From Arthrobacter pullicola (GTDB lineage: Bacteria > Actinomycetota > Actinomycetes > Actinomycetales > Micrococcaceae), in contig NZ_JACSQC010000001.1 in NCBI RefSeq assembly GCF_014836875.1, positions 186,001-250,000 of the forward strand: a DNA stretch of 64,000 bases, in the 5' to 3' direction. The translations under genes were made by a program, and so were the position numbers. Shown piece after piece: positions 1-64,000 of the stretch. Each line of letters opens with the position of its first letter. Within the stretch, counting starts at the first letter, position 1. The notes beneath the pieces were generated by a model, which was not told the DNA's origin, did not search any database, and worked only from the letters and a program-made list of their open reading frames with translations.

Positions 1-1
1 T

Positions 2-193
2 CTGCAGGCAGCACCTCTGCTGGCCGACGGTTCGCTGGTGCTGCTGGACGCTGGCCGCGCACTGGATGTCCCGCTGTTCTGGCAGCAGTGGCGGGTGGAT
101 CTTCCGCCCCTCTCCCGGGTTGCCGAGGCTCTGACCAGCGCAGCGGCGCGGGTGCTGGCCTCACAGGGCACTGGCTTAGCAGGGACCCGTTAG
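2..193 (+). CDS. LysR-family regulator, ArgP type (C-terminal 63 residues only)
   Basis: Only the 3' end lies in the window; the frame is open from base 2 to the TAG at 191-193. The translated end contains LDVPLFWQQWRV, which matches the conserved end of ArgP/IciA-type LysR regulators (usual form DVPLYWQRW), followed by an alanine-rich helix. ArgP regulators control lysine/arginine exporters of the LysE type; that exporter, if present, would lie outside the window. The stop codon overlaps by four bases the end of the convergent flavin reductase gene, and I see no terminator between them. The DNA-binding N-terminus cannot be inspected, so the family call rests on the tail alone. Confidence 0.6.
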   Translation: MQAAPLLADGSLVLLDAGRALDVPLFWQQWRVDLPPLSRVAEALTSAAARVLASQGTGLAGTR

Positions 194-699
194 AGAGCAG
201 AGTCCCTGCTCAGGCGGTGGTACGTCCGATCGTGGTAGACCAGGGGCGCGGCCGCCGGCCCGGCGTAAATTTCCTGCACAGCGGCTGCGACGAGGGTCGA
301 GCTTCCTGCCTGGGTTAGAGACAGCACCCGGCAGACCAGCGCACGGGGAACCCCCTTCAGCAGCGGCTCACCGCCGGGCAGTGTGTCCCATTCCAGGTCC
401 GGACCGAAACGTTCTGCGCCACGTGCGGCAAAGAGAGCGGCCAGGTCAGCATTATCGGCACCGAGCAGGTGGACCACAATCGTGTCAGCGGCAGCGATAA
501 CACCGGCGGTCCCCTCGGTCGAGGCCAGCGAGAAGGCCAGGATGGGCGGGAGCGCGGACACGGACGCGACTGACGACGCCGTGAGTCCCACCGGTCCGTT
601 GGACCCCGCGGCGGTAATGATTGCGACGCCGGCGGGGTGGCCCCGGAAAGCGTCCTTGAATTCATCCACCACTGGGTTGGTAACTGCCGTTGAAGTCAT
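190..699 (-). CDS. Flavin reductase-like FMN-binding protein
   Basis: A 169-residue protein of the flavin reductase-like family, which binds FMN and transfers electrons from NAD(P)H to free flavin, often for a partner monooxygenase. The family features visible are the N-terminal FRGHPAGVAIITA segment, the GLTASSVASVSALPPILAFS segment that forms the flavin phosphate site, and the C-terminal LVYHDRTYHRL strand typical of the fold. The ATG at 699 is chosen over an in-frame TTG at 723. It starts 33 bases downstream of soxR on the same strand, so it is probably the last gene of an operon with soxR and the upstream FAD oxidase. No monooxygenase partner is adjacent. Confidence 0.85.
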   Translation of the reverse strand: MTSTAVTNPVVDEFKDAFRGHPAGVAIITAAGSNGPVGLTASSVASVSALPPILAFSLASTEGTAGVIAAADTIVVHLLGADNADLAALFAARGAERFGPDLEWDTLPGGEPLLKGVPRALVCRVLSLTQAGSSTLVAAAVQEIYAGPAAAPLVYHDRTYHRLSRDSAL

Positions 700-732
700 A
701 CCCCAAGCGTAGAACCTCAACAATAGTTGAGG

Positions 733-1200
733 TCAAATTTCCGGTTCGAGCAGGGGTGCACCGTGCGAATGGAGTCCTGACGCATCGTCCGGGTTGACGA
801 AGCTGCACTCTGCCAGGGAGAGGCAGCCGCATCCGATGCAGCCGCCAAGCCTGTCCCGCAGAGCCTCGAGCTGGTGGATCCGGCTATCGAGGTCCTGGCG
901 CCAGGCCGCGGAGAGACGCTGCCAGTCCGCCTGGTCCGGAACGCCGTCGTGCGGCAGTTCCGCCAGGGCGGAGGCGATATGGGACAAGGGGATTCCTGCC
1001 CGCTGGGCAGCGCGGATGACCGCCACTCTCCGAAGCACCGAGCGGTCAAAGCGGCGCTGGTTCCCGGCAGTCCGGCGGCTCCGGATCAAACCCTGCCGCT
1101 CGTAGAAATGCAGGGCTGACACAGCTACTCCGCTTCGTTCGGCCACCTGGCCAACGCTCAGTTCACCCGGGACCTGGGTTTGTCCGTCCATTTCGTGCAT
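733..1200 (-). CDS. soxR: Redox-sensitive MerR-family activator SoxR
   Basis: MerR-type winged-helix regulator of about 155 residues. The N-terminal DNA-binding domain reads LSVGQVAERSGVAVSALHFY, then a coiled-coil dimer helix, then the [2Fe-2S] cluster motif CIGCGCLSLAEC. The four cysteines (about 121, 124, 126 and 132) have the C-x2-C-x-C-x5-C spacing diagnostic of SoxR. In actinobacteria SoxR senses redox-cycling compounds and activates a small set of oxidoreductases. ATG at 1200 was chosen; a GTG at 1218 and an ATG at 1191 are in frame. It lies between a FAD oxidase (upstream, about 31 bases) and a flavin reductase (downstream), both plausible targets, but no clear SoxR operator was found. 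Confidence 0.9.
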   Translation of the reverse strand: MHEMDGQTQVPGELSVGQVAERSGVAVSALHFYERQGLIRSRRTAGNQRRFDRSVLRRVAVIRAAQRAGIPLSHIASALAELPHDGVPDQADWQRLSAAWRQDLDSRIHQLEALRDRLGGCIGCGCLSLAECSFVNPDDASGLHSHGAPLLEPEI

Positions 1201-1231
1201 TGCCCTGCCTGCCGACACCGACGGCTGAAGC

Positions 1232-2623
1232 TCAGCCGGTTGCTGAGTCCATTAAACCAAGGGGCGGGACGGCGTGGCCGTAGCGGAAGAGGTTCTGTGG
1301 ATCCCAGGTTGCTTTGGCCGACCGCAGCCGCGCGTACGCTTCCGGCTCCCAAGCGCGTGCCCTGTCCTGTTCATCACCAGCGGGGCCATGGAAATTGATC
1401 AGGCTGCCGGCGGCATAGGGTTCGAATCCCGCGGCGAGCCGCGCCAGCGCCGCCTCGACGGCGTCCTCCGCAGGGAGCCCCGGAACCCCAAGGATAAAGA
1501 GGTGGAAACCGGCGCCGCGGCCGGACACCGCGTCCGGCACCGCTGGATCAGCGGCAAGGGCTCCGCCCAGCAGGCGGAGCTCGGCCATGACCAGGGGCGT
1601 GTCCGATCCCGGGCCGACGTGCCGCAGCAGTTCCGCTGTGCCCTCTTCCCCTAAGTCAGCGAGCAGCATGCCGCGTTCCATGCTGGGCATGGGGCCCGCG
1701 GGGTCGTCATGAATGGAATCCACAGCCCCATAGTCCATCAGCCCAACAGTGTCCCTGAGCAGCGGAAGCGCACGCATCGGTTCGAGCAGAGCCCCGCCCT
1801 CCTCCTGGCCGCCGAAGAAGCCGAATCGCAGCAGCACCGGTGCGCTCCCGCGGAGCTCTTCCGGAACAAAGGGGACATCCGGAAGGTGCATAAAGGCCAG
1901 TGACGCGGATGCCTCATGGGGCAGGTCCGGTGCCCACCGCCGGAAAAGCTCCAGCACGTCCCCGGCGGCTTCCTCCGGGAACACAATCTGCCCGCCGTAG
2001 AATTCACCGAGCGGCACCGCACCAAAGGTCATTTCCGTGACGATGCCGTAGTTCCCCTTTCCACCCCGCAGCACGGCGAACAGCTCCGGTTCCTGATCCG
2101 GATCGACTCGGCGCGCTGTGCCGTCCGGTGTGACAACCTCAAAGCTGCGCACGTGGTCCGCCGCGAATCCGAGGGACCTGCCCATCAGCGGGAGCCCTCC
2201 CCCGAGGGTGTAGCCAACAACTCCCACGCGGGAACTGGAACCGTGGGCAGCGGTGAGCCCCAGCGGCACCAGCTCCTCCAGCACGGCTGACCACCGGACG
2301 CCCGCTCCCACCGTCACGGTCCCCGCAGCCTGGTCCACGGCGACCTCTTCCAGCCGCGACGTGTTGATCAGCAGGCCTTCGTCCATGGGTGCCGAAGCGC
2401 TGTGGCCGGTTGCCTGTACCCCGAGGGGGATTCCACGCTGCGCGGCCCAGGCCACGGCGTTGGCGACATCATCGGCGTCGAGCGCTCCCAGGGCTGCGTC
2501 AGGCCGGTGCACCTGGGCCAGGTTGTAGGACGCGGTGTCCTCAGCGTAGGCGGCCTCCCCCGGCAGGCCCACGATGCCGCGGACGCTTCCGCGGAGTGCT
2601 TCAAGGTCTGCTTCCTGGATCAT
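1232..2623 (-). CDS. FAD-binding oxidoreductase, berberine-bridge (BBE) type
   Basis: A 463-residue flavoprotein oxidase of the FAD_binding_4/BBE family, which includes 6-hydroxynicotine oxidase and sugar oxidases. The FAD domain occupies roughly residues 35-205: it carries LGVQATGHSAS, in which the histidine (about residue 74) is at the place used for covalent 8-alpha attachment of FAD, and GYTLGGGLPLMGRSLGFAAD. The C-terminal BBE segment ends WDPQNLFRYGHAVPP, close to the family signature. The second cysteine tether of bicovalent members is not obvious. Start set at ATG 2623; a longer frame begins at 2716. First gene of a probable operon with soxR and flavin reductase. The substrate cannot be inferred. 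Confidence 0.87.
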   Translation of the reverse strand: MIQEADLEALRGSVRGIVGLPGEAAYAEDTASYNLAQVHRPDAALGALDADDVANAVAWAAQRGIPLGVQATGHSASAPMDEGLLINTSRLEEVAVDQAAGTVTVGAGVRWSAVLEELVPLGLTAAHGSSSRVGVVGYTLGGGLPLMGRSLGFAADHVRSFEVVTPDGTARRVDPDQEPELFAVLRGGKGNYGIVTEMTFGAVPLGEFYGGQIVFPEEAAGDVLELFRRWAPDLPHEASASLAFMHLPDVPFVPEELRGSAPVLLRFGFFGGQEEGGALLEPMRALPLLRDTVGLMDYGAVDSIHDDPAGPMPSMERGMLLADLGEEGTAELLRHVGPGSDTPLVMAELRLLGGALAADPAVPDAVSGRGAGFHLFILGVPGLPAEDAVEAALARLAAGFEPYAAGSLINFHGPAGDEQDRARAWEPEAYARLRSAKATWDPQNLFRYGHAVPPLGLMDSATG

Positions 2624-2824
2624 GGCTGCTCCCGGCGGGTTGCGGTGGTCGCCTGTGGTGATGGCGAAGGCGCCCGGCCTGAGCACCGGAAATCTGCTCA
2701 CAGGGTATGCACGCATTCAGCGGAGGCCAAGGGTGTGCGGGAAAGACAGTGCCGCCGCTGCCCGCGCGGCTCAGGTCCTGCCAAAGGCTGGCAACTCTCA
2801 GCCTGCTTGGTGTTCACTTGGTAC

Positions 2825-3697
2825 ATGAGAGCCATCTGGAAGGGTGCCATAGCGTTTGGGCTGGTCAACGTGCCGGTTAAGGTCTATTCCGCCACCGAGG
2901 ACCACGACGTCAGCCTCCATCAGGTGCATGAAAAGGACGGCGGCCGCATCCGGTACCAGCGCCGCTGTGAAGTCTGCGGCGAGGTGGTGGAGTACAAGAA
3001 CATTGCCAAGGCCTACGACGACGGCGAACAGACGGTCGTCCTGACCGACGAGGACCTCGCCTCGCTGCCGGTGGAGAAAAGCCGGGAGATTGAAGTGGTT
3101 GAGTTCGTGCCCAGCGACCAGGTGGATCCGATTCTTTTCGACCGGACCTATTATCTGGAGCCGGACTCGAAGTCCACCAAGTCCTACGTACTGCTTCGCC
3201 GCACGCTGGAGGAATCAGAGCGCACCGCCATAGTTCAGTTCTCACTGCGGCAGAAGAGCCGGCTGGGTGCGCTGCGGGTACGCGGAGATGTCCTGACCCT
3301 GCAAACCCTGCTCTGGGAGGACGAGGTGCGGGAGGCGGCTTTTCCCTCGCTGGAGGAAAGCGTCCGGATTTCCGCGAAGGAACTCGAGATGTCCTCGGCG
3401 CTGGTGGAGTCTTTCAGCTCCGATTTTGACCCGTCGGGCTTCACCGATGAGTACCAGGAGCAGCTGCGCACGCTGATTGAGGCCAAGCTGGAAAAGGGTG
3501 AAGCCCTGGACACCCAGGAAACCTTCGGCGAAGAGCCTGAGGAAGAGGGCGGCAAGGTCCTTGACCTGATGGAGGCCCTCCGCCGCAGCGTGGAGAAAAA
3601 CCGCGGAAAGAAATCCGGGTCCGCAAAGGAGAAGGAAGCTGGGGACAGTAAACCGGCGGCGAAGTCTGCCGGTAAAAAAACCAGGAAAGGCGCCTAA
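2825..3697 (+). CDS. ku: Non-homologous end joining protein Ku
   Basis: A 290-residue bacterial Ku homodimer subunit. It starts MRAIWKGAIAFGLVNVPVK, the hallmark N-terminus, and carries the Ku beta-barrel core to about residue 255 (FDRTYYLEPD, KSYVLLRRTLEES, LRVRGDVLTLQTLLWEDEVR). The lysine-rich tail (KNRGKKSGSAKEKEAGDSK and following) is typical of actinobacterial Ku and helps DNA binding and ligase recruitment. Ku binds double-strand ends and recruits LigD, which is not in this window. ATG at 2825 was chosen because the conserved N-terminus begins there; the frame stays open far upstream. It is divergent from the FAD oxidase, and a small membrane gene begins two bases after its stop. Confidence 0.96.
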   Translation: MRAIWKGAIAFGLVNVPVKVYSATEDHDVSLHQVHEKDGGRIRYQRRCEVCGEVVEYKNIAKAYDDGEQTVVLTDEDLASLPVEKSREIEVVEFVPSDQVDPILFDRTYYLEPDSKSTKSYVLLRRTLEESERTAIVQFSLRQKSRLGALRVRGDVLTLQTLLWEDEVREAAFPSLEESVRISAKELEMSSALVESFSSDFDPSGFTDEYQEQLRTLIEAKLEKGEALDTQETFGEEPEEEGGKVLDLMEALRRSVEKNRGKKSGSAKEKEAGDSKPAAKSAGKKTRKGA

Positions 3698-3699
3698 GG

Positions 3700-3954
3700 A
3701 TGGCCATCACAAGATTTTTCCGCGACCGGACCGGCCGGCAGACTGTGTTCCTGTGGCCCAACCTGCCGTTGCTGGCCTGGGCCGGTTTCGGCGCTGCCGC
3801 CGGTATGGCCCTGACACCGCGTTACCGCACCCTGCTGCACCGGGCGAGCCGGGGTTCCATGCTGTGGTGGGCCGCCGGTGAAGCCTTCCGCGGCCGCAGT
3901 CCGTTCCGCCGAACGGTAGGCGCCGCGGCGCTGGTGCGGTCCCTGACCCGGTGA
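3700..3954 (+). CDS. Small membrane protein of unknown function
   Basis: An 84-residue protein whose ATG follows the ku stop by two bases, with AAGG in the ku tail as ribosome site; it must be co-transcribed with ku. Residues about 18-38 form one hydrophobic segment (LWPNLPLLAWAGFGAAAG), flanked by arginines, and the C-terminal half is basic and could be an amphipathic cytoplasmic part. I do not recognise a family. A role in DNA repair would be guessed only from position. It ends ten bases before the convergent DUF2630 gene. Confidence 0.65.
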   Translation: MAITRFFRDRTGRQTVFLWPNLPLLAWAGFGAAAGMALTPRYRTLLHRASRGSMLWWAAGEAFRGRSPFRRTVGAAALVRSLTR

Positions 3955-3964
3955 CGGGTGGACC

Positions 3965-4204
3965 CTACTGGCGGTAACCCTCAACTTCGCTAACGGGCCG
4001 CACGGCCGCGTCATCCGGGTTCTCGCCTGCCTCCAGGCGGGCACGGCGCTGCCGCAGCAGATCCCAGCACTGGTCCAGCTGTTCACCTACCTGCCGGAGC
4101 TGCTCGGCATGCTGGTCCGGGTTCGCGGCAGGACCGGCGTCGCGCAGTGCCTGTTCACGCTCTACCAGTTCCTGGATCTGATGCTGAATTTCTGAAGTGT
4201 CCAT
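3965..4204 (-). CDS. DUF2630 family protein
   Basis: A 79-residue acidic, mostly helical protein beginning MDTSEIQHQIQELVEREQAL, which fits the short actinobacterial DUF2630 family. The middle (QLRQVGEQLDQCWDLLRQRR) is a predicted coiled-coil helix with the Q-x2-LDQCWDLLRQRR motif shared by the family. Function is unknown. It is monocistronic and convergent with the ku-linked membrane gene. A run of about 55 bases separates its start from the glycosyltransferase stop upstream on the same strand. Confidence 0.8.
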   Translation of the reverse strand: MDTSEIQHQIQELVEREQALRDAGPAANPDQHAEQLRQVGEQLDQCWDLLRQRRARLEAGENPDDAAVRPVSEVEGYRQ

Positions 4205-4260
4205 TCACCCACGCTAGCCAGCAGTGAAGTCCTGCACCATAGCCACGCACCGTGGGCGGA

Positions 4261-4950
4261 TCAGTTAAGCAGTTGCCGGAGGAAACCTGAAAATCCCTCG
4301 GGCGTCCGCCCGTCGCGGCGGCCCGAAGTCACCGCACGAATCCAGTCGGTGGCTATCCAGGCCGTCCCCGCGGCTTTGATCCGTTCGGCCAGCTGGACGT
4401 CCTCGTGGGCTGCCCGGGCTGTAAAGCCGCCCGCCGCAGTGTAGGCCGCCGCGGAGAAGCCGAGGTTGGCGCCGTGCACGTGCGGGTGGCCTTCACTCAG
4501 CTCATGGCGCGAATGCCAGATGCTCAGGTGTTCGGCGGTCAGATCAGCAGCGTCGGGCACCACCGTGCCAAGGATGAGGCCGTACCCTGCCTCGGCCAGC
4601 TGGTGCTGCATCAAAAGCCAGTTGCCGGGGACCACGGTGTCAGCATCGGTGTTCGCAATCCACCCGGCACCCAGGCGCAGCATCGCATCGACTCCCAGAG
4701 CCCTCGCTGCCCCCACGTTGCCCGCCGCGGTCTCCAGCAGGTGCAGCTCCAGTCCCAGTCCAGCGCCTGCCTGCGCGGCCGCTTCCGCCGAGCCGTCGGT
4801 ACAGGAGTCAAGGACGACGGCGACGCTCACCCGGACGGGGCCTGCGGCTTCCACGTTTTTTACGGCCGCCGCCACCGCGGCCAGGCAACGGGGCAGGAAG
4901 CCTTCCTCGTTCCGGGCTGGAATGACGACGCCGGTGTGGCGTGGGGTCAC
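4261..4950 (-). CDS. Family 2 glycosyltransferase
   Basis: A 229-residue GT-A fold glycosyltransferase. The nucleotide-sugar site begins VVIPARNEEGFLPRCL (residues 8-23), the metal-binding D-x-D is in ANTDADTVVP (Asp102 and Asp104), and the acceptor-side acidic pair is in ARAAHEDVQLAERI. There is no transmembrane segment, so it is a cytoplasmic enzyme, shorter than polysaccharide synthases such as NodC. Its ATG overlaps the stop of the upstream deacetylase/methyltransferase gene by four bases (ATGA), which implies translational coupling. It is the last gene of a three-gene operon; the acceptor is probably the product or substrate of that enzyme. The sugar donor is unknown. Confidence 0.88.
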   Translation of the reverse strand: MTPRHTGVVIPARNEEGFLPRCLAAVAAAVKNVEAAGPVRVSVAVVLDSCTDGSAEAAAQAGAGLGLELHLLETAAGNVGAARALGVDAMLRLGAGWIANTDADTVVPGNWLLMQHQLAEAGYGLILGTVVPDAADLTAEHLSIWHSRHELSEGHPHVHGANLGFSAAAYTAAGGFTARAAHEDVQLAERIKAAGTAWIATDWIRAVTSGRRDGRTPEGFSGFLRQLLN

Positions 4951-6302
4951 AGCAGCCCTTCTCGCTGAGCTAGGGAGTGCACCGACAAAGCCGGTCCGTT
5001 CGTCAGCACGTCGATCCGGAAATCTTCCTCGCAGTGTTCGGACAGCACTGTCAGCCCGCTGACGGAACGGAACGCGCTGTGCACGGCGTCACCGGTCAGC
5101 GGCCATCCGTCATTTGTATGCCGCCAGTGGCATAGAAGCAGCACACCGCCCTCGGTAAGGGACACGGCAGCGCGCTTCACCGTTTCCTGCAGCTGGCCGG
5201 GAGTCAGGAAGTAGCCGATTTCAGAAATCACCACCAGGTCGAACGTGCCCTCCGGCCAGTTCGCTGGGATGGACCCCTGGGCCAGTTCCACGCCAGCCGT
5301 TCCAGCCAGGCGTTCCCGGGCCAGAGCCAGGGCCCGGTCGCTGATGTCCATGGCCAGCACGGAGTCCGACCGCCCCGCCAGGTCCGCCGTGAGCACCCCG
5401 ATGGAGCAGCCCGGTTCGAAGACCCGGGCGAAGCGCTCCCGCGGCAGCATCGCCAAAGTCAATGCGCGTTTGCGGTGTTCGTAGAAACTTCCCTCAAAGT
5501 TCCACGGATCCGAGGAGGCTGCGTAGAGCTCCTCGAAGACCCTGCGCGCAGGACGCGGAACGGTGAGGATGAAGGCCTCGAACGGGCGCCTGAAATGTTC
5601 AAGGACCTCCGGGGCCAGCAGCGCCTCGTCGCCGGGTTCCTCCGAAAGCGCGGCCACCTGGCTGTGGTGGGCCGCCATCGCCAGGTGCTTACGGTGCTCC
5701 GATGCGCCGTCCAGCCCCAAAAGATGCAGGCCTTCAGGCAGATCAGCTGCGCCGCCCCAGTGCCAGAGCCAAATGGGGTACTCGAGCAGGGGAATCCGTG
5801 CGGCCCCGGCGATCTCGGCGGCAACAGCTCCGGCCGCTTCGTGGTCTGTATGTCCATCACCGCGCCACGGGGCGGCCAGCCACACATTGTCGCCGTCCGC
5901 CACAACCTCGGCCAGGGCCCGGGCCAGTTCCTGGCGGTGGTCGGCCAGGCCTCCGTCGGGAAGCCCGAGCAGGGTCACACCGGCACCGGGAGCCAGCCGG
6001 GCGACGGCGCCGCGCAGCTCTTTCTCCCGCACTGCGGAAAGCGTCTGGGGGGTGTGGGTCGGTGAGTGCGGATGGGAGGCTTCTCCGGCCGTCGCCACTA
6101 TGACGTCGACGGTGGTTCCGGCAGCAGCCAGAGACGCAATCAGGCCGCCTGCGCCCAGCGTTTCGTCGTCCGGATGCGCCGCGAGGACCACCAGCCGCCG
6201 GGGGTTCCCGGGCAGGATCCCCCGAACGTCGGGGACGCCCTCCAGCACGGGCAGCCAGGCTGCCTCGGAGCTGGTGGGATCCTCGTGCGTGAATTTCACC
6301 AT
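4947..6302 (-). CDS. Bifunctional PIG-L deacetylase / NodS-like SAM methyltransferase
   Basis: A 451-residue fusion. Residues about 35-250 are a zinc-dependent PIG-L (LmbE-like) N-deacetylase: AAHPDDETLGAGG (His43, Asp45, Asp46) and GHTDHEAAG (His151, Asp153, His154) supply metal ligands and base. Residues about 255-445 are a class I SAM methyltransferase with motif I VFEPGCSIG (295-303), acidic AMDISDRAL and IGYFLTPGQ, closest by eye to NodS N-methyltransferases. Family members deacetylate N-acetylglucosamine-type sugars, and the fused domain could methylate the freed amine (inference). Start and stop both overlap the neighbouring genes (about 7 and 4 bases). No signal peptide, so cytoplasmic. 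Confidence 0.88.
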   Translation of the reverse strand: MVKFTHEDPTSSEAAWLPVLEGVPDVRGILPGNPRRLVVLAAHPDDETLGAGGLIASLAAAGTTVDVIVATAGEASHPHSPTHTPQTLSAVREKELRGAVARLAPGAGVTLLGLPDGGLADHRQELARALAEVVADGDNVWLAAPWRGDGHTDHEAAGAVAAEIAGAARIPLLEYPIWLWHWGGAADLPEGLHLLGLDGASEHRKHLAMAAHHSQVAALSEEPGDEALLAPEVLEHFRRPFEAFILTVPRPARRVFEELYAASSDPWNFEGSFYEHRKRALTLAMLPRERFARVFEPGCSIGVLTADLAGRSDSVLAMDISDRALALARERLAGTAGVELAQGSIPANWPEGTFDLVVISEIGYFLTPGQLQETVKRAAVSLTEGGVLLLCHWRHTNDGWPLTGDAVHSAFRSVSGLTVLSEHCEEDFRIDVLTNGPALSVHSLAQREGLL

Positions 6303-7372
6303 GGTTGGCCGCCGCCGGCCAGGAGCGCCTTGCCCAAGGCGGCGTGGTCCCGCTCAGCGTGGTGCTGACGGATATAAACCTGGAGGTCGGCGACCCGCCG
6401 GGCGTGCTCTTCCTCAGCGGTCAGGGGCCCAGGGCCAAGCCCATGCGCTGCAGCCGTGAGTACCCGCTCGGCCGCTCCGGCCACAATTGTGCGGACGCGG
6501 TGGGCCAGGACGGCGCCGGCGGCTCCGTTGGCCCGGCCGGCATCAATGTCTGCCGCCGCTGCTGCCAGCACCTGGCGCGCAGCGTGCAGGGAAGCATCCG
6601 CCTGGCCAATGAGCATCTGGGCTATCTGGTCAGGTTTCCGGTCGCGGCTGGCGCTGACCAGCCGGCGGGCAATGCCCACTGCTCCGCCGAACCAGCACGC
6701 AGCCACCCCCATCCCGCCCCAGGCGAACCCACTGCGTTCCAGATACCAGTTGTCTTCGCCCACCGGGACGGCGGGAACGTCAAAGAAGTCGACCGCGCTG
6801 CTCTCCACGGAGGCAAGGCCCCGGCTGACCCACAGCCCGCCGCCTGGCTGGACCCCGGGAAGCCGGAGGTCGACGGCGAATGCACGCCGGGCCTGGGGCC
6901 CCGTGTGCGCGGTGACTACTGCATAATCCAGCTGCCCGGCCAGGGAGCACCATGGTTTCGTGCCGGAGAGGTGCCAGCTGCCGTCGTCGTGCCGGTCTGC
7001 TGCCAGGACCGCTGCGGGTGACTCTGCTGCATACACACCCCATGGGCCGGCGGATGGATCCATTCCGCCGAAGGCATGCATCCCGGCTTCCGCTTCTTCT
7101 GCGGCTTGCGTCAGGATGGCAGCAGCATCCAGGTGCGGTTCAACCACTCTGGCGGCCGTCAGATCCGCCGCGCCGAGGGTGGCCAGGAGCTCCCAGAGCC
7201 GGACAGTTGCCCCCTTCCCCGGAAGAGGTGCGAAAGCGGCGGCGGGCTTAATCAGCGAGAGGGCTGCGACGGCTGAACCGTTGGATTCAACAGCAAACTC
7301 ACCGAGGTCCGCTAGGGCAGCCCTGTCCTCGGTCGAAAGCGGGTCCGGCCCGAGCTGGACAGGGCGGATCAT
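6296..7372 (-). CDS. Acyl-CoA dehydrogenase-like flavoprotein
   Basis: A 358-residue member of the acyl-CoA dehydrogenase superfamily. The middle beta domain shows LSGTKPWCSLAGQLDYAVVTA and the C-terminal helical bundle runs from about residue 215 (GMGVAACWFGGAVGIARRL) to ADLQVYIRQHHAERDHAALG. It is about 20-30 residues shorter than fatty-acid dehydrogenases, and the usual catalytic glutamate region is not clearly conserved, so the substrate may not be a normal acyl-CoA. A GGGAGGGGG tract lies directly before the ATG. First gene of the operon with the deacetylase/methyltransferase and the glycosyltransferase. FAD binding is inferred from the family. Confidence 0.82.
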   Translation of the reverse strand: MIRPVQLGPDPLSTEDRAALADLGEFAVESNGSAVAALSLIKPAAAFAPLPGKGATVRLWELLATLGAADLTAARVVEPHLDAAAILTQAAEEAEAGMHAFGGMDPSAGPWGVYAAESPAAVLAADRHDDGSWHLSGTKPWCSLAGQLDYAVVTAHTGPQARRAFAVDLRLPGVQPGGGLWVSRGLASVESSAVDFFDVPAVPVGEDNWYLERSGFAWGGMGVAACWFGGAVGIARRLVSASRDRKPDQIAQMLIGQADASLHAARQVLAAAAADIDAGRANGAAGAVLAHRVRTIVAGAAERVLTAAAHGLGPGPLTAEEEHARRVADLQVYIRQHHAERDHAALGKALLAGGGQPW

Positions 7373-7570
7373 GCGCCCCCTCCCGTGCCGCTGTCAGCGG
7401 CGGGAGCGTTCACGGCGCGAAGCGTACTGGGAACAGCAAGAGACAGCTCGATTGACACGGACCCAGCCCTCCTTTCTAAGGGTGCTGTCTAATTTACAAC
7501 CCTGAGGCAGGACCCGGAAATTCGCGCAACACTGCTGCAACGCCGGACGCCGAAAGCAGCGGGCACACAA

Positions 7571-7604
7571 ACGGAAGGCACGGCTCTTGGGCCATGCCTT
7601 CCGT
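7571..7604 (-). terminator. Hairpin terminator after the DUF4383 gene
   Basis: A perfect 10-bp stem (ACGGAAGGCA at 7571-7580 with TGCCTTCCGT at 7595-7604) and 14-base loop lie 12 bases beyond the stop of the minus-strand DUF4383 gene. No strong U-run follows. Confidence 0.55.
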
Positions 7605-7615
7605 TGCGACTGCCG

Positions 7616-8113
7616 CTAGTTCGGAATACTGCCTTCCCCGGGTGACCCCCGGCTGCCACTTCCACTGCGAGCGCGGTCATCCCCGAGTGCGAACCCCAGA
7701 ATTATCATCACCGCCCCCAAGCCAAGGTGCAGCCAGTTGTCCGCCCAGTTAAACGGCACAAAGTTCCAGGCCCCGTTCAGCGGGATGATCAACCCGTAAA
7801 TAAACAGGAGCAGGTACAGGACACCGGCACCGATCAGGTAAGTCTTGGCGGATGAGTGTGTTCTGGCCATCCACAGCCCCAGGAACCCGAGGAGGAGGTG
7901 AACCACATTGTGCAGCACGGAAACCTGGAAAACTCCAAGCAGAACAGCCTCGGAGTCGTAACCGGAAAAGTAGAGCGCACTGTAGTTCGCGGTAATTCCG
8001 GGAATAAACCCGAGAACGCCGATTACCAGGAAGATAATGCCAAAAACAAGCGCTGCGACTTGGGCGCTTGTCCTTCGGGCAGAAAGTCCTTGACTGCTGC
8101 TTGCGTATGACAT
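7616..8113 (-). CDS. DUF4383 family membrane protein
   Basis: A 165-residue protein with four hydrophobic segments (about residues 17-40, 60-85, 92-115 and 125-145), as in the actinobacterial DUF4383 family, which contains the conserved LHNVVHLLLGFLGLWMAR and NFVPFNWADNWLHLGLG stretches seen here. Function unknown; several members are linked to stress responses. ATG 8113 is chosen because AAGGAG lies seven bases before it; a longer frame opens at 8155. The C-terminal 25 residues are polar and glycine/serine-rich. Divergent from the Rieske oxidoreductase gene, with about 200 bases between the starts, and followed by a hairpin. Confidence 0.85.
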   Translation of the reverse strand: MSYASSSQGLSARRTSAQVAALVFGIIFLVIGVLGFIPGITANYSALYFSGYDSEAVLLGVFQVSVLHNVVHLLLGFLGLWMARTHSSAKTYLIGAGVLYLLLFIYGLIIPLNGAWNFVPFNWADNWLHLGLGAVMIILGFALGDDRARSGSGSRGSPGEGSIPN

Positions 8114-8314
8114 GGCCAACTCCTTACTCCAGCGGAGAGTGTGGACTCCGGCCATACGGAGGCCCGTAATCTACGCCTTAAACTCTGGCACAGTCACCGC
8201 CCGTTGGGAAGCAGGCTTACTATCTCCCTGCGGTCGCAGTGCCTGGGTCCAGCAGGCACCTTGACGGATGAGCTGCGAACCTGTGGGCTGGAGGCCCGCG
8301 CAGGAAGGACCGCC

Positions 8315-9790
8315 ATGAAATCCCTCTGGATCGACACCGCACCAGCCATCCCCACGGACACGTTTGTCCCCGACGCGTCCTTTGACACAGTGGTCGTCGG
8401 CGCCGGTCTCACCGGCCTGGTGACCGCTGTTTTGCTGGCCCGCGGCGGCCAGCGCGTAGCGGTGCTTGAGGCCAGGCAGGCCGGCGCGGTCACCACCGGC
8501 AACACAACCGCAAAAATCAGCCTGCTGCAGGGCAGCGTTGTCTCCGGGGTGGCGAGACACCACAACACCGGTATTGCGACCGAATATGTGAATGCAAACC
8601 GCCAGGGGCAGGATTGGCTGCTGCAGTTCTGCACGGAGGCCGGCGTCAGCTATGAGGTACGCGACGCTTGGACCTACGCCGTTACCGAACAGGGCGCCGC
8701 CTCAATCGCCGAGGAAACGGACGCTTGCCGCGCCGCGGGACTGCCGGTCCAAAGCACCGTGGAAACTGAGCTCCCGTTCCGTGTTGAAGCGGCCCTGAAA
8801 CTCCCCGGCCAGGCGCAGTTCCACCCGTTGGAGGCGCTGGGTGCCCTGGCCGCGGAGCTGAGGCGGCGGTCCGGGGTGCTGGTGGAAGGAGCGCGTGTCA
8901 CAGATGTGAAGCACACCGGTGACCGGGTGCGGATAGTCACCGCTGCGGGTGACCTGGATGCCGGCTCCGTGGTCCTGGCTACAGGCATTCCCATCCTTGA
9001 CCGCGGAGGATATTTCGCCGTCGTGAAACCGATGCGCTCCTACGCCGCAGCTTTCCCCGTTGCCGGCCCCGCACCGGAAGGGATGTATCTATCCGTGGAT
9101 CAGCCCGCCAAGTCACTGCGGACCGCGGAGGCCGGGGGCGGCACGTACCTTCTGGTTGGCGGGAACGGGCATCCCGTTGGACGCGCAGCGCACACCCGGG
9201 ACAGGCTGGCGGATCTATCCCGCTGGGCCCAGGAGCACTTCGCCGTGGCGGAAGCGCGTTATCAATGGTCCGCTCAGGACTACCAGCCGGCGTCTGCCGT
9301 TCCGTATATGGGAGAGCTTCCGGTACTGGGGCGGCGGATCTACGCCGCGACGGGATTCAACAAGTGGGGAATGACCAACGGTGTGGCTGCCGCTCTCTCA
9401 CTCAGTTCCCGGATCCTTGGCCGGCCGGATCCTGCGGGAGGTCTCTTCAAAGCCCGGATCAGCGTTCCGGACGCCGTCACCACCGTCAAGGACAACGCCG
9501 AGGCAGGCCTTCAGATGATCAGCGGCTGGGCCGGCGGTTTGGCCCGCAGCGCCGACGCCGCGCCAGGCGAGGGACTCGGTGTTGTTGTGCGGGAGGGCGG
9601 GTCGCCGGTGGCAGTTTGTACCGTGAACGGGATTACCAGCCGACGGTCCGCCATTTGCCCGCATCTGCACGGCATTCTCAACTGGAATGACGCAGAAGCT
9701 TCCTGGGACTGCCCGTTGCACGGGTCGCGTTTTACCGCCAACGGAGAACTGCTCGAAGGACCGGCCACCCGGGGGCTGGATCCGGCCTAA
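8315..9790 (+). CDS. FAD-dependent oxidoreductase with C-terminal Rieske domain
   Basis: A 491-residue two-domain redox protein. Residues about 20-370 are a DAO/GMC-like FAD domain with dinucleotide motif VVVGAGLTGLVTA and the second FAD motif near VVLATGIP. The C-terminal 90 residues are a Rieske [2Fe-2S] domain with ligands C-P-H (Cys448, His450) and C-P-L-H (Cys466, His469). This is a known actinobacterial and bacillal family (YhfW-like) whose substrate is not established. GGAAGG lies eight bases before the ATG at 8315; the reading frame opens further upstream at 8141 but without a good ribosome site. It is cytoplasmic and stands alone. Confidence 0.88.
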   Translation: MKSLWIDTAPAIPTDTFVPDASFDTVVVGAGLTGLVTAVLLARGGQRVAVLEARQAGAVTTGNTTAKISLLQGSVVSGVARHHNTGIATEYVNANRQGQDWLLQFCTEAGVSYEVRDAWTYAVTEQGAASIAEETDACRAAGLPVQSTVETELPFRVEAALKLPGQAQFHPLEALGALAAELRRRSGVLVEGARVTDVKHTGDRVRIVTAAGDLDAGSVVLATGIPILDRGGYFAVVKPMRSYAAAFPVAGPAPEGMYLSVDQPAKSLRTAEAGGGTYLLVGGNGHPVGRAAHTRDRLADLSRWAQEHFAVAEARYQWSAQDYQPASAVPYMGELPVLGRRIYAATGFNKWGMTNGVAAALSLSSRILGRPDPAGGLFKARISVPDAVTTVKDNAEAGLQMISGWAGGLARSADAAPGEGLGVVVREGGSPVAVCTVNGITSRRSAICPHLHGILNWNDAEASWDCPLHGSRFTANGELLEGPATRGLDPA

Positions 9791-9982
9791 AATGCGTGAT
9801 CGTTACGGGCTGACACTGCTGTTTGAAGGTGCTGCCGCCTGAAGACACTCAAGATTCCCGCAATTTACGGCAAAGCCCGGCGTTATGCGAGATCAGCCGT
9901 CCCTGCCCTCATAGGGTGGTGCTGATTGTATCCAAACCGCCTTTTGCTCTAGACAAATTGCGGATTTTTTCTGGGGCCCCTT

Positions 9983-12900
9983 TTGCGCAGGATGCTTGCT
10001 CTGCTGCTGTCCTTTTCCGTTCTGGTAACCGGACTGGTGGTGCCGGCCCTGCCGGCCGTCGCTGCCGACACCGGTTTGTCCCTGGTTAAGGAAGCGCCGG
10101 AGACCGTCCTTGTCAACGGGTCCCTGCCCTACACCTTGACGGCAACCAACACCACCGCCGGGACAGCCCAGTACAACGTCTCCTTCCGCGATGTCCTGCC
10201 CGCCGGTGTCAGCTACGTCCCGGGAAGCACAGCTCCCGCAGGTAATGAACCGCTGGTGATCGCGGACAGGCCCGGCACAGGGCAGACCACGCTCATCTGG
10301 CGGGATGCCTTCGACCTGCAGCCCGGCGATTCGAACGGGATTAGCTTCAGGGTTGCCGTGGATGCGGCCAGCCATCCGGTCGGCAACACCTTCAGCAACA
10401 ACGCCGACGTGTACTCCAACACGAACCCGCGCACGGTGCCCGCCTTCAACCCAGCCGGCGCCGTCCGGGCCGGCAGCTTCTCCGCCGAGGCCTCCAGCGG
10501 CCCGGTGTCAACGGCCGTTACGGCCCTGGAAGTCGCCAAGTCCGAGCCCAGCCCGGAATCGGAGCTCCTGCGCGGTGTGCACACTCAGACCACTGCATAC
10601 ACGGTGAAGGTCACGAACAACACCCTCGCTGCCACCGACGGCGTGGTGGTCACGGACTACCTCCCGGCCAACCTCGAATTCCTCGGCTGCGGCGCGGTGG
10701 ACAATGGCCCCGTGGAGTTCACGGGAGCTCCTTCGTTGACCGGAACTCCGGTGGTGACGCCCTGCCTGCTCCCCGCGTCAGTAGAGACCGTGCAGGATCC
10801 GGCGGGATATCCGGCCGGCATCTACACCAAGGTCATCTGGGAGCTGGGCAGCATGGCCGCCGGACAGGTCACTGATATCCGCTACCGCGCGGGTGTGCCC
10901 CTGTTGGAGAACGCGTTGTTCGCTTCGGCCCCCGCCCCTGACAGCCTGGGCCAGGCCGCCAACCTGGACAACAACACCGGCAAGGCCACCCGCCAGGTCG
11001 ACGGCGGCGACGAAGCCACTAACTATGTGGAAGCGGCCGGCCGGTATTCCGGCAAGGTGGAAGCAGACGGCAGCCCCGAGGTTATGGCCAAGGACCGGCA
11101 CACCGTCACCGTGCACGACCTGCGCATCCTCAAGTCGTCAGGTGAAACCGAGAAGTTCGACGCCGGCGAGGTCGTCACTTATACGCTCACCCTGGATGCC
11201 AGTGAGTACGCCTCCAGCAACGGCATCGTGATCACCGACGTTCTGCCTGACGGACTGTGCCCACTGGGCACCTACGACAAAAAACCCGCTGACTGCGATA
11301 TTGCGGGCCATGAGCCGTCTGTTCCCTATACCGCCGTCACCCACGACCCGGCGGCCGGCACCTTCACCCTGAGATTTGATCCGGGCGCCGAGATAGCAGC
11401 CAACGGCAGCTTCACGCTGACGTACAAAGCCCTGATGCGGAAGGACTACAGCGGCGGATCGCTGAACAATACCCCGACCTCCGCCGGTGACTCCTTCGAA
11501 AACAAGGTTTCCCAGACGGCAGTCACCACCCCCATCCCGGCAAACCCAGTGGACTCCGGCACTGCCAACGTGACCGACCCGTCCTCGGCCGGCCTGAGCA
11601 CCGACGCCGAGTCACTGACCAAGAGGATCGGGCTTGATTCCGCTTCGATGACGTGTTCGAGCGCCGATTTCCGCGCCGACCCGTCCGGGACAGATGACGT
11701 CACGTTCGCCAAGGGTGACCGCGTGTGCTTTGAGATCCAGGTGAAGTTCTCCAGCGCCGTGGAAACCCGCAACGCCGTCGTGACGGACTTCCTGCCGTCG
11801 AACCTGACCTATGAGAACGGCTCCGCCACGGTCTCCGGCTTCGCCCCACCCGTGCAGTTCAATGCGGATCAGGGCCTGCTCACCTGGTCCCTGGGCAGCG
11901 ACGTCGGCGGCAGCCGGGTGGTTCCGGCGGGCAGCGTCTTCACGGTCGTCTTCGGCGCCATCGTCAACTCCGCCCCGGCCCAGAGCGGAGACAAGACAGG
12001 AAACCTGGCCAAGCTGCGTGCCACTAACACCGCAGGCCAGGCCCGTTCGCACCGCGACGAGGTCAATTTCCTCACCGAGAAGACCCCGGTGAGCATCGAG
12101 AAGTCAGCTTCCTCGGCCCAGGTGCGCCAGGGAGACAAGGTGACCTACTCGCTCAAGGTCGGGAACGATTCCTCCCGCACTGTCAGCAACGTCCGGGTCT
12201 GGGATGTGCTCCCGGAAGAAATCCGCTGCACCGACGTCACCAATCCGGGCGGCGGCACCTGCACCGACCCCGGAGCATCCGGACACCCCACCTTCGCGGG
12301 CAATGCGGACCACAGCGCCTTGACCTGGACGATCCCGGACATCGCACCGCGTGCCAGCCATGACCTGACCTACGAAGTCACGATGCCCTCCTACCTGGGC
12401 GTTTCCGAGCGGTTGACGAACACGGCGCACGTCCGCTCCTACGAAGCAGCCACCAACCTGGGCGGCACCGTCACGCACTACCCCGGCGAGAACATTGACA
12501 CCTCTGTGGACCAGTTGGATCAGGATCCCGATCCGGTCCGGGACGATGCGCTGGTCCAGGTTCCGTCTGCGGCCGTTGCCAAGGGCGTGACGTCGGCAGT
12601 AGGCGAGGCAGGCAACACCGGTTCGGAACCGGTGCCCGGGTCCTCGACCCAGGCAACCATCGGGGAAAAGGTGACGTACACCGTCACCGCCCGCATTCCG
12701 GCAGGCACCACTGTGTACAACGGAGCGCTCAAGGACACCATGCCGCCTGGCCTCGCAGTGCTGCAGGACAACGGCCAGCCGAAGATCGGCGCCACCGTTC
12801 CGGCGGGCTACACCGGGAGCATCACTCCAGCCGTGGGAACCGATGGCACGGTCACGCTGAACATTGGGACCTATCAGAACAACACACCCCAGGAGCAGGT

Positions 12901-15900
12901 TTTCACCCTGCTCATTGAGGCCGTGGTTACCGATCTCCAGGCCAATGCGGCCGGCGCCATCCGGACCAACACCGCGACCCTCTCGAGCGACGCCGGAACG
13001 TACCCGGGGGCAACCGACCCGTCAGACCGGACCGCCACCGCCCAGACCGGCATTGTGGAACCGGCACCGGGAGTCACCAAAACCAACGACCGCCCGGCCT
13101 CCAGCCAGACGGTCAAGGGCGGCGATGTCATCACTTACACCGTCACCGGGCGCAACGCTTCCGGTTCGGTGCTGCACAATGCGGTCCTGACGGATTGCCT
13201 GCCGGAAGGACTGCGGCTGACCAGCACCGGTTTGGACAACCGGGTCCTCACTGCCGCGGAGGCCGGCTGCGCGGCCGGCAGCACCCTCATCAGCTGGAAT
13301 CTCGGCGACCTGGCCCCCGGAGCTTCGGAAGTGCGCACTTACACGGCCGAGGTGGAAAACGCGACGGCCGGCTCACTGACCTACACCAACACCGTCCGGC
13401 TCGCGGGCAGCAGCCTGAGCGCCCCCCAGGCCGACGGCGATGTCCGGACCTACACCACCCAGGCATCAAGCGCAGTCAAGGTGGCTGGCGCAACCGTAAC
13501 GAAGACGGCGAACCCTGCCTCGGCGCGCAAGGGTGAAACCGTTACGTACACGGTCACAACCACGATTCCCGCCAACATCAACTTCTACAACCTCACCGTC
13601 CTGGATACCCTCCCGGCCGGAATCGACCTCAACAGCATCACGCCTGTGGGTGCGAATACGACCTATCTGGGCGCCGACGGACAAAAGGCCGGCTTCCTGC
13701 TGGGCGATTTCACGGCAAGCCCCCAGGAACGGATCATCGCGGTGCAGTACTCGGCAAAGCTGGCCACCACCGCAGCACCAGCAGCCGGGACAATCCTGAC
13801 CAACACGGCCTTCCCGGTCTGGGACACCGTCAGCCAGCCGGCACCCGCAACACCGGCTTATCCCTTCGACGAGGAGGGCCCGAAGGCTTCGGCCACCGTC
13901 AAGGTCCTGGAGCCTAAGGTCAGCATCACCAAGGTGGTTTCCAACACCACGCCGGAACCCGGCGAGAACTTCACCTACACCGTCCGGGCAACCAACTGGA
14001 GCGGCGCCAACGCCAGCACCGCCCACAACGTGGTGGTCACCGACGTCGTACCGTCCAATGTCCTGGTCGATGCTGCCTCGCTGGGCAACGGCGGGGCCCT
14101 GCAAGGCGCCGACCCCCAGACCGGGGGCGGAACCATCACCTGGACCATCTCCCAGATCGCGCCGGGAGCAACGATCCAGCTCACCTATAACGCCACGCTG
14201 GCGGCATCCGGGAAGCTGACCGCGGCGGGCCTGAAGAACACCGCCAAGGTTTCGTCCTACACGTCGCTGCCGGGAACGGACCCGGCTGACACTGGACGAA
14301 CCTATACAGGCCCCGAAGCGACAGCGACCGTCACACCGGACTTCCCGAAGCTGGCCGCCGCCAAGACCACTCCCGACGGCGGTATCGCTTACCGGGGACA
14401 GCCTTTCACCTGGCAGGTCACGGTAACCAACTCCGGCCGGGGAACGGCCTTCGCCGCCGGCGCCACCGACACGCTTCCGGAGAACTGGACTTACGTTGCC
14501 GACAGCGCGCGGGTCAGCGTCAACACCGGCGCTGCAGCCGCCGTCGAACCCAATATTTCCGGAGTCCGGAACCTGACCTGGGCAAGGCTCGGTGATCTGC
14601 CCTCCGGGCGGTCGCTGACGATCACGTACCAGGCCGTCCCGGCGACTGAGGCAGCGGTCGGCATGGCAACGGCACACCGCAACACGGCCACGCCCACTGG
14701 CGCCGACCGGACAGGAGCGCCCGGCAACCAGACCGGGAGCTACTCCGGACCGTCCACCAGCGCGGAAGCGAAGATTGCCTCTGCTGACCTTTCGATCGAG
14801 AAGACGGTCGGCACGGCCCCTGTGGCCGGTTTGAACGGCTCCTGGGTCCTGACCGTGACCAACAACGGCCCTGATACAGCAGCCGGACCGTTCACCGTGA
14901 AGGACACCTTCGACCTGCAGAATGCCGCCACAGTCACCGGTATATCCGGTGCGGGCTGGACCTGCCAGATCGGAACAATGGAGTGCACACGGGCAGGGAC
15001 ACTGGCTCCCGGCGCTTCGTTCCAGCCGATCACGGTCACGTACTCGGTGATCGGAGGCGGCGAGGGCGCCGTCCTGACAAACACCGCACGCGTCACCGGG
15101 CAAACCCATGATCCGGTCCCGGGGAACAACACCGATACCGCCACGGCAACCGTCTCCGCCTACGCGGATCTGGCCCTGGCCAAGGACCTGGTCGGATCCA
15201 TGACGGCCGGCGAAAACGTCGCCTACACGCTGAACGTCAGCAACAGGGGCCCCTCCGATTCCAGCAAGGGGTTCACCGTCACGGATACCATTCCCGCCGG
15301 GACCAGCTTTGTCTCGGCCTCCGGGACCGATTGGACCTGCGGCGCGCCGGCGGGCGACAAGGTGACGTGCTCCTACGGCGCTGACCTTGCCCCCGGTGCC
15401 AGCGCCTCCCAGCTGGACCTGGTACTGGCGGTTGACTCCAGCACGACGGCGGCCGTCACCAACACGGCCACCGTCACCCCGGTTACCCCGGAAGCTCCGG
15501 ACGGAGAGCCCCAGCCGACTGGAAACAACACGGATACCGCGACGGCCACTCCGCAGCAGGTCACGGATTTGGGCATCACCAAGATCCTGTCCTCCCAGGA
15601 CCTGGTCGCCGGTCAGCAGGCCACCTACACCGTCGCCGTCACGAACTACGGGCCTTCTGCGGCCCGGGACGTGGTGGTCACAGACCAGCTGGATTCCCGC
15701 CTGGCCTTCGTGTCCGCTTCAGGAAGTGACTGGACCTGCTCTGCCATGGACCAGGATGTCTCCTGCGCCTATACAGCCAATGGAGGTGTGCTGACCGCGG
15801 CGTCACCAGCGGTCCCCACCAGCTTCGACCTGACCGTCCTGGTCTCCGCGTCCAGCGGCGGCGCCAGCATCGCCAATACGGCGTCGGTATCCACCAGCAC

Positions 15901-18514
15901 GCCGGAGACCGGTCCCGCGCCAAACAGCAGCACCAGCACCGGCTCCACCACGGCCCGCGCCGACCTGGCCATCGCCAAATCGCACACCGACGCAGCGGTA
16001 GCCGGACAAAACCTGGCGTACACCCTGGTGGTCAGCAACAACGGGCCGTCGAATTCGAGCCTTGCTGCCGGGGGCGGTTCCCTGGCGGTTACGGATACCC
16101 TGCCGTCCGGCATGTCCTTCGTGTCCGCCAGCGCCGGCTGGGGCTGCGCCGCCGCAGGCCAGATGGTTGCCTGCAACTATCCGGGCAGCCTGGCTCCCGG
16201 CGGGTCAGTCTCCCTGGTCCTGACGGTGGCCATCGCCGCGGATGTCCAGGGCCAGGTTTACAACACCGCCTATGTGACCGGTGACGGTACGGTTCCTGAC
16301 CCGGATCCGGCCAACAACCACAGCACCGATCCAACCATTGTGCTCCGGGATTCTGCACTCTCACTGGTCAAAACGCTGGATACACCGGCACCGGTGGTCG
16401 CCGGAACCACCGCGCAGTTCACCCTGCAGGCAGCGAACGCCGGCCCCGGCAACGCCGAATCGGTCACGGTCCGGGACACCCTCCCGCAGTACCTGAGCTT
16501 TGTCTCGGCATCCGGTGCAGGCTGGACCTGCGAGGCCTACGGCCAGGACGTTGTTTGTGATCGGCCGACGGCGGCGATCGGCACGCAGCCGCCGATTACG
16601 GTACTGGCCGCAGTGGATCCGTCCGTGCCGGTATCCCCCGCCAACGGGGTCCTGACCGTCCAGAACGTGGCCGAACTGGCCAGCGGCACGCCGTCGACCG
16701 TCACCAATCCCGGCCCGGTGGATGTCCCGATCATTGCCAGCGCTGACCTGGAGCTGACCAAGGCGCCTTCCGCCGCCGCAGTCGAGGCCGGAACAGCGAT
16801 GGACTGGGTTTTGACCGTCACCAATAACGGGCCAAGCACAGCAACCGGACCGCTGAGCGTCACGGATACGCTGCCTGCTGGCCAGAGCTTCGTATCCGCA
16901 GCCGGAACCGGATGGATCTGCACGCCCGGGACCATGCCGACCGGCCCGGCCCCGCAGCAGCCGGTCACCTGTATTCACGCAGCTTCGCTGGCGGCAGGTG
17001 AATCCGCGGAACCGCTGGTCCTTACCGTGATGGTTGCGGCGGACGCGGCGGAAGCGGACATGGTGAATACCGCCGTTGTTTCCTCGCCCACACCTGACCC
17101 GGTGGCGGCAAACAACACCGGCTCGGCCACGGTATCTGTGGACCGCGTCCTCTCCCTGGACATCACCAAATCCCACGTCGGCAACGGCACGGTCGGAGAG
17201 GTGAAGGACTTCCGGCTCACGGTAACCAACACCGGAACATCCAACGTCCAGGACCTCCAGGTCACTGACGTCCTCCCGGCCGGACTGAAGTTTGAATCCG
17301 CCACGGGGAACGGCTGGACCTGCACAGAGGCCGGCGGCACCATTTCCTGCGACCATCCGGGGACCCTCGCTCCCGGGGAGTCCGCAGAGGACATCCTCGT
17401 CACTGTGATGGTGGAACCGGCTGCCTACCCGTCGGCAGTCAACACGGCGGCGGCTTCCTCCACGGACCCGGACCTGCCGGGGACCTCCACGGCGGACGAC
17501 CGGCTCGACGTCGACCCTTCCGCCGCGCTGGCGCTGAGCAAGGTCCACAACGGCGGCTTCGCCGTCGGCAGCCAGGGAACCTACACGCTGACGGTTACCA
17601 ACACGGGACCGACAGCTACTCCCGGGCCGGTGGTTCTTTCCGACGACCTGCCGGATTCCCTCCGGTTTGTCTCCGCGGCCGGTGACGGCTGGTCCTGCAC
17701 CGCCGCTGACCAAATGGTGGACTGCGCGCGGGCGGGCGAGCTTGCCGTCGGCGCCGCCGCGGAACTGGTCCTGACGGTCGACGTCCTGGCCGGCGCCTAT
17801 CCGGAGGTTGAGAACACGGCAACGGCCGGCGCACCCGGGTCTCCCCCGGTGAGTTCCACCGACACCGCACCGGTGCTTCCGCTGGTGGTCTGGAGCATCA
17901 CCAAGGAGCTGGCTGGCTACTCCAACCACCAGGCCGAATACGTGATCACGGTGACCAACACCGGCCAGAACACCTCTGTGTCTCCGGTGACCGTAACGGA
18001 CAACCTGCCCTCGGGCCTGGAGTTTGTTTCCGCGGAGGGCACCGGGTGGACCTGTCCGCCCGCCGGTGCGCTGGTTGAGTGTGTCCACGACGCCGGGATC
18101 GCTCCAGGCGAGAGCCGGGAGCTGACCGTGGCCGCGAAGGTTACGGCCGCGCCGGGAACAGTGATTGAGAACGTTGCGTCTGTCTCCGGCGGCGGAGGAT
18201 CCTCGGCAGGATTCCCGGTGCCTCCGGTCGAACCCGAGCCGGAACCTCCGGTTGACGGAGGGGAAAAACCTCCCGTTGACGGAGGTGAGGAACCCGTTCC
18301 TCCCGTCGACGACGAGGACCCGGCTCCGTCGCCCGGCGCCGGCCAGACACCGGCTGCGGACAGCGGTCCGGCACTTGTCGAGGCCACAACCAACGGCAAA
18401 CTGGCTGACACGGGGAGCTCGGGAACCCTGCTTCTCTGGGCCGGGCTGTTGATCCTGCTTGCTGGAGCCGGAGTCCTCTGGCTGGAACGCCGCCGGAGGG
18501 GAACTCCCGCCTAG
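9983..18514 (+). CDS. Giant DUF11-repeat cell-wall surface protein with LADTG sorting signal
   Basis: A 2,843-residue secreted protein. Residues 1-28 are a signal peptide if the TTG at 9983 is used (MRRMLALLLSF, ending AVAA); the ATG at 9992 would drop the two arginines. I count 19 beta-sandwich repeats of the DUF11 type, each with a TYTVTVTN-like strand, a VTDTLPAG-like strand and an APG turn, to about residue 2730. Units 11-19 add a WTC...C pair (such as GWTCTEAGGTISC), absent from the first ten. A Pro/Glu/Gly linker (PVDGGE repeats) leads to LADTG (2807-2811), a hydrophobic helix and RRRR, a classic sortase signal. LAxTG is the class E sortase motif; such an enzyme is encoded at 36.1-37.0 kb. 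Probably a stalk or adhesin (inference). Confidence 0.93.
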   Translation: MRRMLALLLSFSVLVTGLVVPALPAVAADTGLSLVKEAPETVLVNGSLPYTLTATNTTAGTAQYNVSFRDVLPAGVSYVPGSTAPAGNEPLVIADRPGTGQTTLIWRDAFDLQPGDSNGISFRVAVDAASHPVGNTFSNNADVYSNTNPRTVPAFNPAGAVRAGSFSAEASSGPVSTAVTALEVAKSEPSPESELLRGVHTQTTAYTVKVTNNTLAATDGVVVTDYLPANLEFLGCGAVDNGPVEFTGAPSLTGTPVVTPCLLPASVETVQDPAGYPAGIYTKVIWELGSMAAGQVTDIRYRAGVPLLENALFASAPAPDSLGQAANLDNNTGKATRQVDGGDEATNYVEAAGRYSGKVEADGSPEVMAKDRHTVTVHDLRILKSSGETEKFDAGEVVTYTLTLDASEYASSNGIVITDVLPDGLCPLGTYDKKPADCDIAGHEPSVPYTAVTHDPAAGTFTLRFDPGAEIAANGSFTLTYKALMRKDYSGGSLNNTPTSAGDSFENKVSQTAVTTPIPANPVDSGTANVTDPSSAGLSTDAESLTKRIGLDSASMTCSSADFRADPSGTDDVTFAKGDRVCFEIQVKFSSAVETRNAVVTDFLPSNLTYENGSATVSGFAPPVQFNADQGLLTWSLGSDVGGSRVVPAGSVFTVVFGAIVNSAPAQSGDKTGNLAKLRATNTAGQARSHRDEVNFLTEKTPVSIEKSASSAQVRQGDKVTYSLKVGNDSSRTVSNVRVWDVLPEEIRCTDVTNPGGGTCTDPGASGHPTFAGNADHSALTWTIPDIAPRASHDLTYEVTMPSYLGVSERLTNTAHVRSYEAATNLGGTVTHYPGENIDTSVDQLDQDPDPVRDDALVQVPSAAVAKGVTSAVGEAGNTGSEPVPGSSTQATIGEKVTYTVTARIPAGTTVYNGALKDTMPPGLAVLQDNGQPKIGATVPAGYTGSITPAVGTDGTVTLNIGTYQNNTPQEQVFTLLIEAVVTDLQANAAGAIRTNTATLSSDAGTYPGATDPSDRTATAQTGIVEPAPGVTKTNDRPASSQTVKGGDVITYTVTGRNASGSVLHNAVLTDCLPEGLRLTSTGLDNRVLTAAEAGCAAGSTLISWNLGDLAPGASEVRTYTAEVENATAGSLTYTNTVRLAGSSLSAPQADGDVRTYTTQASSAVKVAGATVTKTANPASARKGETVTYTVTTTIPANINFYNLTVLDTLPAGIDLNSITPVGANTTYLGADGQKAGFLLGDFTASPQERIIAVQYSAKLATTAAPAAGTILTNTAFPVWDTVSQPAPATPAYPFDEEGPKASATVKVLEPKVSITKVVSNTTPEPGENFTYTVRATNWSGANASTAHNVVVTDVVPSNVLVDAASLGNGGALQGADPQTGGGTITWTISQIAPGATIQLTYNATLAASGKLTAAGLKNTAKVSSYTSLPGTDPADTGRTYTGPEATATVTPDFPKLAAAKTTPDGGIAYRGQPFTWQVTVTNSGRGTAFAAGATDTLPENWTYVADSARVSVNTGAAAAVEPNISGVRNLTWARLGDLPSGRSLTITYQAVPATEAAVGMATAHRNTATPTGADRTGAPGNQTGSYSGPSTSAEAKIASADLSIEKTVGTAPVAGLNGSWVLTVTNNGPDTAAGPFTVKDTFDLQNAATVTGISGAGWTCQIGTMECTRAGTLAPGASFQPITVTYSVIGGGEGAVLTNTARVTGQTHDPVPGNNTDTATATVSAYADLALAKDLVGSMTAGENVAYTLNVSNRGPSDSSKGFTVTDTIPAGTSFVSASGTDWTCGAPAGDKVTCSYGADLAPGASASQLDLVLAVDSSTTAAVTNTATVTPVTPEAPDGEPQPTGNNTDTATATPQQVTDLGITKILSSQDLVAGQQATYTVAVTNYGPSAARDVVVTDQLDSRLAFVSASGSDWTCSAMDQDVSCAYTANGGVLTAASPAVPTSFDLTVLVSASSGGASIANTASVSTSTPETGPAPNSSTSTGSTTARADLAIAKSHTDAAVAGQNLAYTLVVSNNGPSNSSLAAGGGSLAVTDTLPSGMSFVSASAGWGCAAAGQMVACNYPGSLAPGGSVSLVLTVAIAADVQGQVYNTAYVTGDGTVPDPDPANNHSTDPTIVLRDSALSLVKTLDTPAPVVAGTTAQFTLQAANAGPGNAESVTVRDTLPQYLSFVSASGAGWTCEAYGQDVVCDRPTAAIGTQPPITVLAAVDPSVPVSPANGVLTVQNVAELASGTPSTVTNPGPVDVPIIASADLELTKAPSAAAVEAGTAMDWVLTVTNNGPSTATGPLSVTDTLPAGQSFVSAAGTGWICTPGTMPTGPAPQQPVTCIHAASLAAGESAEPLVLTVMVAADAAEADMVNTAVVSSPTPDPVAANNTGSATVSVDRVLSLDITKSHVGNGTVGEVKDFRLTVTNTGTSNVQDLQVTDVLPAGLKFESATGNGWTCTEAGGTISCDHPGTLAPGESAEDILVTVMVEPAAYPSAVNTAAASSTDPDLPGTSTADDRLDVDPSAALALSKVHNGGFAVGSQGTYTLTVTNTGPTATPGPVVLSDDLPDSLRFVSAAGDGWSCTAADQMVDCARAGELAVGAAAELVLTVDVLAGAYPEVENTATAGAPGSPPVSSTDTAPVLPLVVWSITKELAGYSNHQAEYVITVTNTGQNTSVSPVTVTDNLPSGLEFVSAEGTGWTCPPAGALVECVHDAGIAPGESRELTVAAKVTAAPGTVIENVASVSGGGGSSAGFPVPPVEPEPEPPVDGGEKPPVDGGEEPVPPVDDEDPAPSPGAGQTPAADSGPALVEATTNGKLADTGSSGTLLLWAGLLILLAGAGVLWLERRRRGTPA

Positions 18515-18530
18515 CCGGTTTCCCGGGGAT

Positions 18531-18568
18531 GCCCCGGCACCGTGCGTCCGTGACGCGGGTGCCGGGGC
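18531..18568 (+). terminator. Hairpin after the DUF11 surface protein gene
   Basis: A perfect 10-bp GC-rich stem (GCCCCGGCAC at 18531-18540 with GTGCCGGGGC at 18559-18568) begins 17 bases after the stop codon. A second, U-rich terminator follows. Confidence 0.5.
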
Positions 18569-18591
18569 GCACCATCGGAGCCCGGGCAGAC

Positions 18592-18639
18592 AAAAAGCCC
18601 GGTGTCCTTCCCTGAATCAGGGAGGGGCACCGGGCTTTT
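18592..18639. terminator. Bidirectional terminator between convergent genes
   Basis: AAAAAGCCCGGTG (18592-18604) pairs with CACCGGGCTTTT (18628-18639), with an inner CCCTG/CAGGG pairing. The stem has A-runs before and T-runs after it, so it can stop both the DUF11 gene (plus) and the SRPBCC gene (minus). Confidence 0.85.
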
Positions 18640-18663
18640 CATCCGGTTCGGGCGGGCTGCCGG

Positions 18664-19218
18664 CTAAATGCCTGCTGCCCTGGGGCCGCCCGATTCCGGA
18701 TCATCGAGTGAGGGGTCGGCCGTTGGGGCGGCCTTCAAGCCCGTATCGTGCGTGGCCGCCGTTGGGGCAGCGTCCACATTTCCACGCCAGGAACCTGTCT
18801 CAGTTCCCCTGGACTCAATGAATTCCTTGAACCGCTTAAGATCTCCCTTAACACGGTGGTCGTCGGCACCTACTACGGCACCTACTTTTTCTGCGAAAGT
18901 TTCCGGGTCCCAGTCCAGCTGAACGGTCACCCGCGTCTCGGTATCGCTCAGCCGGTGGAACGTCACCACGCCTGCGTGTGACTTACCGTCCGTGCTCTTC
19001 CAGGCGACACGCTCATCCGGGTGCTGCTCGGTGACAGTGGTATCAAAGGTCCGTTCCACTCCGCCCACCTTGGTGACCCAGCGGGATTCCTTGTCGGTTA
19101 CCTGGGTAACGGACTCAACGCCCTTCATGAACTGCGGGAACGTTTCGAACTGCGTCCACTGGTTGTAAGCGGTGTTTACGGGTACTGCAACGTCAATGGA
19201 TTCTTCTACGGTGCTCAT
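18664..19218 (-). CDS. SRPBCC family (START-like) protein
   Basis: A 184-residue protein. The first 150 residues match the SRPBCC/polyketide-cyclase fold as found in small actinobacterial proteins (ESIDVAVPVNTAYNQWTQFE, FPQFMKGVESV, DERVAWKSTDGKSHAG, TRVTVQLDWDPE). This helix-grip fold binds hydrophobic ligands; members of this subgroup have no assigned reaction. The last 30 residues are low-complexity Ala/Pro/Asp-rich and probably disordered. Divergent from dps with about 220 bases between, which might place both under stress control (inference). Confidence 0.87.
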   Translation of the reverse strand: MSTVEESIDVAVPVNTAYNQWTQFETFPQFMKGVESVTQVTDKESRWVTKVGGVERTFDTTVTEQHPDERVAWKSTDGKSHAGVVTFHRLSDTETRVTVQLDWDPETFAEKVGAVVGADDHRVKGDLKRFKEFIESRGTETGSWRGNVDAAPTAATHDTGLKAAPTADPSLDDPESGGPRAAGI

Positions 19219-19346
19219 ACTGTCCCTTCGGCCGCGGATAGCGGCGTTCGTGGTGAACGAAAGTTCGAGAGTACTGTCCGATAGTAAGGGACCTTATTCG
19301 ACCCTGTTTCCCAACCTTAACCAACTGGACACCAGATCACAAACTG

Positions 19347-19363
19347 AAGGTAAGCTTACTTAT
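19347..19363. promoter_or_regulatory. Candidate iron-box-like dyad upstream of dps
   Basis: AAGGTAAGCTTACTTAT contains the palindrome GTAAGCTTAC and matches DtxR/IdeR half-sites (TTAGGTTAG) at six of nine positions each side, but lacks the central base of the consensus. It lies 80 bases before dps, a gene under iron or oxidative control in many bacteria. A weak call by eye. Confidence 0.25.
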
Positions 19364-19442
19364 GGCGGCCCCGGCGGGGACGGAAGATCCAGTTCCCGGC
19401 CTTGGCCGGAGGTCAACATTTTTCGTCAACACTGGAGGAAAC

Positions 19443-19940
19443 ATGAAGGCATCAAAGCAGCTGACCACCAACCTGCAGTCCATCCTGGTGGACCTCATCG
19501 AACTTCATCTGCAGGGCAAGCAGGCGCATTGGAACGTGGTCGGCAAGAACTTCCGTGACCTCCATCTGCAGCTGGATGAGATCATCGAAGACGCCCGCCT
19601 GTTCGCCGATGAGCTCGCCGAGCGGATGCGCGCACTGCAGGCAGTTCCGGACGGGCGCAGCCAGGCCGTAGCCGAAGGCACCTCGCTCCCGCCGTTCCCC
19701 GCAGGCCTGGTTGACACCAAGGACACCGTGACGCTCGTTGTCGCCCTGCTGGAGGGCACAGTCAAGACGATGCGCGATGTCCACGATCAGGTGGACGAAG
19801 AAGATCCCACGACGGCGGACATCCTGCACGGTTTCATCGGAAAGCTGGAGCAGTACGCCTGGATGGTCGACGCGGAGAACATTCGCCCGACTGCAAACGT
19901 TGTGTCAGCGAAGGGCGCAAACAAGGCAGCCACGGTCTAG
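19443..19940 (+). CDS. dps: Dps-family DNA-binding ferritin-like protein
   Basis: A 165-residue Dps protein: a dodecameric ferritin that oxidises ferrous iron with hydrogen peroxide and stores it, protecting DNA. The inter-subunit ferroxidase ligands are all present: His29 in QAHWNVVG, His41 in RDLHLQLDE, Asp56 and Glu60 in FADELAER. The short C-terminal tail (NVVSAKGANKAATV) carries two lysines and may aid DNA contact. GGAGGA lies five bases before the ATG. Divergent from the SRPBCC gene and convergent with the gluconate regulator, with a terminator between. Confidence 0.96.
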   Translation: MKASKQLTTNLQSILVDLIELHLQGKQAHWNVVGKNFRDLHLQLDEIIEDARLFADELAERMRALQAVPDGRSQAVAEGTSLPPFPAGLVDTKDTVTLVVALLEGTVKTMRDVHDQVDEEDPTTADILHGFIGKLEQYAWMVDAENIRPTANVVSAKGANKAATV

Positions 19941-19952
19941 TCCGCGCATCTT

Positions 19953-19992
19953 CCGGCCGGGTCCGGCGCGTTTTGGCGCAGGATCCGGCCGG
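19953..19992. terminator. Hairpin between dps and the convergent GntR gene
   Basis: CCGGCCGGGTCC (19953-19964) pairs with GGATCCGGCCGG (19981-19992) with one wobble, and an inner GCGC/GCGC helix surrounds TTTT. It lies between the two convergent stops at 19940 and 20006. Confidence 0.6.
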
Positions 19993-20005
19993 TTCCTGAG
20001 CAGGA

Positions 20006-20725
20006 CTAGCCCTGCAGCCGGAGGGCTTCCTCCACCTCGACCAGCAGTTCAGCCATGTGTGCCCTGGCCGCGGCGGGGTCTTCCCGCCAGATGGCCTCGG
20101 CTACGCTCTCATGCAGGTCCAGGGCTTCTGGACGGGGCCCCTCCGGCATAAGGTTCTGCCTGCTCCGGCCCGAGAGCACCTCAGCGAAGACCTCGCGGAG
20201 GGAGGCGAACATTTCGTTGCCGCTGGCCTGCAAAAGCAATGCATGGAAGGCGATATCCAGGGCGAGGAAGGCTTCAGGATCATCTGCGTCACGGCGCATT
20301 CGGCCCGCCAAATCCTGCAGGGCCCGGCGCTGATCCTCGCTCGCAGCGCGCGCTGCGCCGGCTGCGGCAAGAGGTTCGACGGCGACGCGCAGTTCGGTAA
20401 GCGAGCGGAACTGGCTGCTGCGCCCCGGCCCGGCCAGCCGCCACCGGATGATCCGCGGATCGTAGACGTTCCAGCGTTCCGGCCCCAGGACAACGATTCC
20501 GATGCGCCGCTTCGAATAGACCAGGTTCATGGCCTCGAGGATCTGCATGCAGTCGCGCACAACGGTACGTGAAACACCAAATTGTTCCTGGAGGCCAACG
20601 AGTGTGAGGCGTTTTCCCGGAGCAAGCACACCGGTCACAATTTCGCTGCCAACAACCTCGATAATCCGGTTGTTCATCACCTCGGCTGCAGGCCGGTCCT
20701 GTTCAAAAACTCCATTGTCCTGCAA
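20006..20725 (-). CDS. FadR/GntR-family regulator, probable gluconate repressor
   Basis: A 239-residue regulator with an N-terminal winged helix (GKRLTLVGLQEQFGVSRTVVRDCMQILE) and a C-terminal all-helical FCD effector domain; LALDIAFHALLLQASGNEMF holds the Asp and His expected for its metal/ligand site. FCD proteins of this type bind sugar acids such as gluconate. The start is set at TTG 20725, which has AAGGA seven bases before it; the frame is open to 20893 but the extra residues do not look like protein. It is divergent from gluconokinase, the usual arrangement for a local repressor. Confidence 0.87.
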   Translation of the reverse strand: MQDNGVFEQDRPAAEVMNNRIIEVVGSEIVTGVLAPGKRLTLVGLQEQFGVSRTVVRDCMQILEAMNLVYSKRRIGIVVLGPERWNVYDPRIIRWRLAGPGRSSQFRSLTELRVAVEPLAAAGAARAASEDQRRALQDLAGRMRRDADDPEAFLALDIAFHALLLQASGNEMFASLREVFAEVLSGRSRQNLMPEGPRPEALDLHESVAEAIWREDPAAARAHMAELLVEVEEALRLQG

Positions 20726-20809
20726 GGCGCATCCTTTGCGGTCCGGCAAGGTCCGTGACCGGCCTTGTCCAGCGTATCCCTTCAGCGGGCATAAAAACCC
20801 TCCCAGTCT

Positions 20810-20822
20810 ATGGTGATACCTT
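20810..20822. promoter_or_regulatory. Candidate GntR operator between the regulator and gntK
   Basis: ATGGTGATACCTT contains the inverted arms GGT and ACC around GAT and fits the T-N-G-T-N3-A-C-N-A form of FadR/GntR sites except for the last base. It sits in the 166-base divergent promoter region. Confidence 0.4.
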
Positions 20823-20891
20823 TGAAAGCACCATGGATCGAAGCGTGGGCATCCCATCTTCGGCGACAACGGCGTCCTGAGGAGCACTACC

Positions 20892-21401
20892 ATGAATCAC
20901 CCCACCCAGCATTTGGTCATCATGGGCGTTGCGGGTTCGGGAAAAACCACCACCGCCACACTGCTCTCCGAGCACCTGGGCTGGATCGCTGCTGAGGCAG
21001 ACGAATTCCATCCCGCGGCCAACATCGACAAGATGACTTCCGGCGTACCCCTGACTGACGAGGACCGGTGGCCCTGGCTCTCCTCGATTACCGGCTGGAT
21101 GAGCACCCAGGCCCGGAACGGACGATGCACCATCATCACGTGCTCGGCATTGAAACGCAGCTACCGCGATGTACTGGCGAAGGCGGAAGGACAGGTCCAC
21201 TTCGTGCACCTGCACGGGGAGCCAAATGTACTTGCCGAGCGGATGCAGTCCCGCCGCGGCCACTTCATGCCCGCTTCCCTGCTGCCCTCCCAGCTCTCCG
21301 CATTGGAGCCGTTGGCGGCTGACGAGTCCGGTATCACCGTTGACATCCTCAAGAGCCCGGCCCAGCTCACGGCGGAAATCCTGGACAGGCTTCTCCTCTA
21401 A
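20892..21401 (+). CDS. gntK: Gluconokinase
   Basis: A 169-residue kinase that phosphorylates D-gluconate to 6-phosphogluconate, feeding the pentose phosphate route (the gnd gene near dnaN acts on the product). The P-loop is GVAGSGKTT (residues 12-20); EADEFHPAANIDKMTSGVPL and LTDEDRWPWL are the substrate and lid segments diagnostic of GntK; CSALKRSYRD and FVHLHG follow the family. GAGGAG precedes the ATG by nine bases. Regulated probably by the divergent FCD protein. No gluconate permease is next to it. Confidence 0.96.
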   Translation: MNHPTQHLVIMGVAGSGKTTTATLLSEHLGWIAAEADEFHPAANIDKMTSGVPLTDEDRWPWLSSITGWMSTQARNGRCTIITCSALKRSYRDVLAKAEGQVHFVHLHGEPNVLAERMQSRRGHFMPASLLPSQLSALEPLAADESGITVDILKSPAQLTAEILDRLLL

Positions 21402-21540
21402 CCCCACAGTGCAATCCGTTGCCCGTGGCCGTACCGGCCGGGGACGCCGCCCCGCAGCCTTGAATGTCAGAGGCAGGTGACAGCATGGAACACTGCCGGA
21501 TTTCCGGCGCAAAGACTGCCCGGAAGGAACGCAACACACC

Positions 21541-22311
21541 ATGATGGGTGGCCATCACGCCGCAAGCGGCGCAGCGGCATGGGTAGCCGTAGCCTCAACC
21601 GCCCCGTACGCGCTGGGCTGGTATCCGGTCAGTCCGCTCGGTGTTGTCAGCGGCGCCCTGCTGACAGCCGGAGCCGCACTGCTGCCGGACCTCGACCATC
21701 ACAGCGGAACCATCGCCAACTCCCTCCCTCCCCTGACCCGGATCCTCGCCCGCATCACGGAGCGGATCAGCGGCGGACACCGGCGCGGAACCCACTCTCT
21801 GCTGGGACTGGCCGTGTTCGTCGCCCTGGCCGGTGCGCTGGGCGAAATGACCACGGAAATCCGCGGGCTCGGGACAGTGGAGATCGGCGCAGGACTGCTC
21901 TCCGTCCTGCTGATGGGTTTCGCCCTGAAGGCCCTCAAAATCGCCGGCGGGGCGGCCCGCAGCTGGCTGCTGGCCATCCTTCTCTCCCTGTTCATCGCGT
22001 TGTATGCGCCGGAAAACAACGGGTGGCTCCCCATCGCCGTCGGACTTGGCGTCGGGGTGCATATTCTCGGTGACCTGCTGACCCATCAGGGCGTGATGGT
22101 GCTGTGGCCGCTGCGGATTAAACGGCCCCGGAAAATAGCCTCCATGCCGCTGCTGTCCAAGTTGTGGAAGGCAAGTGGCTCCCTGTCCGTGCCGCTCATC
22201 GGACGAGCGGGATCCTGGCGGGAATGGGCGATCATGGTCCCGGTCTCGGTCTATGCCATCTACGGGGTCATCGAGGCTGGATTCGCTGCCCTGCGGGGGT
22301 GGCTGGTCTAG
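21541..22311 (+). CDS. YdjM-like (DUF457) membrane-bound metal-dependent hydrolase family protein
   Basis: A 256-residue integral membrane protein with about six hydrophobic segments. It begins MMGGHHAASGAAAW, and has LLPDLDHHSGT and GGHRRGTHSLLG, the D-x-D-H-H and H-R-x-x-T-H-S motifs of the DUF457/YdjM family, plus a third histidine site in HILGDLLTHQG. These residues suggest a membrane-embedded metal centre, but no member I know of has a settled reaction. GGAAGG lies about 14 bases before the first of two consecutive ATG codons. It follows gntK by 139 bases on the same strand and could be read through. Confidence 0.85.
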   Translation: MMGGHHAASGAAAWVAVASTAPYALGWYPVSPLGVVSGALLTAGAALLPDLDHHSGTIANSLPPLTRILARITERISGGHRRGTHSLLGLAVFVALAGALGEMTTEIRGLGTVEIGAGLLSVLLMGFALKALKIAGGAARSWLLAILLSLFIALYAPENNGWLPIAVGLGVGVHILGDLLTHQGVMVLWPLRIKRPRKIASMPLLSKLWKASGSLSVPLIGRAGSWREWAIMVPVSVYAIYGVIEAGFAALRGWLV

Positions 22312-22334
22312 CAGGGCCTCGCCGGGAAGCGGTG

Positions 22335-23129
22335 CTAACCGCGTCCCTTTCCTGGCCGCCGGCGCTGCTTACTGCCGGTCTTGTCCGGTTTGCCGTGCTG
22401 GCTTTTGCCCGTGGTTTTACCTGCGGTCCTGCCGGCGCCGGACCTCCCCCCGGATTTTCCTGCAGCTGGTGGCTTGCCTTCTCCGGTCCTGCCAGCCTTG
22501 GCTTTCCGGGTTTTTGCCGGCTCAGCCTGCGCCGAAGGCTGGCGGGAGCTGTTGGCTGTTCGGCCTCGGACTATCCCGATGAACTCCTCAATGTCCGGGT
22601 CCTGGGCGTCCTCGCGCCAGGCAACAGCAATCCGGGTCCCTTCCACACCATCTCCATGCACCGGGCGGGTGATGATGTCCCGCCGCGAATGGATCCGGGC
22701 CACAGGCATGGGCAGAATCAGCAGCCCGGCGCCGGAAGCAACAACTTCCAGCGCGGTGGCGGTTCCACCGAGTTCACCTGCCTCCATAAGGTTCTCACCG
22801 GCCAGATCGGCCAGCTCGACCTCTTCGAATGCCGCCACAGGGTGGTCTTTGGGTGCGGTCACAACCGGCTGTTCAAGGTAGAGCGGAATCGCGTGCACAC
22901 CCTCCGGGCGGCGGAAGCCCTCCTCCGGGATACGGAGGAACACCAGATCCGCCGAGTTGGTTTCGAGGCGGGCCAGGACGGCGGTTTCGTCAACCTGTTC
23001 AGCTTCGAGGCCGCGCCGGCGGCGTTCGGTCCACCGTGAGATCCATTTGCCTGGCGTTACCCCCGGGACGTAGGCGATTTTCAGCGGCATGGCCGCCGAA
23101 CCGGACGGTGACAGGGACTCTTGGGGCAC
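22335..23129 (-). CDS. LysR substrate-binding-domain protein without HTH, with basic tail
   Basis: A 264-residue protein. Residues about 14-185 resemble the periplasmic-binding-like effector domain of LysR regulators (LKIAYVPGVTPGKWISRW, ADLVFLRIPEE, HAIPLYLEQPVVTAPKDHPV, VVASGAGLLILPMPVARIH), but the N-terminal helix-turn-helix is absent. From about residue 185 the chain is a disordered Lys/Arg/Gly/Pro-rich tail (TAGKTTGKSQHGKPDK and similar), suited to nucleic-acid or partner binding. GTG 23129 is used; ATG 23090 is equally possible. It is divergent from the DUF5997 gene with 52 bases between starts. Function unknown; a ligand-sensing DNA-associated protein is an inference. Confidence 0.82.
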   Translation of the reverse strand: MPQESLSPSGSAAMPLKIAYVPGVTPGKWISRWTERRRRGLEAEQVDETAVLARLETNSADLVFLRIPEEGFRRPEGVHAIPLYLEQPVVTAPKDHPVAAFEEVELADLAGENLMEAGELGGTATALEVVASGAGLLILPMPVARIHSRRDIITRPVHGDGVEGTRIAVAWREDAQDPDIEEFIGIVRGRTANSSRQPSAQAEPAKTRKAKAGRTGEGKPPAAGKSGGRSGAGRTAGKTTGKSQHGKPDKTGSKQRRRPGKGRG

Positions 23130-23181
23130 CTGTTCACACTAGCTCACCATCACCAGCGGGCACGGCGGATACCCTTAAGCC

Positions 23182-23568
23182 ATGACGTCCCAAAAATCTT
23201 CCCAATCCATGAAGCCTGAAACGGCTGCCAAGAAATTGGGCATTTACCTTCCCGCCGCGCCGAAGGAGTTCCAGGAGAACCCTGTAACCCGCGCCGAACT
23301 CGATGAGCTGCTGGCTACGCCTCCGGAGTGGCTGACCGAACTGCGCCGCAACGGACCGCACCCCCGCCCCGTAGTGGCGCAGAAACTCAACATCTCCATC
23401 GGCGGCCTGGCCCGCGGCGGCATTACGGATCCGCTGACGACGGCGCAGATCACCGAGCTGCTCGCTGCTCCTCCGCAGTGGCTCGTCGCCGAGCGCGCCA
23501 GTTTTGCGGCGGTTCGTGCCGAAACCAAGCGGGTCAAGGACGAAGCAGCCAAGAAGGCCCGCGCTTAA
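23182..23568 (+). CDS. DUF5997 family protein
   Basis: A 128-residue soluble protein matching the actinobacterial DUF5997 family (AAKKLGIYLPAAPKEFQENP near the N-terminus). It contains two similar units: AELDELLATPPEWLTELR (about residues 37-54) and AQITELLAAPPQWLVAER (about 92-109), pointing to an internal duplication. The C-terminus is a charged helix ending KDEAAKKARA. Function unknown. Its close divergent pairing with the HTH-less LysR-domain gene suggests shared control. Confidence 0.82.
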   Translation: MTSQKSSQSMKPETAAKKLGIYLPAAPKEFQENPVTRAELDELLATPPEWLTELRRNGPHPRPVVAQKLNISIGGLARGGITDPLTTAQITELLAAPPQWLVAERASFAAVRAETKRVKDEAAKKARA

Positions 23569-23674
23569 CGGACGTCCGTTCCGGTCCTGCGCACCGGGGC
23601 ACCTTCGGGGCCGCCGTGCGCGGGGCCGGGAACCCGGGAAGTCCGGGAGGCCTGGTTTCCTAACCTGAGGCCGC

Positions 23675-24586
23675 TCACGGCGCCGCAGTGCTCTTCTCCG
23701 CCGGACCCGGGTTGGTCAGGCGGGCGCCGTCACGCTGTGCTGCGGCACCCGCGGCTATGACAAGGGCGACGCCGAGCAGCTGGATGAGCGCGGGCGTCTG
23801 GCCGAGCATGAGCAGTCCCAGAAGGATGCCGAAGGCAGGCTCGACGGACAGCAGCGTGCCGAACGCGGTGTGGGTCATGTGGCGCAGGGCGAGCATTTCA
23901 AGCCCGAATGCTATGACCGGGCTGATCAGCGCGATGCCCGCGGCCGCAGGCAGCACCCACCAGGTGATCTCGCCGCCGATGACCTGCGGCAGCCCAACCG
24001 GCAGGGTCGCCAGCGCCGCGATCGGGATGGTCATCGAAAGCCCGCTGATCCCGGAGAACCGGTCACCTACGTGCTGTGTGAACACGTTGTAGAGCCCCCA
24101 GCACGCACCCGCGGCCAGGGCGAACCCAACCCCTGCCGGATCGATGTCCCCGTGCCAGGGTTCGGTGAGGAGCACAACGCCCACCAGGGCGAGCAGCGGC
24201 CACACGAGTGCCTTTCGGTGCTTGCTCATCAAGCCCGCCACGGTCAGCGGACCAAGGAACTCGATCGCGACCGCGGTGCCCAGTGGAATACGTTCAACCG
24301 CACCGAGGAAGAACGTGGTCATGAAGCCGGTGACCACTCCGAGTGCGAGCAGCGCCGGGAGGTCCTTGCGGCGCAGCGATCGGAACGCCGGGCGGGAGAT
24401 CATCCACAGGATGACCGTTCCAAAGCACATGCGCAGCCAGCCGGTCCCTGCCGCACCGACCTGCTCGATCACGCCGACCGAGAGGGCGTTGGAAAGCTGG
24501 ACGGCGAGCATCGCCGCGACCGCCATCGACCACGGCGGGATCCCGGCAGCCGGGCGGGTGCCAGTTCTGAAGCGCAGGTCAGACAT
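23675..24586 (-). CDS. EamA/RhtA-type drug-metabolite transporter
   Basis: A 303-residue inner-membrane exporter with ten predicted transmembrane helices in two EamA halves (first half from PPWSMAVAAMLAVQLSNALS, second from GVGFALAAGACWGLYNVFTQ). The EPAFGILLGLLMLGQ segment is typical of RhtA-like amino-acid or metabolite exporters. ATG 24586 has GGAGAG five bases upstream and overlaps the end of the XRE-cupin gene by eight bases, so the pair is translationally coupled and the regulator probably controls the exporter. The C-terminus is a short polar tail. Substrate unknown. Confidence 0.9.
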   Translation of the reverse strand: MSDLRFRTGTRPAAGIPPWSMAVAAMLAVQLSNALSVGVIEQVGAAGTGWLRMCFGTVILWMISRPAFRSLRRKDLPALLALGVVTGFMTTFFLGAVERIPLGTAVAIEFLGPLTVAGLMSKHRKALVWPLLALVGVVLLTEPWHGDIDPAGVGFALAAGACWGLYNVFTQHVGDRFSGISGLSMTIPIAALATLPVGLPQVIGGEITWWVLPAAAGIALISPVIAFGLEMLALRHMTHTAFGTLLSVEPAFGILLGLLMLGQTPALIQLLGVALVIAAGAAAQRDGARLTNPGPAEKSTAAP

Positions 24587-25184
24587 GGGTACTCTCCATC
24601 CGATGCCTGTTTCCGACGCCGGGCTCATGCACGGCCAGGGAGAAAAGTGCGGGGGTATCGCCGGAATTAACGTAGGAATGTGCCTCGTCTCCCACGAACC
24701 TCAGCGCATCACCGGGGCCGAGCGTAAAGGTCTCATCCGCCACCGTGACCACGAGGGTGCCTTCGTGCACCTGGAGGAGTTCCCTTGTTCCGTGGGAATG
24801 GGCCTCGCTGGCGTGTTCCTCGCCCGGAGCAAGCATCCAGTCCCAGAGCTCGACCACGTCCGGCGGTTCGGTGCCCGCGACCAGCACGGCCCGCCCGCCC
24901 TTGCTGCCTTTCCACAGCGTGGCTCCGCTGCCGGCCTGGGTGAGCTTTGCCCGCTCCTGATGAGGTGGTTCCACCAGTGCCGGCAGTCCGACGCCCAGGG
25001 CGTCACTCAACCGAAGCAGGGTGCCGATACTCGGGTTCACCGCGCCCTGCTCGACGTTGACTACCATTCGCCGGCTCACACCGGCCATCTCCGCCAATTG
25101 ATCCAACGTCCACCCACGCTTGATCCGTTCGTGCCGCACCCGCGATCCGATCGTGGCGGCCAGCGTTTCTGCGTCCACACTCAT
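24579..25184 (-). CDS. XRE-family regulator with C-terminal cupin domain
   Basis: A 201-residue two-domain regulator. Residues about 13-67 are an XRE helix-turn-helix (RGWTLDQLAEMAGVSRRMVV, NPSIGTLLRLSDALGV). Residues about 110-185 are a small-molecule-binding cupin with EAHSHGTRELLQVHEGTL and FTLGPGDALRFVGDEAHSY, whose histidines and glutamate can bind metal. Such proteins often sense amino acids or polyamines. Start set at ATG 25184, directly after the operator-like repeats. Its end overlaps the EamA exporter start, consistent with local control of export. Confidence 0.92.
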   Translation of the reverse strand: MSVDAETLAATIGSRVRHERIKRGWTLDQLAEMAGVSRRMVVNVEQGAVNPSIGTLLRLSDALGVGLPALVEPPHQERAKLTQAGSGATLWKGSKGGRAVLVAGTEPPDVVELWDWMLAPGEEHASEAHSHGTRELLQVHEGTLVVTVADETFTLGPGDALRFVGDEAHSYVNSGDTPALFSLAVHEPGVGNRHRMESTHV

Positions 25185-25186
25185 AA

Positions 25187-25214
25187 GTGCATGATATTGC
25201 ACCGTGTGGTGCAC
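25187..25214. promoter_or_regulatory. Tandem palindromes, probable operator of the XRE-cupin/EamA operon
   Basis: GTGCA (25187-25191) and TGCAC (25198-25202) form one inverted pair; TGCACC (25198-25203) and GGTGCA (25208-25213) around GTGT form a second that shares the middle arm. The sites lie immediately before the regulator start, so binding would block its transcription start or ribosome access. Confidence 0.55.
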
Positions 25215-25277
25215 TATCAACGTGAGTCACGCGCAGGAATACTGCTGCCCGAGGTCGAGCCATCAAACTCGCCTAAC

Positions 25278-25320
25278 AAAAAAGGCCCCTGACCCGGTTA
25301 TCAAAGCCGGGTCAGGGGCC
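25278..25320 (-). terminator. Strong terminator after tRNA-Leu
   Basis: GGCCCCTGACCCGG pairs perfectly with CCGGGTCAGGGGCC around a nine-base loop, and on the minus strand the stem is followed by six T residues. It lies 13 bases past the tRNA 3' end. Confidence 0.93.
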
Positions 25321-25332
25321 AATCTTCATTCG

Positions 25333-25415
25333 TGCGCGAGGGGGGATTTGAACCCCCACGCCCTTTCGGACACTGGCACCTGAAGCCAGCGCGTCTGCCG
25401 TTCCGCCACTCGCGC
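25333..25415 (-). tRNA. tRNA-Leu (anticodon CAG)
   Basis: An 83-base gene without encoded CCA. Acceptor GCGCGAG pairs with CTCGCGC followed by discriminator A. The anticodon arm is CTGGC-TTCAGGT-GCCAG, giving CAG, and there is a long variable arm (TGTCCGAAAGGGCG), as expected for class II tRNA-Leu. The T arm GGGGG-TTCAAAT-CCCCC is complete. It is read by its own promoter and ended by the adjacent strong terminator. Confidence 0.96.
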
Positions 25416-25904
25416 AAAGTGTCTCCCGCAGAGGTAATGCGTTGAATCTCACCTTCAAAGGTAAGGCCCGGCATTCCGATTCCTCGGGAACAGCAGAATC
25501 AAGCATACCGGCATTTGCGCCAAACACCTAAACGGGGTCCCATCAGGCTCCACTGGGTCCTTCCGGCGGCACCGAAGCCCCGGAAGAACGGCGAAATTCC
25601 GGGACTTACCGGCCCGCACAGTCCGCCAGCGCCAGGGCTGCACCCCGGGAGAGGCAGAAAACAGCGGTCCGGGACACCGCTAGGGTGTTAAGACATTTAT
25701 CAGCTGACCCCAGTACTATCGGAATGGATAGACATGTGTCCTGTCCGCACGCCTGCATTCTGCAGCGGGCTGCCAGGTGTACGTGCGCAGATTCCTTTAC
25801 GGGACCGGATCACCGGACCCTCACCGGAAGATTGGGTCGAAAGCAGGGCGGGACAAAGTCCTCAGCAAGGTCAGGAAACTCTAGGCATAGGGAAGGAGTC
25901 GGAG
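25416..25904. other. Intergenic region upstream of fhaA and tRNA-Leu
   Basis: No convincing gene in 489 bases. It must hold divergent promoters for tRNA-Leu (minus) and the fhaA operon (plus). TACTAT at 25714-25719 could be a -10 element, leaving a leader of about 180 bases before fhaA; no good -35 at proper spacing was found. Confidence 0.4.
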
Positions 25905-26633
25905 ATGGGCCTACTCGACAACGTCGAACGCGGCATTGAACGGATGGTCCGAGGAGCATTTTCCAGCGGCTCCTCAGGACGTGTTGAACCACTCGAACTG
26001 GCGATCGCCCTCCGCCGTGAACTGGATGAGAAGTCCATGACGCTGGGGCAGGGCCGCACCCTCGCACCCAACGTCTTCACCGCCCGTCTTTCCGATGAAG
26101 ATTTTGCCCGCGCCCAGGAATGGGGCGCGCCGCTCGCTGAAGAGCTGTGCGACGTCGTCATCAAACATGCACGCAGCCAGACCTACACCCTTCAGGGTCC
26201 GGTCCGGGTCTCATTCACCAGGGACTCTTCGCTCAAACCCGGCTCGCTCGAGGTTGACTCCGCCACGGAGAAATCCACCACAGCCGGCCCGCGCCATCCC
26301 CAGCCTCCTGCTCCCAGGCAGAGTCCCACACGCATGCAGCCCGTGCTGGACATAGATGGCCAGCGCTATTCCCTGAATGCTTCCTCCGTAGTGCTCGGCC
26401 GGTCCTCCGAGGCCGACATCCTCGTTGACGACACCGGAGTTTCCCGGCGCCATCTGGAAATCCGGACCGAGGGCGGCACTGTTAGGGCAGTTGATCTGGG
26501 CTCAACCAACGGCAGCTACATCAACGGCCAGAAAGTACAGGGGGACACCATCCTCACCGACGGCTCCACCATCACCATGGGACGGACCCGCATCGTCTTC
26601 CGCCTGCTTCCGATCCGTTCCGGGGGGCGCTGA
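25905..26633 (+). CDS. fhaA: FHA-domain protein FhaA with DUF3662
   Basis: A 242-residue cytoplasmic adaptor. Residues 1-115 are the DUF3662 domain (MGLLDNVERGIERMVRGAFS, LELAIALRRELDEKS); residues about 145-240 are an FHA phosphothreonine-binding domain with VVLGRSSEADI, GVSRRHLEI and LGSTNGSYING. In mycobacteria FhaA is phosphorylated by PknB and binds the pseudokinase MviN to regulate peptidoglycan precursor flipping. GGAG lies before the ATG at 25905; an upstream open frame exists but does not look conserved. First gene of the seven-gene operon; its stop overlaps the fhaB start by one base. Confidence 0.95.
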   Translation: MGLLDNVERGIERMVRGAFSSGSSGRVEPLELAIALRRELDEKSMTLGQGRTLAPNVFTARLSDEDFARAQEWGAPLAEELCDVVIKHARSQTYTLQGPVRVSFTRDSSLKPGSLEVDSATEKSTTAGPRHPQPPAPRQSPTRMQPVLDIDGQRYSLNASSVVLGRSSEADILVDDTGVSRRHLEIRTEGGTVRAVDLGSTNGSYINGQKVQGDTILTDGSTITMGRTRIVFRLLPIRSGGR

Positions 26634-27118
26634 TGGACGGCTCACTGACACTGACCCTGCTGCGGTATGGATTCCTGATTCTGCTCTGGGTCATGGTCCT
26701 GGGTGTTGTCGGAGCAATCCGGCGGGATCTGGTGCTTGGCCTGCGGAACCGCACCGGCACCCCTTCGGCACGCCAGGTCCGCAAGAATCCGGCCCTGGAA
26801 CGCGAAACTCCGGCACCGGCGCGGGTTCAGGCCCGCCAGATGGTCGTCACTGAAGGCCCGCTTCGCGGAACCACCCTGGAGCTCGCCTCCAGCCCCATTC
26901 TGCTGGGCCGCGCCCAGGAAGCCACCCTCGTGCTGGAGGATGACTATGCCTCCGGCCGGCATGCCCGCCTCTTCCCGCAGGGCAGCCGCTGGTTCATTGA
27001 AGATCTCGGTTCAACCAACGGAACTTTCCTGGGTGGATCCCAGCTGACGCGTGCCCAGCCCGTGGACCCGGGCGTGCCGATCCGCATCGGCAAAACGGTC
27101 ATTGAATTGAGGCCTTAG
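26633..27118 (+). CDS. fhaB: Membrane-anchored FHA-domain protein FhaB
   Basis: A 161-residue protein with one N-terminal transmembrane helix (YGFLILLWVMVLGVVGAI, about residues 12-29), a basic linker, and a C-terminal FHA domain with SPILLGRAQEA, ASGRHARLF and LGSTNGTFLGG. The mycobacterial orthologue (FipA) links the FtsZ-FtsQ division complex to PknA phosphorylation. Its ATG overlaps the fhaA stop (TGATG), and pstP starts two bases after its own stop, so the three are translationally linked. Confidence 0.93.
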   Translation: MDGSLTLTLLRYGFLILLWVMVLGVVGAIRRDLVLGLRNRTGTPSARQVRKNPALERETPAPARVQARQMVVTEGPLRGTTLELASSPILLGRAQEATLVLEDDYASGRHARLFPQGSRWFIEDLGSTNGTFLGGSQLTRAQPVDPGVPIRIGKTVIELRP

Positions 27119-27120
27119 CA

Positions 27121-28686
27121 GTGGCTTTGGTCCTTCGATACGCGGCCCGCTCCGATGTGGGCATGGTGCGGCTCAAGAATGACGATTCTGCCTACGTCGG
27201 ACGCTACCTCGCCGTCGTTGCTGACGGCATGGGCGGCCACGCCGGAGGCAACGTGGCTTCTGCTTCAACTGTGCTGGACCTGGTCCACCTGGACCGTCCG
27301 GATTTGGACGACGAAGCCGTGACCGTACTTGCTGACGAAATCCAGGCGGCCAACTCCCTGCTCTCGGAACTGGTCACGACGTCCCCTGAACTCTCCGGCA
27401 TGGGCACCACGGTGACCGCAATGCTCCTCCAGGGAAACCGTGCTGCGCTGGCGCACATTGGGGATTCGCGGGCATACCGTCTCAAGGACGGCGTCTTCGA
27501 GCAGATCAGCGTTGACCACACGTTCGTTCAGCGGCTTATCGATGAAGGCCGGCTGAAGCCCGAGGAAGCGGAGATCCATCCGCACAAGAACGTTCTGATG
27601 CGGGTCCTGGGCGACGTCGATGCCAGTCCGGAACTTGACCTGGCTACTTTCGAGGTCGCTGCCGGAGAGAAGTGGCTGCTGTGTTCCGACGGCCTCAACG
27701 CCGTGCTGCGCGACAGTGACATCGAGTCCGTCCTCCGCGGGTCAGCAGACATTGACGACGCCGTCGAAACCCTTGTGGACCTGACCCTTGCCGGCGGCTC
27801 GCCGGACAACGTCACCGTCGCCGTTATCGAAGTCGCCGAAGCTGCCGCCGACGCCGCGGACGCTAAGCACCCGCGGCGAGAGCCTGCTCCGGTCACCGGT
27901 GGAACGGCCATTCAGCATAGGGCTGCTTCATCCTCAGCAGACGCAGCGGGAAGCCAGGCTGCCTCCGGTCACGCTGCTGCTCCGGAAGGACCAGCAGCGG
28001 CGCTTCCTGAGAGCGACGGGGACAGAAACGCTGACAATCCGGTCCGGGCCGAGCTGATCCGCCAGGACCTTGCCTCCCGTCCGCACATCCTGGTTGGAGC
28101 TGCCTCCCTGGCTACGGAAACCGGGCAGATTCCGATCGTCACCGAACGGACGGCGGAGCGCCGCGCTGCGCGCATGCTGATGCACAAGGCAGACGACGCC
28201 GGTTCCCCGGACACTCCCGCGGAAACCGAGGTGCCGCCCAAGCGCAGGCGCTGGATCCTCGTTGTCGTGCTCGCGGTCCTGGCCGCCCTGCTGGCATCAG
28301 TGCTGTGGGTGGGCTATGCCTGGACCCAGACACGCTACTACGTGGGTTCCGCGGACAACCGCGTTGCAATCTTCAACGGTGTTTCGCAGACCCTGGGGCC
28401 GATCAAGCTCTCGCAGGTCACGGAGACGTCCAACATTCCTGTCGACAGCCTGCCGGAATACTGGCGCAGCCGGGTGAATGACACCGTTCCGGCCCGTGAC
28501 CTCGTCCATGCTGAACAGATCGTGGACCAGCTGCGCGGTACTGCCAAGGCAATTCTCTGCCCGGCACCATCCGATACTGAACCTGCACCCTCCCCGTCGC
28601 CGACAGTGCTCGCGGACGCGTTGGAAGCTGCAGCGGCTCCGGACTCCGCTCCCGCGGTTCCCAACCCGTGTGGAGGGCAGGAATAA
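27121..28686 (+). CDS. pstP: PP2C-type Ser/Thr phosphatase PstP
   Basis: A 521-residue membrane phosphatase that reverses PknA/PknB phosphorylation. The PP2C catalytic domain spans residues 1-240: SDVGMVRLKNDD, VADGMGGHAGG (Asp35 binds the metals), HIGDSRAYRL, LLCSDGLNAVL and GGSPDNVTVAV are all conserved. A long polar linker leads to one transmembrane helix near residues 376-400 (VVVLAVLAALLASVLWVGYA) and an extracellular part of about 120 residues with a proline-rich end. GTG start at 27121. Its TAA overlaps the rodA ATG by one base. Confidence 0.95.
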   Translation: MALVLRYAARSDVGMVRLKNDDSAYVGRYLAVVADGMGGHAGGNVASASTVLDLVHLDRPDLDDEAVTVLADEIQAANSLLSELVTTSPELSGMGTTVTAMLLQGNRAALAHIGDSRAYRLKDGVFEQISVDHTFVQRLIDEGRLKPEEAEIHPHKNVLMRVLGDVDASPELDLATFEVAAGEKWLLCSDGLNAVLRDSDIESVLRGSADIDDAVETLVDLTLAGGSPDNVTVAVIEVAEAAADAADAKHPRREPAPVTGGTAIQHRAASSSADAAGSQAASGHAAAPEGPAAALPESDGDRNADNPVRAELIRQDLASRPHILVGAASLATETGQIPIVTERTAERRAARMLMHKADDAGSPDTPAETEVPPKRRRWILVVVLAVLAALLASVLWVGYAWTQTRYYVGSADNRVAIFNGVSQTLGPIKLSQVTETSNIPVDSLPEYWRSRVNDTVPARDLVHAEQIVDQLRGTAKAILCPAPSDTEPAPSPSPTVLADALEAAAAPDSAPAVPNPCGGQE

Positions 28687-30107
28687 TGTCAGAGCTGGCT
28701 GCTCCCGCCAAGTCCCGCCGCAATGTCGAAGCTGTGCTGCTGCTGCTCGCCCTCGCCGTGGGCATTGGCGCCAACATGCTCGTTGGCATCGACGAGGACC
28801 GGGCCTTCGATGAGGACTTCTGGGTCCAGGGCGGCACCTTGGTGGCCCTTGTCCTGGCCTTCCACATTGTTCTCCGCTTCCGGGCAAAATATGCCGATCC
28901 GGTAATACTTCCCATCGTCACAGCCTTGAACGGGATCGGCCTGGCCATGATCCACCGGCTGGACATCGTCGAAGGGGACACAGCCGCGGACCGCCAGCTG
29001 CTCTGGAGCACTGTCGCCATCGCCGCGGCCATCGGCGTGCTGTTCGTCATCAAGGATCACCGCATCCTTCGGCGATACACGTACATCTCCCTCATTGTCA
29101 GTGCCGTCCTGCTCCTGCTGCCTCTGACGCCCCTCGGACTGACCATCAACGGTGCCCGAATCTGGATCAATGTGGGCTTTGGAACGTTCCAGCCGGGTGA
29201 AATCGCCAAAATTACGCTCGCTATATTCTTCGCGGGGTATCTTTCCACCAACCGGGACCTGATCCTGCTTGCCGGCCGCAAGGTCGGCCCGCTGCAGTTC
29301 CCCCGGTTCAAGGACCTGGGGCCCATGATGGCCGCCTGGGGCGTGAGCATTGGAGTCCTTGTCTTCCAGCGCGACCTGGGTTCCTCGATCCTGTTCTTCG
29401 GGCTGTTCATGGCAATGATCTACGTTGCCACCAGCCGGGTTAGCTGGGTCCTGATCGGCCTGGCGCTGATCGGAGCAGGCGGACTGGTCGCAGTCCAGCT
29501 GTTCAGCCATGTGGCACTGCGCATCGACAGCTGGCTCAATGCCTTTGACCCGGAGGTCATCGACCGTAGTCCGGGCGGCAGCTGGCAGGTCGTTCAAGGG
29601 CTCTTCGGGCTGGCCAGCGGCGGCATGACCGGCACCGGCCTGGGACAGGGCCGCCCCGATCTGGTGACCTACGCGAACTCGGACATGATCATCGCCGCCC
29701 TCGGGGAGGAACTCGGGCTGATCGGTGTCTTCGCGATCGTGCTGCTCTTCGTCCTGCTGGTTTCGCGGGGGTTCCGGGCCGCGCTCGGCACCCGGGACAG
29801 TTTCGGCAAGCTGCTGGCGTGTGGTTTGTCCTTCACCCTCGCACTGCAGTGCTTCGTGGTGATCGGCGGAGTCACGCGGCTCATCCCGCTGACCGGCCTC
29901 ACCACTCCCTTTATGTCCGCCGGCGGCTCCTCGCTGCTGGCCAACTGGATCATCATTGCCCTGCTGCTGCTGATCTCCAACGCCGCCCGCCGTCCAGCCG
30001 CCACCGGCCTGATGACTGATATGGAGCCTGCCCTGGCCTCTCCAGCGCACACCGGGAACCCGCTGCGGCGCACCGGTAACGACTCCACGGAGGTGAGGCG
30101 CCCATGA
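28686..30107 (+). CDS. rodA: RodA/FtsW-family peptidoglycan glycosyltransferase
   Basis: A 473-residue SEDS-family polytopic membrane enzyme that polymerises lipid II. About ten to twelve helices are predicted. The conserved SEDS segments are visible: NGARIWINVGFGTFQPGEIAK, FQRDLGSSILFFGLFM, GLGQGRPDLV, and GLTTPFMSAGGSSLLANWI near the C-terminus. It works with the class B transpeptidase encoded immediately downstream; the two genes overlap by four bases (ATGA). Elongation-type RodA rather than FtsW is inferred from the operon; a division FtsW would be in the dcw cluster elsewhere. Confidence 0.95.
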   Translation: MSELAAPAKSRRNVEAVLLLLALAVGIGANMLVGIDEDRAFDEDFWVQGGTLVALVLAFHIVLRFRAKYADPVILPIVTALNGIGLAMIHRLDIVEGDTAADRQLLWSTVAIAAAIGVLFVIKDHRILRRYTYISLIVSAVLLLLPLTPLGLTINGARIWINVGFGTFQPGEIAKITLAIFFAGYLSTNRDLILLAGRKVGPLQFPRFKDLGPMMAAWGVSIGVLVFQRDLGSSILFFGLFMAMIYVATSRVSWVLIGLALIGAGGLVAVQLFSHVALRIDSWLNAFDPEVIDRSPGGSWQVVQGLFGLASGGMTGTGLGQGRPDLVTYANSDMIIAALGEELGLIGVFAIVLLFVLLVSRGFRAALGTRDSFGKLLACGLSFTLALQCFVVIGGVTRLIPLTGLTTPFMSAGGSSLLANWIIIALLLLISNAARRPAATGLMTDMEPALASPAHTGNPLRRTGNDSTEVRRP

Positions 30108-31546
30108 ACCAGGCCATCCGCAACAGCTGGATCGTGGCACTGGCCATGTTCCTGGCCATCCTGGGTTCGCTGACGTATGTGCAGTTCTTCGCCGCTGAGC
30201 AGCTCAATGACGATCCGATCAATGTGCGCAGCCTGTACCAGGACTTCGGGCAGAACCGTGGTTCGATCCTGGTAGACGGAGTTCCGATCGCCGAATCGGT
30301 GCCCTCCAACGACGAGTTCAACTTCCAGCGTGTGTACAACAACGCTGAAGTCTATTCAGCCGTCACCGGCTACTTCTCCCTGGTTTATGGCGTGACCCAG
30401 CTGGAACAGGCCATGAATGACGAACTTACCGGCAACAGCGACCAGCAGTTCTACGACCGCCTGGTCCAGCTGCTCTCCGGCGCCCAGGCAGAGGGCGCTT
30501 CCGTGGAGCTCACCATCGACCCTGAGCTGCAGCAGATGGCTTACGACCTGATTCCCGACGGGCAGAAGGGATCGATCGTGATGATGGATCCCAAGACCGG
30601 CGATATCCTGGCGATGGTGTCAAAGCCCTCCTACGACACGAACCTGCTGGCTGGGCACAACACCCCCCAGGTCGAAGCCAACATGGAGGCACTGCTGGGC
30701 GTTCCGGGGCTTTCTCCCTACACGAACCCGGCAACCCAGTCGCTCCTGGCCCCTGGCTCGACCTTCAAGTTGGTGGTCGCTGCGGCTGCGCTGGAAACCG
30801 GCAAGTACAACGCGGAGTCCGTCATCCCCAACCCTGCAGCGTTGCCACTGCCGGGCACCACTATTTCACTGCCGAACTTCACCAACGGACTGTGCTCAAC
30901 CCGCAGCGAAGCTGATCTGGAGTTCGCTCTCGAGCAGTCCTGCAACACCGTTTTCGCCCAGGTCGCCTGGGACGTCGGCGAGGATGCCTTGGCGCAGCAG
31001 GCGGAGAAGTTCGGTTTCGGGCAGTCACTGAACATCCCCACGGACGTCACGGCCAGCCAGTTCCCTGATACGGAGGGACAGGCCGAACTGGCGCTTTCCT
31101 CCATCGGACAGGGCAGTGTTACCGCAACCCCGCTGCAGGTGGCCATGATTTCCGCGGCCATCGCCAACAACGGCGTCCAGATGACCCCAAACCTGATCAA
31201 GGCGGTCCGCGCACCGGACCTGTCCGTCATCGATGAACCGGAGCCAACCGTGCTCAACACCTCCGTCAGCCCAGGCACGGCCGCGCAGTTGACGGACTGG
31301 ATGGTGAGCGTCGTGAACAACGGATCTGCCTCGGCAGCCCGCGTTCCCGGATTCCAGGTGGCAGGCAAGACAGGCACCGCCGAAGTCGAGGGACGCGGCG
31401 ACAATGCCTGGTTCACCGGCTTCGCCCCGGCAGACGACCCCCGGGTGGCCATCTCCATCGTCATGGAAGACGTTGACCTGGCCACCGGATCCCAATTGAC
31501 CACTCCAAGCGCGCAAAAACTCCTAGAGGCGGTGTTGAATAAGTGA
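30104..31546 (+). CDS. pbpA: Class B penicillin-binding protein PbpA
   Basis: A 480-residue transpeptidase with a single N-terminal membrane anchor ([19 protein letters not shown]), a dimerisation/pedestal region, and a penicillin-binding domain from about residue 150. Active-site motifs are S-T-F-K with nucleophile Ser219, S-C-N (279-281) and K-T-G (422-424). It cross-links glycan strands made by the adjacent RodA and is the target of beta-lactams. It is shorter than E. coli PBP2, as usual for actinobacterial PbpA. The following kinase gene overlaps it by four bases. Confidence 0.96.
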
Positions 31547-33348
31547 GGCCTACTTCGGGTATCACCTTAGGCGGCAGGTTCCAGCTGACCGATCGTATAG
31601 CCATCGGCGGCATGGGCGAGGTCTGGAAGGCGCGGGACCTTGTCCTGGGCCGGATCGTTGCCATCAAGATCCTCAAGGAGGAGTACACCGGCGACCCTGG
31701 CTTCCTGAACCGTTTCCGCGCGGAGGCACGCCACACTGCCCTGCTGAACCACGAAGGCATCGCCAACGTGTTCGATTACGGCGAGGAGGAGGGTTCGGCC
31801 TACCTGGTGATGGAACTGGTCCCGGGCCAGCCGCTCTCCAGCATTATCGAACGTGAAAAGGTCCTGTCCCCGGACCGGACGCTCTCGATCATTGGCCAGA
31901 CCGCCACGGCGCTGGCGGTTGCACACCGCCAGGGGCTGGTGCACCGCGATGTGAAGCCCGGCAACCTTTTGATCATGCCCGATGGGCGGGTGAAGATCAC
32001 CGACTTCGGCATTGCGCGCCTTGCCGACCAGGTGCCGCTCACCGCAACCGGACAGGTAATGGGAACCGCCCAGTACCTTGCACCGGAGCAGGCAACGGGT
32101 CAGCAGGCCACCGGGTCCAGCGACATTTACGCCCTCGGTGTCATTGGCTACGAACTGCTGGCCGGCACCCGTCCGTTCTCCGGGGAATCCCAGATCGCAA
32201 TTGCGCTGGCCCAGGTCAATGACACCCCGCCGCCGCTGCCGGAGTCCATTCCGGCCCCGGTCCGCGCCTTGATCATGTCCATGCTGGCCAAGGACCCGGC
32301 GGACCGCCCCGCCGATGCCGAGGCGCTGGCCCGGGCCGTTGAGGCTATCCGCCGCGGCGATATCAGCACCGCTCAGCAGGCCGTTCCGGGCATGCTCCTC
32401 TTCGGATCCGCCGGTACGGCGGCCACCAGCGCCGTCACGGCACCGGTTCCGATGCCGGGCAACACCTCCGCCACGCGCATGGTGGATACTTCGCCGTCGA
32501 CCTCCGCACTGCCGGTGGCAGCCTCCGAAGCCAACGGCCAGGAAACCAGTGCACTGGCAGCGTCCCGTGAATGGACCGATGAGGACGTCGACGACGACGG
32601 TGACGGATACGGCAGCGATGACGGCTACGATGACCAGCCTCAGCGCAAAAAATGGCTCATCCCGCTGATCGTGCTCCTGTCCCTGGTCCTGATTGCCATC
32701 ATTGCCGTGATCGCGGTGAACCTGAACTCCGATCCGGCCAGCGACAACGAGGCCACGAAGTCCCCGTCCACATCTTCCTCGCCGTCGACGTCCGCCAGTC
32801 CCACCCGGAGCAGTGCCTCGCCGACCACGAGCTCAGCGTCGCCAACAAGCCCGTCCGCGAGCCCCAGTTCTTCGGCTGCGGAGGAAATCACCATCAACGC
32901 GTCGCAGTACCAGGGCCGCGATGTTAATACGGTCGCGAATGAGTTGACGCAGCTCGGCTTGGGCGTCAACACGAATCCCGTCAGCTCGGATACGGTCGCG
33001 AGTGGATTGGTTATTTCAATCAATCCAACGGGTACTCTTTCCCCCGGCGACAGCGTCACCATCACCTATTCCTCTGGCCCTGAAGCCGAGCAGCAGGTTC
33101 AGGTACCAGGCGGCTTGATTGGCGTCTCAGCTGCAACGGCAAGCGCAAGGATTGTGGATGCCGGACTTGTTCCTACCCGTACGGAACAGAATCATCCGTC
33201 CGTTCCCGAGGGTAATGTCATTGGCGTCAATCCGGGTGAAGGTGCAACCGTCTCTCCCGGATCGTCTGTGACGATTGTCGTCTCCCTGGGCCCCGTCCCT
33301 GACTCACAACCCGGTGCAGGCGCTGATACGAATCCCGACGGTCCGTAG
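31543..33348 (+). CDS. pknA: Ser/Thr kinase PknA-like with PASTA repeats
   Basis: A 601-residue receptor kinase. The kinase domain (about 12-275) has [11 protein letters not shown], Lys42 in [12 protein letters not shown] at 134-136 and D-F-G at 154-156, plus [11 protein letters not shown] in the activation loop. One transmembrane helix lies near 370-392, followed by a Ser/Thr/Pro-rich stalk and two PASTA-like domains (about 446-512 and 513-580). Mycobacterial PknA has no PASTA domains, so this version can sense muropeptides or lipid II on its own (inference). GTG start overlaps the pbpA stop. The neighbour is PknB. Confidence 0.93.
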
Positions 33349-33353
33349 GCACC

Positions 33354-35246
33354 ATGAGCGCGGATTTCCTGAAAGGACACCCCACACTGAACACTGACCG
33401 GATCCTCAACGGGCGGTACGAGGTAGGTGAGCTCATTGGCCGCGGCGGTATGGCCGACGTCTACCTCGGCCGTGACTCCCGGCTGGGACGCTCAGTGGCC
33501 ATCAAGGTGCTCCGCCCGGATCTGGCCCGCGATCCGCTCTTCCAGTCCAGGTTCCGGCGTGAAGCGCAGGCGGTCGCCGGATTGAACCACCCCTCCATCG
33601 TCTCCGTGTATGACACCGGGGACCAGGAAGCGGCGGACGGATCCCACGATGAGGTCCGTTTGCCCTTCATCGTGATGGAATACGTTTCCGGACGCACCCT
33701 CCGGGACCTCATCAAGGCCGGAGAAATCAGCATTGATGCGGCGGTGGACTACACCCTGGGCGTGCTGGCTGCCCTCGAATACAGCCACCGTTCCGGGATT
33801 GTGCACCGCGACATCAAACCGGCCAACGTTATGGTTGCGGCCGACGGACGGGTCAAGGTCATGGACTTCGGCATTGCCCGGGCGATCGCGGATTCAGCGG
33901 CGACGATGACGCAGACCCAGGCCGTTATCGGCACGGCGCAGTACCTGTCACCGGAACAGGCCCGCGGGGAGACGGTCGACGCACGCAGCGACCTGTACTC
34001 CGCTGCCTGCCTGTTCTTTGAGATGCTGGCCGGCCGGCCGCCTTTTGTGGGGGACAGCCCGGTGTCAGTGGCGTACCAGCATGTACGGGAGCAGCCGCCC
34101 AAGGCCAGCAGCTTTAACCGGGAGGTTTCGCCCGCCTTGGATTCCGTGCTGGAACGTGGTCTGGCCAAGAACCGCGAGCAGCGCTACCAGAACGCCCATG
34201 CCTTCTCCGAAGCGCTGCAGGCCGCGCGCCGCGGTGAGCTGGAACCGGAACAAACTGGTGCCACGGAGGCTATCCAGATGCCCAAGGCCTCTGTGCAGCC
34301 CTGGCCTGACGAGGAACCACGCACACGTGCCATGGCCCGGGTCATGGAGGGCGGACCGCTGACGAGCATGCCGGCGGAAGACCTCCAGGAAGATGAGGGT
34401 CATTCCCGGCTGCCGGTGGGCACTAACCAGGAGCGGGATCCCAGGCAGAAGAAACGACGCAGGGCCTGGATCATCACACTGTTCCTTGCTTTGGCGCTGC
34501 TTCTCGCGGCAGGGGGGATTTTTGCCTACAACCTTGCCAACCAGCCGCCCCCTCCACCGGTGTCGGGCAGCATCCCGAATGTGGAAAACATGACCCAGAC
34601 CGAAGCCATCAACACCATTACCGCTGAGGGCTTCAGGGCACCCGTCATTGAGCCGCAGTACAGCGACACGGTTGAATCCGGCCTGGCCATAGGAACCTCA
34701 CCGACGGCTGGGACAGACACTCTGTTCGACGCCGACATCACCCTGTTTGTGTCCCAGGGCCCGTCCGCGGTAGCGATCCCGGAAACCCTGCCAGGGATGA
34801 GCGAGGCCCAGGCCAGGGACGTCCTGCGCCTGATGGGACTGCAGGGCGGCAACACCGTCACCGCTAACAGTCCGGTTGTTCCCGAGGGCCGGGTCATCGA
34901 AACGACGCCCAGCATCGGAACCTCCGTCCAGGTCGGCAGCACCGTGGACCTGGTGCTCTCTTCCGGGAAGGTCACCGTCCCCAATCTCAGGGACGTGAGC
35001 ATCGAAGAGGCCCGGGCCTACTTGGCCGATCCTGCCTACGGGCTGGAGGTGGCAGTGGAGGAAGTCGAAAACTCGGTGGTGAAACCGGGTACCGTCATTG
35101 ATCAAAGCGCCCTGCCCGGATCGGATGTTCCGCAGGGCAGCACCATCACGCTGACGGTGGCCAAGGAGCCGGCGAGCCCGTCGCCGTCGGCGTCGCCCAG
35201 TTCCTCCTCATCGCCGTCGAGTTCCGGCAACCGGCGGGACGACTAG
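33354..35246 (+). CDS. pknB: Ser/Thr kinase PknB with three PASTA domains
   Basis: A 630-residue receptor kinase that controls cell-wall synthesis. Kinase motifs: IGRGGMADVYLGRD, Lys51 in VAIKVLRPD, H-R-D 151-153, D-F-G 171-173 and GTAQYLSPEQA. One transmembrane helix near 373-394 leads to three PASTA domains (IPNVENMTQTEAIN; AIPETLPGMSEAQARD; VPNLRDVSIEEARA), ending in a Ser/Pro-rich tail. Mycobacterial PknB has four PASTA domains. It begins five bases after pknA and is the last gene of the fhaA operon. It converges on pabA with 13 bases between; no terminator is visible there. Confidence 0.95.
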   Translation: MSADFLKGHPTLNTDRILNGRYEVGELIGRGGMADVYLGRDSRLGRSVAIKVLRPDLARDPLFQSRFRREAQAVAGLNHPSIVSVYDTGDQEAADGSHDEVRLPFIVMEYVSGRTLRDLIKAGEISIDAAVDYTLGVLAALEYSHRSGIVHRDIKPANVMVAADGRVKVMDFGIARAIADSAATMTQTQAVIGTAQYLSPEQARGETVDARSDLYSAACLFFEMLAGRPPFVGDSPVSVAYQHVREQPPKASSFNREVSPALDSVLERGLAKNREQRYQNAHAFSEALQAARRGELEPEQTGATEAIQMPKASVQPWPDEEPRTRAMARVMEGGPLTSMPAEDLQEDEGHSRLPVGTNQERDPRQKKRRRAWIITLFLALALLLAAGGIFAYNLANQPPPPPVSGSIPNVENMTQTEAINTITAEGFRAPVIEPQYSDTVESGLAIGTSPTAGTDTLFDADITLFVSQGPSAVAIPETLPGMSEAQARDVLRLMGLQGGNTVTANSPVVPEGRVIETTPSIGTSVQVGSTVDLVLSSGKVTVPNLRDVSIEEARAYLADPAYGLEVAVEEVENSVVKPGTVIDQSALPGSDVPQGSTITLTVAKEPASPSPSASPSSSSSPSSSGNRRDD

Positions 35247-35259
35247 CGCTGGCAGGGCG

Positions 35260-35904
35260 TCAGGCACCGGAGCTGATCAGCGGGCTCAGAGTGGCTGCGT
35301 GTGCCGCGGCGCCTTCCAGGCCAAGACTCTCCAGCCAGTTTCCGAGCATCTGGTAGCCGCCCTCCGTGAGGACGGATTCCGGGTGGAACTGCACGCCGGA
35401 CAGCGGTGCTGTCCGGTGCCGCAGGCCCATGATGATTCCGCTGGCGGTCCGTGCAGTGACTTCCAGCTCCGCCGGAATCTGGTCCGCGACTGCTGCGAGG
35501 GAGTGATAGCGGGTGGCCGTCAGCGGGCTGGGCAGCCCGGAGAAGACATCCGTCCCGTGATGCTCCACCTCCGAGGTCTTGCCGTGCATCAGCTCGGGGG
35601 CATGGGTGACCGTGCCGCCGAAGGCTTCGGCCAGCGCCTGGTGTCCCAGGCAGACGCCCAGCATCGGCTTGGCGTTCGCTTCACACCAGCGGATGAGGTC
35701 GATGCAGACGCCGGCATCCGCCGGGGCGCCGGGACCGGGGGAGACGAGCACGCCGTCCCGGGCTGCTGCCAGCTCTTTGGCTTCCTCCAGGCTCAGGTCG
35801 TCGTTGCGCACCACAGTTGTCTGGGCTCCCAGCTGCTGCAGATACCCCACAAGGGTGTAAACGAAACTGTCGTAGTTATCGACCACGAGGATACGGGTGC
35901 TCAT
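35260..35904 (-). CDS. pabA: Aminodeoxychorismate/anthranilate synthase glutaminase subunit
   Basis: A 214-residue class I glutamine amidotransferase (PabA/TrpG) that supplies ammonia for folate or tryptophan synthesis. The catalytic triad is intact: Cys85 in LGVCLGHQALAEAFGG, His174 and Glu176 in VQFHPESVLTEGG; LVVDNYDSFVYTLVGYLQQL opens the protein. TGAGG lies before the ATG at 35904, which is four bases past the stop of a 56-residue membrane protein gene. The orthologue has this same position beside pknB in other actinobacteria. Whether it serves PabB, TrpE or both cannot be told. Confidence 0.93.
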   Translation of the reverse strand: MSTRILVVDNYDSFVYTLVGYLQQLGAQTTVVRNDDLSLEEAKELAAARDGVLVSPGPGAPADAGVCIDLIRWCEANAKPMLGVCLGHQALAEAFGGTVTHAPELMHGKTSEVEHHGTDVFSGLPSPLTATRYHSLAAVADQIPAELEVTARTASGIIMGLRHRTAPLSGVQFHPESVLTEGGYQMLGNWLESLGLEGAAAHAATLSPLISSGA

Positions 35905-35908
35905 TGCC

Positions 35909-36079
35909 TCAGGAACCGCCAATCGTTGAATCCGTAAGTGGGCCCAGGAAACTGAATTCCGAGAACCAGGGAAAAACATAAACCATCAGTGCCAGCACCA
36001 CGCCCGCGGCCAGCAGCACAGACGTAATGATGCGCACCCACAGCGGGCCGGGCAGATGCCGGAATATCCAAGCGTACAT
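35909..36079 (-). CDS. Conserved small membrane protein, 56 residues
   Basis: A short gene between sortase and pabA. It starts MYAWIFRHLPGPLWVRIITS, has one transmembrane helix (VLLAAGVVLALMVYVFPWF, about residues 21-39) and ends in a polar tail. The ATG follows the sortase stop by one base and its TGA precedes the pabA ATG by four bases, so it is clearly part of the same operon. The MYAW-R-LPGP start and FPW at the membrane boundary match my recollection of a short actinobacterial family at this locus. Function unknown; a helper of the sortase is only a guess from position. Confidence 0.8.
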   Translation of the reverse strand: MYAWIFRHLPGPLWVRIITSVLLAAGVVLALMVYVFPWFSEFSFLGPLTDSTIGGS

Positions 36080-36080
36080 T

Positions 36081-36962
36081 TTATCCCTGTCCTCCTGCCC
36101 TGGCCGCTGCGATTGCGGCGATCTCAGCCGGGGGTCCTGCCGACGCGGGCTGCCAGGACTCCATCACCGCGTAGGCGATGAACCGTTCCTGGGAGCCGAA
36201 CCGCGGATTACACGTAGTCAGGGTCAGTATCCGTTCTGTGGGTGCTGCGCTGGGCTGTGTGGGGACCGGCGCCAGCACGTCCACCTGGTCCGGCAGAACT
36301 ATCTGGCTGTTCCGGTAGATATAGGTGTAGTAGCCCTCTGCCGTCTGCACATATATACGGTCCCCCGGCACCAGGGTGTCGACGGCGTCCAGGACCTGTC
36401 CGTGCGTTTGCCGATGGCCCGCCAACGCAAAATTGCCAACTTCGCCGGGCATGGCGGTTTCCGGGTAATGGCCAAGGCCCAGTGTGTCCAGGACCTCGGT
36501 TCCCACGCCCTGGGTCACCGGCCGGGCATGCTCCGGACCAAACCGGGGGATATAGACGGCGGCGAAGGTGCTGCCCTCAGCATCGGGCGCGGGAAGCACG
36601 ACTGGGTTGCCGTAGTCTTCCAGGGCCGCGGCTTCGGTGGAGGCAGGCGGGGCGTCAAACCCGGAGAAGAGTTCCTCCATGGCCTGTTCCTGCCTGCGGT
36701 CTGACTCGATATTGGTCCACCACAATTCCCAGACCACAAAGAGGACCAGGACCAGCCCGGCAGTGATGAGAAGTTCACCAATGACCTGCACTGCCAGGGA
36801 GCCACGTCCACGCCGTCCGCCCTCTCGAAGGTTCCGCCGTGCCCGGCGGGATTCGGGCGCAGGGGTACCGGTGCCTGGGATGTCCTCCGTTGAACTGCGC
36901 AATCGGTCCCCGATCCTCTCCATACTCTGCCGGGTGGTACCGGGCACTTTGGTGCTGGTCAT
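36081..36962 (-). CDS. Class E sortase
   Basis: A 293-residue membrane-anchored transpeptidase that attaches LAxTG proteins to peptidoglycan. A basic N-terminal cytoplasmic part is followed by one helix (about residues 62-82, ELLITAGLVLVLFVVWELWW) and the sortase domain. The catalytic residues are His183 in LAGHRQTHG, Cys251 in TLTTCNPRFG and Arg260 in SQERFIAYA. The T-L-T-T-C-N-P form is typical of class E. The LADTG-ending 2,843-residue protein in this window is a plausible substrate. Divergent from crgA and first gene of an operon with the small membrane protein and pabA. Confidence 0.93.
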   Translation of the reverse strand: MTSTKVPGTTRQSMERIGDRLRSSTEDIPGTGTPAPESRRARRNLREGGRRGRGSLAVQVIGELLITAGLVLVLFVVWELWWTNIESDRRQEQAMEELFSGFDAPPASTEAAALEDYGNPVVLPAPDAEGSTFAAVYIPRFGPEHARPVTQGVGTEVLDTLGLGHYPETAMPGEVGNFALAGHRQTHGQVLDAVDTLVPGDRIYVQTAEGYYTYIYRNSQIVLPDQVDVLAPVPTQPSAAPTERILTLTTCNPRFGSQERFIAYAVMESWQPASAGPPAEIAAIAAARAGGQG

Positions 36963-37110
36963 TCGCTACGATTGGAAGAGGGGAACCTGCAAGCCACCCA
37001 GCTCACCGCCGATACCCAGTCAGGATATCGTCACCCGGGCGCGGCGCGCGGATCTCCCACAGACCATAATCGCACCGGCGTGAAGTGAGCCGGTTCCGCT
37101 AGGAGGATCC

Positions 37111-37368
37111 GTGCCCGAGTCAAAGTCCCGCAAGAAGCCGTCAGCCGCTGACGCACCGGCTCCGGCCAAAGCGAAGACCGCGCCCAAACCGAACCCGGTT
37201 TGGTACAAGCCGGTGATGTTCGGGCTGATGCTGATTGGCCTGATCTGGATCATCGTTTTTTACATTTCCGAGGGTGTCTACCCGGTCCCGGCGCTGGGCT
37301 CAGGGAATATTCTGGTCGGCTTCGGACTCGCGATCGCTGGCTTCCTGATGACGACGCGCTGGCGCTAA
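37111..37368 (+). CDS. crgA: Cell division regulator CrgA
   Basis: An 85-residue protein of the actinobacterial CrgA family, which sits at the septum and recruits or restrains FtsZ, FtsI and CwsA-type partners. The N-terminal 30 residues are polar and Lys/Pro/Ala-rich; two transmembrane helices follow (VMFGLMLIGLIWIIVFYI and ILVGFGLAIAGFLMT), joined by a short loop with VYPVPALG, and the protein ends TTRWR. AGGAGGA lies four bases before the GTG at 37111. Divergent from the sortase; followed by a hairpin and the DnaA-box cluster. Confidence 0.95.
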   Translation: MPESKSRKKPSAADAPAPAKAKTAPKPNPVWYKPVMFGLMLIGLIWIIVFYISEGVYPVPALGSGNILVGFGLAIAGFLMTTRWR

Positions 37369-37389
37369 ACTTCCCCAGATAAACCCCAG

Positions 37390-37430
37390 CTCCCGGCATG
37401 CGGTCCTCCGCCTGCCGGGAGTTCGTGTTT
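37390..37430 (+). terminator. Terminator after crgA
   Basis: CTCCCGGCA (37390-37398 area) pairs with TGCCGGGAG just downstream around a 14-base loop, followed by TTCGTGTTTT. It ends crgA transcription before the DnaA-box region. Confidence 0.7.
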
Positions 37431-37458
37431 TAAACAGGCTTTCCCACAGCTGGCCAAC

Positions 37459-37911
37459 TTCTCCACAGGGGGTTATCCACAGGAGTGCATAACCTGTTCA
37501 GAACAGCCCCGGTCAGCCAGTGGACGTTGTGCCGCGCTTTCCCCAGCTTTTCCACAAGGGGACGTGGAAAAGCTGGGGATAACTCAGGGGCAACCCGACC
37601 GAGGTTGTACCCACCATGTGCACAGAGTTATCCACAACTGTGGGTAACTCTGTGGCCAGTCAGGGTCAATTTGGCGTGTTTACGCGGAACATAGTTATCC
37701 ACAGCTGTGGAATTACATGTGTGTAACTCAGGCGGCGCACTGGATAACTTCCATCGGAAGTTACCCACTGGCTGTGCATAACTCTCAGCGCTACTTGTGG
37801 GTAACCTGCCTTTCCATGCGTTAAGGTCCTGATTTCGGCCCGACCCGCTGCGTCCGATCGCAGAGTTACACGCCTGTAAGTTATTAACAATGTGGGTATC
37901 TCTGTGGATAA
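37459..37911. repeat. Off-origin cluster of DnaA boxes
   Basis: Non-coding region (37369-38031) between crgA and the rhomboid gene. Perfect TTATCCACA boxes are at 37473-37481, 37628-37636, 37695-37703 (plus) and 37903-37911 (minus). Boxes with one mismatch include 37459-37467, 37548-37556, 37574-37582 (minus), 37639-37647 (minus), and TGTGCATAA near 37773 and TGTGGGTAA near 37796 (minus). Gene orientation places the origin at dnaA/dnaN, so this is more likely a DnaA-titrating or regulatory locus, as described for a Streptomyces DnaA-box cluster, than the origin itself. An AT-rich TTATTAACAA also occurs at 37881-37890. Confidence 0.8.
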
Positions 37912-38031
37912 CCACCAGTCCCGCTTGCCGGTTGAGGAGTATCAACAGATGAGTGCAGAGTGGTTAACGGCAGCAGGCCCCCGGGTTTACCGGGGGCCTG
38001 CTGCGCGGCGGGGTGGTTGGAAGCCGGGCAG

Positions 38032-38874
38032 CTAGAAGCTGGGCGTCCAGAAAAAGGCGAGGCCCAGCAGCACCAGTGCGATCGCGGCGAGACCGCCGAA
38101 CTGCACCAGCGACCGGCGCGGGCCCTTGGGGGCGTAGGCCAGCACTGCGGCGCAGGCAGCGCCAGTCACCAAACCGCCCAGATGCGCCTGCCAGGAGATG
38201 CTTGGGTAAACGAAGCCCAGGACCAGGTTGATGCCGATAAGGATCAACAGGGCTTTGACATCGCCGCCACGCTGACGCTGAATCACGAACAGGGCACCGA
38301 ATAGTCCGAAGATGGCACCGGAGGCGCCCACCACAGCTTGGAAGGCGGGGGCGAGCATCAGGACCCCGATGGAGCCGCCCAGCGCTGAAATCAGGTACAG
38401 CAGGATAAATCTGACCCGGCCCAGCAGTGGTTCCAGGGACCGGCCCAGGAGCCACAGCGCATAGAGGTTGAACGCGATGTGAAAGATAAAGCCGGGGGAG
38501 TGCAGGAACGCAGCACTGAACAGCCGCCAGGGTTCGGAGGCCGCGAGGATCGGGGCGAACAGGAACCGTTCGGCGAAGCCCGGAACCAGCCATTGAAGGG
38601 CGTAGGCGATTCCGCACAGAATCATCAGCGTTGTGGTGACCACCGGTTTCCCGGGCCGGGCGGCGCCACCATAGGGGGTCCGGTAGGCGGGGGCATTCCG
38701 GCGGCTCTCCTGGAAACAGTCAACGCACTGGACTCCCACAGGTGCGCTGTGCTGGCACTCGGGGCAGGCGGGCCGGCCGCAGCGCTGGCAGCGGATATAG
38801 CTGACACGGTCCGGATGCCGAGGACAGACCGGTACTTCAGGGGCCGGCTGGCCGGCCGGAATTCCGTAGGACAT
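38032..38874 (-). CDS. Rhomboid intramembrane serine protease with N-terminal zinc finger
   Basis: A 280-residue rhomboid protease that cleaves transmembrane substrates. Six to seven helices follow a cytoplasmic Cys/His-rich domain (Cys17, His20, Cys29, Cys32, Cys37, Cys40, His42, Cys50, Cys53), which resembles a B-box zinc finger and is common in actinobacterial rhomboids. The catalytic dyad is Ser185 in VVGASGAIFGLFG and His231 in WQAHLGGLVTG; the HIAFNLYALWLLG helix holds the oxyanion asparagine. ATG 38874 is used; the frame is open to 38943, but that part includes the ppiA terminator. The substrate is unknown. Confidence 0.94.
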   Translation of the reverse strand: MSYGIPAGQPAPEVPVCPRHPDRVSYIRCQRCGRPACPECQHSAPVGVQCVDCFQESRRNAPAYRTPYGGAARPGKPVVTTTLMILCGIAYALQWLVPGFAERFLFAPILAASEPWRLFSAAFLHSPGFIFHIAFNLYALWLLGRSLEPLLGRVRFILLYLISALGGSIGVLMLAPAFQAVVGASGAIFGLFGALFVIQRQRGGDVKALLILIGINLVLGFVYPSISWQAHLGGLVTGAACAAVLAYAPKGPRRSLVQFGGLAAIALVLLGLAFFWTPSF

Positions 38875-38904
38875 GTTGGGTTTGGCTCCAGGGGCTCTTA
38901 TGGG

Positions 38905-38932
38905 AAAACCCCGGCCGGAGGTCCGGCCGGGG
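38905..38932 (-). terminator. Terminator after the cyclophilin gene
   Basis: CCCCGGCCGGA (38909-38919) pairs perfectly with TCCGGCCGGGG (38922-38932) around two bases, and the minus-strand transcript then reads TTTT. It lies between the ppiA stop (38950) and the rhomboid start. Confidence 0.85.
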
Positions 38933-38949
38933 TGTGCTGCCAACCAGGG

Positions 38950-39492
38950 TTAGAGCTGTTCCACGGTGACGCTGTTGATCACGACGTCTTCAGTGGGCTT
39001 GTCCCGCATGTCCGTGGCTACTGCGTTCAGCGCGTCCACAACGGCCTTGGACTCATCGTCTGCAACTTCGCCGAAGATGGTGTGCTTGCCCTGCAGCCAG
39101 GTGGTGGGGACGGAGGTAATGAAGAACTGAGATCCGTTCGTGCCGCGGCCCATCTGGATGCCGGCGTTAGCCATGGCCAGCTTGTAGGGGCTGGTGAAGT
39201 CGAGGTCGGGGCTGATCTCATCATCGAACTGGTAGCCCGGTCCGCCGGTGCCGCGGCCCAGCGGGTCGCCGCCCTGGATCATGAAATCCTTGATGATGCG
39301 GTGGAAAATCGTGCCGTCGTAGAGCGGCCGGCTGGTCTTCTCGCCGGTGGCCGGATCGGTCCATTCGATCTCACCTGTTGCCAGGCCGACGAAGTTCTTG
39401 ACCGTCTTCGGTGCGTGGTTGCCGAAGAGGTTGATCCGGATATCGCCCTTGGAGGTATGGAGGGTCGCTTTTGCGGTAGGAATAGCAGTCAT
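38950..39492 (-). CDS. ppiA: Cyclophilin-type peptidyl-prolyl isomerase
   Basis: A 180-residue cytoplasmic cyclophilin that speeds proline cis-trans isomerisation. It shows HTSKGDIRINLFGNHAPKTV, the catalytic arginine in FHRIIKDFMIQGGDP, GTGGPGYQFDDE, MGRGTNGSQFFI and HTIFGEVADD. The length and the absence of a signal peptide fit the Mycobacterium PpiA group, whose gene lies in the same region near the origin. Followed by its own terminator. The ATG at 39492 has GAGG about six bases upstream. Confidence 0.95.
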   Translation of the reverse strand: MTAIPTAKATLHTSKGDIRINLFGNHAPKTVKNFVGLATGEIEWTDPATGEKTSRPLYDGTIFHRIIKDFMIQGGDPLGRGTGGPGYQFDDEISPDLDFTSPYKLAMANAGIQMGRGTNGSQFFITSVPTTWLQGKHTIFGEVADDESKAVVDALNAVATDMRDKPTEDVVINSVTVEQL

Positions 39493-39643
39493 GACCTCAT
39501 TCTTCCACGGCAGCCCTTTATACGCGCGGAAACCGGCCTGTTCAGCGCACAGTGAAAACTTGGGCCCCAGGGGCCCGCTGATAGCACAGAACAGTCATTA
39601 CACGTAGGCTAAGGCTGAACCGTCACTATCCCGGGAGGTAGTT

Positions 39644-40588
39644 TTGAATAAGAAGGACCGCATTGCCCGTGACTTCGAAGCGAATGTCACCGCAGGCGTG
39701 GAAACGGCACGTGACTGGGCAACCCCCAAGGTAGAGGCCGCCGTAGGTTGGGCAGTTCCCCGCATCGAAAAGGGGATCGAAACCGCTTCGCCGAAAATTC
39801 AGGACGGACTCAAACGTGCCGCTGACGAGATCGCACAGGGCGTCGCCGTCGTGACTCCCCGGCTCCAGGACGGACTTCAGAAGGTCGGCCCCAGGATCAG
39901 CCAGGTTGTTGACGATGCCACTCCGAGGATCCAGACCACCCTCGACAAGGCTGCGCCGGCCCTGACCCATGCCAAGGACAAGGTTGTGGACAGCTACATC
40001 CCCACGATCTCCAACCGGCTTGGCGACGCCGCTGATTCCGTCTCCCGCGGACTCGGAAATGCCTCAGTACCGGTACAGACCGCCGTGGCCAAGGCCACCG
40101 GTAATAAGAAGGCCCTGAAGCAGGCTCAGAAGGCAGCTGCCAAGGCTGCCAAGGAGCTGAAGAAGCAGCAGAAGGGCGGCGGCAAGGGCTGGCTCGTCTT
40201 CGGCATTGTTGCTTCGGCGGTTGTGGCCGCAGTTGCCGCCTGGCGGGCTTCCCGTCCGGTCGAAGATCCCTGGAAGACGCCGGCACCGGCCCAGCCGAAG
40301 CCCGCCGTCGTTCCGGTCCCCGCGCCGGCACCGGCTGCTCCGGCCGAGGACAGCAAGCCGGCGTCCCCCGCCGAGAAGGCGAAGGACAGCGCCGCAGCCG
40401 CTGCCCAGAAGACCAAGGAAGCCGCGCAGGGCGTGAAGGAGGCTGCTGCGTCTTCCACCGCCAAGGCCGGTGAGAAGGCAGCCGATGCCGCCAAGCACAG
40501 CAAGGAAGCCGCGTCCACGGCTGCCAAGCCTGCCGGTGCCCACGCTGACACCTCCGCAGACGCGAAGGCTGAGAAGCCGAAGAACTAA
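39644..40588 (+). CDS. Membrane protein with two blocks of 11-residue repeats
   Basis: A 314-residue protein starting at TTG 39644 with GGGAGGT upstream. From residue 27 to about 125 the sequence divides into nine consecutive 11-residue units of the form T-P-K/R-I-Q-x-G-L-x-x-A (TPKVEAAVGWA, VPRIEKGIETA, SPKIQDGLKRA, TPRLQDGLQKV, TPRIQTTLDKA and others). A Lys/Ala helix, one transmembrane segment (WLVFGIVASAVVAAVAAW, about 182-200) and a Pro/Ala linker follow. The tail has LEA-like 11-mers (AGEKAADAAKH, SKEAASTAAKP). Such periodicity predicts an 11/3 amphipathic helix as in apolipoproteins and group 3 LEA proteins. Membrane-surface or desiccation protection is inference; I know of no assigned function. 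Confidence 0.85.
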   Translation: MNKKDRIARDFEANVTAGVETARDWATPKVEAAVGWAVPRIEKGIETASPKIQDGLKRAADEIAQGVAVVTPRLQDGLQKVGPRISQVVDDATPRIQTTLDKAAPALTHAKDKVVDSYIPTISNRLGDAADSVSRGLGNASVPVQTAVAKATGNKKALKQAQKAAAKAAKELKKQQKGGGKGWLVFGIVASAVVAAVAAWRASRPVEDPWKTPAPAQPKPAVVPVPAPAPAAPAEDSKPASPAEKAKDSAAAAAQKTKEAAQGVKEAAASSTAKAGEKAADAAKHSKEAASTAAKPAGAHADTSADAKAEKPKN

Positions 40589-40602
40589 CGCGGCAGACAG
40601 CA

Positions 40603-40638
40603 CAGGGAAGGACCCCGGATATCCGGGGTCCTTCCCTG
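40603..40638. terminator. Perfect 18-bp hairpin between convergent genes
   Basis: CAGGGAAGGACCCCGGAT is directly followed by its exact reverse complement, then TTT. It separates the 11-mer-repeat gene (plus) from the EamA gene (minus) and can act on both, most strongly on the plus side. Confidence 0.9.
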
Positions 40639-40662
40639 TTTAAGCGTTCCTGAGCCTGAGGG

Positions 40663-41595
40663 TCACTTTTCGATGTCTCCGCCCAGGACCGGCGGTGCCG
40701 GGGGAATCCTGTCCTCCGGCGGGGCCCCGGACACGGGCACACGCCCCCGGGCCTGCCCCCTGAGGACGACGCCGAGCCCGGCAAGGATGATTCCCAGACC
40801 GGCGTAGGTGCCGCCGGGTAGCTCCTCTCCGAGGAAAATGGCGGCCAAGACGGCCGCACCGGGAATTTCGAGCAGAATGATCATCGAGACCACCAAGGGG
40901 CTGATTACGGCCAGCAGATGGTTGAACACAGTGTGGCCAAGCAGCTGCGCCATCACGGTCACTGCCAGGATCCCGGCCCAGGCGGCCGGCTCAAACCCGA
41001 CGAGGGGCTGCCGGAACGCGGCGCACATGATCAGCAGAATGACGGCACAGGCGCCGTAGCAGAGCGTCGTGTAGGTTCCAGTGGACATGGTCCGGCGGGC
41101 CTTGCCTCCCGCAATCGTGTACAGACCTGCCAAGGCGCCGCCGGCCAGCGCGAGGGCATCACCCGCCAGCGCCTCGCGTGAGACCGCTACATCGAAGCCG
41201 GTGATCACCACGACCCCGGCGAAAGCGAGGACCAGTCCAAGGAGGGTCTGCCGGGCCACGCGGTTTCCCCGAAGAAGGCCGAAGAGCGCGATCCAGCCCG
41301 CCTGAAGGCAGACAAGGGCAGTGGCCGCTGCGACAGAGGTGAGCTGCAAGGCCGAGATGAAGCAGGCAAAGTGCAGTGCCAGGGCGAGGGCTGCCAAGGC
41401 AGTCCATTTTAGTTCGGTCCGGCTGAGGCTGCGGAAACCTTCCCTGTCCCGCAGCGCGGCAGGTCCGCCCATGATGATGGCGCCAAGGGCATTCCGCCAA
41501 AAAGCAATGGCCAGGGCTGGCGCTGCGGTTGCCGCCATGATGGGGCCGGAGGCGGAGACGCCCAGCACGCCTACCGCCGCAAGGAGAAAGGTCAT
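40663..41595 (-). CDS. EamA-family DMT transporter
   Basis: A 310-residue inner-membrane permease with ten predicted helices in two EamA repeats (start MTFLLAAVGVLGVSASGPIM; second half from LALAGGALAGLYTIAGGKAR). The AFWRNALGAIIM and LLEIPGAAVLAAIFLGEEL segments are typical of the drug/metabolite transporter superfamily. The C-terminal 30 residues are polar and proline-rich. It is not similar enough by eye to the other EamA gene at 23.7-24.6 kb to be a recent duplicate. Substrate unknown. Downstream of tRNA-Ala and its terminator on the same strand. Confidence 0.9.
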   Translation of the reverse strand: MTFLLAAVGVLGVSASGPIMAATAAPALAIAFWRNALGAIIMGGPAALRDREGFRSLSRTELKWTALAALALALHFACFISALQLTSVAAATALVCLQAGWIALFGLLRGNRVARQTLLGLVLAFAGVVVITGFDVAVSREALAGDALALAGGALAGLYTIAGGKARRTMSTGTYTTLCYGACAVILLIMCAAFRQPLVGFEPAAWAGILAVTVMAQLLGHTVFNHLLAVISPLVVSMIILLEIPGAAVLAAIFLGEELPGGTYAGLGIILAGLGVVLRGQARGRVPVSGAPPEDRIPPAPPVLGGDIEK

Positions 41596-41738
41596 GGGAA
41601 AAGATTATTCCCTGGAAGCGTGCTGGCAGACGGTCCTGTGGGTGCTGTGACGGCTGGTGGGAACGCCGGATCCTCAACCAGCCACCAAGTTGCACGGGCG
41701 GTGCCGTACCGGTAACCGCCCAACCGGATTAAACGCAG

Positions 41739-41767
41739 AAAGTCCCGGTCGTAACGACCGGGACTTT
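41739..41767 (-). terminator. Terminator after tRNA-Ala
   Basis: AAAGTCCCGGTCG pairs perfectly with CGACCGGGACTTT around TAA, and the minus transcript continues TTTC-like. It begins eight bases past the tRNA 3' end. Confidence 0.9.
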
Positions 41768-41774
41768 CTTTCGG

Positions 41775-41847
41775 TGGAGGCACGGGGACTCGAACCCCGA
41801 ACCCCCTGCTTGCAAAGCAGGTGCGCTACCAATTGCGCCATGCCCCC
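41775..41847 (-). tRNA. tRNA-Ala (anticodon TGC)
   Basis: A 73-base gene without CCA. The acceptor stem GGGGGCA with TGCCTCC contains the G3-U70 wobble that identifies alanine tRNAs; the discriminator is A. The anticodon arm is CCTGC-TTTGCAA-GCAGG, giving TGC, and the T arm GGGG-TTCGAGT-CCCC is complete. It is the last gene of the gyrA-DUF3566-tRNA-Ile-DLW39-tRNA-Ala series. Confidence 0.96.
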
Positions 41848-41912
41848 GAATTGAACCTGATTCAGTATATCCCACCCGCGGGGGTGTTCAAACCAATCCT
41901 GTTCCTGCGGAG

Positions 41913-42032
41913 CTACTCAACCTTGTCGGTCGAGACCTTCCAGACGGATTTCTCCGCGGCAGTTTCCTGCCATTTCCGAAAGGCGAAGACGCCTGCTGCT
42001 GCGGCTGCTGCAATCGCGAACAACTTCTTCAC
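41913..42032 (-). CDS. DLW-39 family protein (39 residues)
   Basis: A very short gene between the two tRNAs. GTG 42032 has AAGGAG six bases before it, and the product is exactly 39 residues: an N-terminal hydrophobic Ala-rich helix (LFAIAAAAAAGVFAF) then a charged tail (RKWQETAAEKSVWKVSTDKV). Length, composition and place match the actinobacterial DLW-39 family found beside the gyrA-linked tRNAs (for example near alaT in Mycobacterium). The signature D-L-W is S-V-W here. Function unknown; probably a single-pass membrane peptide. Confidence 0.85.
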   Translation of the reverse strand: MKKLFAIAAAAAAGVFAFRKWQETAAEKSVWKVSTDKVE

Positions 42033-42076
42033 AGTGTCTCCTTGCCGTTGTGGCCGATCATTTTCATGATCGTCCG

Positions 42077-42150
42077 TGGGCGTACCAGGACTTGAACCTG
42101 GGACCTCTTCGTTATCAGCGAAGCGCTCTAACCGCCTGAGCTATACGCCC
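42077..42150 (-). tRNA. tRNA-Ile (anticodon GAT)
   Basis: A 74-base gene without CCA. Acceptor GGGCGTA pairs with TACGCCC and discriminator A. The anticodon arm is CTTCG-CTGATAA-CGAAG, giving GAT; D arm AGCTCAGGCGGTTAGAGC and T arm CCAGG-TTCAAGT-CCTGG are standard. It follows DUF3566 by about 110 bases, in the usual actinobacterial position after gyrA. Confidence 0.97.
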
Positions 42151-42260
42151 CGATACCTCACCGGGCCGAGATATGACTTTACCGTAACCTCGGCCGGAAC
42201 CCAAATCGGGTGCCCCGTGTTCCGGCGCAGGCTCGGTTCCTGCGCCGGAATCGCGGATTA

Positions 42261-42764
42261 TCAGTCGTCGGTAAGGGTTACACCGATGCCGCCGACCAGG
42301 GTCGAGGCAATGTTGTAGAGCACAGCTGAGAGCATCGACAGGGCCGTCAGCAGCAGGACGTTGACGACGGCGATGATGGTCGCGAAGGAGACAACCTGGC
42401 CCAGGGACGCGAACTCGCGGAGGTCGAATCCGCCGGACTCCGAACCGGCAATTTCACCGAGCAGGTCGTTGACCCGGTCGAAGATCCCGGTGAGGTCCAG
42501 GACGGTCCACAGCACGATCGCTGCGACCACGGTCACGACGCCGAGGGCAACGGACAGCAGGAAGGACATTTTCAGCACCGACCACGGATCGATCTTGCTG
42601 ACCAGCAGGCGGGCTTTCCGGGCCTTGGCCTTGGGAGCCGGCTTCACCAGCGGCTGCCGGTTGCCGGACGCGCTCTGACCCGTTCCAGGCCGCTGTGCGG
42701 GCCGTGCAGGGGTTTTCACCCGCGGGCCGCCGCCGGGCCTGGCATTTGAGTTGGTCGAGCTCAC
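42261..42764 (-). CDS. DUF3566 domain-containing membrane protein
   Basis: A 167-residue protein with a long basic, Pro/Gly-rich cytoplasmic N-terminus (about 50 residues) and two transmembrane helices ([20 protein letters not shown] and [20 protein letters not shown]). [13 protein letters not shown] and the C-terminal [13 protein letters not shown] are DUF3566 signatures; the orthologue in Mycobacterium is the gene just after gyrA. Function unknown, though its genomic place is strongly kept. The ATG overlaps the gyrA stop by four bases, so expression is coupled to gyrase. Confidence 0.94.
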
Positions 42765-45394
42765 TCGCTACCTCCATCGTCTGCTGACTGTGCGTCGGGC
42801 CCAGCCATTTCCTCTGTTGACAACGGTACTTCATCCACTGGTGCCTCCACAGACTCGCCGTCGGAGGCGCCGTCGCCGTCAGCTGCGTCCACCGGCAGAT
42901 CCCGTTCGGAGTTCCGGGCCACCGCGATGATGCGGTCGTTCTTGTCCGGCTTCGCGAAAATGACGCCCATGGTGTCGCGGCCCTTGGCCGGAACACCGGC
43001 AACCGCGGAGCGCACAACCTTGCCGCCCTGCATGACCACCAGGACCTCGTCCTCTTCCTGCACAATCATCGCGCCGACCAGGTGTCCACGGTCTTCGTTG
43101 TACTTGCCCACCTTGATGCCCAGGCCGCCGCGTCCCTGCACACGGTATTCATCGACACTGGTGCGCTTGGCGTAGCCGCCCTCGGTGACGATAAACACGT
43201 AGGAGTCCTCCGTGATGACGTCCGCTGCGAGCAGCTCATCATCCTCGCGGAACTTCATGCCGGTGACGCCGGAGGTTGCCCGGCCCATCGGCCGCAGGGC
43301 CTCGTCGGTGGCGGTGAAGCGCAGGGACTGGCCCTTGCGGGAAACCAGCATCAGATCGTCGGTCTCGCTGACGAGCTGGGCCGAGACAACTTCGTCGCCC
43401 TCGCGCAGGTTGATGGCGATGACACCGGCGGACCGGTTCGTGTCGTAGTCCCGGAGCTGGGTCTTCTTGACCAGACCGCGCTTGGTGGCGAGCACCAGGT
43501 ACGGGGCGGCCTCGTAGTCGGGCAGGTCCAGCACCTGGGCAATGTGTTCTCCCGGCTGGAAGGCCAGCAGGTTGGCAACATGCTGTCCCTTGGCGTCCCG
43601 CCCGGCTTCAGCCAGCTCGTAGGCCTTGGCACGGTACACGCGGCCGAGGTTCGTGAAGAACAGCAGCCAGTGGTGGGTGGTGGTGACGAAGAAGTGCTCG
43701 ACGACGTCGTCTCCGCGAAGCTGTGCCCCGCGGATTCCCTTTCCGCCGCGGTGCTGGGCACGGTAGTTGTCGCTGCGGGTCCGCTTGACGTAACCGCCGC
43801 GGGTAATGGTGATGACCATTTCCTCTTCAGGAATGAGGTCTTCCATGCTCATATCGCCGTCGTAGCCCATCAGGACCTTGGTGCGGCGGTCATCGCCGTG
43901 CTTGTCCACGATCTCAGCGAGTTCGTCGCTGACGATCTGCCGCTGGCGCTCCTCAGAGGCCAGGATCGAGTTGTACTCGGCGATTTCGAGTTCCAGCTTG
44001 GCGTGCTGGTCCTGGATCTTCTGGCGTTCCAGCGCAGCAAGACGGCGCAGCTGCATGTCCAGGATGGCCTGGGACTGCAGCTCATCGATATCCAGCAGCT
44101 GAATCAGGCCATTACGGGCCTCTTCCACGGTGGAGGAACGGCGGATCAGGGCGATGACCTCGTCCAGTGCGTCCAGGGCCTTCAGCAGGCCGCGCAGGAT
44201 GTGCGCGACCTCTTCGGCCTTGCGCAGCCGGTACCGGGTGCGGCGGACGATGACTTCGAGCTGGTGCGTGACCCAGTGGCGGATGAAGGCGTCCAGGCTC
44301 AGCGTACGGGGCACGCCGTCGACGATCGCCAGCATGTTGGCGCCGAAGTTTTCCTGCAGCTGGGTGTGCTTGTAGAGGTTGTTCAGCACCACCTTCGCGA
44401 CGGCGTCGCGCTTCAGCACGATGACCAGGCGCTGGCCGGTGCGGCCGGAAGTCTCATCGCGCATATCGGCGATGCCGGTGATCTTGCCGTCCTTCACCAG
44501 TTCGGCGATCTTGATGGCGAGGTTGTCCGGATTGGCCATGTAGGGCAGTTCCGTAACCACCAGGCAGGTACGGCCCTGGAGTTCTTCGACATTGACCACG
44601 GCACGCATGGTGATCGATCCGCGGCCGGTGCGGTACGCGTCCTCGATTCCCTTGTGGCCCAGGATGGTGGCGCCGGTGGGGAAGTCAGGTCCCTTGACCC
44701 GCTTGATCAGCTCTTCGAGCAGTTCCTCGTTCGATGCTTCCGGGTGCTGCAGGTACCACTGCACACCGTCAGCCACCTCGCGCAGGTTGTGCGGCGGAAT
44801 GTTGGTGGCCATACCGACGGCGATGCCGGAGGACCCGTTGACCAGCAGGTTGGGGAACCGGGCCGGCAGGATGGTCGGTTCCTGGTTGCGGCCGTCGTAG
44901 TTATCCATGAAGTCGACGGTTTCCTCGTCGATGTCACGGACCATTTCCATGGCCAGCGGAGCCATTTTGGTTTCGGTGTAACGCGGTGCGGCAGCGCCGT
45001 CGTTACCCGGGGACCCGAAGTTGCCCTGCCCCAGGGCGAGCGGGGCACGCATGACCCAGTCCTGGATGAGGCGCACGAGCGCATCGTAGATGGCCGAGTC
45101 ACCGTGCGGGTGGTACTGGCCCATGACTTCGCCGACTACGCGGGCGCACTTGTTGAACGCGCGGTCGGGGCGGTAGCCGCCGTCGTACATTGCGTAGAGC
45201 ACGCGGCGGTGCACCGGCTTCAGGCCGTCGCGCACATCCGGAAGCGCACGCCCCACGATGACCGCCATGGCGTAGTCCAGGTAGGAGCGCTGCATTTCGG
45301 TCTGCAGGTCGATCTGCTCGACCCGGTCCGAGAGGACGTTCCCGCTGACGGGTTCGAGTTCGCCGCCGGGAACTTCCGGGGTCTCATCACTCAT
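42761..45394 (-). CDS. gyrA: DNA gyrase subunit A
   Basis: An 877-residue catalytic subunit that breaks and rejoins DNA to introduce negative supercoils. The active-site tyrosine is Tyr139 in APRYTETKM. The quinolone-determining segment [16 protein letters not shown] has Ser100 and Asp104, so the wild-type pattern rather than the natural alanine of mycobacteria. The C-terminal half holds the beta-pinwheel repeats with the GyrA-box ([11 protein letters not shown]). The acidic C-terminal tail is long. It begins 105 bases after gyrB with a hairpin between. Confidence 0.98.
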
Positions 45395-45463
45395 TGGTTC
45401 AGTTCCGTTCTAAGTTCAAGTCCATGTGCGTTGCCTGTTGCCGGGGAAGCTGCTCCGGCTGCC

Positions 45464-45499
45464 GATGTGATTCAAGCCGCCGGAGCGGCCTGAATCACA

Positions 45500-45501
<2 letters not shown>
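45464..45501 (-). other. gyrB-gyrA intercistronic hairpin
   Basis: GATGTGATTCA (45464-45474) pairs exactly with TGAATCACATC (45491-45501), with GCCG/CGGC inside. The stem includes the gyrB stop codon at 45500-45502. No U-run follows on the minus strand, so it may stabilise or tune the gyrB message rather than end it (inference). Confidence 0.6.
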
Positions 45502-47584
<2,083 letters not shown>

Positions 47585-47593
47585 TCAGAATTT

Positions 47594-47621
47594 GGCACCC
47601 TGTCCAGCGGGAGAGGGTGCC
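47594..47621 (-). other. Hairpin in the gyrB upstream region
   Basis: GGCACCCT (47594-47601) pairs with AGGGTGCC (47614-47621) around 12 bases, 37 bases before the gyrB start. No U-run, so a leader structure is more likely than a terminator. Confidence 0.4.
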
Positions 47622-47841
47622 TCTGCTACCAATTCTACCGCGATAAGGGTACCTTTGCGCGCCAAAACACCCCACCAGAGGCCACCAAAGCCCGTTTTGA
47701 GCGATTTTCCCGCCCTCCGATGAGGCCCGATACGTCCGAAGGGTTTTCCTGCCGCCTAAACACCGCGCAGCGTTTGTGGCCGAGAGCACAAAACCCGCTA
47801 TATATCAATAACTTTTTTCACGCTGTCACCATCGGCAGCCG

Positions 47842-48405
47842 CTAGCCGTATGTGTCCCGCGGTCCCCTGCCCTTGACGCTGCGCAGCCCCTTGCGCCAGT
47901 TCGGCGCCGCGGGTCCGATCACTTCGATGCGTGTGACGACGCCGGGACCCAACTCTGCATCGAACCGTGCAATCAGCGCCGAGCGCAGCAGGCGCAGCTG
48001 CGTGGCCCAGGCAGTCGAATCGCAGCGGACCTGGACTGTCGTGTCGGAGAAGGACTCCGGTTTGCAGTGGGCACTGACCTCGGCGCCAACCAGCTCATCC
48101 CAGCGGGAAATGACGGATCCGACGGCGACGGGCGAGTTCCAGCCGCGCTCATTGACGAACCGGTTAAAGACTTTGCCCAGGCCCTGCGGATCACGTCCCG
48201 TGTATTCCCCGGGAATGAACGGGGCCTGCCGGCGCTGGCCCTTCTTGCTGCGGCTGGCCGGAACGCGCTGGTTTCCCCGTGCCTGGGCTGCCTGGCGCAT
48301 GCGGTTCAGCTGTTCCCTGGCGGCATCCGGACGGTCGTCGCCGGAGCCGGGAAAGGTGTCCCCGCCGGGCCCTTCCGGCTCTTGGTCCTCACCGGGCGGC
48401 AACAC
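47842..48405 (-). CDS. dciA: DciA-like DUF721 protein
   Basis: A 187-residue protein of the DUF721/DciA family; DciA loads the replicative helicase in bacteria that lack DnaC, and actinobacterial members sit between recF and gyrB. The first 60 residues are polar and Arg/Gln-rich; the conserved domain (about 70-185) has LGKVFNRFVNERGW, GSVISRWDELVGAEVSAHC and TAWATQLRLLRSALI. GTG 48405 has GGGAGG six bases upstream and overlaps recF by 17 bases, so the two are coupled. Helicase loading here is inferred from the family. Confidence 0.9.
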   Translation of the reverse strand: MLPPGEDQEPEGPGGDTFPGSGDDRPDAAREQLNRMRQAAQARGNQRVPASRSKKGQRRQAPFIPGEYTGRDPQGLGKVFNRFVNERGWNSPVAVGSVISRWDELVGAEVSAHCKPESFSDTTVQVRCDSTAWATQLRLLRSALIARFDAELGPGVVTRIEVIGPAAPNWRKGLRSVKGRGPRDTYG

Positions 48406-49573
48406 TGACGCCTCCCGGAATCACCGGTATCTGCTGGCCGGACAGCGCGGCCGGGATATCCTCCGCCACAGCAGCGGTCACCAGGACCTGTTCGGCACCG
48501 GCGACTATGGCCGCAAGGCGTTCCCTGCGGCTGGTGTCGAGTTCCGCGAAGACATCGTCCAGGATCAGGATAGGTGCCGTTCCCGGAGTGTCATCGTCGT
48601 CCCGCAGCAGGTAGTAGGAAGCCAGGCGCATGGCCAGCGCCAGCGACCAGGTCTCGCCATGGGATGCAAACCCCTTGGCCGGAGCTTTTCCGAGCACCAG
48701 TTCCACTTCGTCCCGGTGCGGTCCGACCAGGGAAATGCCGCGTTCAACCTCGCGTTTCCGGTTCGCGGCAAAGGCCTGCAGGAAACGTTCCTGCAGTTCT
48801 TCCTGTCCCAGCCCCAGCAGGTCGGCGGAATCCGCCGGCCCCTCCGCAGCGCCGTCGTCGTCAACCTGGCCCAGCAGCGTAGACCGGTAGATGCCCCGTG
48901 CGGTCTTTGAACCGTCGGTCAGGTCCTTGTAGGCACCTTCCAAATGCGGACTGAGCTGGTCCATGGCCTGCAGCCGGGCGGCAACCAGCTGGGCCCCGGC
49001 AACGGCCATGTGATGGTCCCATACCTCGAGTGTCGCCTCGTGCGCTGAAGTGAAGCGCCCACTGGCACGCGCGGATTTCAGAAGCGCATTGCGCTGTTTG
49101 AGGACCCGGTCATAGTCGGCGCGGGTCGCTGCGTGGCGGGGGACAAGGGAAACTATCAGCTCATCCAGGAACCGGCGGCGGGCGGAAGGATCGCCCTTGA
49201 CCAGGGCCAGGTCCTCCGGAGCGAAGAGCACTGTGCGGCAAATTCCCAGGATTTCCCGGGCCCGGACCGGATTCGCGCGGTTGATCCTGGCCCGGTTTGC
49301 CCGGCCGGGATTGATTTCCACTTCCAGTGCTGTCGCCTGGCTGCCGCGGACTATGCGTGCGCGGACCAGGGCCTGTTCCGCGTCGAAGGCTACCAGCGGG
49401 GCGTCCGAACTGACCCTGTGGGAGGAGAGCGAGGAGAGATAGCCAATGGACTCGACAATGTTGGTTTTGCCCGTCCCGTTGGGGCCGACGAAGATGCTCA
49501 CACCGGGTTCCAGGCTCAGGTCAAGCTGCCCGTAGCTGCGGAACCCCGTCAGCGAAAGGTAATCAACGTACAC
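48389..49573 (-). CDS. recF: DNA replication and repair protein RecF
   Basis: A 394-residue SMC-like ATPase that helps load RecA at gaps. Walker A is VGPNGTGKTNIVE (about residues 28-40), the signature segment is SLVGPHRDEVEL, and Walker B is APILILDDVFAELD near the C-terminus, followed by the D-loop serine/arginine region. It opens MYVDYLSLTGFRSYGQLDL. GTG start with GGTGGAG just upstream. The end overlaps dciA. Confidence 0.97.
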   Translation of the reverse strand: MYVDYLSLTGFRSYGQLDLSLEPGVSIFVGPNGTGKTNIVESIGYLSSLSSHRVSSDAPLVAFDAEQALVRARIVRGSQATALEVEINPGRANRARINRANPVRAREILGICRTVLFAPEDLALVKGDPSARRRFLDELIVSLVPRHAATRADYDRVLKQRNALLKSARASGRFTSAHEATLEVWDHHMAVAGAQLVAARLQAMDQLSPHLEGAYKDLTDGSKTARGIYRSTLLGQVDDDGAAEGPADSADLLGLGQEELQERFLQAFAANRKREVERGISLVGPHRDEVELVLGKAPAKGFASHGETWSLALAMRLASYYLLRDDDDTPGTAPILILDDVFAELDTSRRERLAAIVAGAEQVLVTAAVAEDIPAALSGQQIPVIPGGVSVAAR

Positions 49574-49651
49574 GCTGCTCCACCTGGTATTTCCGTCCTG
49601 TCCGTTTCTTCAAGTCCTGTCCTGCCGGCTCCGCCACCAGCCTACCGCCCG

Positions 49652-50611
49652 CTATTCGGGGGAGCCTGCGTCTCCGACCGCCTGCTCGGCAGCACTGGCC
49701 TGCCCGCCGTTTCCCCCGGGAACGGCAGGATCCGCGGGCCTCACCGGATGCCCGCCAAACTGCCCGCGAAGCGCAGCAACGAGTTTCAGGGCCGGAGAGT
49801 CCTCCTGCCTGGAGGCGAAGCGGGCAAAAACAGCCGCTGTAATTGCCGGCGCCGGCACTCCGGCGGACAGGGCTTCCTCGACGCTCCATCGGCCTTCCCC
49901 GGAATCTTCCACATAGCCGGCGATCCTGGTGAGGCCGGGATCTTCATCAACAGCACGGACCGCCAGTTCCAGGAGCCAGGAGCGGATCACGGTCCCGCTC
50001 TGCCAGGCACGGAGGATTCCCGGAACGTCGTCGATTATGTTCTGGGCCTCAAGCAGTTCATACCCTTCGGCATATGCCTGCATCAGGCCGTACTCGATGC
50101 CGTTGTGCACCATCTTGGCGTAGTGGCCGGCCCCTGTGGCACCTGCGTGGACGAAGCTCTCTGCCCGCAGGCCGGCTGGCCGCAGGGCGTCAAAGAGAGG
50201 CATGGCCGCAGACACATCGGCGGGATCGCCGCCGACCATCAATCCGTACCCGTTGTCCTTGCCCCAGATCCCGCCGGAAACCCCGCAGTCGAGGTACCGG
50301 ATTCCCTTGGCAGCCAGCATCCCGGCATGGTGCAGGTCCTCGGTGTAGCGGGAGTTGCCTCCCTCGATCACCAGGTCCCCGTTCTCGAGCACCTCCGCGA
50401 GGCCGCTGACAACGGCCGCTGTGGTTTCGCCGCTGGGAACCATGCTCCACACGATGCGCGGCGGCGGCAGTTCAGCAGCGAGCTCCGCGAGGGACCCGAC
50501 GTCGCTGACTACCGGGTCACGGTCGAACCCCGTGACCTGAATTCCGTTCCGCCTCAGCCGCTCGCGCATGCTGAAACCCATTTTTCCCAGTCCGATAAGG
50601 CCAATATGCAT
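49652..50611 (-). CDS. gnd: 6-phosphogluconate dehydrogenase, decarboxylating
   Basis: A 319-residue short-form (GndA/YqeC-type) dehydrogenase that converts 6-phosphogluconate to ribulose 5-phosphate and carbon dioxide. The NAD(P) site is HIGLIGLGKMGFSMRERL at the N-terminus; EGGNSRYTED, DCGVSGGIWG and AKMVHNGIEYGLMQAYAEG hold the substrate and catalytic lysine. The tetrameric short form often prefers NAD. ATG 50611 has GAGAGGA upstream. Its place between dnaN and recF is a known actinobacterial arrangement, not an insertion. It would use the product of the gntK enzyme encoded at 20.9 kb. Confidence 0.95.
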   Translation of the reverse strand: MHIGLIGLGKMGFSMRERLRRNGIQVTGFDRDPVVSDVGSLAELAAELPPPRIVWSMVPSGETTAAVVSGLAEVLENGDLVIEGGNSRYTEDLHHAGMLAAKGIRYLDCGVSGGIWGKDNGYGLMVGGDPADVSAAMPLFDALRPAGLRAESFVHAGATGAGHYAKMVHNGIEYGLMQAYAEGYELLEAQNIIDDVPGILRAWQSGTVIRSWLLELAVRAVDEDPGLTRIAGYVEDSGEGRWSVEEALSAGVPAPAITAAVFARFASRQEDSPALKLVAALRGQFGGHPVRPADPAVPGGNGGQASAAEQAVGDAGSPE

Positions 50612-50677
50612 GTCGGTTCCTCTCTCCGTAGTCCACATCAGTGGACGGAAAGGCTCTCGAAATGCAGGTGAAAGCCT

Positions 50678-51802
50678 TTACTGGTTAGGAAGCCGCACCG
50701 GCATCAGCAGGTAGCGGTAGTCTTCCTGGTCATCTCCGGTGAGTTCTTCCTGCGCGGAAATCACCGCAGGTTTCGGCGGGGTGGTGAAGGAAAAACGGAC
50801 GTACTTGCTCGCGAAGGCCCCCAGGCCTTCACTGAGATAGTGCGGGTTGAAGGCGACCGTGATCTCGTCGCCAACCAGGGAAGCTTCGAGGGCTTCGGAG
50901 GCCTGGGCATCTTCTCCGGTGCCGGCGTCGAGGGTGACCTGTCCATCAGTGAACGCCAGGCGCACCGGGGTGTTGCGCTCAGCAACCAGGGAGACACGGC
51001 GGACGGCTTCGACCAGGGCGTGCGTTTCCACCGTGGCGTGGATTGGTGTGTTCTCCGGGAAAAGTGACCGGATTTTGGGGTAGTCACCGTCGACCAGCAG
51101 GGACGTCGTGCGGCGTCCGCCGCTTTCGAAGCCAATCAGTTCGCTGTCTCCGGAGAGTGCGATGTTCAGGTCTCCGCCGCCGCCCAGAGTCTTGGCCACC
51201 TCGTTCAGCGTTTTGGCCTTGACGAGGGCACTGGTGGAGATTCCCGGCGTCGCCGGTTTCCAGGACAGTTCACGGAGGGCAAGGCGGTAACGGTCAGTCG
51301 CCAGGAAAGTGATGAGGTCATCTTCGATTTCCATGCGCACACCGGTCAGGATCGGCAGGGTGTCGTCACGGCTGGCAGCAATGATCACCTGGGAGACAGC
51401 CTGGGCAAAGGCATCTCCGTCGACGACGCCGCTGACATCGGGAAGTGCCGGAAGTTCCGGGTATTCGGAAACCGGCATCGTCGCCAGGTTGAACCGGCTG
51501 TTGCGGCAGGTGAGGGTCACCTTGGATCCGTCGGTTTCGACTTCCACCGGTGCTGACGGCAGGCTGCGGCAGATCTCGGCCAGCAGGCGCCCGGAGACGA
51601 GGATGGTGCCTTCGTCGGAAATATCCGCCGGGATCTGCAGGCGGGCTGAGATCTCGTAGTCGAAGCTGGCGATGCTCAAGGAACCGGATTCGGCCTTGAT
51701 CAACAAGCCGGAAAGGACGGGGACCGGCGGACGGGGTGAGAGGGACCGTGCTGTCCACGTAACCGCCTCGGCCAGGACATCCCGCTCAACTCTGAACTTC
51801 AC
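50678..51802 (-). CDS. dnaN: DNA polymerase III beta sliding clamp
   Basis: A 374-residue clamp protein of three repeated domains; it opens MKFRVERDVLAEAVTWTARS and shows SVLSGLLI-like PVPVLSGLLIKAE, LPILTGVRMEIEDDLITFLAT and the C-terminal YRYLLMPVRLPNQ, which forms part of the peptide-binding pocket. GTG start at 51802. It tethers the replicative polymerase and many repair factors to DNA. It lies next to oriC and is followed by gnd after 66 bases. Confidence 0.98.
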   Translation of the reverse strand: MKFRVERDVLAEAVTWTARSLSPRPPVPVLSGLLIKAESGSLSIASFDYEISARLQIPADISDEGTILVSGRLLAEICRSLPSAPVEVETDGSKVTLTCRNSRFNLATMPVSEYPELPALPDVSGVVDGDAFAQAVSQVIIAASRDDTLPILTGVRMEIEDDLITFLATDRYRLALRELSWKPATPGISTSALVKAKTLNEVAKTLGGGGDLNIALSGDSELIGFESGGRRTTSLLVDGDYPKIRSLFPENTPIHATVETHALVEAVRRVSLVAERNTPVRLAFTDGQVTLDAGTGEDAQASEALEASLVGDEITVAFNPHYLSEGLGAFASKYVRFSFTTPPKPAVISAQEELTGDDQEDYRYLLMPVRLPNQ

Positions 51803-52368
51803 TGCAGGGTGCCGCCTTTCACAACGTACTTGTCAGTACTACTGAGTTTTCATGAACACGTGAGGGAGCGTTTCGGGCTGCCAGGATGCCCGGTCTGCCC
51901 GCTGGGAATCACAACACTACCCTGTGCCAGCTTACCGCCGGCAGGTTGTCATTTACCGGGGTGCTGCGGGATCAGGCCGCAGCTGCCTTTGTGCCATTGC
52001 CCAATGGGTTCATCGAGGCAGGTTTTGGAACCTGCGGAGCAGGCAGATGGAACATCGGATGTTTGGTCCGGAAGGTCGGATGTTATTTGGTGGAACCGAA
52101 TTTCTTAAGATTCGTAGTGTTAATAACTGCTGTGGATACTGTGGATAACTCGACCCTGCCGGGCATTCCGGCGTTTTAAGCCTGTTGATAACCTGTGGAC
52201 GCTCAGCCTACGTGCCGGGTGCGGCTGTTGGGAACTATTTTGCAGTTCCGCGTATCCACAAGGCAATACCCGTAATGAGCTGTTATCCACCGAGTTATCC
52301 ACACCCTTGTCCACACGTGTTAATTTCGAGCCCCTGCGGGGCCCCTACATCCGCGCGCTGACGCGGAT
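51803..52368. other. Replication origin oriC (dnaA-dnaN intergenic part)
   Basis: A 566-base non-coding region between dnaA and dnaN, the standard place for an actinobacterial origin. Perfect or consensus DnaA boxes are TGTGGATAA 52140-52148, TTATCCACA 52295-52303 and TTGTCCACA 52307-52315; near matches are at 52131-52139, about 52183, 52252-52260 and 52283-52291. AT-rich tracts (TTTCTTAAGATTCG, GTGTTAATAAC at about 52100-52125) could be the unwinding element. Flanking genes diverge from here in the fork direction, supporting the call. Confidence 0.88.
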
Positions 52369-53787
52369 CTAGGCCTCGCGCTGCTGCTGCTTGATTCGGT
52401 TCGTCAGCTCGGTGACCTGGTTATAGATGGCCCGGCGTTCGGCCATGAGTTCGCGGATCTTGCGGTCTGCGTGAATAACGGTCGTATGATCGCGCCCACC
52501 GAGTTCCTGCCCGATCTTCGGCAGCGACATGTCCGTCAGCTCGCGGCAGAGGTACATGGCGATCTGGCGGGCGGTGACCAAGGTCCGGGTCCGCGACTTG
52601 CTGCACAGCTCCTCCAGGCTGATCTGGAAGTAGGCTGCCGTCTGCCCAAGGATCGAAGCGGCAGTAATCTCCTGGGCGCCGTCGTCGGTAATCAGGTCCT
52701 TGAGCACAATCTCGGCCAGACCAACATCGACCTGCTGGCGGTTGAGGCTGGCGAAGGCTGTCACCCGGATCAGGGCGCCTTCCAGCTCGCGGATGTTAGT
52801 GGAGATCTTCGAGGCGATGTACTCCAGCACATCGTCGGGGGCGCTCAGCGAATCGCCGATGGCCTTCTTGCGCAGAATCGCGATCCGGGTTTCCAGCTCC
52901 GGCGGCTGCACATCGGTCAGCAGGCCCCACTCAAAGCGCGAACGCATCCGCTCCTCAAACCCGGAGAGCTGCTTGGGTGGCAGGTCGGAGGTGATGACCA
53001 CCTGCTTGTTGTGGTTGTGCAGGGCATTGAAGGTGTGGAAGAACTCCTCCTGCGTCGCGTCCTTGTTCGCCAGGAACTGGATGTCGTCAATAAGCAGGAT
53101 GTCGACGTTGCGGTACAGCTGCTTGAAGCTGGCGCCCTCGTCGTAGCGGATGGAGTTGATGAAATCGTTGGTGAACTCCTCCGAGTTCACATACCGCACG
53201 CGGATCCCCGTATAGAGGTGGCGGGCATAATGGCCGATCGCGTGCAGCAGGTGGGTCTTGCCCAGTCCTGAATCGCCGTAGATGAACAGCGGGTTGTAGG
53301 CCTTAGCGGGGGCTTCGGCCACGGCAACGGCAGCGGCGTGGGCAAACCGGTTCGAAGACCCGATGACAAAAGTCTCAAAAACGTACTTGGGGTTCAGCCG
53401 GCCGAATTCCTGTGAAGTGCTCGGCGGAGTGGGTGAGGGTGCGCTTTCGCCGGTCGGAACGGGTGACGGCGCAGCTTCTTCGGGCTCAGGCTCCGGTTCT
53501 GCCTGGGCAACGGGAGTCAGATCGGCGTCAATCACAAAGGCGCACTGGATGTCCGCCTGGAAGACCGTCTTGAGGACCTCATCAAGGATGTTCTTCAGCT
53601 GGGTCTGCAGGACTTCGCGGGTCAGTTCATTGGGGACGGCCACAAGAAGGGTTGTGCCGATCAGGCCCTGGGCCTGGGCCAGGACCACGAATCCGCGCTG
53701 CCGGGGGGAAACCCTGTCATCGGTCTCCAGCGTCCTGATGACCTTGCGCCAGGAGCTGCCGACATCATTGATTTCGTCCGTACCCAC
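52369..53787 (-). CDS. dnaA: Chromosomal replication initiator DnaA
   Basis: A 472-residue AAA+ initiator. Domain I ([17 protein letters not shown] and onward) is followed by a short Pro/Ser/Glu linker, the AAA+ core with Walker [17 protein letters not shown] and Walker [11 protein letters not shown], and domain IV whose DnaA-box-binding helix includes [18 protein letters not shown] 53787 is chosen because AGAGG lies six bases before it and the conserved N-terminus starts there; the frame stays open to 54072 but covers DnaA boxes and does not look coding. Confidence 0.98.
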
Positions 53788-54246
53788 AAAAACCTCTCGT
53801 GACGCCAGCAAAGGGCGGTTTAAGAACCGGAATCCAGGCCTGGATCCCGAAGGGTCATCCACAGAGTTATACACAGTCGTGGATAAACACCCAGCGCCAA
53901 GCCTAGAGCATCGGTTCGGCAGTCGGTAGCCGGAATCCCGCGCCCGGGCGTGACTTGCGGCGCGACTCACATCCGGCCGTGAACAGTCATACTCGGCACT
54001 TGTCCACAGGTGTGGAAATATCTGTATGAACAGGCCCCGCACCCCCCGGTTTGACTGCAAACGGGGTCTCACCTAACGTTGAGTAGTCCTTTGTGTCTGC
54101 TATCTGCACTCATTCATGCCCATCAGGGTTCTGGGAATCAGGGTCCAGGTCCGGGTTGAGCGTAGTCAGTCACATGAAAAGAGCGCCGCTTGTGCTTTCC
54201 CCTTGATGCAGCAAGCGCCAGCGCAGATTGTCTTGGAGTAACCACC
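53788..54246. other. dnaA-rpmH intergenic region with DnaA boxes
   Basis: A 459-base non-coding stretch between divergent dnaA and rpmH. TTGTCCACA at 54000-54008 is a consensus DnaA box; TCATCCACA (about 53866), TTATACACA (about 53876) and CGTGGATAA (about 53890) differ by one base. It probably serves dnaA autoregulation and is a second part of the origin region. It also holds the rpmH promoter. Confidence 0.7.
54051..54079 (+). promoter_or_regulatory. Probable rpmH promoter
   Basis: TTGACT (54051-54056) and TAACGT (54074-54079) are spaced by exactly 17 bases, a good housekeeping sigma-factor arrangement for an actinobacterium, about 165 bases before rpmH. Confidence 0.55.
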
Positions 54247-54384
54247 GTGAGCAAGCGGACTTTTCAGCCGAATAACCGCCGTCGTGCCAAGAAGCACGGC
54301 TTCCGCCTTCGCATGCGTACCCGCGCCGGCCGTGCCATTCTTTCCGCACGCCGTGGCAAGGGCCGTACCGAACTGTCGGCATAA
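54247..54384 (+). CDS. rpmH: 50S ribosomal protein L34
   Basis: A 45-residue basic ribosomal protein, starting [20 protein letters not shown] and ending [16 protein letters not shown], the full family pattern. GTG at 54247 is the true start; TTGGAG lies ten bases upstream. First gene of the rpmH-rnpA-yidD-yidC-jag-rsmG operon, which leaves the origin divergently from dnaA. Confidence 0.99.
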
Positions 54385-54445
54385 AACTGACTTAGGTTTG
54401 CCGATGCTGCCTCAGCAGCTCTGTCTCCCGATCCTGGCGTCCTGA

Positions 54446-54793
54446 ATGCTGGCCGCGAGGAACCGGGTGCGTTCGGCGGCGGATTTTTCCCATACCGTAC
54501 GTTCCGGTGCCCGTTGCGGGCGCCGGAACGTAGTCTTATACGCAGTGCCTAACCCGGCCGCGCCCACGCGCGTCGGGTTCATTGTGTCGAAGGCGGTCGG
54601 GAACGCCGTGACACGTAACCTCGTTAAGAGAAGACTGAGAGAAGCAGCAGCGCAGAGCCTGGCCGACCATCCCACAGGGCTGGACATAGTGGTCAGGGCA
54701 CTGCCGCCGGCGGCATCGGCATCGTGGGCGCAGATAAGCGCCGACTACGCTGGTGCCCTCTCTGCATGCATTGGCAAGCTTTCGCGGCAGTGA
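54446..54793 (+). CDS. rnpA: Ribonuclease P protein component
   Basis: A 115-residue basic protein that supports the RNase P RNA in cutting tRNA 5' leaders. It opens [20 protein letters not shown] and has the family signature [18 protein letters not shown], the RNR motif being the RNA-binding core. It lies 61 bases after rpmH, the usual spacing for this pair. The RNA partner gene is not in the window. Confidence 0.96.
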
Positions 54794-54819
54794 CCACACA
54801 GGTGAGGGAGGGGCTGAAG

Positions 54820-55209
54820 ATGGGCCGAACCGGTAGCAAACCGGCGCAGGCTTCTTTTCCCGCTGCCTTTTTCCTCAAGGTCCTGCGTTTTTTCTGGCAC
54901 CTTCCCCGGAATGTCCTGATCGGACTTCTGATGGGCTACCGCAAGGTGGTGTCCCCGCTCTACGGCCCCGTGTGCCGGTTTTTTCCATCATGTTCGGCGT
55001 ACGCCCTCGAAGCAGTCACCGTTCATGGTGCCGTTAAGGGAACGTGGCTTGCCGCCCGCCGGCTTATCCGCTGCCATCCGTGGAACGACGGCGGAGTAGA
55101 CCACGTGCCCGAAGGCCGCAGAACGTGGCCGCAGGAATCGGTCCCCAGGATTATTGTGCTGAATCATCCCGTGATTCCGGCAGACGAAGACAGCCGCTCG
55201 GCGGCTTAG
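54820..55209 (+). CDS. yidD: Membrane protein insertion efficiency factor YidD
   Basis: A 129-residue protein. The YidD core (about residues 30-105) reads [40 protein letters not shown] and [16 protein letters not shown], with the conserved cysteines. Family members are small, membrane-associated by an amphipathic helix, and assist YidC. Actinobacterial versions carry N- and C-terminal extensions like the ones here. ATG 54820 has GGGAGGGG upstream; a GTG at 54790 overlapping rnpA is the alternative. yidC follows after eight bases. Confidence 0.94.
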
Positions 55210-55217
55210 GAGAGTAA

Positions 55218-56180
55218 ATGGGTTTCTTCGACACGATACTGTTCCCCTTCAAGTGGGTGGTGTCATGGATCATGTGGATCTTCCACGAGGGATTCGTTTT
55301 CCTCGGGATGGATGCCGCATCGGGTTGGACCTGGACGCTGTCCATCATCGGCTTGGTGATCGTTATCCGGGCCGCCCTGATTCCTGTCTTCGTCAAGCAG
55401 ATCAAGGCCCAGCGCGGTATGCAGTCGCTGCAGCCGGACCTGCGTAAGCTCCAGCAGAAGTACAAGGGCAAGACCGATCAGCTCTCGCGCCAGGCAATGA
55501 CGCAGGAGCAGATGGCGCTCTACAAGAAGCACGGGACCAACCCGTTCGCAGCCTGCCTGCCGATGCTGATCCAGATGCCGTTCTTCTTCGCCTTGTTCCA
55601 GGTGCTCAACGGTGTCTCGAATGCCAGCGCGGGCGGTGAGGGCATCGGAGCGCTCACACCGGATGCCATCCGCCAGTTCGACGAGGCAACCATCCTCGGC
55701 GCACCGCTGTCCTCGTCGCTGCTTCACGGCTTCGGCACCGAGGGCCACACTGCCGTCATTGTCCTCTCGATCATCATGATCATCGCCATGACCGCTTCGC
55801 AGTTCATTACGCAGAAGCAGATCATGTCGAAGAACATGTCCGAAGAGGCGCTGCAGAGCCCGTTCATGCGCCAGCAGAAGATGATGCTCTACGTACTGCC
55901 GCTCGTCTTCGGCATTGGCGGCATCAACTTCCCCATCGGTGTCCTCATCTACTGGACCACCACCAACCTGTGGACCATGGCTCAGCAGTTCTTCGTTATC
56001 CGCCGGATGCCCACGCCCGGTTCCCCCGCTGCCAAGGCCCTGGCCGAGAGGCGTGCCCGAAAGGGCCTGCCGATGGTTCCGCTGCTGGGCGAGAAGAAAT
56101 CCGAACCGGTTGAAGAAGTCCCCGTATCCGCCAAGGCACAGCGCCAGCAGCCCCAGCGCAAGAACAGGAAGAAAAGATGA
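55218..56180 (+). CDS. yidC: Membrane protein insertase YidC/Oxa1
   Basis: A 320-residue insertase of the Gram-positive five-helix type. It shows the N-terminal helix, TLSIIGLVIVIRAALIPVFV with the conserved arginine that faces the hydrophilic groove, a cytoplasmic helical hairpin (LRKLQQKYKGKTDQLSRQAM), CLPMLIQMPFFFALFQVL and INFPIGVLIYWTTTNLWTM. The tail is Lys/Arg/Gln-rich (QRQQPQRKNRKKR), as expected for ribosome contact. It overlaps jag by four bases. Confidence 0.98.
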   Translation: MGFFDTILFPFKWVVSWIMWIFHEGFVFLGMDAASGWTWTLSIIGLVIVIRAALIPVFVKQIKAQRGMQSLQPDLRKLQQKYKGKTDQLSRQAMTQEQMALYKKHGTNPFAACLPMLIQMPFFFALFQVLNGVSNASAGGEGIGALTPDAIRQFDEATILGAPLSSSLLHGFGTEGHTAVIVLSIIMIIAMTASQFITQKQIMSKNMSEEALQSPFMRQQKMMLYVLPLVFGIGGINFPIGVLIYWTTTNLWTMAQQFFVIRRMPTPGSPAAKALAERRARKGLPMVPLLGEKKSEPVEEVPVSAKAQRQQPQRKNRKKR

Positions 56181-56713
56181 GCACTGAGCACGTCGAAGAG
56201 TCCGTTGAAGAACTGCCGGAGCCTGCTGAGGGCGGGGCACCGGGACGCCTGGAGGAAGAAGGCGACGTCGCCGCCGACTACCTGGAAGAGCTGCTGGACA
56301 TTGCCGACATCGATGGCGATATCGACATCGAAGTACGCAGCGGGCGAACTTATATTTCCGTGGTCTCCGAAGAAGGAGACGACTCCGGGCTGCAGTCACT
56401 GGTGGGTCAGGACGGAGAAGTCCTCGAAGCCCTCCAGGAGCTCACCCGGCTCTCCGTGCTGACAGCCACGGACAACCGCTCCCGCCTGGTTCTGGACATC
56501 TCCGGGTACCGCAAGGAGCGCAGCGAGGAACTGCACCGGATTGCCGAAGACGCGGTTTCCCGGGCAAAGACCTCCGGCAAGGACATCGCGCTGGCTCCGA
56601 TGAGCGCCTACGAGCGGAAGATTGTCCACGACGCAGTTGCAGAACTCGGCCTCATCAGCGAGTCCGAGGGCGAAGGGCCTTCCCGCCACATTGTGGTCTC
56701 CCTCGATTCCTAG
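56177..56713 (+). CDS. jag: KhpB/Jag RNA-binding protein (KH and R3H domains)
   Basis: A 178-residue cytoplasmic protein. An acidic N-terminal segment is followed by a Jag-type KH domain (about 35-110; SLVGQDGEVLEALQELTRL replaces the usual GxxG loop region) and an R3H domain (about 110-178; LAPMSAYERKIVHDAVAE and SEGEGPSRHIVVSL). KhpB binds RNA with KhpA and affects cell elongation and division in Gram-positives. The ATG overlaps the yidC stop. The classical N-terminal Jag_N domain is missing, as in other actinobacteria. Confidence 0.94.
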   Translation: MSTEHVEESVEELPEPAEGGAPGRLEEEGDVAADYLEELLDIADIDGDIDIEVRSGRTYISVVSEEGDDSGLQSLVGQDGEVLEALQELTRLSVLTATDNRSRLVLDISGYRKERSEELHRIAEDAVSRAKTSGKDIALAPMSAYERKIVHDAVAELGLISESEGEGPSRHIVVSLDS

Positions 56714-56764
56714 GCCTGCAGGCCGGAATATCCCTCAGACTCGCTAAGACAAGGATCTGTTTTC

Positions 56765-57394
56765 GTGGTTGAAATTACGCCTGCCGAGCATGCTGCAGCG
56801 GTCAGGGTATTCGGTTCCCGGCTGCCGCTGGCTGAGCGCTATGTGGAGCACCTGGCCACATCCGGCATGGAACGAGGGCTGCTGGGCCCGCGCGAAGTTC
56901 CTCGCCTGTGGAGCCGGCACGTGTTGAACTGTGCCGTTGTCGCTGATCTGATTCCGGACTCAAGCAAGGTGGCCGACGTCGGTTCCGGTGCCGGCCTTCC
57001 GGGGCTCTGCCTGGCGATCGCCCGGCCGGATCTGCACATGACGCTGATCGAGCCACTGGAGCGCCGGGTCACCTGGCTCAACGAGGTTGTTGAAGACCTG
57101 GGGATGGACAACGTAAAGGTCATCCGCGGACGCGCCGAACAGGTGGTCGGGAAGGTCACGGTCGACGTCGTCACGGCGCGGGCCGTTTCGGCCCTGTCCG
57201 GTCTTGCCGGGCTGACCATTCCGCTGCTGCAGGGCCGCGGCGAGGTGCTGGCCATCAAGGGCCGCAGCGCTGCAGAAGAGATCGAAAAGGCCGCCAAGCA
57301 GATCCGCAAGCTCGGTGGGAAGGAAACCTCAGTTGTGACGGCTGGGGAGGACGTGCTGGAAGAACACACCACGGTCGTCCGGATCGTGGTTTAG
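56765..57394 (+). CDS. rsmG: 16S rRNA (guanine-527-N7) methyltransferase RsmG
   Basis: A 209-residue SAM-dependent enzyme that methylates G527 of 16S rRNA; loss gives low-level streptomycin resistance. SAM motif I is VADVGSGAGLPGLCLAIARP, motif II MTLIEPLERRVTWLNEVVED, and VVTARAVSALSGLAGLTIPL closes the core. GTG start at 56765; no strong ribosome site, though AAGGA lies ten bases before. Last gene of the rpmH operon, followed by a small terminator. Confidence 0.96.
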   Translation: MVEITPAEHAAAVRVFGSRLPLAERYVEHLATSGMERGLLGPREVPRLWSRHVLNCAVVADLIPDSSKVADVGSGAGLPGLCLAIARPDLHMTLIEPLERRVTWLNEVVEDLGMDNVKVIRGRAEQVVGKVTVDVVTARAVSALSGLAGLTIPLLQGRGEVLAIKGRSAAEEIEKAAKQIRKLGGKETSVVTAGEDVLEEHTTVVRIVV

Positions 57395-57416
57395 GAACTC
57401 AACGCGTTGTGTACAT

Positions 57417-57438
57417 ACCCCGGTCGATCCGGGGTTTT
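57417..57438 (+). terminator. Terminator between rsmG and parA
   Basis: ACCCCGG (57417-57423) pairs with CCGGGGT (57429-57435) around five bases, followed by TTT. It would separate the rpmH-rsmG operon from parAB. Confidence 0.65.
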
Positions 57439-57500
57439 GGCGGGGCAGCCGATAGGCTGGTGGCAGTAATGCCTTATGTTGTGAAAGTGAGCATGTCCAG

Positions 57501-58637
57501 GTGAGTGTGCGCGATTCTGCCGCAAAACGAATTCCCCCCTTTGCTGCGCTGGGTTCTGCCTTCTCATCCACGTTTTCAAGGAATCAACCCGAAAAAGTTG
57601 CAGAACCACAGCCGCCCTTGCCTGTTTCACGTGAAACAGGACATGCTGTTGCAACATTGTCTGCCGGCGCATCCCATGTGCCTGTTTCCGAGACCAGCGA
57701 AGGTGGTGTAGCCGGCCAGGCGGTCGTTCCGTCCGAGTCGGTAGACGTTATGGACCTGATGGATGAAAGCACCCCACTGGCCCGCGAGCTTGCCAGTGAA
57801 AACCGGCGCCGCGAACGGCTCCGCGGACGCGTACTTCCGCGTCCGGCCGAAACCCGCGTTATGACGGTCAGCAACCAGAAGGGCGGCGTGGGTAAAACCA
57901 CCACCACCGTTAATCTTGCGGCTGCCCTGGCATCGGCCGGATTGAACGTGCTGGTTATCGACATTGACCCGCAGGGAAATGCCTCGACCGCCCTTGGCAT
58001 CGACCACCGCGCAGAGGTTGAGAGCATCTACGATGTGCTCATTGATGATCTGCCGCTGGGCAGGGTGGTTGCCCAGTGCCCGGACATCCAGAATCTGATC
58101 TGCGCGCCTGCAACGATCCACCTGGCCGGAGCAGAAATTGAACTTGTCTCGTTGGTTGCCCGGGAGCAGCGCCTCCGCCGAGCCATTGACGTGTACGCAG
58201 CTGAACGCAAAAAAGCCGGGGAAGAACGCCTGGACTACATCTTCATCGACTGCCCGCCGAGCCTTGGTCTGCTGACCGTCAACGCCTTTGTGGCTGCGAA
58301 GGAAGTCCTGATTCCCATCCAGTGTGAGTACTACGCGCTTGAGGGCCTCAGCCAGCTGCTGAAGAACATTGAGATGATCCAGAAGCACCTGAACGCCGAT
58401 TTGGTTGTTTCCACCATCCTGCTCACCATGTACGACGGGCGCACCAACCTGGCCGCACAGGTAGCTGCCGAGGTCCGTGAACACTTTCCCCAGCAGGTTC
58501 TGTCTGCTGTAGTGCCGCGCTCCGTGCGTATCTCTGAGGCTCCCAGCTACCAGCAGACGGTGATGACGTACGACCCGTCCTCCACAGGCGCCCTGTCCTA
58601 CCTCGAGGCCGCGGCTGAGATCGCCCAGCGTTCTTAG
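57501..58637 (+). CDS. parA: Chromosome partitioning ATPase ParA
   Basis: A 378-residue Walker-type ATPase that moves ParB-bound origins. The deviant Walker A is KGGVGKTTTTVNLA (from residue 127), the second motif is IDIDPQGNASTALG and Walker B is DYIFIDCPPSLGLLTVN. The first 115 residues are a low-complexity extension not found in minimal ParA; it contains P-V-S-R-E-T (41-46), which is the translation of a perfect parS site in the gene. GTG 57501 is the furthest start; ATG codons near residues 84-88 are alternatives, but the parS-coded stretch matches that in ParB, supporting the long form. Confidence 0.93.
   Translation: MSVRDSAAKRIPPFAALGSAFSSTFSRNQPEKVAEPQPPLPVSRETGHAVATLSAGASHVPVSETSEGGVAGQAVVPSESVDVMDLMDESTPLARELASENRRRERLRGRVLPRPAETRVMTVSNQKGGVGKTTTTVNLAAALASAGLNVLVIDIDPQGNASTALGIDHRAEVESIYDVLIDDLPLGRVVAQCPDIQNLICAPATIHLAGAEIELVSLVAREQRLRRAIDVYAAERKKAGEERLDYIFIDCPPSLGLLTVNAFVAAKEVLIPIQCEYYALEGLSQLLKNIEMIQKHLNADLVVSTILLTMYDGRTNLAAQVAAEVREHFPQQVLSAVVPRSVRISEAPSYQQTVMTYDPSSTGALSYLEAAAEIAQRS
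57623..57638. other. parS site 1 (inside parA)
   Basis: TGTTTCACGTGAAACA, a perfect ParB-binding palindrome, extended to 20 bp (57621-57640). It is in coding frame and reads V-S-R-E-T. Confidence 0.95.
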
Positions 58638-58738
58638 ACACCCCCTCAGGGTTGCCGGGGGATCCTGCCGGCGAACCGTAGAATACTCTCACAATCAATC
58701 CATGCCGCTTGCTGTGTGCATAAGGGAAGGACTTACCC

Positions 58739-60079
58739 ATGACCGAGAAGCGTCGGGGTTTGGGCCGGGGTCTGGGCGCGTTGATTCCCAGTACGGCTTC
58801 TGAGACAACTGAAACCGCGCAGGAATCACGATCCGGCAGGCCCGTAGATCTGTTCTTCGCCGCGGCGAGCGATGAGGTGGCTCCCGGACGTGCAGGCGGC
58901 AGCCGACGCGGAGCGGGCATCAATAAGGATGCGCTCCGGGCACCCGTGCCGAAAAAGACTTCAGCACGCTCAGCAGCAGGCCGCTCGTCCACTGCGCGGG
59001 CCAAGGCCGCTGAAGCTGCCGAAGCGCCCGGCGCCGCAGGAGGATCCTCTGCGCCGTCCAAGGAGGCAGCGGAGGCCCCCAAGAAGCCCGTGAAGCGGCC
59101 TGCTGCGGCATCCCAGCAGCGGCCGCCCTCCCAGCCCGCGGCAGAGCCGTCTGAGCCCTCAGAGGAAACACCGGCACCGGTGGAACCGGCGCCCAGCGAG
59201 GTACTTCCAGCGTCAGAAGCCTCCGCAAATGATGTTTCACGTGAAACGCTTCTGGAAGTGCCCGGCGCACGGTTTGCCGAACTGCCGATTGATTCCATTC
59301 ACCCCAACCGCAAACAGCCGCGCAGTGTCTTCGACGAAGAAGACATGTCAGAGCTGGTGCACTCCATCCGGGAAATCGGCGTCCTGCAGCCCATCGTGGT
59401 CCGCCCGTCTGCCGAGGGCGATCCTGAGCACCCCTATGAACTCGTTATGGGTGAGCGCCGTTGGCGTGCCAGCCGCGAGGCCGGCCTTGATTTCGTTCCG
59501 GCAATTGTCCGCTCCACCCAGGACGTGGACCTGCTCCGAGACGCGCTTCTGGAGAACCTGCACCGGAGTCAACTGAATCCGCTAGAAGAAGCTGCTGCAT
59601 ATCAGCAGTTGCTGGATGACTTTGAATGCTCGCACGAGGAACTGGCCGAGCGGATTGGACGCTCGCGTCCACAGATATCCAACACTCTCCGGTTGATGAA
59701 GCTTCCCCCACTCGTGCAGCGTCGTTTGGCAGCCGGCGTCTTGTCAGCTGGCCACGCCCGCGCGCTCCTGGGACTCAATGACCCTGCGGAAATGGAGAAG
59801 CTGGCGCAGAAAATCGTCGCTGAGGGCATGTCTGTTCGGGCGACCGAGGAGGTCGTTTCGCTTTCCGACGGTCTCCGCCGCCCCGCGAAGGAGGCTAAGC
59901 CGAAGGTGGGTGCCCGACATGAGCGCCTGGACTATTTCGCCAATTCCCTCTCGGATCGCCTTGATACCAGCGTGAAGATCACTTTGGGAGCCCGGAAGGG
60001 CAAGGTAAGCATCGAATTTGCGAGCGTTGAAGACCTGAACCGGATCATGGGAGTTTTGAATCCTGCACCTACGGAGTAA
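58739..60079 (+). CDS. parB: Chromosome partitioning CTPase/DNA-binding protein ParB
   Basis: A 446-residue centromere-binding protein. It opens [19 protein letters not shown] (conserved ParA-stimulating end), then has a long Ala/Pro/Ser-rich disordered region to about residue 180. The ParB/Srx CTP-binding domain follows ([30 protein letters not shown]), then the helix-turn-helix [20 protein letters not shown], and the C-terminal dimer domain ([20 protein letters not shown]). The disordered region carries D-V-S-R-E-T (165-170), encoded by a parS site. It starts 101 bases after parA; a parS palindrome ends the transcript. Confidence 0.97.
59233..59248. other. parS site 2 (inside parB)
   Basis: TGTTTCACGTGAAACG, core TTTCACGTGAAA perfect. 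In coding frame, reading V-S-R-E-T in the same phase as in parA. Confidence 0.93.
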
Positions 60080-60089
60080 TCCGTTCCGG

Positions 60090-60125
60090 AAAGGCCGCCT
60101 GTTTCACGTGAAACAGGCGGCCTTT
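60090..60125. terminator. 36-bp perfect palindrome: parB terminator with parS at its centre
   Basis: AAAGGCCGCCTGTTTCAC at 60090-60107 is followed with no spacer by its exact reverse complement to 60125. The middle 16 bases (60100-60115) are a perfect parS. It starts 11 bases after the parB stop and ends in TTT, so it can form a terminator hairpin as RNA and a ParB nucleation site as DNA. Confidence 0.85.
60100..60115. other. parS site 3 (after parB)
   Basis: TGTTTCACGTGAAACA, identical to the consensus, at the centre of the 36-bp palindrome. Confidence 0.96.
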
Positions 60126-60323
60126 CTGCTTCTTGACACTCCGGAGCTTAGCTGGGCACCTCTGTGTGCAGAGATGTCGAGCGGGTCGTAAGACCATGTC
60201 GGTCCTGGGTGCGATCGGTTTCTGTCCACTAATGACCAGATTTTGCCATTCGAATCCCACTGGAAGGCAACCAGAATTTCTCTGGAAGTGGATTCAGTAC
60301 TCCCGTACGTCAGTACCTTCTGT

Positions 60324-60339
60324 CGTTTCACGTGAAACA
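60324..60339. other. parS site 4
   Basis: CGTTTCACGTGAAACA; 12-base core perfect, one outer base differs from the full palindrome. Confidence 0.93.
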
Positions 60340-60906
60340 TGGACGCGACTTGCCACTGGGGGGCATGGTTGTTGGGCTCAGCTGAATGTGGTTCTTGCGC
60401 GGGGATGTGCTGGGCTCGGCACACCACGTTCTGTATGCATTGCAGGTCCGGTGCGGATCTCAAGCCATAGTGTTGGGCACGTCCCACTAGTGCTCGTGCT
60501 TGAAGGACGCGTTCCTGGCCAGATGACCGTGTGGTCATGGCTGGAGCACACGGACGGTCCGAAGTCAGCGGATGCACAACCGAAAGAAGCTTCATTTGCT
60601 CGGAGGCGGAGGCGATGGGGGGCGAGGGGCATGCGAGGGGGCCAAAGAATAAGAACGAGAATAAGAAGCGGGAAGCAATCAGCCGTGGTGCCGTTGGGAA
60701 GGGATCATGGTGCTGGCGTGTTTAGCTTTAACGTAGACAATGAGCTCATCTTGCTGGCCAGCCGCTGACTTACGTCTTGCATCCAAGCCCCCCAGGTCTC
60801 GGCCGCTTAGCCCCGCTCGCCGGCAGCACTTCGATTACCGATAATAGGGTTCATTCGGGTTCAGTGTGATGGTCACTGGTCTGTCTACTCATGTGTTTCG
60901 ATGCAC

Positions 60907-60922
60907 TGTTTCACGTGAAACC
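60907..60922. other. parS site 5
   Basis: TGTTTCACGTGAAACC; core perfect, last base off. Confidence 0.93.
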
Positions 60923-61272
60923 TGATCCCAACCACTCACGAAAGGGACAGGACTATGCGGATACGTAGAGGTTAGCGGTACCTGAGTCAGCGCCGACTCT
61001 GGGAACGAAAATGAGCGCTTGCCTTAGAAGCGGAGTGTTCCGTGCATCCACCCATAATGATAGATAAACACCGAACATTAATGAAAGACGCTTGTCGTGA
61101 ACTCTGTGGGTGCCAGGTAGCCCCCTCGGGAGGGAAAACCTTCACACAGCTGCCGCGTATGAGATTTCAGCCAATAGATAGAGGGTCGGCAAAAAGCCGA
61201 GGTCCTGATGGCGAGTCCCGCTCGGGGCTATCTCCCCAATTTTGCGGCCTGAATGACAGCACTGTGCCGTTC

Positions 61273-61288
61273 CGTTTCACGTGAAACA
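61273..61288. other. parS site 6
   Basis: CGTTTCACGTGAAACA; same form as site 4. Confidence 0.93.
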
Positions 61289-61721
61289 CGCATCCTCCGG
61301 TGCTGGTGCGGCGTAGTGCAGGGCGTAGTACAGCACGGCCGGCCTGACCTGATTGACTGTGCGCGACCTTGGGAACGGGAGCAGCGGATCACCAGATTCC
61401 ACAGGGTTCTCAGCGCAGTAGACGCCCAGGCACTTGTCTATAAAAGCTCAACTCATTGTGTCGCGCGTAAATAGAGTTGTTGGCGTTGCGGTTCAATGAA
61501 CAGCCATCAGCGACGTGACGCATTCACCTTGATGGGGAGGGCTCACCGTTCACACAAGGTGCCCCCGGACCAGTCACCGCTTGCCTGGTCCACAGTGCCC
61601 TCTTGAGGGTCCCGGGTGGGTACCGTCTAGGCATACTCCTGCGGTTCGCCGCCTACGGTTTCTGTTTTTCGGCACCATGATTTAGTTCTGTGGCTTCGCT
61701 GAGCAGGGCAGGGCAGAGATA

Positions 61722-61822
61722 TGCAGAGCAGAGATAAGCAGGGGCCGAGCAGAGTTAAGCAGGGCCGAGCAGAGATAAGCAGGGCCGAGCAGAGGTGAGC
61801 AAGGCCGAGCAGTGCTCAGCTG
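61722..61822. repeat. 20-bp tandem repeat
   Basis: Four adjoining units of exactly 20 bases (61743-61822) based on GGCCGAGCAGAGTTAAGCAG, with a degenerate fifth unit upstream (61722-61741) set off by one base, and further AGCAGGGCAGGG motifs before that. Units two to four carry increasing substitutions. No open frame uses them. Lies 60 bases before parS site 7. Confidence 0.85.
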
Positions 61823-61881
61823 GGGCGCCGCTTTGGCTCAAGGGGCGGGGCGTCGTCCTCTGGGCATGAGGATTTGCCCTC

Positions 61882-61897
61882 GGTTTCACGTGAAACA
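61882..61897. other. parS site 7
   Basis: GGTTTCACGTGAAACA; core perfect. Confidence 0.93.
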
Positions 61898-62158
61898 TTG
61901 TCGTGCTGGGTTCAGGCCCCTTCCCGTGGACCGGAACTAGCCACCTAAGGCCGGGTGCTACAACCCCGCGCTGACAAACTCGTCAAGGTCGCTGTCCTTC
62001 TACTTCAAATTCGCCGGAACCGGAATCCATTTCAAGGAAGGTTCGCGGTTTACTCGCTGCGGACGTTCGTTGTCGAAGGGCCCTGAATTCGATCCCCATT
62101 TGCTGACCACCACACGTAACACTCAGGTGGAAGCGCAGAGTCTCACTGAGCGGGCACA

Positions 62159-62174
62159 GGTTTCACGTGAAACA
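62159..62174. other. parS site 8
   Basis: GGTTTCACGTGAAACA; identical to site 7. Confidence 0.93.
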
Positions 62175-63114
62175 CCTTGTAGCAGCATCGCAGTTTCTAG
62201 GGGCCATGCACTGTCAAAGTGGGATGGAAACGGTGATCGACTTGATACTGAGAGGAGGCCAAGAGGCCAGGAGGCGAGGAGGTGGCCGGCTTGGAGGTAG
62301 GGGGCATGCGGTGAGGGTGATACCAGTTGGTAGTCCCCTCTGACTTCCGTGATCCCCGGCGGGCACCGGTGGGGCGTCGTCCTCACGACTGGCGAGGCGT
62401 TGGGATGCTGCGGACGCTTATCTCCGCGTCAGGCGCGAAGGAGTCTCTGAAACGGCGGATTCGGCATAAGCCATTACCTTGCGGTGGGCACTCTTGAGAT
62501 AGGTGTTGGATTCCCCCGGGGGAAATGGTCGGGTTGATCTCATGGGTAACCAACCAGGATCAGCCCCGTGTTTGGGATCAGCCTACGCATGGGCTCCTTG
62601 CCGGCCAGCTCATGACCAGCAGTGTGCATGCCAAGGTTCTGCGTAACAGCGGGGGGAAGGTGACCAGGGGTATGGAGGTCCTTTGTGGTCCCAGCCTCAT
62701 TGCAGGTGGTTCCCCGGGCGGAGTGCATCGGGGGAAGTGTTTCCGTACCGGCCGCCCCAGGTCTATCGGATAGTGGCGAAAGGGGTTGCCGTCATGGTCC
62801 GGCGCAAGCATCCCTATTCACTCGCTCTGCCAGGCTGGGGGCCCGGGCGGACACGCTGAAATTTGATCACGGTGGCAGCCGCGCACCCCACGCCGCGACA
62901 TGCAAGGACATGCCCACGCATTATCAACGCTGTCCGCTGCGCCGGCGAAACATCACACAAAAAGCGTGCGAATACCGGCAGTCGTTGTGAGAGTGCCTCG
63001 GGTGCGGACGGCGAGCAGTAGGAGAGGGGGCAGCGAAGATCGGACTGTTCCGCGGCCCAGGCTGCCCATCGCCACAGAGGGCGGATTCCGTGAACGGCTG
63101 TGCCCAATCAAAAG

Positions 63115-63142
63115 CGCTGTGGTTTCACGTGAAACCACAGCG
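63115..63142. repeat. 28-bp perfect palindrome centred on parS site 9
   Basis: CGCTGTGGTTTCAC (63115-63128) is followed by its exact reverse complement (63129-63142). The middle 16 bases, 63121-63136, are the ninth parS (GGTTTCACGTGAAACC). Unlike the palindrome after parB there is no gene just upstream to terminate. Confidence 0.9.
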
Positions 63143-63710
63143 TGCGACAGCAGGCTATTTACGCCGGGATGCGACCATAGCCGAAGGTGTTTCCGTAGCT
63201 AACTGGTTGCCTACCTGAAAGTGAACGGAGACTCCGCGCGGTGCGGGAACGTCCTTCAGGCAGGTCCGCGGATATGGCGATGACTCGGCAGGCCAATCCT
63301 GCAAGGCTCTGCTCGCCTGGTGGGTTGGCCGGTGGCACGGAATGGACAGTGCTGTGGTCGATGGAGGTGTGGGCTGCGCGGTTATTGGTGCCGAGTCCGA
63401 ATACTCCGTACTGACCACACGTTCCCCGATGACCAGACCGGTAGGCGGATCAGATGATTTCTATTTGTTGTCCGCGCGCAGCGGTTTCGATCAACCGATG
63501 GTAACGCCAGGTTTCCATTGAAGTTGGCTTGTTCGCTGGTGCTCACGCCAAGGACCAGTGCGAATGCCTCATAGAGGCCGGCGCCGCGGGTCGCCGGGGA
63601 TCAGACCACTCCGCAGCAGATCAGTGATCGGCACGAAGTTGTGTTCATGAGCGACACCAAAAGCTGTTGCTCATGCATTGGGGCGTGGTGGTTTTCCGGA
63701 TGAAACGCAA

Positions 63711-63744
63711 AGAGGGCGGGTCCCCGAATGGAAACCCGCCCTCT
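63711..63744 (-). terminator. Terminator after the ABC substrate-binding protein gene
   Basis: AGAGGGCGGGT (63711-63721) pairs exactly with ACCCGCCCTCT (63734-63744) around 12 bases; the minus transcript then reads TTTGCGTTT. It lies 16 bases past the stop at 63760. Confidence 0.85.
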
Positions 63745-63759
63745 GAACTGGAAGGTCAG

Positions 63760-64000
63760 CTACTTCGCGTTCTCCGAGAAGCTGGAATCGACATAACTGT
63801 CCTGCTCAATCGGATCTGAGTACTCGATCGCACCGGAAGCCATCCACACTTCCTCCATCTTGGCCAGCTGCTCAGGGAGGGGCGCCAGGTTGGGGAGCCA
63901 GGTGTACAGCGGGACGGCCTTAACTTCCTCGGCAGTCTGTCCGGTGGCGTCACCGATGATCTTCAGATTTTCGTCCGAGTAGCGGGCCTCACCCTGGAGG
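63760..64000 (-). CDS. ABC-transporter substrate-binding protein (C-terminal part)
   Basis: Only the last 79 residues are in the window; the frame runs off the right edge. The sequence (ENLKIIGDATGQTAEEVKAV, PLYTWLPNLAPLPEQLAKM, EEVWMASGAIEYSDPIEQDS) resembles the end of periplasmic-type binding proteins for nitrate, sulfonate or taurine (NMT1/SsuA-like), where a C-terminal helical segment with Y-x-x-P-x-D closes the lobe. The ligand and the permease genes are outside the window. TAG stop at 63760, then a terminator. Confidence 0.65.
   Translation of the reverse strand, partial: LQGEARYSDENLKIIGDATGQTAEEVKAVPLYTWLPNLAPLPEQLAKMEEVWMASGAIEYSDPIEQDSYVDSSFSENAK

Follow-up and report, generated by a model that had tools for sequence, protein, structure and literature searches.

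A DnaA-box cluster beside a rhomboid gene, conserved across Actinomycetes: a probable DnaA-binding control locus outside oriC

Introduction

To our knowledge, how actinomycetes time replication is poorly understood. In Streptomyces coelicolor, Smulczyk-Krawczyszyn and co-workers reportedly found in 2006 that non-coding clusters of DnaA boxes near oriC repress untimely initiation. These clusters are said to be named H69 (after its cosmid), H24 and D78, the one tested by deletion reportedly being D78 and not H69. In Escherichia coli, the sites DARS1 and DARS2 lie far from oriC, and one of our comparisons below turns on their architecture.

Passages of three papers (PMC4585315, PMC5742627 and PMC10950094) describe clusters of DnaA boxes that repress untimely initiation in both S. 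coelicolor and Bacillus subtilis. The oriC-proximal clusters of B. subtilis (Okumura et al. 2012, as related in parts of PMC4585315 and PMC5742627) restrain initiation near oriC and are similar in kind to the locus described here, although B. subtilis belongs to another phylum and the likeness is one of description, not of sequence. E. coli datA, according to a portion of PMC5742627, is an intergenic locus near oriC, downstream of both of its neighbors (glyVXY and queG), in which the essential boxes all point one way and are accompanied by an IHF site; according to the same paper, box I of DARS is opposite to boxes II and III.

A DnaA-box cluster is already a known kind of element. In the open-licence literature, with subscription journals lying outside it, we found no description of class-wide conservation, of attachment to a rhomboid gene or of the three-box unit presented below, and no paper on DnaA boxes together with crgA, on a DnaA-reactivating sequence together with actinobacteria, or on the D78 cluster.

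Results

A dense cluster of DnaA boxes between crgA and a rhomboid gene

The window, that is, the whole stretch of 64,000 nucleotides that was analyzed (C7:186001-250000), belongs to the 3.62-Mb genome of Arthrobacter pullicola, which is available in 15 contigs. Its relevant features are the following.

37111..37368, + strand: crgA, with its 3' end toward the cluster (Pfam CrgA, E 3.4e-31)
37381..37430, + strand: hairpin after crgA, an inverted repeat (37376-37440 folds with -31.5 kcal/mol, z -5.6)
37459..37911, both strands: DnaA-box cluster, 4 perfect boxes and 6 with one mismatch
37968..38007, - strand: hairpin after the rhomboid gene (z -6.5 on the - strand)
38032..38943, - strand: rhomboid protease gene, with its 3' end toward the cluster (Pfam Rhomboid, E 1.9e-31)
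51803..52368: dnaA-dnaN gap, likely oriC, with two opposed box arrays and an AT-rich flank
52369..53784, - strand: dnaA (Pfam Bac_DnaA and Bac_DnaA_C), its start assigned by choice within the open frame 52369-54072

Pfam matches identify both neighbors of the cluster as the crgA and rhomboid genes that a prior sequence-only reading had named, and likewise confirm dnaA, dnaN, gyrB and gyrA. Since crgA and the rhomboid gene converge, the gap between them is flanked by 3' ends on both sides, and the cluster sits between two hairpins that are probable terminators. A terminator scan requiring a T-run and a scan for sigma-70-like promoters each returned nothing in 36900-38300, and an Rfam search returned tRNAs only. 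A mechanical ORF of 105 aa lies inside the gap (37628-37945, - strand); we take the gap to be non-coding because its length varies from 378 to 903 bp in 28 genomes of the same genus.

Exactly four perfect TTATCCACA boxes (37473+, 37628+, 37695+ and 37903-) and six boxes with one mismatch were counted at 37459-37911, which bears out the four perfect and at least six single-mismatch boxes reported in the sequence-only reading and gives 10 boxes with at most one mismatch, distributed over both strands. Density is above chance for a site outside oriC, the maxima in 1000 dinucleotide shuffles of the same 453-bp stretch being one perfect box and three with at most one mismatch. The dnaA-dnaN gap holds two perfect boxes and seven in all, so the cluster is indeed, as had been proposed, at least as rich as that gap, from which it is separated by 13.9 kb (the earlier estimate was about 14 kb from dnaA). 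On the scale of the genome, perfect boxes number 28 in 3.62 Mb, and the crgA-rhomboid gap is the sole place where four of them occur close together, the next-richest spots being the rplI-dnaB gap, with three at C7:289620-289842, and the dnaA-dnaN gap with two.

The cluster is conserved across the class

We compiled 104 crgA loci in two samples. The first comprises 58 loci from 58 genomes, that of A. pullicola included (CrgA was found in 58 of 59 genomes, and two weak second matches were excluded), and the second 46 further loci from a class-wide search (CrgA in 245 of 246 genomes), consisting of the 26 best scorers and 20 loci selected with a view to closed genomes and to diversity. Of the 104 loci, 77 have one or more perfect TTRTCCACA boxes in the 1 kb 3' of crgA, and a single one has such a box in the 1 kb upstream. 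By group, the 3' box is found in 29/29 loci of the same genus (A. pullicola included), 3/10 of other genera of the family, 14/26 of other families of the order and 31/39 of other orders; the corresponding upstream counts are 0/29, 0/10, 0/26 and 1/39. The 27 loci with no perfect box within 1 kb 3' of crgA are explained in part by a crgA gene that lies farther off, and the low count in the other genera of the family by a greater distance there between crgA and the rhomboid gene.

The sequence-only reading had named the absence of box enrichment in close relatives as an outcome that would speak against it; all 29 same-genus loci carry the cluster, with two to six perfect boxes and 3-12 boxes with at most one mismatch, so conservation is strong. 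Alignment of 28 same-genus gaps reveals near-invariant modules amid otherwise variable sequence.

A further set of 80 named loci consists of the best of the GyrA relatives listed, Arthrobacter and other Micrococcaceae being the closest among the matches listed. In the 49 of these 80 loci with a definable crgA-rhomboid gap, a perfect TTATCCACA box is present in 45 (absent from four) and a module in 38 (absent from 11). Where the rhomboid gene is present but crgA was not found in the stretch, a module lies at most 4 kb past the rhomboid gene in 12 of 12 named loci. These counts cover 49 and 12 of the 80, the remaining 19 being loci that could not be judged. In the Streptomyces-like genomes (f34, identity inferred), the crgA-rhomboid gap contains three perfect boxes in seven of seven.

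The highest box count among the 58 loci of the first sample belongs to another family: in L049 (G055), a crgA-rhomboid gap of 915 bp and only 51% G+C contains 14 boxes that are perfect or one mismatch off.

A three-box unit recurs within the cluster and at other DnaA-box sites

The recurring unit consists of two tandem boxes, whose starts are 12-13 bp apart, and a third box that faces them. Its instances in the window, with the other repeats of the cluster, are the following.

37540..37579: perfect inverted repeat of 16 nt with an 8-nt loop, overlapping the near-boxes 37548+ and 37574-
37616..37659: module A, four boxes set as two tandem pairs that face each other (box starts at 37616+, 37628+, 37639- and 37651-)
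37695..37726: pair B, the perfect box 37695+ facing degenerate boxes
37881..37911, - strand: module D, the tandem boxes 37903- and 37891- (12 bp apart) with a facing TTATTAACA at 37881+
53855..53886, + strand: tandem-plus-facing module of three boxes on the 5' side of dnaA

Module A is a near-palindrome whose outer two boxes have two mismatches each and whose core is conserved in the genus, while module D is the three-box unit that recurs across the class. Pair B is strongly conserved in the genus alignment, yet falls under the threshold for a module. Two modules per locus are found in 23 of the 29 same-genus loci and one in the other six. The inverted repeat at 37540-37579 is not evident in the genus consensus.

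With the facing distance allowed to range from 9 to 20 bp, the unit occurs 3' of crgA in 77/104 loci, in 0/104 upstream stretches and in 0/520 shuffles. Counted so that one locus may contribute repeatedly, facing distances of 10, 11 and 12 occur in 43, 44 and 13 loci, respectively, and each of the distances 9, 13, 14 and 15 is seen in two loci.

We also built a profile from 28 cores of other families (none from the family of A. pullicola, two families from its order), whose consensus is close to gagTTaTCCACAgG-tt--cCACA--TGtGGAtaA-t-aca. Applied to the 80 named loci, with some of which the training set may share families, and to 400 kb each of the A. pullicola genome and of G001, the profile gave 122 matches at E<0.01, of which 80 fall in the crgA-rhomboid gap or just past the rhomboid gene, while the dnaA-dnaN gap accounts for 17, the 5' side of dnaA for 24 and other DNA for one. 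By the mismatch rule, the unit is present in 23 of 74 named dnaA-dnaN gaps and, in the named loci, at 24 places on the 5' side of dnaA; one further instance was counted in 1.65 Mb. The unit is also present in the dnaB gap of A. pullicola. The idea that it is specific to the crgA-rhomboid locus was therefore dropped, and because the unit occurs also at the 5' side of dnaA, in some oriC gaps and upstream of dnaB, it is not proof of one function; it may mark any strong DnaA site. The module at the 5' side of dnaA possibly serves autoregulation.

Comparison with known systems

Like the S. coelicolor clusters, the locus is non-coding and near oriC, and the Streptomyces-like genomes mentioned above carry boxes at the same place. 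We take S. coelicolor crgA to be SCO3854, three gene numbers from SCO3857, and dnaB to be SCO3911. Cosmid H69 of S. coelicolor carries SCO3857, as stated in an excerpt of PMC3878966. If those gene numbers hold, the crgA and dnaB clusters described here may correspond to H69 and H24, in which case H69 would be syntenic with the crgA-rhomboid locus.

With E. coli datA the cluster shares its intergenic position 3' of both neighbors, close to oriC. However, in contrast to datA, whose essential boxes run one way beside an IHF site in the portion of PMC5742627 cited above, the cluster has boxes on both strands that face one another, the comparison being one with all of its boxes. As for DARS, we located the cores of E. 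coli DARS1 and DARS2 by their box pattern in fetched sequence; each has one box facing two tandem boxes, with a facing spacing of 14 and a tandem spacing of 12. The actinomycete unit likewise sets one box opposite two tandem boxes with a tandem spacing of 12-13, but its facing spacing is mostly 10-12 rather than 14, it lies near the origin and it is also found at the 5' side of dnaA. We do not claim membership in the DARS class because the facing spacing mostly differs. Finally, the cluster resembles the actinomycete oriC in the dnaA-dnaN gap in having the same 9-bp boxes at similar density, but differs from it in architecture, with interleaved facing modules instead of opposed arrays and an AT-rich flank.

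The cluster persists when crgA or dnaA is far away

As for INDEPENDENCE, the cluster is retained where crgA is far away and also where the locus is far from dnaA. We anchored the search on the rhomboid gene in 11 genomes that were box-poor or belonged to other genera of the family, with G013 as a control. In the five genomes with crgA at least 20 kb away (G030, G032, G033, G034 and G046), three of which (G030, G032 and G033) have crgA on another contig than the rhomboid gene, a cluster with a module lies at most 1.5 kb 3' of the rhomboid gene, without exception. The same is true of the four genomes in which crgA is 1.9-2.9 kb away (G035, G036, G060 and G293), where cluster and module adjoin the rhomboid gene. 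In G051, crgA follows the rhomboid gene with the same orientation, and only three boxes, each with one mismatch, are present. In G041 the two genes are convergent over 0.7 kb, and their gap has no box. The suggestion that the boxes regulate crgA and division thus loses its footing, as they are 3' of both genes and remain with the rhomboid gene in these 5/5 and 4/4 genomes.

The cluster is close to the origin in most genomes checked, at about 13-31 kb from dnaA (13.9 kb in A. pullicola), and is kept at much larger distances in three rearranged genomes, G251 (about 93 kb), G029 (108 kb) and G046 (177 kb). Because the cluster persists despite these moves, it fits a trans-acting DnaA-binding locus, not one half of oriC or a regulator of crgA.

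Raw GC skew turns at the cluster through gene composition

The sequence-only reading held that a switch of GC skew at the cluster instead of at dnaA would favor an origin. Over C7:1-400000, cumulative GC skew is indeed lowest at C7:223554, inside the cluster, and in the closed relative G001 the minimum is 15.6 kb from the contig start and 0.4 kb from its cluster. In four other same-genus genomes the minimum lies inside gyrA (G014 and G008, each at 9.8 kb from dnaA), 0.6 kb past gyrA (G020, 10.9 kb) or beyond crgA (G023, 19.1 kb). Three of the six genomes thus have it inside gyrA or at most 0.6 kb away, and one has it beyond crgA. In all six, the synonymous-site skew of the dnaN-ppiA block resembles that of the dnaA-side arm, and a regression with crude codon-usage covariates favors the crgA side, with log-likelihood differences over dispersion of 2.3 to 6.5. 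In other families the values are -3.2 (G038, crgA side), -0.5 (G037) and +0.2 (G056, dnaA side). We judge this regression to be confounded, because the same gyrA, gyrB and ppiA genes are involved in each genome.

Gene by gene, the coding strand is C-rich in gyrB and gyrA in 16 of 16 genomes measured and in ppiA in 18 of 18, among them a Streptomyces-like and a Mycobacterium-like genome (identities inferred), while recF and the rhomboid gene scatter around zero. The composition of the block between oriC and the cluster is largely a property of gyrA, gyrB and ppiA, whose gene-specific codon composition explains the turn of the raw skew at the cluster.

G029, from another genus of the family, has the crgA block, with its module, 108 kb from dnaA and is the most telling natural test. 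Averaged over gene direction and taken without the 40-50 kb stretch, its synonymous-site skew is -0.27 to the left of oriC and 0.00 over the 38 kb on the right; between 50 and 110 kb, as far as the cluster, it amounts to 0.05, and past the cluster to 0.17. The skew thus leaves negative values at dnaA-dnaN and is positive before the cluster, at which there is no change of sign, even though it climbs further past it. Minima of the raw curve are found at 3.5 kb and at 77.5 kb, the latter apparently the lesser, and neither is at the cluster. Raw cumulative skew was rejected as an origin marker after the gene-by-gene control and the rearranged G029: it can misplace the origin by about 15 kb where codon-biased genes such as gyrA, gyrB and ppiA extend as far as a junction of convergent genes. 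The turn expected of an origin is therefore seen in the raw skew of A. pullicola, but it is explained by gene composition and absent from G029.

The dnaA-dnaN gap of the six same-genus genomes has opposed box arrays, with one stray box in G020, and its most AT-rich 50 bp (64-68%) adjoin the arrays; the cluster, by contrast, interleaves boxes of either direction, and its most AT-rich 50 bp (60-64%) coincide in part with boxes. According to a passage of PMC4285127, the AT-rich unwinding element of an oriC flanks the box array instead of lying inside it. In Kocuria rhizophila, of the same family, a putative oriC with an unwinding element and DnaA-trios is annotated at dnaA-dnaN in the part of PMC12500396 that bears on it. 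From the C-rich gyrA, gyrB and ppiA genes and from the skew of G029, we conclude that the cluster is unlikely to be an origin or a crgA promoter site; the sequence-only reading had ranked an origin as less likely, and with gene composition taken into account nothing supports origin activity.

Discussion

We consider it probable, with some reserve, that Actinomycetes have inherited the cluster as a self-contained DnaA-binding control locus, which restrains initiation and is of the same kind as datA and the Streptomyces clusters. We favor this reading because of the reported restraining clusters and because of what was found of known regulators in the A. pullicola genome: neither SeqA, a regulator in E. 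coli, nor YabA, one in B. subtilis, was found in it, and the only strong match to the Hda family is DnaA itself, below the model cut-off. DnaA would bind the high-affinity boxes of the cluster, and the facing and tandem boxes would arrange several DnaA molecules into a fixed complex. Since the cluster usually lies close to dnaA, at about 13-31 kb, it would be copied soon after initiation, and this copying would double the competing DnaA sites and reduce the DnaA that is available, or active, for oriC to fire again. We infer both the occupancy of the cluster by DnaA and a negative effect on initiation, the direction of that effect being suggested only by analogy. The proposal of a DnaA-titration locus made in the sequence-only reading holds insofar as a conserved DnaA-binding control locus outside oriC is the best reading, but titration, ATP hydrolysis and reactivation are not separable from sequence. 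Several findings weigh against this reading: the three-box unit at the 5' side of dnaA and in 23/74 dnaA-dnaN gaps, the 27/104 loci with no perfect box within 1 kb 3' of crgA, the box-free gap of G041, the three one-mismatch boxes of G051, the named gaps that lack a module or a perfect box, the raw skew that turns at the cluster and the codon-usage regression that leaned toward an origin there.

Other readings have to be set against this one. A DARS-like site would act in the opposite direction, its facing pair and tandem box assembling ADP-DnaA, from which ADP would be released and ATP-DnaA regenerated, so that initiation would be promoted. The E. coli DARS1 and DARS2 cores share the orientation logic and tandem spacing of the actinomycete unit, and both the opposite orientation of box I in DARS and the one-way essential boxes of datA (portion of PMC5742627) are in its favor. 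The facing spacing, which is 14 in only two of the 104 loci, and the occurrence of the unit 5' of dnaA as well as in some oriC gaps speak against it, as does the location of DARS1 and DARS2 far from oriC, and we regard such a role as unlikely. A bolder version, which is speculative and to which we give a little less credence, is that of an ancient DnaA remodeling element at a fixed place 3' of the ppiA-rhomboid genes. Its three-box core would parallel the E. coli DARS core but be independent of it, and the element would do more than soak DnaA up: it would convert DnaA between the ADP-bound and the ATP-bound state and be the class's main timing device for replication.

Three further readings are improbable to differing degrees. 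DnaA bound at the cluster might act as a roadblock or terminator between the convergent crgA and rhomboid genes and prevent antisense read-through, which would suit a position between two 3' ends and a paper on DnaA-box complexes that stop transcription, known to us by its title in the references of PMC10950094. But strong hairpins already follow both genes, the cluster remains where crgA is far away or several kilobases separate crgA from the rhomboid gene, and there are far more boxes than such a role should need, which makes a roadblock improbable. That the cluster is the actual or a second replication origin is very improbable: the raw skew minimum, the dnaN-ppiA skew, the regression and the further climb of skew in G029 are outweighed by the gene effect, by the minima near gyrA or beyond crgA in four of the six genomes, by the early sign change in G029, by the box layout and by the annotation in Kocuria. 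The least credible of all is control of crgA or rhomboid transcription by DnaA from these boxes. A division gene, crgA, is close by, but the boxes are 3' of both genes, the promoter scan was negative and the cluster persists with no crgA nearby.

In most of the families examined, this putative DnaA-binding locus has kept its position as well as the orientation and spacing of its boxes, also where its neighbors have moved. Such a conserved locus offers a precise DNA target for the question of how actinomycetes time replication.

Additional observations

A third cluster of DnaA boxes lies in the rplI-dnaB gap of A. pullicola, at L001 5608-5843 (C7:289607-289842, outside the window), and consists of three perfect and two one-mismatch boxes; the position of dnaB was obtained by Pfam search, and rplI was named from its translated ORF. 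Upstream of dnaB, two to three perfect boxes are present in all 22 same-genus loci returned, and at least one in two of eight loci from other families.

Within the window, a sortase-domain gene (36081-36962) is located between a GATase gene and crgA. An open frame at 9983-18514 encodes 2843 aa with 16 DUF11 repeats and is probably a large surface or adhesin-like protein.
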